A DNA stretch of 22,674 nt, from positions 1 through 22,674 of IMG/VR virus record IMGVR_UViG_3300027712_000159; one strand, given 5' to 3'. How positions within the stretch are numbered: position 1 is the stretch's first letter; each line of letters starts with the position of its first letter. A model generated the notes under the pieces. It was not told the DNA's origin. It ran no database searches and worked only from the letters and a program-made list of their open reading frames with translations. This document shows positions 1 through 22,674 of this stretch, piece after piece. Made by a program: the position numbers and the translations under genes. Origin of the DNA: a virus.

Positions 1-279
1 ATTCTTTATGAATTGGCGGACAATGCAGATCTAGCCAAGAAAATCACCACAATGTCAGCAAGTGCCGCGCTACGCGAGATTGGTAGGTTGGAAGCGCGTT
101 TTGAGAGGAAAACTGAAAATGCGCCTAGTAATCCTGTGGGTAAAAGTAAAGCACCACCTCCGATCAATCCGATCAGAGCATCTGGAAATGCGATGGGTGT
201 CCAAATAGATGCGAATGGCGCATTTCATGGCACATACCAAGCGTGGAAAGAAGCCCGTAAGGCCGGAAAGATTAGATAA
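1..279 (+). CDS. Phage scaffolding protein, C-terminal part (5' end outside window)
   Basis: The frame is open from base 1 to the stop at 277-279, so the gene begins upstream; a TTG at 13 is only an internal codon. The visible end reads ILYELADNADLAKKITTMSA and then a helical stretch with REIGRLEARF. From memory this resembles the conserved C-terminal region of podovirus scaffolding proteins, which place an 'xLAYxLGxNPxxAxRIAxL...ARELGRLEA' pattern just before a disordered Pro/Lys-rich segment and a short basic tail. A Pro-rich linker (SKAPPPINPI) and a basic end (WKEARKAGKIR) are present here. Position directly upstream of the coat gene fits. Scaffolding proteins direct procapsid assembly and leave before DNA packaging. 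Family assignment is by pattern memory, not by search. Confidence 0.6.
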   Translation: MLYELADNADLAKKITTMSASAALREIGRLEARFERKTENAPSNPVGKSKAPPPINPIRASGNAMGVQIDANGAFHGTYQAWKEARKAGKIR

Positions 280-307
280 ATTTGTTTTTTAATTTAAAGG
301 ATTAATC

Positions 308-1540
308 ATGAGCAATACCTTGCTTACCATTAGCAAGATCACCAACGAAGCGTTGATGGTCTTGGAAAATGAGTTGACTTTCACCTCTGAAGTCGATCGT
401 AACTATGATGACCAATTCGCTGTCGTTGGCGGCAAAATTGGTAACACAGTTAACGTTCGTAGACCTGGCCGTTTCATCGGTACTACTGGCCCTGCTTTGA
501 ACGTTGAAGACTTCAACGAGACAAGCGTTCCCGTTACCTTGAGCACTCAGTTCCACGTTGACACACAGTTCACCACACAAGATTTGGCATTGTCTTTGGA
601 CATGTTCTCTGACCGCGTGTTGAAGCCTGCTGTTGCCGCTATTGCCAACAAGATTGACCGCGATGGTCTGTCATTGGCTGCTTCACAAACCGCAAACATC
701 GTTGGTGTTGCCGGTACGCCCCCCACTGGTCTGATTACTTATCTGACCGCTGGCGCTTACCTTGACTCCGAAGGCGCACCCCGCGATGGCCGTCGTTCAT
801 GTATCGTTGAGCCCTTCACAAGCGCAACCATCGTGGACAGCTTGAAAGGTTTGTTCGTACCCCAAGAAGCTATTGGCGAGCAGTATCGCAAGGGCTTGAT
901 GGGTCGTGACTCTGCTGGCGTGAATTGGAAGTTGGATCAGAACGTTGTGTCTCAGACATTTGGTTCATGGTCTGCTAACACCATCGCTTGCAACGTGACC
1001 ACCGCAACTGGCTTCCTGACCTCTGGTTGGGCGCAGTATTCCACCATCGCTTTGACCGCATCTTCAGCTTCTACCCTGAACGCTGGTGACGTGTTCACAA
1101 TCCCTGGTGTGTTTGCTGTTAACCCACAGAATCGTCAGTCATACGGCAAATTGCGTAACTTCGTGGTTCAGTCCACCACTGCTGTTGGCACTAGCGCAAC
1201 TTCTGTTGTTGTTAGCCCTGCCATCATCTCTGGCGGTCAGTTCCAGAACGTAAACATCACTTCTTCTGGTTCACAAAATATAACAGCATTTAATAATACT
1301 GGAGTATCAAGTCCTCAGAATATTATGATGCATAGGAATGCATTTACGCTCGCCTGCTGCGATCTCGAGCTACCTGACGGGGTCCACTTTGCTGGTCGCG
1401 CCTCTGACAAAGAGATTGGTTTGTCAATGCGTGTTGTTCGTCAATACACCATCAACAACGACTCCATTCCCACACGTTTGGATGTTTTGTATGGCTGGGC
1501 GCCTCTGTACCCAGAGTTGTCTTGCCGTATTGCCGCCTAA
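308..1540 (+). CDS. Major capsid protein, P22 coat protein family
   Basis: 410 residues, close to the 430 of P22 coat protein. The N-terminus (MSNTLLTISKITNEALMVLE), the segment GGKIGNTVNVRRPGRF (about residues 42-57), VDTQFTTQDLALSLDMFSDR, and the C-terminal VVRQYTINNDSIPTRLDVLY followed by GWAPLYPELSCRIAA match the P22-type coat family (Pfam P22_CoatProtein) as I know it. The middle, about residues 222-313, is Thr/Ser/Val-rich and contains GDVFTIPGVFAVNPQNRQSY, fitting the inserted beta domain of HK97-fold P22 coats. A good ribosome site (AAAGGA) precedes the ATG. The protein builds the icosahedral shell and follows the scaffold gene. Bases 1270-1375 use unusual codons (see findings). Confidence 0.93.
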   Translation: MSNTLLTISKITNEALMVLENELTFTSEVDRNYDDQFAVVGGKIGNTVNVRRPGRFIGTTGPALNVEDFNETSVPVTLSTQFHVDTQFTTQDLALSLDMFSDRVLKPAVAAIANKIDRDGLSLAASQTANIVGVAGTPPTGLITYLTAGAYLDSEGAPRDGRRSCIVEPFTSATIVDSLKGLFVPQEAIGEQYRKGLMGRDSAGVNWKLDQNVVSQTFGSWSANTIACNVTTATGFLTSGWAQYSTIALTASSASTLNAGDVFTIPGVFAVNPQNRQSYGKLRNFVVQSTTAVGTSATSVVVSPAIISGGQFQNVNITSSGSQNITAFNNTGVSSPQNIMMHRNAFTLACCDLELPDGVHFAGRASDKEIGLSMRVVRQYTINNDSIPTRLDVLYGWAPLYPELSCRIAA

Positions 1541-1566
1541 TTAACCATTTTTAAGGAATAAATATC

Positions 1567-1803
1567 ATGGCAAATCCTGGACCATCAACCACAGTAACCG
1601 CAAACTACCTGTTCAATGGTGACGCTTCCAATGGCGTTTTGTTGGGCGGCTCTTCTACCAAATTGGTTGGCTTTCATGGCGCAACCCCCGTGGCTCAAGC
1701 CGCGGCCATTACTGCTATCAGCAACAGTGCCACTGGTACTGAAATCGCTACAGCGGTAAACGCCATCATTACTGCATTGAAAAACAAGGGCTTGACAGCC
1801 TAA
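1567..1803 (+). CDS. Small head-fibre/decoration-like protein
   Basis: 78 residues, starting with ATG after AAGGA at a suitable distance, 26 bases after the coat stop. It has a Gly/Ser/Thr-rich N-terminus, the segment KLVGFHGATPVAQAAAITAI at about residues 32-51 and a final helix NAIITALKNKGLTA. The 'K.GFxGATPVxQ ... L..LGL' arrangement is one I associate with short phage head-fibre proteins (phi29 gp8.5-like, Phage_fiber_2), which attach to the capsid surface; there the N-terminal part binds capsid and the C-terminal helix trimerises. The position directly after coat and before a strong terminator means it is transcribed with coat at high level. The exact role is inferred. Confidence 0.5.
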   Translation: MANPGPSTTVTANYLFNGDASNGVLLGGSSTKLVGFHGATPVAQAAAITAISNSATGTEIATAVNAIITALKNKGLTA

Positions 1804-1822
1804 GTTGCAATGCAATAAATGG

Positions 1823-1855
1823 AAAAAGCTATCCTCAAAAGGGATGGCTTTTTTT
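1823..1855 (+). terminator. Rho-independent terminator after coat/head-fibre genes
   Basis: A 12-bp stem (bases 1823-1834 against 1842-1853) with one G-U pair, a 7-base loop and a run of seven T (1849-1855). It lies 20 bases after the stop of the head-fibre-like gene and would close the coat/head-fibre transcript. An ATG at 1819 that is in frame with the next gene sits in front of this hairpin and is not a credible start. Confidence 0.85.
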
Positions 1856-1865
1856 CGTTTAACGC

Positions 1866-1871
1866 TATAAT
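1866..1871 (+). promoter_or_regulatory. Candidate sigma-70 -10 box (TATAAT) behind the terminator
   Basis: A perfect TATAAT lies just after the T-run of the terminator and 26 bases before the ATG at 1897. The -35 region at the expected distance (around 1843-1848) lies inside the hairpin and does not match TTGACA well, so the promoter would be weak or need an activator. If active, it restarts transcription for the genes downstream of the coat terminator. Confidence 0.45.
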
Positions 1872-1896
1872 TTACTCATTCTTAAAAGGAATAATC

Positions 1897-2220
1897 ATGT
1901 CAAAAACCACCATTTGCCGTGGCAACGTATTGGCTCACACCATTGTGCAAACAACGTTTCCAAGCACAACTTTTTCCACAACAACCACAGAAGTGAACAT
2001 CGCTATTGGTGGCGTGAAAGCTACCGATAAGATTCAGGCTCAAATTGATGCCGCTATGACTGTTGGCGTTGGTATCGGTAACGTTTACACAAACACCGAC
2101 AACCAAATCACAGTTCGCTTATTCAATTTGACTGGCGGTTCTGTGACTCAAGCCGCTGCGACCATGTTGGTGAGCATCAAGTCTTGCGAAGACTCTCCAA
2201 TCCCCTCTAGCGTTGTCTAA
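1897..2220 (+). CDS. Small structural-type protein of unknown function
   Basis: 107 residues from the ATG at 1897, chosen because AAAAGGA lies 6 bases before it and because the upstream in-frame ATG at 1819 precedes the terminator hairpin. The protein is Thr/Val/Ile-rich with alternating hydrophobic residues (TEVNIAIGGVKATDKIQAQI, then NQITVRLFNLTGG), suggesting a beta-sandwich such as a virion decoration or tail-associated protein. No signal peptide or membrane segment is seen. It is followed two bases after its stop by the next gene. I do not recognise the family by name. Confidence 0.75.
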   Translation: MSKTTICRGNVLAHTIVQTTFPSTTFSTTTTEVNIAIGGVKATDKIQAQIDAAMTVGVGIGNVYTNTDNQITVRLFNLTGGSVTQAAATMLVSIKSCEDSPIPSSVV

Positions 2221-2222
2221 TC

Positions 2223-2579
2223 ATGGCTAATACATCTGTCATCCGAATTGGTGGCAAGACCACGGCACTTAGTGTCACGGGTTCTGCTCACGCTGCGGTG
2301 CAGTTGACAGCTAACACAAACGATTTGATTAACTACGTTTCTTGCATGAATTTTGGTGCAGTAAGCGTAGCAATTAAATTTAGTCAGCTTTCATCTGATA
2401 CAGCGGCATTGCCCGTTGATGGAACACCTGGAGACTTTATTTTGCCTCCCCTCATGACAGTTCCTGTCGTGTTGGCGTGTCCTCCCATCGGTGGTCAATT
2501 ACCATGTTATGTGACGGCTATCGGTTCTGCCGCTGGCCCTAGCCTTGTTTACTTGACTCCCGCTGTGGATCAATCGTAA
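2223..2579 (+). CDS. Small structural-type protein of unknown function
   Basis: 118 residues. The ATG lies 2 bases after the upstream stop and has no clear ribosome site of its own, so translation is probably coupled to the preceding gene. The sequence is rich in small and beta-forming residues, with a segment FILPPLMTVPVVLACPPIGG and an end PSLVYLTPAVDQS, consistent with a beta-rich virion protein. It ends TAATG, sharing one base with the ATG of the tail-fibre gene. It sits between head genes and tail-fibre genes. Function is unknown. Confidence 0.75.
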   Translation: MANTSVIRIGGKTTALSVTGSAHAAVQLTANTNDLINYVSCMNFGAVSVAIKFSQLSSDTAALPVDGTPGDFILPPLMTVPVVLACPPIGGQLPCYVTAIGSAAGPSLVYLTPAVDQS

Positions 2580-4996
2580 TGACCAATGCCGCCAGTACCT
2601 CTACGATCAATATAGTTCCTGTTCAGGGCATCTTTGGGCCACAGCCAACATTTACGTTGGTCAGTCTCATCGGCCCTGCGGGAACTCCGTTCTACCCTAA
2701 TATCAATCCTCAGCAGTCTGGATTGAGCATTACGGCAAGCACAATTGACAGTAGCGTTATTGGCGGCATCACACCTTCTACAGGTACGTTTACAAATATT
2801 TTGACCACAACAGGTCAGATTACGACTTCTCCGACTGGCAACACAGACATTGCCAATAAGTTTTATGTTGACCAAATTGCCCAAGGTTTAAGCCCCAAGC
2901 AAGCGGTTAAATGCGGCACATCCGTTTCGATTACGTTGTCAGGTTTACAGACAATTGACGGATATACAACCTTGGCGGGTGATAGGGTTCTAGTAAAGAA
3001 TCAAAGCACATCGTCACAAAACGGCATTTACAACGCATCTGCAAGCGCATGGACTCGATCAGCGGATATGGATGTTTGGGCAGAAGTGCCAGGCGCATAC
3101 ACTGTCATCCTAAATGGTGGCCAAGCGCAGACTGCATGGGTTTCTACCTCTAGCGACACAGGCACAATTAACGTCACTCCGATTACTTTTGTGCAGTTTT
3201 CAGGCAACGGAACGTATTACGCGGGTACAGGCTTAACGCTTACCTCAAACACGTTCTCAATCACGAATACGGGCGTTACGGCCGCATCTGTGGGGTCGGC
3301 ATCTAAGACTCTGACGGCCACAGTCAACGCACAAGGTCAATTGACCGCCTTGGCAGACACAAACATCGCTATTGCCGCGACTCAGATCACATCAGGAACT
3401 ATTGATTCAGCGCGTATATCAGGTTCATATACAGGGATTACAGGCGTTGGAACGCTGACTGTGGGTACTTGGAACGCCTCGACAATCACAGTTCCTTATG
3501 GTGGTACTGGTGCAACGACATTGAGTGGTTATATTAAGGGAAATGGGACTGCTGCGTTATCGGGTCAAGCCACAATCCCTAATTCGGACATTACTGGTTT
3601 GGGGACAATGAGTACCCAAAATGCAAACAATGTTGCGATTACGGGTGGCTCAATCTCAGGCTTATCAAGTTTTATCCTAACTGGCCAAACAGGGTATGTT
3701 TACGCCAACGGATCAAGCGCGGTTACATCATCTACAACGATTCCCACAAGTGCTTTGTCGGGTAATTTTGTTAGCACGTTTTCTGCGGGAACAACGGGGT
3801 TAACGCCTAATACAAATTCAACAGGCGCTGTCACTTTAAGCGGCACATTAAATGTTGCGAATGGCGGCACAGGGGTGACTGCATCTAGTGGCGCAAACTC
3901 TGTGATGTTGCGTGATGCAAATCAAAATGTTGCTGTTAATGCAATAGACGATGCTTATACAAATTTTGCGGCTTCTGGAACAACAACCACATTAACAGTA
4001 AGTTCACCTCGTAGATATACAGTTACTGGTTCTGGTGGGCAAACATTTAAATTGCCTGATGCAACCACGTTGGTAAATGGTGCAATTTTTGAGTTTGATA
4101 ACAACCAAAGTAGCGGTGCAATTTTAGTTAATAACAATTCAAACACATTGATTGTTTCTGTGCCTAGTGGTGGCATTACCAGAGTTGATTTATTGTCAAA
4201 TTCAATAGCTGCGGGTTCATGGGACAGACACGATCTCACCCCTGCAAACGTTTCTTGGTCAACAAATACGTTAGATTACCCTGGCTCAATCACAAGCGCC
4301 ACATGGAACGGAAACGCTGTTGCGATTAACCGAGGCGGCACTAACGGAACGGCCACACCTACTTCAGGTGCTGTTGCGTATGGCACAGGAACGGCTTATG
4401 CGTTTACTGCCGCGGGTACAACAGGGCAAGTTTTAACGTCTAACGGATCGGGCGCACCAACTTGGTCAACACCCACCGCTTATGCGACTGTCACAGATGA
4501 CACGACCACTAACGCGACTCGTTATCCATTGTTTGCCGCAGCCACATCGGGAAATTTGGCCACGGAATATGTTTCCTCGACTAAATACCAATTTAACCCT
4601 TCAACGGGTTTATTGACCGCCACAGGGTTTAGTGGATCGGGTGCTAATCTGACAAGCATCCCTAATGGTGCGTTGACTAACTCAAGCATCACAATCGGCT
4701 CTACAAGCGTTTCTTTAGGCGGTACTGTCACAACCATAGCGGGACTGACTTCTGTGACCTCTACGACCTTTGTAGGGGCTTTGACGGGTAATGCTAGTTC
4801 GGCAACGACAGCAACCACCGCAACTAATGCGACGAATACAGCGATTACTGACGACACAACAACCGCGGCTGTGGTTTATCCGACTTGGGTGACCTCAACA
4901 TCGGGTAATTTGCCTCAGAAAACATCGTCAACTAAACTTCAATTTAACCCAAGCACAGGGGCTTTGACGGCCTCACAACTTGTCATTGCGCCATAA
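2579..4996 (+). CDS. Large tail-fibre-like protein with repeat modules
   Basis: 805 residues, Ser/Thr/Gly/Asn-rich and almost free of Cys. Three parts can be seen. About residues 90-215 form a globular module (ending TPITFVQFSG) with TIDGYTTLAGDRVLVKNQST, QNGIYNASASAWTRSADMD and TAWVSTSSDTG, a module I know from many phage tail-fibre proteins. The middle holds GGTG-type repeats (VPYGGTGATTLSGYIKGNGT, VANGGTGVTASSG) typical of fibrous tail proteins. The end carries two copies of a DDTTT...YP...TSGNL...SSTK.QFNPSTG.LTA unit (about residues 638-680 and 755-800). The likely role is a trimeric fibre in host recognition. The next gene, 9 bases downstream, continues the same style and has the chaperone domain this protein lacks. 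Confidence 0.8.
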   Translation: MTNAASTSTINIVPVQGIFGPQPTFTLVSLIGPAGTPFYPNINPQQSGLSITASTIDSSVIGGITPSTGTFTNILTTTGQITTSPTGNTDIANKFYVDQIAQGLSPKQAVKCGTSVSITLSGLQTIDGYTTLAGDRVLVKNQSTSSQNGIYNASASAWTRSADMDVWAEVPGAYTVILNGGQAQTAWVSTSSDTGTINVTPITFVQFSGNGTYYAGTGLTLTSNTFSITNTGVTAASVGSASKTLTATVNAQGQLTALADTNIAIAATQITSGTIDSARISGSYTGITGVGTLTVGTWNASTITVPYGGTGATTLSGYIKGNGTAALSGQATIPNSDITGLGTMSTQNANNVAITGGSISGLSSFILTGQTGYVYANGSSAVTSSTTIPTSALSGNFVSTFSAGTTGLTPNTNSTGAVTLSGTLNVANGGTGVTASSGANSVMLRDANQNVAVNAIDDAYTNFAASGTTTTLTVSSPRRYTVTGSGGQTFKLPDATTLVNGAIFEFDNNQSSGAILVNNNSNTLIVSVPSGGITRVDLLSNSIAAGSWDRHDLTPANVSWSTNTLDYPGSITSATWNGNAVAINRGGTNGTATPTSGAVAYGTGTAYAFTAAGTTGQVLTSNGSGAPTWSTPTAYATVTDDTTTNATRYPLFAAATSGNLATEYVSSTKYQFNPSTGLLTATGFSGSGANLTSIPNGALTNSSITIGSTSVSLGGTVTTIAGLTSVTSTTFVGALTGNASSATTATTATNATNTAITDDTTTAAVVYPTWVTSTSGNLPQKTSSTKLQFNPSTGALTASQLVIAP

Positions 4997-5005
4997 GGAA
5001 ACATC

Positions 5006-6604
5006 ATGGGAACTTTAGTCTTTCAAGCAACACTCGGTGGTCAAGTTAACCTGACTGGCCCGAACACAGCGTCTACTTTCACGATAAGCGTTCCCGCGGT
5101 GACTGGAACAATGATTACATCGGGCGACACCGCTACTGTGACAAGCACCATGATTTCTGGCCCTGTCACAACGGCAAAGGGCGGCACAGGACTGTCATCC
5201 TTTACTGCTAACGGGCTTGTTTACGCATCTTCATCAAGTGCGCTTGCTACAGGTTCTGCGCTAGTGTTTGATGGCACTAATTTGGGTGTTGGAGTTACTC
5301 CTAGTGCTTGGACGCTTGGTAAAGCCTTAGAAGTTGGTCAATCTGGCAATGCAATCTGGAGTCCTGGTTCTGGAGATATGCGTGTAATGAACAACGCATA
5401 TTATGGTTCTGGCCCTGCATACAAATATGGAGCTTCTTCTTACGCCACGATGTACCAAATGCAAAATGGTCAGCATCAATGGCATAACGCCCCATCAGGC
5501 ACAGCAGGAAACGCTATTACGTTCACGCAAGCCATGACTCTGGATGCTAGTGGGAAACTTGGTATTGGTACAACAAGCCCTGGTTATAAATTAGAAGTAT
5601 CTGGAACTCAAAACAATAATGATATTGTAATTACCAACTCTACAATTTCTTCTTCATTGCGTATGCAGATGATTGACGCATACGGATCAATTTTTACTAC
5701 TGGTAGTTATCCGCTGACTTTTGGAACAAACAGTTCAGAACGCGCCCGTATAACGTCAGCAGGTGCTTTGGGAATTGGTACTACTTCACCAAATGCAACT
5801 TTTCAATCCCAAGGCCCAGCAACAACTGATGGCAGTATGAAGTTTAATTCGCAAGTACAAAGTACAGATGCGTATAACACATCTCCTCAGTCTGGAATGA
5901 TGGCGGCACTTAAATACAATTCTGCGGGTGATTATGCGGGTATGGGTGGTTGGTCAATTGGTAAAGAAAATGCAACTAGTGGTGACTACTCAAGCTACTT
6001 TGCAATGCACACTAGGGCTAATGGTGGTGCTATTACAGAACGTGCCCGTATAGACTCAAGCGGTAACTTCAAATCAGGAACAGGCGGTAGCGGTAATACA
6101 GCAAGGGTTATTGTTGTTTCTGCTGATTCTACAGCTTCAACCAATGCAGTCTATGTTGAAAATTCAACACCAACTCGCTTATTTCAAGTCCGTAGTGATG
6201 GTTATTTTGTAACTGGTGCTGCTGCAAATTCGCCTTATAACAATACAACTGGCTCTGTTGCAAACGTATATGTTGATTCAAGTGGTGTTTTGTATAGAGG
6301 GACATCATCAATAAAATACAAAACGAATGTTCAAACGGCAACTTTTGGACTTGAAGATGTATTAAAACTTAGGCCAGTAACTTATCAAAGCATTTCAGAA
6401 AAAGATTCTCAAAAAACTTTTGGTGGATTGATTGCTGAGGAAGTAGATTCGGTAGGTTTAGGTATTTTTGTTGATTACGCAAACGACGGAACTCCTGATG
6501 CTTTGCATTATGCAAGTATGGTTTCTCTTTGTATTAAAGCTATTCAAGAACAACAAACAATCATTGACTCTCTCAAGGCACGTTTGGATGCCGCTAATCT
6601 TTAA
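5006..6604 (+). CDS. Tail-fibre/spike protein with C-terminal S74 self-cleaving chaperone
   Basis: 532 residues with AAGGA upstream of the ATG. The body has fibre repeats (AKGGTGLSSFTANGLVYASS; LGIGTTSPGYKLEVSG; ERARITSAGALGIGTTSP), a pattern common in phage and bacterial beta-fibres. The last ~100 residues match the Peptidase_S74 intramolecular chaperone: SSIKYKTNVQTATFGLEDVL, LRPVTYQS, GGLIAEEVDSVG, LHYASMV and a terminal coiled-coil helix (IKAIQEQQTIIDSLKARLDA). By alignment to the usual SDxRxK signature the catalytic pair would be Ser434 and Lys439, with cleavage just before Ser434 after trimer folding. The protein probably folds as a trimer and mediates receptor binding. Confidence 0.85.
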   Translation: MGTLVFQATLGGQVNLTGPNTASTFTISVPAVTGTMITSGDTATVTSTMISGPVTTAKGGTGLSSFTANGLVYASSSSALATGSALVFDGTNLGVGVTPSAWTLGKALEVGQSGNAIWSPGSGDMRVMNNAYYGSGPAYKYGASSYATMYQMQNGQHQWHNAPSGTAGNAITFTQAMTLDASGKLGIGTTSPGYKLEVSGTQNNNDIVITNSTISSSLRMQMIDAYGSIFTTGSYPLTFGTNSSERARITSAGALGIGTTSPNATFQSQGPATTDGSMKFNSQVQSTDAYNTSPQSGMMAALKYNSAGDYAGMGGWSIGKENATSGDYSSYFAMHTRANGGAITERARIDSSGNFKSGTGGSGNTARVIVVSADSTASTNAVYVENSTPTRLFQVRSDGYFVTGAAANSPYNNTTGSVANVYVDSSGVLYRGTSSIKYKTNVQTATFGLEDVLKLRPVTYQSISEKDSQKTFGGLIAEEVDSVGLGIFVDYANDGTPDALHYASMVSLCIKAIQEQQTIIDSLKARLDAANL

Positions 6605-6615
6605 AGGAAAATAAA

Positions 6616-6912
6616 ATGACTACCACTTGGAAAATCTCTACCCTTGATCGTGACGTAGCTACAGGCTTTGTCACAACAGCACATTGGACAGCAACAGCAG
6701 TAGATGGAGAACACTCTGCCTCTGCGTACGCAACAGTCTCATGGCCTGAAGGCACTCCTGCTATACCCTACGCAGACCTGACAGAAGAAACTGTTTTGGA
6801 ATGGGTGTGGAACGCTGTTGACAAGTCAGCGACAGAGGCTTCATTGGCGGCTCAGATTGAGTTGCTGAAAAATCCTGTTAAGGCTACAGGCACGCCTTGG
6901 GCTTCAGCATGA
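6616..6912 (+). CDS. Small conserved phage protein, first of two tandem paralogues
   Basis: 98 residues with AAAGGAAAAT upstream of the ATG. It has a beta-type N-terminal half (TTWKISTLDRDVATGFVTTA; HSASAYATVSWPEG), then an acidic helical part (YADLTEETVLEWVWNAVDKS) and the end LLKNPVKATGTPW. The layout 'Trp-rich start, ...LTEExVxxWV..., LKNPxxxxGxPW' recurs in the next gene. I associate it with a small uncharacterised phage family encoded after tail fibres (possibly DUF7936), but cannot confirm this. It may be a tail-fibre assembly or attachment protein. Confidence 0.8.
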   Translation: MTTTWKISTLDRDVATGFVTTAHWTATAVDGEHSASAYATVSWPEGTPAIPYADLTEETVLEWVWNAVDKSATEASLAAQIELLKNPVKATGTPWASA

Positions 6913-7217
6913 ATTACGTTTGGGACATTATGGATGCGCCATCACTCGATGGCCTGATTTTGTCTGCTAGTTACAAAGTCACTTTGAATGACGATCAATA
7001 CTCAATTGCGTCTGAAGGACACTGGGTGTTTGACTCTCCAACTATGGTGACGCCATACGACCAAGTGACAAAAGAAATGATTGTGCAATGGATTGAGGAT
7101 GCCTCTATCGTTGACGGGGTAAGTAGCATAAAATCTAACCTAGAAAAGCAGCTAAATGCGCTTAAAAACCCACAGCGATCAGGACTTCCGTGGATGCCTG
7201 GCACTTTTACTGTTTAA
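6909..7217 (+). CDS. Small conserved phage protein, second tandem paralogue
   Basis: 102 residues. The start is placed at the ATG of the ATGA overlap with the previous gene (6909-6912) instead of an in-frame TTG at 6897, because such overlaps are used repeatedly in this operon. It shares the order of elements with its neighbour: a Trp-containing start (NYVWDIMDAPSLDGLILSA), a beta segment (YSIASEGHWVFDS), then TPYDQVTKEMIVQWIEDASI and QLNALKNPQRSGLPWMPGTF. The two genes look like an old duplication. Function is unknown; the context between tail fibre and head-completion genes suggests a virion-assembly role. Confidence 0.8.
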   Translation: MNYVWDIMDAPSLDGLILSASYKVTLNDDQYSIASEGHWVFDSPTMVTPYDQVTKEMIVQWIEDASIVDGVSSIKSNLEKQLNALKNPQRSGLPWMPGTFTV

Positions 7218-7226
7218 GGACATATC

Positions 7227-8210
7227 ATGGTAATGCCAATTGACATTGTTTCTAGGGCGCTAAAAGATATTGGCGCTTTGGAAGCTGGCGAGACACCAAC
7301 GCCTGAAGCGGCTCAAGACGCATTTGATATGCTGAACGACATGCTCGATCAATGGTCGAACGAAGAAATGATGGTGTTTAACTTCACCGAAATTATTTTT
7401 CCGATCATTTCAGGTCAAACCCAATACACAATTGGCCCTAATCCAAGCACCGCCAACTTTATTGGCGCGGCTTTTACAGGCTCAATTACGGGTAACGTCT
7501 TAACAGTCACGGGCATTACATCAGGTGCTATTGCTCAAGGTCAGACTTTAAGTGGAACTGGCATCGCTGCGGGAACGAAGATTACTCAATTCCTGACAGG
7601 CGCAGGCGGTAACGTGAATGAAGTTGGTACATACCAATTAAACACTTACCAAACAATTGGTTCTACAGCGATTACCGCTTACTACCAAAAGCCTTTAAAT
7701 CTGAACTCAGCGTTTGTCAGGATTAACACTTACTCCAATGGCCAGCCCATCACCAATGGTGGCCTTGACTATCCTGTCTCGGTTTTGACCCTGCAAGAAT
7801 ACGAATTAATCGGTTTAAAGACGCTTAACGGCCCTTGGCCAAAAGCGGTTTACTTTAACCCTGGTGAAGATTCAGGAAACCTTTTCGTGTGGCCAAACCC
7901 ATCTCAGGGTGAAATGCACTTGTTTGCCGACACAATCTTTAGTCGCTATGAAAGCCTGAACACTCCGATTGTGCTGCCACAAGGCTATTCAATGGCCATT
8001 AGATGGTGTTTGGCAGAGCGATTGATGCCCATGTACGGCAAAGCCTCACCAACGCAAATAGCGATGATTCAGAAGTTTGCAGGGCAAGGTAAAGCCACGC
8101 TCAAGCGCAAAAACATGGGGCCGCTACAAGTTGCTCAGTATGCGGATGCGTTGCTTGTGGGTCGTGCAAAAGATGCCGGCTGGATTTTATCAGGCGGTTT
8201 CCTGCGTTAA
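7227..8210 (+). CDS. P22 gp4-like head-completion / tail accessory factor, with an inserted module
   Basis: 327 residues. The first ~75 residues ([40 protein letters not shown], then [10 protein letters not shown]) are the classic helical start of P22 gp4-type head-completion proteins, and the C-terminal part ([36 protein letters not shown]) fits the rest of the family. P22 gp4 is about 166 residues; much of the extra length comes from a Gly/Thr-rich beta module at about residues 82-150, which also occurs twice in the next gene. gp4 proteins form the adaptor ring beneath the portal. The start ATG at 7227 follows AAGGA; an in-frame ATG at 7233 is possible. Confidence 0.85.
7470..7676 (+). repeat. 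Inserted beta-rich module, copy 1 (in gp4-like gene)
   Basis: Encodes [20 protein letters not shown] ... [18 protein letters not shown] ... [14 protein letters not shown]. It has the same element order as the two copies in the gene at 8220 (FTGS-x-x-G-x-x-LTVT, G-Q-x-x-x-G-x-G, x-IT, G-T-Y-x-x-x-x-x-Q-x-I). The copies are clearly alike in protein, with divergent third codon positions. Confidence 0.8.
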
Positions 8211-8219
8211 GGATAAATA

Positions 8220-10211
8220 ATGGCAGATTTTGGTTTTGTCGGCCCAAGTTACGAAGCACCTTCGATTTACCAAGAATCGCAGGAGTGTATTAACTTCTTC
8301 CCTGAGATTGACCCTTTAAAACAGGGCGGCAATCGCGGGGTGGTTGCGCTTTACCCAACGCCAGGTCTTACTACAAAAGTAGTTTTCTCAAACGCCCAAG
8401 AAGTCCGCGGTGTTCGCACCTTGTCGGGTGGTCAGCAAATGATTGCCGTGTGTGGGCCTTATGTCTATGTTCTCAGCTCTAACCTGACACCTTCTGTTGT
8501 TGGATTGCTTAACTCCAATTCAGGTCGCGTAGGCATATCTGACAACGGCATCAACGTCAACATTGTGGATGGTGCTTATCGCTACACATGGAGAATTTCT
8601 AATCCTTCCACAGCGATTTTCACAGGGTCAATTAGCGGCACAACTTTGACTGTGACTCAGGTCAGTAGCGGAGTGTTGGCCGCGGGTCAATCTGTTTATG
8701 GTATCGGCATAACCCCTGAAACAGTCATTACAGCCCTCGGAACGGGTACAGGCGGGGTAGGTACATACACAGTCAATTTATCGCAAACTATTGCCGCTGA
8801 ACAGCTTAATACGGCCACTGTTGGCTGTTTGTTTACCGGCTCAATGTCAGGCACGACTTTAACTGTGACTGCGGTGACAAGTGGCACTCTTTATGTTGGC
8901 CAAACAATCATCGGTACGGGTGTTTCTGCTAATCTAATTATCACGGCTTTGGGGACTGGAACTGGTGGGGCGGGAACTTACACAATCAGCGCCACTCAAT
9001 CGATTGCTTCTCGGACACTCTACGCCTTGTCATTCTCTGTATTGCCATCGTCAGACGGAGCGTTTAGCGGTGGTAATACGATTGACATTGTGGACAATTA
9101 CTTTGTTTACAACGACCCTGGCACTCAGGAATGGGGTGCATCTGATCTTTTAAGCCCTGTTTCTAGCTCTGTCAGTTATGCCCTTAAAGACGCTGCGCCC
9201 GATAAATTGGTGGCTTTGATTGTTGACCACCGCGAAGTTTATTTGATGGGTGAGGCGTCATCTGAGGTGTGGACAGATGTGGGCGCTGTGCCGTTTCCAT
9301 TTCAGAGAATCCCTGGCACTTCTACCCAACACGGCATAGGCGCACAGTTTTCCTTGTCGCGTCTTGGTAATTCGTTTGCTTACGTTTCACGCAACTCTCG
9401 TGGTCAAGCACAAATCATGCAGATGAATGGTTATATTCCTGAGAGGATTTCCACTCACGCGGTTGAAAATACCTTGGCAAACCAAAACATCTCAGACGCG
9501 ATTGCGTGGACATATCAGCTTGAGGGTCACGAATGTTATGTGGTGACATTCCCTTCTTTAAACCTTACATGGGTTTATGACGTTGCTACTCAGATGTGGC
9601 ACAAGTGGCTTTATCTGAACGACCAAGGCGTTTATCAACGCCACCGCGGTAACTGTTGCACATTGTTTCAGGGCATGGTTCTTGTCGGAGACTATGACAA
9701 CGGCAAGATTTATATGCTTGACCGCACTAATTTCACGGATGATGGCCAGACTATCCGTAGATTAAGACGCGCCCCTCACTTGGTGACTGACCTTCAAAGA
9801 CAGTATTTTGATGAGTTGCAGATTCAGTTTCAGCCTGGCGTTGGAACTACGGGTTTATCGACTGAGGTTTATTTCAACAACGAAATCTACATTGGTTCGA
9901 CTTACTACATCGGCTCCACTGCAACTTTTACCATCGGCCCTGATGCCGTTTACATCCTTGGCGACAAGATTACTCAAAATTCACCCACCACAACCAACCC
10001 TCAAGCCATGCTTCGTTGGTCAAATGATGGTGGATCAACTTGGTCGCGTGAGTATTGGGTGAGCATCGGACAGCTAGGAAAGTACCGCAATCGTGCCATT
10101 TGGAGACGTTTGGGGACTGCGCGTGACAGAATTTACGAAGTGTCAATCAGCGACCCCGTAAACGCGGTGATTGTGTCCGCTAACCTTAAAGCTAGTCAAG
10201 GAGAAAATTAA
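8220..10211 (+). CDS. P22 gp10-like packaged-DNA stabilisation protein with two inserted modules
   Basis: 663 residues, against 472 in P22 gp10. The start ([29 protein letters not shown]) and [23 protein letters not shown], and the later [57 protein letters not shown] and [11 protein letters not shown] are hallmarks of the Phage_stabilise family. A beta-rich module is inserted twice in tandem at about residues 134-197 and 205-268, which accounts for most of the extra length. In P22 this protein plugs the head-tail connector below gp4, matching the gene order here. The gene starts 9 bases after the gp4-like stop, with AAGGATAA upstream, and ends TAATG with the next gene. Confidence 0.88.
8619..9023 (+). 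repeat. Inserted beta-rich module, copies 2 and 3 in tandem (in gp10-like gene)
   Basis: Copy 2 (8619-8810) encodes [18 protein letters not shown] ... [20 protein letters not shown]; copy 3 (8832-9023) encodes [18 protein letters not shown] ... [20 protein letters not shown]. The two are nearly the same protein sequence in their core but differ at many third codon positions, so the duplication is old or the two arrived separately. Confidence 0.85.
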
Positions 10212-10450
10212 TGGCAACTTCAGGAATTTCCTCCTCACAGCAGATCAACCCTTACCCACAGTCAGAATTTTTAGAGCCTATGACAAAAAGACCTACACGG
10301 GCATGGCAACAATTCTTCCTAAATTTGGTAAACTTCAGTAGTAGCGCAACGGCCACCGCTGGGTCTGGAACTTTGCCTGCAAATCCTGTTGGCTTTATCA
10401 ACGTGACTGTGAATGGTAAGCCATTTAAAGTCCCTTATTACAATGTTTAA
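10211..10450 (+). CDS. Small phage protein of unknown function
   Basis: 79 residues, starting in a TAATG overlap with the gp10-like gene. It has a Pro/Gln/Ser-rich start (QQINPYPQSEFLEPMTKRPT), a short aromatic helix (RAWQQFFLNLVNF) and a compact end (GFINVTVNGKPFKVPYYNV) with alternating hydrophobic residues that may make a small beta hairpin. Its position between the DNA-stabilisation and ejection genes, where P22 has its tail needle, suggests a small tail-tip or virion component, but it has no coiled coil like a needle. I do not recognise the family. Confidence 0.7.
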   Translation: MATSGISSSQQINPYPQSEFLEPMTKRPTRAWQQFFLNLVNFSSSATATAGSGTLPANPVGFINVTVNGKPFKVPYYNV

Positions 10451-10459
10451 GGATTTGTA

Positions 10460-12637
10460 ATGCGATTCGACCCTAATTCATATATGTCTGGTGATGGTGA
10501 GGCTGGATTTGATATTGGCGCAGGCCCTGTCAATCCTGTTCTTAATGCACGTCAAAAGTTAGCCCAACAGATTGCGGCAAGTGGAGTAAGCCCCGCCGCG
10601 GCTGCTAAGATGGCTGAGAATCTGGCCACATCTGGCATCACAGATATTAACCAACTTGGCATGGTGGATGTGCCTTATGACACCCAAGTCAATCTAAATG
10701 GCCGCGGTCAATACGTTGATTTGCAAGGAAACATTGTTGACCCAAGCAAGGTGACAGCACAAGATGTTAGCGGAGAATCTGGCACTCAGACTGTTTACAC
10801 AGCGCCTATCACTACTTCAAGTCTATTGGGCAACAAAGAAACTGGTCAGCGTATTGCTTCACCTTTCAGCACTAGCGCGGTCACAGCGCCAGGTCTTTTT
10901 GGCGGTGAAGGTAACACGGGCTACCATGTAACTTTTGATGCTCAGGGCAACCCTAAGTTTTCCACTTCTACAATCAAAGATGACAACTCTGCCCTTGGTT
11001 CATTAGCGACCATCGGTTTAAGCCTTGCTTTTCCTGAGTTTGCGCCATTGATTGCGGGCGGCTCGACTGCGCTTCAGGGTGGAAACATTGGTGACGTTTT
11101 AAAGAGCGCGGCTTTGGGTTATGCGGGTCAGCAATTAATGGGACAGTTTGGCGGGCCTGAATATGGCCCTTCTCAAACTCCTCAAGAACTGCCATCTGAT
11201 TTTAATCAGTATCTTGCGCCCCCCACAGCTTCTCCCCCCCCAGTTGCAACTTCATACCCTGTTCCTGATCAACCTCCTTTTCAAGGTCAGATTACTAATT
11301 ACCCTCAAACATCTATAAATGATCTTGCAAATACTGCGCCTCCAGCCGCTGTTGGTACACCATTACAAAATATTGGAGAGTTACAGCCTACTGATTATTC
11401 ATTAGGATCAACTACTCCTCAAACTGCTCCAAATTATTTGGAAATTCCAAGAGGCGGTGAAGGTCTTGGCGCTACTGATTATTCATTGGCCAACAGCACA
11501 AGCACAAATCCAATTACTGATATGGGTGGCGCTCAAGGAATACAACCTAGTGGATCAGCTAATTTGTCAAACATGGGCGGTGGTCAAGGTTTAACAATAA
11601 ACCCTGGCGCTCCGTCAACAACTTTATCTGGTGCTTTATCTTCTTTTGGCGGTGTAAACCCAGCATCTATGTCAAGCATGGGTGGCGCTCAAGGTTTGAC
11701 ATATCAAACACCCACAGGATTAGTTACTAATGATGGATTACTACCTACTGGTGGTTTAACTGGTACTTCTTCAGTTTTAGGCGCTACTGGTTTAAATACA
11801 GGCGCAAATGTTGCGGGAAATCTTGGTTCAAGTTTAGCTGGAACTGGTTTGGCAGCGGGCGCAGCGGGTGCAGGTACATTAGGAGCCGTTGATGGTGCAA
11901 CAAGTGGGCTTGCTAGTACTGCCGCGGCAACTGGTGGCGGTTTGCTATCAGGTCTTTCTCCACTTCAAATTGCGGCTTTGGGAAGCGGTTTGCTTGGCGC
12001 TACTGGTTCAATTATTGCTAACAAAGCAATCAGTTCTGGTCAAGATATTCAAAACGCTTCAGCCCAAAAGTCTATGGGTGTTCTTGGCGACATTTACAAC
12101 ACAAATTTAAAAAGTATTGCTCCTTATCAGGAAGCTGGTGTCGGTGCGTTGAATGAAATCAACAAACAGATGCCATATTTGACACATCAGTTTGATGCAA
12201 ATGATTTAAAATCTGGTTTAGCACCTAACTATGAATTTATGTTGGGACAAGGGCAAATGGCCAACCAACGTGCGGCAAATGTTGGAGGCGGTGCTTTGTC
12301 TGGAAACACACTGACAGGTTTGAATCGCTACACCCAAGACTATGCCGGCAACGCTTATCAGAACGCGTTTAATAACTACAACACTCAGCGCAACAACATT
12401 TACAACACGTTGTCGGGTATTGCGGGCATGGGCTCTACTGCTAACCAACAAGGTATTGGCGCGGGTACGGCTTACGGCACAAACACCACTAACCTAAACA
12501 CTGGTTTGGCAGCGGCTAATGCAGCGGCTACTATTGGTAAAGCTCAAAACATGGGTACAACAATTTCTAATCTTGGCAACACGGCATTGTTGGCAAGTTT
12601 GTTAGGCCAAAACAATGCTGTTATACCTGGAGGTTAA
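10460..12637 (+). CDS. Ejection / DNA-transfer protein, gp7-like C-terminus with long low-complexity linker
   Basis: 725 residues. The C-terminal ~200 residues (LKSIAPYQEAGVGALNEINK; DLKSGLAPNYEFMLGQGQMA, NQRAANVGGGALSGNTLTGL, YQNAFNNYNTQRNNIYNTLS) match the 'N-x-x-x-I-xPYxxAGxxA...Y.F.L.QGxxA..R.AA..GG..SG' pattern of phage DNA-transfer proteins (P22 gp7 position). Two hydrophobic Ala/Gly/Leu stretches (about 179-230 and 455-520) could insert into membrane. Between them is a Pro/Ser/Gly-rich linker with repeated GGAQGL and TDYSL units. Such proteins are packaged in the virion and expelled into the host envelope before DNA. It lies first of three large ejection-type genes. Confidence 0.75.
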   Translation: MRFDPNSYMSGDGEAGFDIGAGPVNPVLNARQKLAQQIAASGVSPAAAAKMAENLATSGITDINQLGMVDVPYDTQVNLNGRGQYVDLQGNIVDPSKVTAQDVSGESGTQTVYTAPITTSSLLGNKETGQRIASPFSTSAVTAPGLFGGEGNTGYHVTFDAQGNPKFSTSTIKDDNSALGSLATIGLSLAFPEFAPLIAGGSTALQGGNIGDVLKSAALGYAGQQLMGQFGGPEYGPSQTPQELPSDFNQYLAPPTASPPPVATSYPVPDQPPFQGQITNYPQTSINDLANTAPPAAVGTPLQNIGELQPTDYSLGSTTPQTAPNYLEIPRGGEGLGATDYSLANSTSTNPITDMGGAQGIQPSGSANLSNMGGGQGLTINPGAPSTTLSGALSSFGGVNPASMSSMGGAQGLTYQTPTGLVTNDGLLPTGGLTGTSSVLGATGLNTGANVAGNLGSSLAGTGLAAGAAGAGTLGAVDGATSGLASTAAATGGGLLSGLSPLQIAALGSGLLGATGSIIANKAISSGQDIQNASAQKSMGVLGDIYNTNLKSIAPYQEAGVGALNEINKQMPYLTHQFDANDLKSGLAPNYEFMLGQGQMANQRAANVGGGALSGNTLTGLNRYTQDYAGNAYQNAFNNYNTQRNNIYNTLSGIAGMGSTANQQGIGAGTAYGTNTTNLNTGLAAANAAATIGKAQNMGTTISNLGNTALLASLLGQNNAVIPGG
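11389..11697 (+). repeat. Degenerate peptide repeats in the ejection-protein linker
   Basis: The MGG(A/G)QG(I/L) unit is encoded three times (starting at 11522, 11573 and 11678) and TDYSL twice (near 11389 and 11474). The stretch is visibly more AT-rich than the flanks and encodes a flexible Ser/Thr/Gly/Pro linker. Confidence 0.65.
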
Positions 12638-12639
12638 GA

Positions 12640-13941
12640 ATGGCTGATTTCTTTACTGGTTACTCTAACGTTGTGCCTAAGCAGACTTCGTTGTCTGACA
12701 TTATGAATTTGGCTTCTGGTGTTCAAAACTATCAGCAAGCCCAACAAATGAATCCTTTGACGTTGCGTAAAGCCGCGGCAGAGACTAAAGTATCTGAAGA
12801 AACTGCGCCTACTCGGATTGCACAGCAAAAAGCTGAAACTGAAACGGCTCAAATTGGCGTTAACTCAGCTAAGTTAGAAAATGCTCGTAAGCATTTGGAT
12901 AATGTCAAACGTGAATCTGTAAAATTATTGCAAGAAGACAAGTTAACCCGCGATGACGTGGTTAATCACTACAAAAAAACCATCAAAAACGTTGGTGGTG
13001 ATGAGAGTGTAATCAATCAAGCTATTGAGAGAATTCCACAAACAGACGACACAAACGCGTTAAAGACTTGGATTGCTCGTGACTTTACTGGCGCTTTGAG
13101 TGCTGAAAGTCAGATTGATAAGTTGTTCCCAACGGCCACAATGGTTTCTACAGGCGCAAAAAATGTTCCTGTGCAAATGGGCTCAGCAATTGCGTTTGGT
13201 ACGCCTGGCACACAAGTGGGCAAATCCATTGAGGCAGAATTACCACCAACAACACAAGTTGTTAATTCTCAAACTGGTGCGGGCCAATTGCTTGGGCCTT
13301 TGTCACAACGTCAGCCAGGTCAATCTTTGCAAACTAGCGTTGGCCCTGCTCAGACTCAGATGTTTCAAGCAGGCGGTGAAACAGCATCCAAAGACTACAT
13401 TGAAACTATTGACAAAGCCAAAAACGCACAGAATCGTATTGGCACATTACAAAACATCCGCAATCTGTCTGAGAAGGCGTTTACAGGCGTTGGTGGTGGC
13501 CGCAAAGAGTTGTTGGCTGGTGTGGCCAATGCGGTCGGCATCCCTGCTTATGAGATGGAAAAAACTGCCACGGATGAGTTGGCCAAAAATAGCGCTTTGT
13601 TAGCGCTTGCTGGTGGCAACACAGATGCGGCTCGCGCTTTGGCTGAGATTGCAAACCCTAATAAGAAAATGAACGAAGGCGCTATCAAAGGCGTTGTCAA
13701 TCAACTTATTGGCGTGGAAAAATTAAACATGGCCAAAGCCGATTACATGGCACAATTTGCCTCAAATCCTGATGTTTACAACCAAAAACTTCAGTTGTTT
13801 AACAAGATTGCTGACCCTCGTTTGTTTCAGGAAATGTCTGCCGCTGATGTAGCGCAATTAAAGCGTTCAATGTCAGATGCAGAGCGCAAAGACCTGTCAA
13901 ACAAAATCATGCAAGCTAAGATGTTGGGGATTATTAAATAA
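12640..13941 (+). CDS. Ejection-type internal virion protein (P22 gp20 position)
   Basis: 433 residues, beginning 2 bases after the previous stop, with GGAGG upstream at a good distance. The first ~110 residues are helical and charged (NYQQAQQMNPLTLRKAAAET, then repeated AETxTA-type heptads), typical of rod-like ejection proteins; the middle is Gln/Thr/Gly/Pro-rich; the C-terminal ~180 residues are again helical (YIETIDKAKNAQNRIGTLQN; ALLALAGGNTDAARALAEIA). Length is close to P22 gp20 (471). No enzymatic motif is visible. It sits between two other ejection-type genes and shares a TAATG junction with the next. The role assignment rests on context and composition, with no recognised domain. Confidence 0.7.
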   Translation: MADFFTGYSNVVPKQTSLSDIMNLASGVQNYQQAQQMNPLTLRKAAAETKVSEETAPTRIAQQKAETETAQIGVNSAKLENARKHLDNVKRESVKLLQEDKLTRDDVVNHYKKTIKNVGGDESVINQAIERIPQTDDTNALKTWIARDFTGALSAESQIDKLFPTATMVSTGAKNVPVQMGSAIAFGTPGTQVGKSIEAELPPTTQVVNSQTGAGQLLGPLSQRQPGQSLQTSVGPAQTQMFQAGGETASKDYIETIDKAKNAQNRIGTLQNIRNLSEKAFTGVGGGRKELLAGVANAVGIPAYEMEKTATDELAKNSALLALAGGNTDAARALAEIANPNKKMNEGAIKGVVNQLIGVEKLNMAKADYMAQFASNPDVYNQKLQLFNKIADPRLFQEMSAADVAQLKRSMSDAERKDLSNKIMQAKMLGIIK

Positions 13942-16157
13942 TGGCCTCTCTTGCTGAACTTTGGGATTCCGGCCCTGCACCGGCAACATCTGATAAACGT
14001 CAAGTTGATCGCATGGCTGTTTTGCAAGACGAGATGTCTAAGGCAAAACAACGCTTGGCCAGTGGCGACCAAAGAGCGCAAAGAGACATTGAAGCCTTAA
14101 CCCGTGAGATGGGCGGCAAGGTAGTTCCCCAAGCCATGCCTCAGGCTATGCCACAAGCTGCCCCTCAAGCCGCACAAGAGCAAACATTGGCTAACTTGTG
14201 GGAATCTACACCCGCGGCTGGTGAGCCTGCAAAAGTAATTCAAAAGCCTGATACTTCAATGTCTCAGATGGCTTCTCAGTTTTACAACAACTTGCAACAA
14301 GGTAAAAAAGACTTTGGTGCAGGGCTTGCTTCTTTGGCTGACACAACTATTGGTGGCATTTTGCCAATGTCAGGACAAGTGGTTCAAGCGGCTACTCGGC
14401 CTTTTACTACTCCTGAAAAAGCACAGGAATATGGCCAAACAGTCACAAGCGCATTAGAAAAACCATTTGGCAAAGCGTTTGGCGTGACTGAAAACCCTGC
14501 TTACAAAAGCGAGGCATCACGCCAGTTAATGGATTTTGTTGGCCAAAACATTAACAAAGGTGCTGAGTGGATCGCGTCTAAAACAGGCTTACCGCTTGCT
14601 GACGTACAAAACATGGTTGGAACGGCTACAGTGGCTGCGCCAGGCATGGTCGCTAAACCCTTGGGCGTTGTGGCCAAACCTTTTGTAAAAGGTGCTGAGA
14701 CTTTAAACAGATATGCCAATGAACTTCAGGTTGGCGCTCCTGGTCAACTGCAACAACAGTTTCAGGCTAAAGGTGGTTTGCAAAGCGCGGGCGCTGCGGC
14801 CACAACAGACCAAGCGGCTGTTCAAGCCTTGTTAGCTAAAGCAAGTCCTGAGTTACAAGCTGAACTAAGAAACACGCCAGCGCATGAATTTAATAGGCCT
14901 GCACTAGAACGCGCAGTTGAAGCTGATACTTTGCCTGTGCCTGTTCGTTTGACAAAAGGCCAAGCCTCTCAAGATGTAAATTTGCTTTCTGATGAAATGA
15001 ACATGAGAGGCAAAAACCCTGAGTTGGCCAATCGTTTTAATGAGCAAAATGGTAAGTTGATTGAGAACATGAACGCCATTAGGGACACTGCCGCCCCTGA
15101 TGTGTTTGGTACAAACCATTTAGAGAACGCTGAATCAATCATCAATTCTTACAAAACGCTTGATGACACGCGCACGGCTGACATATCTGCTAAATACAAA
15201 GCCCTCAAAGATGCCGCGGGTGGTGACTTCCCTATTGACGGAAAGCAGTTTGCCATCAATGCTGAAAAGATGTTGGGCAAAGAGTTAAAGACTGACTTCT
15301 TGCCTCCTGCTCTGGCCAAACAATTAGATCGCTACAAAAATGGCGAGACAATGACGTTTGAGCAATTTGAAGCCATGAGAACTAATTTGGCGTCTGAGAT
15401 GCGTAAGGCAGAGCGTTCAGGTGATGGCAACGCTAAAGCGGCTTCTAGTATCGTTCGCACGGCCTTAGAGGACTTACCATTGTCAGGTGAGGCAGAAGCC
15501 CTCAAGCCCTTGGCTAATGAGGCACGAAACGCGGCTAAAGCTCGTTTTGATATGCTCAAAAAAGACCCCGCATATGATGCCGCGGTCAATGATGTTGCCC
15601 CTGATAAGTTTGTCAACAAATACATTATTGGCGGTAATAAGCGAGATTTACAGACATTAGTGGAACAACTCGGTCAGGGCTCTGAAGGCCACCAAGCCGT
15701 GTCTGCTTCTGTTGTGAACTGGTTAAAAAGCAAAGCTGGTGTGGTTGATAACAATGGAAACTTCAGCCAAGCGGGATATAACAAAGCGTTGCAACAGATT
15801 GACCCTAAGTTACTTGAGTTAGTTGATGGCCAGACTGCCCAGCAGTTAAAGGCTTTGGGTAATGTTGCTAGGTATACGCAAGCACAGCCCCGTGGAAGCT
15901 ACATCAATCAATCAAATACATTTGTGGCGGGTGCTAAAGAATTTGCCAAGGGCGCTCTTGAAAAAGGTGCTAATTATGGTTTGGGCGCAGGCATGATTCC
16001 TGTTGGCACAATGATTCGTGAATCGGCTCAAAAACGTGCCATGAAACAACAAACTGAAGAATCTTTGAAGCCTGGTGCAGGCACAAAACTTTCTGACATT
16101 GGCAAATCACCAAAAGCCGTAAAAATTGATTTAAGCGGCATGGCAAACAAGGAATAA
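13941..16157 (+). CDS. Large ejection-type internal virion protein (P22 gp16 position)
   Basis: 738 residues starting in a TAATG overlap. It opens ASLAELWDSGPAPATSDKRQ, repeats a similar LANLWES unit near residue 86, has an Ala/Gln/Met/Pro repeat (QAMPQAMPQAAPQAA), then amphipathic Gly/Ala-rich segments (about 118-260) and a long helical C-terminal half (about 300-680). The LAxLW unit repeated near the N-terminus may be a short linear motif for packing or docking. No transglycosylase motif is apparent. Length and position as the last and largest of the trio fit P22 gp16 (609 residues). Function is inferred from synteny. Confidence 0.7.
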   Translation: MASLAELWDSGPAPATSDKRQVDRMAVLQDEMSKAKQRLASGDQRAQRDIEALTREMGGKVVPQAMPQAMPQAAPQAAQEQTLANLWESTPAAGEPAKVIQKPDTSMSQMASQFYNNLQQGKKDFGAGLASLADTTIGGILPMSGQVVQAATRPFTTPEKAQEYGQTVTSALEKPFGKAFGVTENPAYKSEASRQLMDFVGQNINKGAEWIASKTGLPLADVQNMVGTATVAAPGMVAKPLGVVAKPFVKGAETLNRYANELQVGAPGQLQQQFQAKGGLQSAGAAATTDQAAVQALLAKASPELQAELRNTPAHEFNRPALERAVEADTLPVPVRLTKGQASQDVNLLSDEMNMRGKNPELANRFNEQNGKLIENMNAIRDTAAPDVFGTNHLENAESIINSYKTLDDTRTADISAKYKALKDAAGGDFPIDGKQFAINAEKMLGKELKTDFLPPALAKQLDRYKNGETMTFEQFEAMRTNLASEMRKAERSGDGNAKAASSIVRTALEDLPLSGEAEALKPLANEARNAAKARFDMLKKDPAYDAAVNDVAPDKFVNKYIIGGNKRDLQTLVEQLGQGSEGHQAVSASVVNWLKSKAGVVDNNGNFSQAGYNKALQQIDPKLLELVDGQTAQQLKALGNVARYTQAQPRGSYINQSNTFVAGAKEFAKGALEKGANYGLGAGMIPVGTMIRESAQKRAMKQQTEESLKPGAGTKLSDIGKSPKAVKIDLSGMANKE

Positions 16158-16159
16158 AC

Positions 16160-16702
16160 ATGGCAGTCAATCTTTCCCCTATTGGTAACGGATTCCAATT
16201 TTTCACCACTACTGGCCTCCCCTTGGCTGGTGGGTTTATCTATACCTATGCCGCAGGCACGACCACGCCTCAGTCGACCTACACAACCTCAACGGGTAAT
16301 GTGGCCAATACAAATCCTATTCAGTTACAAACTGATGGCCGCCCACCACAAGAGGTTTGGCTAACCGCGGGGTCAAATTACAAATTTGTTTTGACTGACG
16401 CTAACCTGACAGTTATTCAAACTTACGACAACTTGTACGGAATTATTGGAACGACTGCGGCTGTAAGCGCTGTGCCATCTGGCGGCATTATTATGTGGTC
16501 TGGCTCGATCGGTTCAATCCCTGCTGGTTACTACCTCTGTAATGGTCAGAATGGCACTCCAAACCTTCAGGATTCGTTTGTTGTGGGGTCAGGTAACACT
16601 TACGCTGTTGGCAACACTGGTGGCTTTACAGCGGCTTCTACAAGCAACGTGGGGACATACCTTCCGACTTACTATTCTTTAGCGTACATTCAGAAAGCCT
16701 AA
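16160..16702 (+). CDS. Tail-collar-domain fibre protein
   Basis: 180 residues. Residues 1-95 have the GNGFQFFTTTGLPLAGGFIY, TYAAGTTTPQSTYTTSTGN and NPIQLQTDGRPPQEVWLTAG pattern shared by head-binding/N-terminal domains of many phage tail spikes. Residues about 105-150 read GGIIMWSGSIGSIPAGYYLC NGQNGTPNLQDSFVVGSG in two consecutive blocks, a clear phage tail-collar domain (Pfam Collar). The protein is short and has no receptor-binding domain after the collar, so it may be a fibre adaptor. It begins 2 bases after the ejection gene and is the last obvious virion gene before lysis. Confidence 0.85.
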   Translation: MAVNLSPIGNGFQFFTTTGLPLAGGFIYTYAAGTTTPQSTYTTSTGNVANTNPIQLQTDGRPPQEVWLTAGSNYKFVLTDANLTVIQTYDNLYGIIGTTAAVSAVPSGGIIMWSGSIGSIPAGYYLCNGQNGTPNLQDSFVVGSGNTYAVGNTGGFTAASTSNVGTYLPTYYSLAYIQKA

Positions 16703-16703
16703 A

Positions 16704-16907
16704 ATGAACGAGATTGATTTAGTCCAATATGGTGCGCTTCAGCAAAAAGTCGAGTCAATGGAGGCAAAGATTGACAAGATGGAAGGCCAGTTGGACACTT
16801 TGATTGAGTTGGCTAACAAAGGCCGTGGCGGGTTCTGGATGGGCATGGTGTTTGTGTCGGCAATATCTACGTTTGTCGGTTACATCACTCACTATTGGTC
16901 GAAATGA
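16704..16907 (+). CDS. Small coiled-coil plus membrane protein (lysis-cassette, holin/XhlA-like)
   Basis: 67 residues. An N-terminal coiled coil (ALQQKVESMEAKIDKMEGQL, DTLIELA) is followed by one transmembrane segment (GFWMGMVFVSAISTFVGYIT) and a short tail. This resembles short phage haemolysin XhlA-like or accessory holin proteins. The ATG is 1 base after the collar stop. It is the first of a run of membrane or secreted proteins leading to the holin and endolysin. The precise role (holin, antiholin or envelope protein) cannot be told from sequence. Confidence 0.75.
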   Translation: MNEIDLVQYGALQQKVESMEAKIDKMEGQLDTLIELANKGRGGFWMGMVFVSAISTFVGYITHYWSK

Positions 16908-17188
16908 AATGGTTTTGGCTATTTCTTATTTGCTTGGTATTTTGGGCGAGTGCAAAAGCGCCTTGCACAGTTACAGACTTTTACGCTCTGAGTTGGCTGG
17001 GAAACCCATCGGAGAGGCATCAAAGATTGTCGCAGTGGCTCACCACAAATGGTGATAACTGCTCTGCTGAACAACTAGCGGGTATTTGGAATAATTTGGC
17101 AGCGTGGGCTGGTGTTGCAGATAGTGCAGAACTTCGCTCTAAAGTGCTGTATTACTATGCAAGGGCGGCTGAAAGGGAAAAGAAGTGA
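16904..17188 (+). CDS. Small exported protein of the lysis cassette
   Basis: 94 residues from the ATG of an ATGA overlap (16904); an in-frame TTG at 16895 is less likely. The first 17 residues (MKWFWLFLICLVFWASA) form a signal peptide or N-terminal anchor, then KAPCTVTDFYALSW and a soluble helical part. Two Cys remain after the signal (in APC and DNC), which could pair in the periplasm. The residues before the first Cys (KAP) do not make a convincing lipobox, so I do not call it an outer-membrane spanin. Function is unknown. Confidence 0.75.
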   Translation: MKWFWLFLICLVFWASAKAPCTVTDFYALSWLGNPSERHQRLSQWLTTNGDNCSAEQLAGIWNNLAAWAGVADSAELRSKVLYYYARAAEREKK

Positions 17189-17424
17189 AAGTCAGCTTTG
17201 ACAAATGGTATCCCATAGTCCACCCAATGGCTTCCACGCAAGCCGAAGTGTTTGTCAAAAGGATTGAAAAGTTAGATGCTGAACGTGCAAATCAGGTTCA
17301 AGTTGACAATCAGGTAAAGAAGTTTCACCAATATGAGTATGAGATATACAACTATCGGATGCGGCAGATAACTCTAAACATTGAGATTGCCAATTTAAAA
17401 CGTAACATTGACCAACTAGCGTGA
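17185..17424 (+). CDS. Small charged helical protein in the lysis cassette
   Basis: 79 residues with a GTG start overlapping the upstream TGA (GTGA) and AAAGGG seven bases upstream. The sequence is helical and charged (AEVFVKRIEKLDAERANQVQ; VKKFHQYEYEIYNYRMRQIT, LNIEIANLKRNI) and is likely a coiled coil. No membrane segment or signal is seen, so it is cytoplasmic or partner-bound. I do not recognise it. Confidence 0.7.
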   Translation: MKVSFDKWYPIVHPMASTQAEVFVKRIEKLDAERANQVQVDNQVKKFHQYEYEIYNYRMRQITLNIEIANLKRNIDQLA

Positions 17425-17431
17425 GAATTAA

Positions 17432-17671
17432 ATGAGCGATCTAAGAGAAAAACTTACCTTTTCTGTGACCTTGATGGTTACTGCCACCCTTTGCCTAGTC
17501 ATGCTTGGCATTATCTTTGCTTTGTTGATGGGCTTGTATTCTGCTGACGTTGACAACTCGGAAGTTTTTAAAGAGATTACTCCCGTACTTCAGACCATTA
17601 CTGGGGGTTTCATAGGTTTATTGGCGGGTATTAAACTTTCACAAACTTTTGACAAATCGGATGAACAATGA
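17432..17671 (+). CDS. Two-transmembrane holin-like protein
   Basis: 79 residues with two hydrophobic segments (VTLMVTATLCLVMLGIIFAL, about residues 12-35, and ITGGFIGLLAGIKL, about 56-70) separated by an acidic loop. The N-terminus is charged and the C-terminus hydrophilic (SQTFDKSDEQ). Size and topology fit small phage holin or antiholin proteins. There is only a weak ribosome site (GAG) before the ATG. It shares an ATGA overlap with the 33-residue ORF that follows. Confidence 0.7.
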   Translation: MSDLREKLTFSVTLMVTATLCLVMLGIIFALLMGLYSADVDNSEVFKEITPVLQTITGGFIGLLAGIKLSQTFDKSDEQ

Positions 17672-17769
17672 TTGATATGTTAATCGGCATGACGATTGGT
17701 GCTGTGTTTATTTTTGTGGTGTCATTCCTGCACAACCTTATTTCAGTTTGGACAAAGGATAAAAAATGA
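17668..17769 (+). CDS. 33-residue single-span membrane miniprotein
   Basis: A short ORF bounded on both sides by ATGA overlaps (17668-17671 with the upstream stop, 17766-17769 with the holin start). It translates as MIDMLIGMTIGAVFIFVVSF followed by LHNLISVWTKDKK: one hydrophobic helix of about 20 residues with a basic C-terminal end (positive-inside). The perfect double overlap strongly suggests real, translationally coupled expression. Candidate roles are a holin partner, antiholin or membrane-leak peptide. It would be missed by usual minimum-length gene callers. Confidence 0.7.
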   Translation: MIDMLIGMTIGAVFIFVVSFLHNLISVWTKDKK

Positions 17770-18173
17770 TTGGACTAGATTCACTTTTAAACATTGGCGG
17801 CAAGCTCATTGACAAACTGATTCCTGACCCAGAGCAAAAGGCCAAAGCTCAGTTGGAGTTAACTAAGTTAGCTCAAGATGGTGAGTTGGCAAAAATGGCT
17901 AACGAGACTGAGTTATACAAGACTGAGCAAAACAACCTCACAGAGCGTGTTCAGGCAGACATGGCATCTGACTCTTGGCTGTCCAAAAATATTCGCCCTA
18001 TGACCCTTATATTCCTTTTAATCGCCTATTCTGGCTTTGCAATCGCATCAATCTTTGAATATGAGACTCGTGGTGCTTATGTAGAGTTGTTAGGCCAATG
18101 GGGTATGCTTGTAATGTCGTTCTACTTTGGTGGCAGAACACTTGAAAAAATTACCGATAGGGTGAAAAAGTGA
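17766..18173 (+). CDS. Holin of the 3TM (GTA-holin-like) superfamily
   Basis: 135 residues. The pattern 'GLDSLLNIGGKLIDKLIPDP, EQKAKAQLELTKLAQDGELA' followed by SDSWLSKNIRPMTLIFLLIA and a second hydrophobic stretch (ELLGQWGMLVMSFYFGGRTL) and EKI is characteristic of phage holins in the Holin_3TM family. Membrane segments lie at about residues 79-97 and 107-123; the N-terminal part is an amphipathic helix. The holin makes the inner-membrane lesion that releases or activates the endolysin, encoded next with a GTGA overlap. Confidence 0.88.
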   Translation: MIGLDSLLNIGGKLIDKLIPDPEQKAKAQLELTKLAQDGELAKMANETELYKTEQNNLTERVQADMASDSWLSKNIRPMTLIFLLIAYSGFAIASIFEYETRGAYVELLGQWGMLVMSFYFGGRTLEKITDRVKK

Positions 18174-18622
18174 AGTTAACTGAACATTTTTCTTTAGAAG
18201 AACTGACATTTTCAGAGATTGCAGAACGCAATGGATGGGACAACACACCAAATGACCATGAACTTGAAAACCTCAAAAGACTCGCAGAATTCCTTGAAGA
18301 AGTTAAACAAACCCTTGGAGGAAAGCCAATCATTGTTAGCTCTGGTTTTCGCAGTAAGCAAACAAATGATGGAGTGGGTAGTCGTGACAGTTCTCAGCAT
18401 AGGGTTGGGGCTGCTGTGGATTTCCGAGTTCCTGAACTGACGCCTGACCAAGTGGTCAGAACAATTATTGCCTCAAGCCTGGCTTACGATCAAGTCATAA
18501 GAGAGTTTGCATCGCCTACTGGCGGTGGCTGGACACACATCAGCATCCCCAATACACCTCAATTGACGCCACGCAAGCAAGCACTTATTATTGACAAATC
18601 GGGAACTAGAGCGTTCTCATAA
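18170..18622 (+). CDS. Endolysin, peptidase M15 (D-Ala-D-Ala carboxypeptidase-like)
   Basis: 150 residues with a GTG start overlapping the holin TGA and AGGG upstream. It contains the M15 zinc signature: SSGFRS (58-63), SSQHRVGAAVDFR (74-86), with His77 and Asp84 as ligands, and WTHIS (121-125), with His123 as the third ligand. These are the conserved residues of Peptidase_M15_3, a family of murein peptidases cutting cross-link peptides. No signal peptide is present, so it depends on the holin. Length is usual for this type. Co-translation with the holin is likely. Confidence 0.92.
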   Translation: MKLTEHFSLEELTFSEIAERNGWDNTPNDHELENLKRLAEFLEEVKQTLGGKPIIVSSGFRSKQTNDGVGSRDSSQHRVGAAVDFRVPELTPDQVVRTIIASSLAYDQVIREFASPTGGGWTHISIPNTPQLTPRKQALIIDKSGTRAFS

Positions 18623-18631
18623 AGGAAAATC

Positions 18632-18847
18632 ATGGCCACCAAGATGACATTGACACGCGAGAAGGTTAAGCACACAGAGCCTTCTAATTACGAAGTGATG
18701 CGCGAACACAAAAAAGAGCGCATGAAAGTAATGGCTTTGGAAAAAGAACTAGACAAACATGAGAAAACTGATGCGGCTCACGCTCACCCCATGCACAGGT
18801 CGCATGAGGCGCAGCCCTCTGCACCACTGCCATCAATGCGTAAATAA
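18632..18847 (+). CDS. Small charged His-rich protein, last gene of the late operon
   Basis: 71 residues with a good ribosome site (AAAGGAAA) 9 bases after the endolysin stop. The first half is highly charged and helical (REHKKERMKVMALEKELDKH), the rest is His/Ala/Pro-rich (DAAHAHPMHRSHEAQPSAPL). There is no membrane segment. The His cluster could bind metal. It is conserved in position only as far as I can see; function unknown. It is directly followed by the convergent terminator region. Confidence 0.7.
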   Translation: MATKMTLTREKVKHTEPSNYEVMREHKKERMKVMALEKELDKHEKTDAAHAHPMHRSHEAQPSAPLPSMRK

Positions 18848-18870
18848 AAAAAAGGGGAACAAGTCCCCTT
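18846..18870 (-). terminator. Terminator of the leftward early operon (possibly bidirectional)
   Basis: A 7-bp perfect stem (18852-18858 with 18864-18870) and a 5-base loop. On the minus strand the hairpin is followed by eight T (18853 to 18846), an excellent intrinsic terminator for the operon ending at 18890. On the plus strand only two T follow, so it would stop late transcription poorly. It lies in the gap between the two convergent operons. Confidence 0.85.
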
Positions 18871-18889
18871 AAAGTGGCAACTGCGATGC

Positions 18890-19216
18890 CTACTCTATTG
18901 TAAAGGGTAAAGGCACTTCAGGTGGCCACTTACCTTGATTACATAGCGTTAAAACTGTCCCAATATGGGCTTCTGCCCATTTCTTTTGGCGTTCCTCTTT
19001 AGACAAGTTTTTGCCTTGGTCTATTTCGTAATGGCAAGCCAAGCACAATGCCGCCACTAAATTGTCGTCACATTTAATCCCGCGGCCTTTGCCACCGCCC
19101 CAGTTACTGTGAGCCGCCTGAACGCCATTGTCCATGCCACAGCCGTGACAACAGAGTTGAGCCACCAACTTCAGTAACTTCTGGCTTCTCACATACTTGT
19201 GTTTCGGGTATTGCAT
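18890..19216 (-). CDS. YbcO-like HNH/zinc nuclease (DUF1364-like)
   Basis: 108 residues. It carries a zinc-nuclease pattern: CCHGC (22-26), then DNGVQAAHSNWGGGKG with His36, then ALCLACHYEIDQG with Cys58, Cys61 and His62. The 'QAAHxxxGxGKGxGxKxxDxxxxxLCxxCHxEIDxG' arrangement is that of small phage YbcO/DUF1364-type nucleases encoded near replication genes. The start ATG at 19216 has only a weak ribosome site, and the gene overlaps the zinc-ribbon gene by 113 bases in another frame; the family's basic, Tyr/Lys-rich N-terminus fits the chosen start. It is the last gene of the early operon. Confidence 0.75.
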   Translation of the reverse strand: MQYPKHKYVRSQKLLKLVAQLCCHGCGMDNGVQAAHSNWGGGKGRGIKCDDNLVAALCLACHYEIDQGKNLSKEERQKKWAEAHIGTVLTLCNQGKWPPEVPLPFTIE

Positions 19217-19334
19217 ATTCTTTGGTTAAAAATTTATGGCCATTCAGACACATTCGTCTGCGGGTTACATACTCAGCGGTTGATCGGGTGTCTAAGACTT
19301 TAAGGTTTTCTGAACTACAGCGGGGACACATCAT
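19104..19334 (-). CDS. NrdR-like zinc-ribbon miniprotein
   Basis: 76 residues from the ATG at 19334, chosen because GGAG lies 7 bases upstream and the upstream gene stops 4 bases before it. MMCPRCSSENLKVLDTRSTA, EYVTRRRMCLNGHKFLTKEY closely follows the zinc ribbon of NrdR (CxxC, DSR-like 'DTR', RRR-x-C). The usual fourth Cys is absent; His33 may replace it. There is no ATP-cone domain, so it cannot be a full NrdR regulator. The ribbon is complete before the 36-residue tail that overlaps the nuclease gene. It likely binds nucleic acid. The longer in-frame ORF from 19370 would overlap the upstream gene and is disfavoured. Confidence 0.65.
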   Translation of the reverse strand: MMCPRCSSENLKVLDTRSTAEYVTRRRMCLNGHKFLTKEYAIPETQVCEKPEVTEVGGSTLLSRLWHGQWRSGGSQ

Positions 19335-19338
19335 AATA

Positions 19339-19671
19339 TTACTCCGTTGTTTTAACGCCAAGGCGCTCACTTGCTTGCTCTGACCGCCAAATATCCGACT
19401 TCATCTGGGCGGCAAATAACTTCCATTTCAGGGTTTCTTCCTGCTCAATCGCGATTGACAATCCATGCAAAAGCTCTTGGTATTCGGGGTGAGCGTAGGC
19501 TTCACGCTCCTGTGCGACAGCGGAATCTATGCCTTTGGTCATGGCTTCTTTCATCAGCAAAGCCTTTTTTGTCTTGCGAAATTCCTCTAGGTAAATTCTT
19601 TGAGCCTTCGCAGCAGCAAACTTAGGCGCTTGCTCAAGGATAAATTCGATGGCTTTATATGGTGCTTTCAT
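19339..19671 (-). CDS. Conserved phage early protein of unknown function
   Basis: 110 residues, almost all helix, charged: YLEEFRKTKKALLMKEAMTK, AQEREAYAHPEYQELLHGLS, EETLKWKLFAAQMKSDIWRS. I recall a phage family with the same 'EYRKTKKALLM...QEREAYAHPEYxxLL...A...WRxxxA' pattern, encoded beside small nucleases and replication genes; no function is known to me. It shares an ATGA-type overlap (19668-19671) with the nuclease gene upstream, so the two are probably co-translated and may act together. It has no Cys, membrane segment or signal, suggesting a cytoplasmic, perhaps DNA-associated, protein. Confidence 0.78.
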   Translation of the reverse strand: MKAPYKAIEFILEQAPKFAAAKAQRIYLEEFRKTKKALLMKEAMTKGIDSAVAQEREAYAHPEYQELLHGLSIAIEQEETLKWKLFAAQMKSDIWRSEQASERLGVKTTE

Positions 19672-19934
19672 TTGACAACCTCAATCATGCGTAAAGCCGC
19701 TTCAGGGCCATCAACACGGCATAAGGTACTACCTGACCAATTCTCAAAAAAATCGGCTTGTAGCTTCGTTAAACGCTTTTTAGGGCCATCTTTGATCTCC
19801 ATGAGGAATGTGTGTCCCTTGTACCCCACCAAAAGGTCTACGGGTAGGCCAATAATCCACACATAAGCTCCAGCAGCTCGTAATGCAGAGACTACTTGTA
19901 TCGCATTTGCGTCAACTCTTGCGGCTCGTCTCAT
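19668..19934 (-). CDS. Small PD-(D/E)XK (VRR-NUC-like) nuclease
   Basis: 88 residues. MRRAARVDANAIQVVSALRA, AGAYVWIIGLPVDLLVGYKG and HTFLMEIKDGPKKRLTKLQA carry the nuclease core: Asp33 in PVDLL and Glu46-x-Lys48 in MEIKDG, followed by the LTxxQ helix. This is the minimal phage VRR-NUC or Holliday-junction-resolvase-like layout. A role in recombination or replication-intermediate processing is likely. It overlaps the upstream gene by 23 bases and the downstream gene by 4. Confidence 0.82.
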   Translation of the reverse strand: MRRAARVDANAIQVVSALRAAGAYVWIIGLPVDLLVGYKGHTFLMEIKDGPKKRLTKLQADFFENWSGSTLCRVDGPEAALRMIEVVK

Positions 19935-20127
19935 TTTGAATCCTGTTCATGCGTTGTCTCAAATCCAAAGTGGCGTACACGCCTCTGATTCGTTCCAAGT
20001 CCCCTAACACACCCTGCCACCAACTTAACGCTTTCTTTGAGCCAATCGTCAATTTCTTGGCTTGGTAACGCCTGAGCCACTCTTGGGCTTCGCAGTCCAT
20101 AAAGTGCTCCAATTCTTCGGGTGTCAT
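19912..20127 (-). CDS. Small conserved phage protein (DUF7696-like)
   Basis: 71 residues from the ATG at 20127; an in-frame TTG at 20148, overlapping the methyltransferase stop, would add 7 residues. MTPEELEHFMDCEAQEWLRR, then a helical core and GDLERIRGVYATLDLRQRMN look like small phage proteins that sit near methyltransferases and nucleases (DUF7696-like by memory). A different frame starting at ATG 20155 has a better GGAG site but a random-looking product. Function unknown; no enzyme motif. Confidence 0.6.
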   Translation of the reverse strand: MTPEELEHFMDCEAQEWLRRYQAKKLTIGSKKALSWWQGVLGDLERIRGVYATLDLRQRMNRIQNETSRKS

Positions 20128-20144
20128 TTTCTTTTGTGTTCCAA

Positions 20145-21062
20145 TCAAAAGTCATTTAAAACTCTCCAGGCTGTTGCGGCACAGAGTGGCACTTGTCCAT
20201 TTCCAATGGCTTTAAGTCTGTCCACTCTAGAGGCCACCCCATTAACCACTCGACCCACGTTGGGTTCAGAAGCCCACTGTTGCGGTCTACCGATTGACTC
20301 AGCATAATTTGTTTGCCAATTTTGATTCGTCTTTGTATTGACGGATTGCTCATGTTGCCCCTGTCCCGATTGTCCGATGCTTGCGGGGTCGGAAACCAAA
20401 GAACTACCGTCCCTAATCCTGGCGAATCCCTCTTGAACTCCGATGGGCTGCCTTTTTCGTTGGAATTGTGGCAAGTTGGTGTAGGCCATTTGTTGGCTAA
20501 CATTTTTTTCATTTTTGCTTTTCCATTCGTTCCCCCGTTGCCTGGTAGACAAGGTGTAGGCCAAAGTTCTTTGTTTTCCGACAATCCAGATTCTGTCCCT
20601 CTGATGGTTTGCTCCAACGTCCGCTGCTCCCAACACTCCCCATCTCGCATCAAACCCCATTGAGGCCAAGTCTCCGAGAACTCGTCCAAGTCCCCTAGAA
20701 GTGAGCATTGGTGAGTTTTCCACGAACACAAACTTGGGTCGTACTTCGTAAATGATCCTCGCCATTTGTCCCCACATTCCGCTTCGTTCTCCATCAATAC
20801 CTGCGCCTCGCCCTGCGGCTGAGATGTCTTGGCATGGAAATCCTCCAGATACGACATCAACAATTCCTCGCCACGGGTTTCCGTCAAAGGTTTGTACGTC
20901 ATCCCAAATCGGGAAAGGCGGGAGAAGTCCGTCATTTTGTCGGGCGCACAATACGCTTGCTGGGTATTGCTCCCATTCGACTGCACAGACTGTTCTCCAA
21001 CCAAGGAGGTGTCCACCAAGTATTCCTCCACCAGCGCCTGCGAAAAGAGCCAACTCATTCAT
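20145..21062 (-). CDS. DNA (cytosine-5) methyltransferase
   Basis: 305 residues starting in an ATGA overlap with the upstream gene. The C5-methyltransferase motifs are in order: I (LFAGAGGGILGG, 6-17, AdoMet site), II (VEWEQY, 28-33), IV (GGFPCQDIS, 73-81, catalytic Cys77), VI (VFVENSPML, 112-120, Glu115), VIII (HQRDRIW, 153-159) and X (LKAIGNGQVP, 283-292). Between VIII and X, where the target-recognition domain should lie, is a hydrophilic Q/N/R/S-rich stretch (about 163-265) that looks unlike a folded TRD. The enzyme probably methylates phage or host cytosines, giving protection from restriction; no partner restriction enzyme is nearby. A second long frame runs through the same DNA. Confidence 0.92.
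   Translation of the reverse strand: MNELALFAGAGGGILGGHLLGWRTVCAVEWEQYPASVLCARQNDGLLPPFPIWDDVQTFDGNPWRGIVDVVSGGFPCQDISAAGRGAGIDGERSGMWGQMARIIYEVRPKFVFVENSPMLTSRGLGRVLGDLASMGFDARWGVLGAADVGANHQRDRIWIVGKQRTLAYTLSTRQRGNEWKSKNEKNVSQQMAYTNLPQFQRKRQPIGVQEGFARIRDGSSLVSDPASIGQSGQGQHEQSVNTKTNQNWQTNYAESIGRPQQWASEPNVGRVVNGVASRVDRLKAIGNGQVPLCAATAWRVLNDF
20156..20857 (-). CDS. Candidate overlapping gene nested in the methyltransferase (WPTP-family protein)
   Basis: A 233-residue frame from the ATG at 20857, in the +1 frame of the methyltransferase and ending 11 bases before its stop. GAGGA lies 7 bases before this ATG. The frame is open further, to 21058, so about 300 codons have no stop. The product has MSYLEDFHAKTSQPQGEAQ, then YDPSLCSWKTHQCSLLGDL, ETWPQWGLMRDGECWE, WPTP at 99-102 and 124-127 plus FPTP at 155-158, and near the end LNPTWVEWLMGWPLEWTDLK. 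I recall predicted phage and bacterial proteins with this same series of motifs. Because several of these motifs are the alternative-frame image of methyltransferase motifs IV, VI, VIII and X, similarity alone does not prove translation. Function unknown. Confidence 0.5.
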   Translation of the reverse strand: MSYLEDFHAKTSQPQGEAQVLMENEAECGDKWRGSFTKYDPSLCSWKTHQCSLLGDLDEFSETWPQWGLMRDGECWEQRTLEQTIRGTESGLSENKELWPTPCLPGNGGTNGKAKMKKMLANKWPTPTCHNSNEKGSPSEFKRDSPGLGTVVLWFPTPQASDNRDRGNMSNPSIQRRIKIGKQIMLSQSVDRNSGLLNPTWVEWLMGWPLEWTDLKPLEMDKCHSVPQQPGEF

Positions 21063-21454
21063 GTTCTCCCACCATATTGTTTTTTTAATTCGGCTAATTT
21101 AGCCAACGCTTCCTGTTTCACCCGTTCGCTCTCAATCTGCTCATGAATGGTCATTTTTCGTTCAATCATCGGAACTTGTTTGACAGGAATAAATGGGCCT
21201 TGATTGCACAAATTCCTAAACTTAATTGCGCTTGGCACAAACTCACCATCTAACTTTGAAATGGCGTAATCCATGCTTGGGCGATATGTTAAAAAACCTT
21301 TAAGCTGATGCGCCCACTCCTGGCGAATCAAACTGTGGTCAACACCCTCCCAATGTCTGAGAAATGCCGCACCATAAATTGCGCTCATGCGGCCAAAGAT
21401 GTAATCCAAGCCTTGCTCAACTTCGCAAAAATCAGTTTCCGAGTAGTTTGACAT
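21059..21454 (-). CDS. Replication partner protein, lambda P / helicase-loader-like
   Basis: 131 residues from the ATG at 21454, chosen for a strong GGAGG 8 bases upstream; an earlier in-frame ATG at 21499 lacks this. The core (QGLDYIFGRMSAIYGAAFLR, HWEGVDHSLIRQEWAHQLKG, then SMDYAISKLDGEFVPSAIKF, RNLCNQ) follows the pattern of the Phage_lambda_P-type domain: a helix with aromatic residues, W-x-x-xL, and 'PxxxxFxxLC'. The C-terminal part is a charged helix ending QYGGRT. It lies directly after the O-like gene (overlap 23 bases), as P follows O in lambda. The role would be to load the host DnaB helicase. The assignment is moderate. Confidence 0.55.
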   Translation of the reverse strand: MSNYSETDFCEVEQGLDYIFGRMSAIYGAAFLRHWEGVDHSLIRQEWAHQLKGFLTYRPSMDYAISKLDGEFVPSAIKFRNLCNQGPFIPVKQVPMIERKMTIHEQIESERVKQEALAKLAELKKQYGGRT

Positions 21455-22106
21455 TGCCCTGTCCTCCAAGTAAGCCACGAGTAAGACCTGACAAAACATT
21501 AGCGTTCCGTTGGCCAGTTTTGGTTAAATTGCGTTCATCAGGTTTAATCCAGTCGGCTTGTAAGCCTTGCGAGCCTCTAGCGCACCAAATACTTAAAAAG
21601 TCGCTGAACTCCATGTTTGCCTTGGCAGCTTCTTTTCTTGCGCTGTTTACAACTGTTTCGGTCACAGGTGCTTTTTTGGCTTTGCGTAACTGTTTCCAGT
21701 CATCCCAAATTTGTTGGTCAACATCAGGAGGGCAAGCAACGCTAGTTGCGTTCTTCTCTCTCTTTGTCTCTGTCTCTAACTCTGTCTCTGTCTCTCTCTC
21801 TGGTAGATCAACTTGATATCCTTTTGATATCTTATTGATATCATCTTGTTCCAGCCAATGAGACAGCTTGATAATGATTTCTTTAGTTTTCAATTCAGTC
21901 AATCTGAGTCGAAAAGCAAGAGTTTTGTTGTCAGGGATTCGACCCTCGTTCTCACTAGCTATTAACCAAAGCATAACTAGCACTTTGGCGGCCAAGGGGT
22001 CTAATTCATGCCACTCAAGGTCATCAAGAATGTCACGATACAGCTTCACCCAAGGAGGCCGCCTGTCCTTGAAGTGCTGAAACTTTGTCCAATTTTTAAT
22101 ACGCAT
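21432..22106 (-). CDS. Phage replication protein (lambda O-like initiator)
   Basis: 224 residues. The N-terminal ~105 residues (MRIKNWTKFQHFKDRRPPWV, KLYRDILDDLEWHELDPLAA, LVMLWLIASENEGRIPD, LAFRLRLTELKTKEIIIKLS) form a winged-helix DNA-binding type domain known from phage O-like initiators. An acidic ETETELETETKREK linker (about 112-126) is followed by a helical region (IWDDWKQLRKAKKAPVTETV; FLSIWCARGSQGLQADWIKP) found in the same group. Three TTGATATC repeats and a polypurine tract lie inside the gene, as lambda's origin lies in O. There is no ribosome site close to the ATG; AGGTG lies 22 bases upstream across a hairpin, so start control appears structural. Confidence 0.75.
   Translation of the reverse strand: MRIKNWTKFQHFKDRRPPWVKLYRDILDDLEWHELDPLAAKVLVMLWLIASENEGRIPDNKTLAFRLRLTELKTKEIIIKLSHWLEQDDINKISKGYQVDLPERETETELETETKREKNATSVACPPDVDQQIWDDWKQLRKAKKAPVTETVVNSARKEAAKANMEFSDFLSIWCARGSQGLQADWIKPDERNLTKTGQRNANVLSGLTRGLLGGQGNVKLLGN
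21751..21801 (-). other. Polypurine/polypyrimidine tract inside the replication gene
   Basis: About 50 bases, nearly pure pyrimidine on the plus strand (purine on the coding strand), built from GAGACA/GAGAGA-like units and encoding the ETETELETETKREK linker. It directly adjoins the TTGATATC repeats. Such asymmetric tracts occur beside lambda's origin iterons and can unwind or form triplex DNA; a slippage-prone linker is the plainer explanation. Confidence 0.6.
21813..21842. repeat. Three exact TTGATATC direct repeats, 11-bp period (candidate iterons)
   Basis: TTGATATC occurs at 21813-21820, 21824-21831 and 21835-21842, each start exactly 11 bp after the last, so all lie on one helix face. 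Each contains the palindrome GATATC. Because 11 is not a multiple of 3, the repeats fall in different reading phases and are not explained by a protein repeat. They sit mid-way in the O-like gene, the place of lambda's origin. They may be binding sites for the initiator. Confidence 0.65.
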
Positions 22107-22127
22107 AAAAGCCCAAAAAAAAGGGCT
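22107..22127 (-). promoter_or_regulatory. Hairpin between distant ribosome site and replication-gene start
   Basis: On the minus-strand RNA AGCCC (22127-22123) pairs with GGGCU (22114-22110) across a loop of eight U, followed by UUU and the AUG at 22106. Just before the hairpin is AGGUG (22133-22129). Folding the hairpin would bring this ribosome site from 22 bases to a few bases from the AUG. The 5' arm AGCCC is also the end of the larger stem upstream, so both cannot form fully together. Confidence 0.55.
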
Positions 22128-22197
22128 ACACCTGAAGTCTCACCCTTGCGGATGTTGGCGGACTGGCGTAGTAACCAGCAGACTTCATGTGTAACCC
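22123..22197 (-). ncRNA. Structured leader RNA, three-way junction, possibly C4/P4-CI-like
   Basis: On the minus strand an 18-bp stem is formed by 22197-22180 and 22140-22123 with 16 Watson-Crick pairs, one G-U and one mismatch. It encloses two hairpins: CUGGU/GCCAG with a 6-base loop, and CAUCC-GCAA-GGGUG with a GNRA tetraloop. The fold lies between the Cro-like gene and the replication gene, and its 3' arm covers the likely ribosome site (22133-22129). The position and three-way layout recall the C4 antisense RNA / P4 CI immunity RNAs that control phage antirepressor or replication operons, but I cannot verify family membership. It overlaps a short ORF. Confidence 0.6.
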
Positions 22198-22227
22198 TAC
22201 TACATTAACACCGCCAAGTGTTTCCAT
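22126..22227 (-). CDS. 33-residue leader-like ORF over the structured RNA
   Basis: Begins with an ATG at 22227, 4 bases after the Cro-like stop, with GGAG 7 bases upstream (overlapping that stop). It encodes METLGGVNVVGLHMKSAGYY followed by ASPPTSARVRLQV and stops with TAG at 22128-22126, inside the 3' arm of the large stem and 19 bases before the replication-gene ATG. Translating ribosomes would melt the stem and stop next to AGGTG, allowing reinitiation. The peptide itself resembles nothing I know; its value may be regulatory. The ORF could also be chance. Confidence 0.4.
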   Translation of the reverse strand: METLGGVNVVGLHMKSAGYYASPPTSARVRLQV

Positions 22228-22231
22228 TATT

Positions 22232-22387
22232 TTACTCCAAAAACCAATCAGGGCGCAACACCATCAATTGATAAAGCCGCCCTGTTGGGATGGTTTTCCA
22301 GTTATGTACCGCCGCCCTGGTGATGCCCAAAATTCTTGCAAGCTCACTCTGAGAGCCAGCCAATGTGATAGCTTTTTGTTTGTCCAT
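22232..22387 (-). CDS. Cro/YdaS-like helix-turn-helix regulator
   Basis: 51 residues from the ATG at 22387 (an open frame continues upstream to 22489 but lacks a ribosome site and crosses the promoter). MDKQKAITLAGSQSELARIL and GITRAAVHNWKTIPTGRLYQ form a classic HTH (about residues 12-31), with the 'GSQxELAxxLGITRAAVxxW' signature of phage Cro / YdaS antitoxin-like proteins. No ribosome site precedes the ATG, and a TATACT box ends 6 bases before it, suggesting a leaderless mRNA. It is the first gene of the leftward early operon and faces a divergent rightward gene, so it probably represses one or both promoters in the gap. Confidence 0.82.
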   Translation of the reverse strand: MDKQKAITLAGSQSELARILGITRAAVHNWKTIPTGRLYQLMVLRPDWFLE

Positions 22388-22393
22388 GCAATC

Positions 22394-22402
22394 AGTATAG
22401 CA
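22394..22402 (-). promoter_or_regulatory. Extended -10 promoter of the leftward early operon
   Basis: On the minus strand TGCTATACT (22402-22394) is an extended -10 element (TGnTATAAT-like). No good -35 is present at 17 bp; TTGCAA lies at 21 bp, too far. The predicted start of RNA, about 7 bases after the box, coincides with the A of the ATG at 22387. Confidence 0.55.
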
Positions 22403-22462
22403 AAATAAACATTTAAGAATTTGCAAAAAAGCCACATTATGGAAAGTACTAATAAAAAAACC

Positions 22463-22490
22463 TTGTTGCGTGTTTAGTTTGATATACAAT
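22463..22490 (+). promoter_or_regulatory. Candidate rightward promoter
   Basis: TTGTTG (22463-22468), 16 bp, TACAAT (22485-22490): a moderate sigma-70 match (3/6 and 5/6). It would start RNA about 40 bases before the ATG at 22537. Confidence 0.4.
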
Positions 22491-22536
22491 CACGTCATGC
22501 CCTAGCACATCGCATGGGGTCTTTTAAGGAAACCAA

Positions 22537-22674
22537 ATGATTGACTACAAACTCAAATTCCACTTTGACGATCTCATCACACACAATGATGGCGACAGTT
22601 TCGACAAAGTAACAGTCGGCTACGACTACTACCCCGCAGAAAACAATCTGCCCTACGACCACAACACAGCAGAA
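22537..22674 (+). CDS. Rightward early gene, N-terminal part (runs off the window)
   Basis: Open from the ATG at 22537 to the end of the window, 46 codons. AAGGA lies 6 bases upstream. The visible start is MIDYKLKFHFDDLITHNDGD followed by SFDKVTVGYDYYPAENNLPY and DHNTAE, acidic and Tyr/Asp/Asn-rich. I do not recognise it. It is divergent from the early operon and would be driven by the candidate promoter at 22463-22490. Confidence 0.65.
   Translation, partial: MIDYKLKFHFDDLITHNDGDSFDKVTVGYDYYPAENNLPYDHNTAE

Follow-up and report, generated by a model that had tools for sequence, protein, structure and literature searches.

A phage cytosine methyltransferase gene with a second conserved gene in its +1 frame, probably encoding two chains of one enzyme

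When a long open reading frame lies within another gene on the same strand, the question arises whether it encodes a protein at all and, if so, what that protein has to do with the gene that encloses it. Among prokaryotes, few long overlaps on one strand show demonstrable selection in both frames, and those proposed are usually disputed. The question is raised here by a window of 22,674 nt, i.e. the whole stretch analysed from the IMG/VR virus record IMGVR_UViG_3300027712_000159, which is regarded as a phage fragment because it carries a P22-like coat protein, an SU10-type adaptor and a Cro-like repressor. A gene for the large subunit of a C5 cytosine methyltransferase (alpha; 305 aa; 20145..21062, minus strand, as for all features below) encloses a +1 ORF of 300 codons (beta; 21058 to 20156), which a first-pass annotation of this DNA had pointed out together with the WPTP/WPTP/FPTP motifs and LNPTWVEWLMGWP of the nested product; all of these are present in the sequence. 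Hundreds of copies of the locus permit a test frame by frame, in which the two frames are seen to trade constraint along the gene.

The +1 frame is a real, conserved gene

Samples selected with beta favour open beta frames, whereas samples selected with alpha do not. Loci were therefore fetched by similarity of the alpha protein alone, yielding 73 distinct intact genes, and the expected number of stops was obtained by permuting synonymous codons within each gene. From codon 1 to ~8 codons before the end, the +1 frame of the 73 loci contains no stop, as compared to ~404 expected. These divide into 37 for the first 65 codons, 202 for codons 66-169, 77 for the variable region and 88 for the end region; for the N-terminal stretch of beta ~239 were expected and none was seen. 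By contrast, the same frame of ordinary C5 methyltransferase genes (n = 38) has a median of 20 stops and a minimum of 8, and for twelve loci the difference between ordinary and two-frame genes is visible within single genomes. The second frame is also present in 80 IMG/VR loci retrieved with the nested protein, a retrieval favouring an open frame, and in a likewise beta-chosen sample of bacterial and archaeal GTDB loci with all four profile blocks beta is open in 79/79 and both frames in 72/79, while both frames are open in 152/159 IMG/VR loci. The estimate that the nested frame is open beyond chance thus holds across relatives, and the frequent +1 stops in close homologues that had been named as evidence against a gene are not seen.

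Counted over 31 independent pairs (80-98.5% identity) as simple proportions rather than with a full codon model, and with absolute rates that may be affected by phage recombination, the silent and non-silent changes in each frame gave alpha dN/dS values of 0.16 in the 5' region (codons 2-65), 0.19 in the middle (66-164), 0.98 in the variable region (165-261; CI 0.86-1.10) and 0.12 at the end (262-297), and beta values of 0.75, 0.64, 0.32 (CI 0.25-0.40) and 0.15, respectively. Flanking genes of similar pairs, treated as though they contained a +1 gene, served as a control with a ratio of 0.82, and the beta values of the 5' and middle regions lie just modestly below it. The synonymous rate is 0.16-0.28 in the conserved regions of alpha, but 2- to 3-fold higher in the flanking genes (0.51-0.64); over the N-terminal part of beta it is 0.21-0.28, as against 0.51-0.64 in the flanking genes of the same pairs. 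Constraint is handed off from one frame to the other: alpha is a neutral passenger in the stretch separating motifs VIII and X, where beta is constrained, around motifs IX and X both frames are constrained, and in the catalytic domain the constraint on alpha dominates, while that on beta shows as fewer synonymous changes and avoidance of stops. The signature of frame-specific selection that the first-pass annotation had proposed to look for, reduced synonymous variation in the methyltransferase frame and purifying selection in the +1 frame, is therefore found, and its suggestion that the nested frame is the coding one from VIII to X is borne out by the two values for the variable region. A real and conserved gene occupies the +1 frame of the methyltransferase gene.

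Initiation of the nested gene

The nested gene had been assigned a start at the ATG at 20857, preceded by GAGGA. Both elements are present, but as a start codon this ATG, an internal methionine in the longer frame, does not hold: it is kept in 32/92 homologues and was rejected as the main start in view of the conserved ATG with a Shine-Dalgarno sequence at 21058. The latter ATG, positioned 4 nt after that of alpha, is kept in 84/84 loci encoding Asn there, and the Asn codon is always AAT, although AAT makes up 46% of Asn codons. A Shine-Dalgarno match precedes the corresponding ATG in 67/80 loci, in the window as GGGAG (21066..21070), at a distance of 3 nt from the alpha ATG and 7 nt from the beta ATG. 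The position of the alpha start codon varies among loci, and 14/23 homologues with an upstream alpha start have an AAGGAG within the alpha codons that is spaced for the beta ATG. Beta thus probably comprises 20156..21058, i.e. 300 codons beginning with the ATG at 21058. Around the two starts the window reads ATGAATG (21056-21062), with the alpha and beta ATGs on either side of the TGA that terminates an upstream ORF (21059..21499); this arrangement suggests translational coupling.

Alternatively, translation of beta could begin for the most part at an internal start near 20857, giving 233 aa and leaving the upstream part untranslated. Both the GAGGA upstream of this position and TTG codons at alpha codons 66-67 have been kept, and distant relatives such as L274 and L275, with stops in the 5' part, must initiate within alpha. 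However, the ATG at 20857 is the less conserved of the two, and in the clade of the window the 5' part lacks all of the 37 expected stops and has strongly fixed synonymous codons, so that this variant is considered unlikely. Because of the 5' stops in the distant relatives, the long N-terminus of beta is assigned to the clade of the window and its kin.

Probably two chains of one methyltransferase

With a probability of roughly 0.87, the product of the locus is a C5 cytosine methyltransferase of two chains, the subunits of which lie in two overlapping frames, with alpha as the catalytic and beta as the recognition chain. Alpha would contribute the SAM-binding and catalytic core (motifs I-VIII) plus motif X, while beta, read in the +1 frame from its own ATG, would contribute the target-recognition region, consisting of tandem WPTP cassettes, and motif IX. 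Both starts may be served by one ribosome-binding region, and the two chains would bind each other and assemble into one enzyme. The proposal is supported by coding and selection in both frames, by a model of alpha that has no small domain, and by homology between the C-terminal half of beta and the portion of a single-chain methyltransferase that comprises TRD, IX and X. Judging from phage biology, the enzyme would methylate the phage genome and thereby hide it from host restriction; since no restriction enzyme was recognised among the neighbouring genes of the window, protection of the phage DNA is the likely role.

Alpha (motifs I, IV, VI, VIII and X) is matched by PF00145 (E 6.4e-32, residues 4-218) and phrog_363 (E 2.3e-67), the C-terminal half being beyond the reach of PF00145 in all these proteins. 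In the AF2 model, residues 1-167 and 287-304 are confident and the stretch between them is disordered; comparison with M.HhaI gives a Z of 21.8 and an rmsd of 2.6 over 189 residues (VIA-align). The catalytic domain (residues 1-165, motifs I-VIII; 20568..21062) has a pLDDT >90 over most of its length, whereas the linker (residues 166-262; 20277..20567), which overlaps the beta cassettes and evolves neutrally, has a mean pLDDT of mostly 36-53. Motif X (AIGNGQVP; 20187..20210) is found in the window in the same frame as motifs I-VIII. One in-frame stop interrupts alpha within the neutral linker in L016/L103, L032/L146, L088, L196, L236 and L242, with beta remaining open; sequencing error, decay or split alpha chains could account for these loci, which are a point against the two-chain reading, and motif X would need a start of its own unless the gene is decaying. 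In an E. coli prophage copy (L169:4001-4762), annotated as a pseudogene, a stop likewise interrupts the methyltransferase frame.

The N-terminal part of beta (residues 1-165, MSWLFSQAL ... SETWPQWGLMRDGECWE; 20564..21058) overlaps the catalytic domain, where the low alpha-synonymous rate and the avoidance of stops are observed. It is followed by cassette 1 (WPTPCLPGNGG...; 20489..20563), delimited by cassette analysis, by cassette 2 (WPTPTCHNSNEKG...; 20396..20488), the family of which (family 4) occurs in 11 loci at three ordinal positions, and by cassette 3 (FPTPQASDNRDRGNMSNPS...; 20270..20395), a member of family 1 with 18 loci and four ordinal positions. Among the relatives the variable region consists of 0-4 WPTP-type modules with a median of 38 aa, and the same module families stand at different ordinal positions in different loci, indicating that they are shuffled or exchanged. 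The cassettes are interpreted as candidate target-recognition modules. The motif IX-like block LNPTWVEWLMGWPLEWT (20219..20269) lies in the end region, in which both frames have a low dN/dS.

That the nested product belongs to a wider family, as the first-pass annotation had proposed from its motifs, is confirmed by the match of phrog_1008 to the beta of the window (E 4.7e-31 to 1.8e-29), covering positions 12-282 of the 329 of the profile and thus most of the family. The profile also matches Diva gp50, ArV1 067b and residues 194-390 of WillSterrel gp71 (E 1.3e-57), a single chain in which residues 1-157 correspond to PF00145 and motif VIII is succeeded, without a change of frame, by PTP modules, the LNPAFPEWMMGWP block and motif X, which occupy the positions of TRD, IX and X. 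The IX-like block of beta is the same as that of single-frame IX-X C-termini (hhalign E 3.5e-19), which in turn align to canonical IX-X (E 4.9e-5), placing LNPDWVEWLMGWPIGW on LTPRECARLMGYPDSF. The isolated beta block aligns weakly with canonical motif IX (E 0.034), and an HMM search of ordinary methyltransferases with the block gave no significant match, so that the homology is based on the two-step profile link together with phrog_1008 and the position. Pfam and NCBIfam scans of beta returned nothing usable, and a PDB profile search returned a marginal match only (3nng, E 0.017) on the short SETWPxWG stretch. The AF2 model of beta alone is poor (pLDDT 59, pTM 0.26) and unsuited for a fold search, as would be expected for a dependent subunit, yet this lends the subunit no support.

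The idea that the family was born by overprinting applies in part. At most the first ~165 residues of beta, which are seen solely on top of the catalytic domain, would fit overprinting on that domain, whereas residues 166-280 look like an old methyltransferase part, homologous to TRD-IX of single-chain enzymes; here it is the alpha linker that is overprinted on the beta modules.

Beta could also be a real overlapping gene with a separate function outside methyltransferase activity, e.g. as an anti-restriction or regulatory protein, given that complex formation is a prediction and that its first 165 residues match nothing known outside this context. This is very unlikely, since the C-terminal half shares its ancestry with TRD-IX-X of single-chain methyltransferases, alpha has lost those parts and has a neutral, disordered linker in their place, and beta was not seen away from alpha: a search for the nested protein without a methyltransferase frame, as recommended earlier, found no stand-alone copy among the loci examined. 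Rather than a separate gene that happens to lie there, beta is most likely the missing target-recognition/motif IX half of the same enzyme. Slightly less probable still is programmed frameshifting or slippage that joins both frames into one chain; it would suit the actinophages, in which the alpha frame stops after VIII and TRD-IX-X follows in the +1 frame, and some loci with a poly-G tract that could slip, but beta has its own conserved ATG with a Shine-Dalgarno sequence, its coding and selection span the whole catalytic domain, which a shift downstream of VIII does not require, and the window has no poly-G tract there. A database shadow, open merely because of composition and conserved methyltransferase codons, would fit the fact that conserved alpha motifs reappear as +1 images in several motifs of beta, but is refuted by the stop counts in the two-frame and the ordinary genes, the lowered synonymous rates and the neutrality of alpha where beta is conserved.

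Distribution, layout variants and known systems

Beta was detected in 105 phage and 6 plasmid records by tblastn, in at least 599 IMG/VR stretches and in 150 candidate stretches of GTDB. Within one class it occurs in 5/185 sampled genomes (the query genome included), 57 of which have a C5 methyltransferase above the Pfam cut-off. By profile blocks, 243/259 fetched viral, plasmid and bacterial loci, some of them duplicates, have beta in the frame that follows the alpha frame. The two-frame layout is a distinct subclass and is not shared by all C5 genes. On balance, the loci may be seen as a widespread phage and prophage class of C5 enzymes, characterized by near-full overlap, dual initiation 4 nt apart and exchangeable specificity cassettes in the second frame, over which alpha is a neutral passenger, and specificity would be swapped by recombination that keeps alpha open.

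In L243, L249, L256, L005, L008 and L171 the alpha frame ends after motif VIII, and the cassettes, IX and X lie in the beta frame; the actinophages ArV1, KHumphrey and GigiOuiOui likewise have no alpha frame beyond VIII, and their modules, IX and X are in the second frame. Because single-frame, two-frame and IX+X-in-second-frame layouts occur, the TRD-IX-X half evidently moves between frames in evolution. A second nested subtype (EQLTLF...KMTVTSGQK...CYLTWK...) with an internal start is present in L006:2216-2917, L176:2069-2917, L274 and L276, and in Diva as the 'g49 internal gene'. In single-chain actinophage loci (L002:2480-2761, L178:2462-2662), which have TRD and IX in the alpha frame, a +1 copy of the beta N-terminus is still recognisable.

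A methyltransferase in two frames is a known but rarely noticed arrangement, which is widespread here. For M.EcoHK31I, a two-polypeptide C5 methyltransferase recognising YGGCCR, Lee, Kam and Shaw reportedly described in 1995 a small chain that is read from a different frame of the large chain's gene. One chain of this enzyme has motifs I-VIII, X and the predicted TRD, the other motif IX (PMC3404938). The chains are split in the same way in the window, with I-VIII and X but not IX in alpha and the IX-like block in beta; however, the TRD of M.EcoHK31I is predicted in the large chain (PMC3404938), whereas here the probable recognition region is in the nested frame and its alpha counterpart is neutral and disordered. 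Furthermore, the beta of the window starts 4 nt after alpha, spans nearly the whole alpha gene and has tandem cassettes, and it is likened to M.EcoHK31I by motif layout and not by sequence. Because a TRD in the large chain is a published prediction for this type and not a strict criterion, the locus is classed as a variant of the M.EcoHK31I type and not as a member; none of the matches in E. coli genomes could be tied to M.EcoHK31I itself. From the two-chain C5 enzyme M.AquI, the second chain of which carries IX and X, the window differs in having X in the alpha frame and an almost complete overlap of the genes, while L243, L249, L256 and the actinophage loci are closer to it, X also being in the second chain. 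The family phrog_1008, which contains beta-type proteins, is named 'DNA methyltransferase' in PHROGs v4, a name silent on the location in the +1 frame of a methyltransferase and on the half of the enzyme. The multispecific phage C5 methyltransferases SPR and Phi3T are single chains with tandem TRDs, and resemble the locus in their tandem interchangeable modules (~38 aa here, candidate TRDs) but not in being one chain. Paenibacillus phage Diva (gp49/gp50, 'g49 internal gene') has already been annotated with a gene nested in a cytosine methyltransferase, which differs from the beta of the window by its N-terminal part and a start further inside. In the ShiLan element, an HNH endonuclease is hidden in the second frame of a mycobacteriophage methylase (PMC11855218); this is a homing element that was inserted and adopts an HNH fold, whereas beta is no insertion and lacks any match to a nuclease.

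The two-chain reading would connect M.EcoHK31I, an isolated curiosity of biochemistry, with a large family in phages. It would also mean that half an enzyme is all that is made by many genes whose annotation gives a single 'DNA cytosine methyltransferase'; specificity predicted from the annotated protein would be sought in a neutral linker, and the second subunit would be lost if that ORF were cloned with recoded codons.

Many relatives have a poly-G tract (8-15 G) just after motif IV (L028:3000, L040:3000, L244:3246, L019, L033, L035, L063, L070, L087, L115), the length of which throws both frames out of register in L028, L040 and L244. G/C runs of at least 8 number 10 in 83 kb of alpha genes, as compared to 5 in 354 kb of flanks, and the tracts look like phase variation.

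Follow-up and report, generated by a model that had tools for sequence, protein, structure and literature searches.

Control of early genes by phage RNA is known in principle. In plasmids of the pT181/pIP501 type, an antisense RNA controls a terminator in the leader of the rep gene. In satellite phage P4, termination is partly Rho-dependent. According to a paper on IsrK (PMC4825925), the CI RNA of P4 pairs with seqA upstream and with seqC downstream, resulting in premature termination before the replication genes. The IsrK RNA of Gifsy-1 has a short form that ends at a terminator and a long form that reads into the genes, and the short form acts in trans on the long one (PMC4825925).

In this study, we describe an RNA family and a terminator/pseudoknot layout that are new. 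The window, that is, the whole stretch of DNA analysed, is IMG/VR virus record IMGVR_UViG_3300027712_000159 (22,674 nt, positions 1 to 22,674). On its minus strand, ahead of a phage replication gene, lies an RNA element of about 108 nt (~22222 to 22115) that, judged by sequence comparison, is a member of a large structured-RNA family absent from Rfam 15. Its predicted promoter, terminator and pseudoknots are backed by sequence. We infer, and hold it on balance to be probable, that the RNA is a transcription attenuator heading the early replication genes of the phage, and it probably sets the output level of these genes.

The earlier note on this DNA had drawn a 94-nt leader (minus strand, 22197-22104) with a stem of 18 positions, one mismatch and one G-U, enclosing two hairpins, one of them with a GNRA loop. 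This fold is borne out, with a minimum free energy of -39.1 kcal/mol against a mean of -23.5 for shuffled sequences (z = -4.4), and none of the 200 shuffles was as good. The main stem P1 of the window comprises 17 pairs and one A.G mismatch, includes one G-U pair, encloses two hairpins, one with a GCAA loop, and leads directly into U8, which is above all the shape of an intrinsic terminator, a point that the note does not make. The extent given in the note (22104-22197) covers this fold and falls short at the 5' end, which lies near 22222, because the P0 hairpin and a following strand pair with the inner loops; the predicted transcript start, ~22222, is likewise upstream of 22197. AGGUG (22133-22129), U8 and GGGCU (22114-22110) lie where the note had placed them. 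From 5' to 3', the RNA consists of P0 (loop b), strand a, P1a (9 bp), a 1x1 mismatch, P1b (8 bp), P2 (loop a'), b', P3, the 3' strands of P1 and the U-tract (Table 1). Loop b (UUGGCG) pairs with b' (CGCCAA) as pseudoknot PK1, and strand a pairs with a' in the P2 loop, L2, as pseudoknot PK2. A small protein, METLGGVNVVGLHMKSAGYYASPPTSARVRLQV, that can be read through the window RNA was rejected as a conserved gene: it has no family and no tblastn match, meets an immediate stop in locus L005, and only 81 of 171 members keep a frame open over the length of the RNA.

Table 1. Predicted features of the RNA element and its neighbouring genes in the window, with the basis of each assignment.
Feature	Positions	Strand	Basis
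Predicted -10 box TAAAAT of the RNA's own promoter (start ~22222)	22229..22234	minus	Family-wide box enrichment
P0 hairpin AACAC-UUGGCG-GUGUU; loop b = 22217-22212	22207..22222	minus	Two-sided changes at 3-4 of the 5 pairs of the stem
Strand a (UGUAGUA), partner of loop L2 in PK2	22198..22204	minus	Covariation; cognate versus non-cognate pairing
P1a 5' strand (lower stem) GGGUUACAC	22189..22197	minus	Fold and covariation
P1b 5' strand (upper stem) UGAAGUCU	22180..22187	minus	1x1 defect and lower-helix length conserved across members
1x1 mismatch A22188.G22132, between P1a and P1b		minus	Conserved
P2 hairpin; loop carries a' (UACUAC, 22173-22168)	22162..22179	minus	Fold and covariation; invariant closing G-U pair
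Junction J2/3 CCGCCAA; b' = CGCCAA (22160-22155), pairs with P0 loop (PK1)	22155..22161	minus	35 of 36 altered b' compensated
P3 hairpin with GNRA loop (CAUCC-GCAA-GGGUG)	22141..22154	minus	Fold and covariation
P1b 3' strand AGACUUCA	22133..22140	minus	Covariation
P1a 3' strand GUGUAGCCC	22123..22131	minus	Covariation
U8 tract directly 3' of P1, predicted intrinsic terminator	22115..22122	minus	U-run conserved in family
GGG 3' of U8, likely ribosome-binding site of the replication gene	22112..22114	minus	GGG or GGA(G) common in family
Downstream gene: O-like phage replication initiator, first base of ATG 22106	21432..22106	minus	phrog_678 (E 1.4e-14), phrog_26426 (E 3.9e-13)
Upstream gene: Cro/YdaS-like DNA-binding protein	22232..22387	minus	PF15943 (E 4e-10), PF14549 (E 2e-9)

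Pattern scans together with a genome scan yielded at least about 240 non-identical members, mostly from IMG/VR phages with a few prophages; because sequence patterns were used to collect them, the members are more diverse than this set shows, and the counts do not separate out related sequences. The family is common to hundreds of freshwater-type or environmental phages. A near-identical RNA occupies the same place in IMG/VR relatives of the replication protein and in phage MW202462, and in many members the stem differs completely in sequence, for example AAGCCCUAG...CUAGGGCUU, with the plan unchanged. The covariance model R1 found exactly one copy in each of 32 out of 32 long phage records, and copies in 2 of 398 and 1 of 399 host genomes, counts that include the genomes used as centres; two of the host-genome copies are 17 and 25 kb from an integrase, in likely prophages. 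The window RNA matched no Rfam family at the gathering score or at E up to 10 save by chance, as with mir-87 (E 2.4), and in 11 relatives no match to the C4 model (RF01695) was found at E up to 5. Pattern matches in which the fold was absent were dropped, both in genome contigs (L203-205, L208-210, L212 and L213) and among viral sequences (L262, L263, L303 and L364). No earlier description of the family was found in the open literature that was searched, and large published candidate lists of structured phage RNAs may already include it. A plasmid origin was rejected because no plasmid match was found, and phage-plasmid partition because ParA was found in none of the 32 long phage records. A tyrosine integrase is missing from 29 of these 32 records and an S24 repressor from all 32, so that temperate life is uncertain for most. 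One contig alone, L300, has two copies (120-226 and 2449-2562, minus strand); the second has PK1 in the form UUGGUC/GACCAA, a different PK2, and a position ahead of a helicase-methylase gene.

Covariation in relatives gives strong support to the helices and to both pseudoknots, although it is unable to separate pairing in cis from pairing in trans. All but one of the 3,023 cells of a 71-sequence alignment pair, as compared with 36-50% in slid controls, with both pseudoknots included in the test, and 32 more diverse sequences show two-sided changes in all six helices, again with both pseudoknots. In a 100-sequence alignment built by a pseudoknot-blind model, in which PK1 was counted and PK2 left out owing to alignment gaps, 97.4% of cells are paired (33-46% when slid), with 617 two-sided changes against 60-102. 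Two-sided changes affect four of the six PK2 pairs in one alignment (A1) and five of six in another (A2), and a' occurs in 47 distinct sequences, with cognate strands pairing over 6.3 bp on average, versus 4.2 bp between non-cognate members. An apparent invariance of PK1 proved to be an artefact of the search patterns, since patterns that freed PK1 recovered compensated variants. The cleanest test of the analysis was a search that fixed only altered b' strands and left the upstream sequence unspecified: it returned 36 distinct RNAs, 35 of which carry a perfectly complementary altered P0 loop (UUGACG/CGUCAA in 25, UUGGAG/CUCCAA in nine and UUGGUG/CACCAA in one). At least 47 variants of PK2 and at least five of PK1 are known. 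Of 167 members, 150 retain the 1x1 mismatch and 140 have 9-10 bp below it. The proposal of a structured regulatory RNA ahead of the replication gene and just after the Cro-like gene is thereby upheld.

At least five of six positions match TATAAT close upstream of P0 in 171 of 239 members, against 34 of 239 shuffled sequences; in 141 of 167 members, four or five of the five nucleotides that follow P1 are U, and the stem with its U-run is retained in essentially all true members. Whatever the gene, 211 of 229 members have its start codon 7-15 nt (typically about 8) past the U-run. What the family shares is GGG or GGA(G) immediately 3' of the U-run, some 8 nt ahead of the start codon, and this is likely the ribosome site of the downstream gene. 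The genes behind the RNA encode replication initiators, primosomal proteins, DUF1376 proteins, ParB-like proteins, and HNH or GIY-YIG nucleases, and those in front of it are most often Cro/CI-like. Often an HNH, GIY-YIG or AP2-type nuclease gene directly follows the RNA (L043, L045, L052, L097, L131 and others), at the same 8-nt distance and with the replication gene shifted one place downstream. In MW202462 the RNA stands first in an operon that continues through the replication genes in the direction of the late genes. In a Polynucleobacter prophage (L211) a divergent HTH repressor gene precedes it, and its promoter lies among several AACAA/TTGTT inverted repeats (~3030-3105), probably operators of that repressor.

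The same slot can be occupied by other RNAs. Among 80 replication-gene loci, 42 have an RNA of the window type, 20 have an RNA resembling int-alpA, one has a third type, and 17 have neither or a truncated end. The int-alpA-like RNAs match RF02996 below threshold (31.6 versus 35.8 bits) and lie just upstream of the replication gene (L020, L029, L030, L032, L033, L042, L044 and others); as in C4, their loop complements the replication-gene leader just downstream, mostly over 6-7 nt compared with a non-cognate mean of 4.7. That two unrelated RNAs can stand in for each other in this slot is an argument for a regulatory role of both on the same gene. The third type, in L039 (~1380-1490), consists of two hairpins with complementary loops (GGACAAG and CUUGUCC) followed by a U-run, and has no Rfam match at E up to 5. 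Elsewhere in the window, two fully overlapping 300-aa frames on the minus strand (20148-21062 and 20159-21058) form a dual-coded gene pair, one frame encoding a C5 cytosine DNA methylase by its match to PF00145 (E 6e-32), the other likewise matching a phage family, phrog_1008 (E 4.7e-31), and having relatives in 35 phage records.

The geometry of PK2 bears on how such an RNA could switch. Strand a directly adjoins P1 or shares its first nucleotide: 132 of 167 members have a spacing of -1 to +1 nt and none has a larger positive one, while a' is located in the loop beyond P1 and P2. A distance of about 23 bp is unbridgeable by 0-1 nt, so a single molecule should be unable to hold both a complete P1 and PK2. 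The stable stem and U-tract of an intrinsic terminator would thus face an alternative structure incompatible with it on steric grounds, and the stacking energies of the two are of the same order (-17.1 kcal/mol for P1a and -22.1 for PK1 plus PK2, loop penalties ignored). A two-state switch, as the earlier note suggested, is plausible. All pseudoknot halves would be transcribed before the 3' strand of P1. Were they to pair in cis, the lower nine base pairs of P1 would be blocked and RNA polymerase would read into the gene; were they kept apart, P1 would close and transcription would stop at U8, releasing an RNA of about 108 nt with the antisense loops a' and b' exposed. The likeliest separating agent would be another, already released copy of the RNA that pairs in trans with the 5' end of the growing transcript; a protein or ligand could also keep the halves apart. 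Pairing in trans would hold down expression of the replication genes or shut out a related phage, as with the P4 CI RNA.

That the terminated RNA acts in trans on the next transcript is a hypothesis we put forward tentatively, as possible though not probable. Rather doubtful, in our estimate, is an attenuator that recognises itself, in which the terminated leader inhibits fresh leader copies in trans and the PK1 and PK2 sequences serve as an identity code; it would, if true, amount to replication feedback by RNA alone and to RNA-coded exclusion groups among phages. The two copies in L300, which differ in both codes, fit such a scheme. PK1 varies little, however, and this counts against action in trans, where a code might be expected to show variation in both pairs. 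In L211, the promoter amid the AACAA/TTGTT repeats and the divergent HTH repressor suggest that the RNA may be silent in the lysogen, and this would weaken a role in prophage immunity. With integrase and S24 repressor missing from most of the 32 long records, the role of the RNA may be in immunity, timing or copy control.

A compact core could also be read as the binding site of a ligand, or of a phage or host protein, that decides between read-through and termination with no RNA acting in trans. The invariant nucleotides of the 100-sequence alignment (CCGCCAA, UCU/AGA and the G-U pair closing P2) would suit such control, as would the free drift of PK2 around a fixed core, with the terminator as expression platform. 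We nonetheless regard it as unlikely, because the RNA is nearly confined to phages and prophages, stands ahead of unrelated phage genes rather than metabolic genes, and has a genomic context that points to no ligand; a metabolite riboswitch would be tied to one metabolic pathway in cellular genomes, whereas only phage genes follow this RNA and host genomes seldom carry it (2/398 and 1/399). Somewhat more improbable is a stand-alone small RNA directed at another target (a host RNA, a protein or RNA polymerase), the downstream gene being merely next in the early operon. Its own promoter and terminator, the single copy in each of the 32 phage records and the variety of downstream genes all agree with that picture, but not the start codon fixed behind the U-run, nor the internal covariation of a with a' and b with b', which an external target leaves unexplained.

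The translational switch of the earlier note, in which one fold hides AGGUG and the other brings it close to the AUG through a hairpin of AGCCC and GGGCU across U8, appears very improbable. Both sequences are present in the window, and the hairpin on the GGG side reaches 4 bp or more in 81% of the subfamily to which the window belongs, compared with 21% when the downstream sequence is shuffled, and changes in step in L142 and L188; a hairpin of this type is present in 40% of the divergent members. Yet its pairing is equal between cognate (4.3 bp) and non-cognate (4.2 bp) partners, and the enrichment may merely reflect the GGG ribosome site. AGGUG itself is altered in L217 (AGUUG) and absent from the divergent members, which have a different stem and keep, like all true members, the stem and U-run. 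Taking it for the only plausible ribosome site therefore fails across the family, in which the GGG or GGA(G) after the U-run is better placed. Hardly credible to us is a cis-acting antitermination signal like put of HK022, by which the folded RNA would make RNA polymerase ignore its own terminator and later ones in the early operon. In MW202462 the 5' end of the operon that leads through replication towards late genes is occupied by the RNA, as the corresponding place in lambda is by nutR/tR1; each genome has only one copy, however, while HK022 has one put site per early arm, and the covariation links the pseudoknots to the terminator stem, not to a separate signal.

As a putative attenuator, the RNA would add to phage regulation a marked control point of replication genes, in hundreds of environmental phages that mostly have no recognisable integrase or S24-type repressor. 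The pseudoknots, terminator and gene start are so regular that the mechanism is testable with a single synthetic leader. Should the short RNA act in trans, RNA-coded immunity of the P4 kind would be common and not the curiosity of one satellite phage, and the sequence code could predict exclusion between phages.

Among the described systems, the P4 CI RNA is nearest in function. There too, antisense segments of a phage RNA are complementary to an upstream part of the same transcript, and replication genes lie downstream (PMC4825925). A seqA-like upstream complement is present in the window RNA, where a:a' and b:b' covary, and no seqC-like complement was found in the 60 nt downstream that were tested; the comparison with P4 drawn in the earlier note thus holds for the architecture only. 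The window RNA differs further in making its terminator from the antisense domain's own stem, in using two separate pairings (PK1 and PK2) and in having no Rfam match. With the C4 antisense RNA (RF01695; phages P1 and P7) it has in common a stem enclosing hairpins, short antisense segments a' and b', and a place in the phage early region. The kinship with C4 that had been suggested is not supported, with no cmscan match to RF01695 at E up to 10 and no complementary downstream target: L2 pairs with the 60 nt downstream over 4.12 bp in cognate, 4.09 in non-cognate and 4.43 in shuffled combinations. The complement of the window RNA lies upstream instead of downstream, and its own U-tract follows. 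The int-alpA RNA (RF02996), whose sub-threshold relatives fill the same slot in 20 of the 80 loci, differs in stem and conserved bases, and its model does not match the window RNA. IsrK sets a precedent, being a prophage RNA of which the short form acts on the form that reads through; it shares no sequence or model match with the window RNA and activates translation, whereas the window RNA is proposed to act at transcription termination. The pT181/pIP501 type resembles the window RNA in that an RNA controls a terminator in a replication-gene leader, but there the controlling RNA is a separate countertranscript, whereas the window RNA carries both complementary halves itself, on a single strand.
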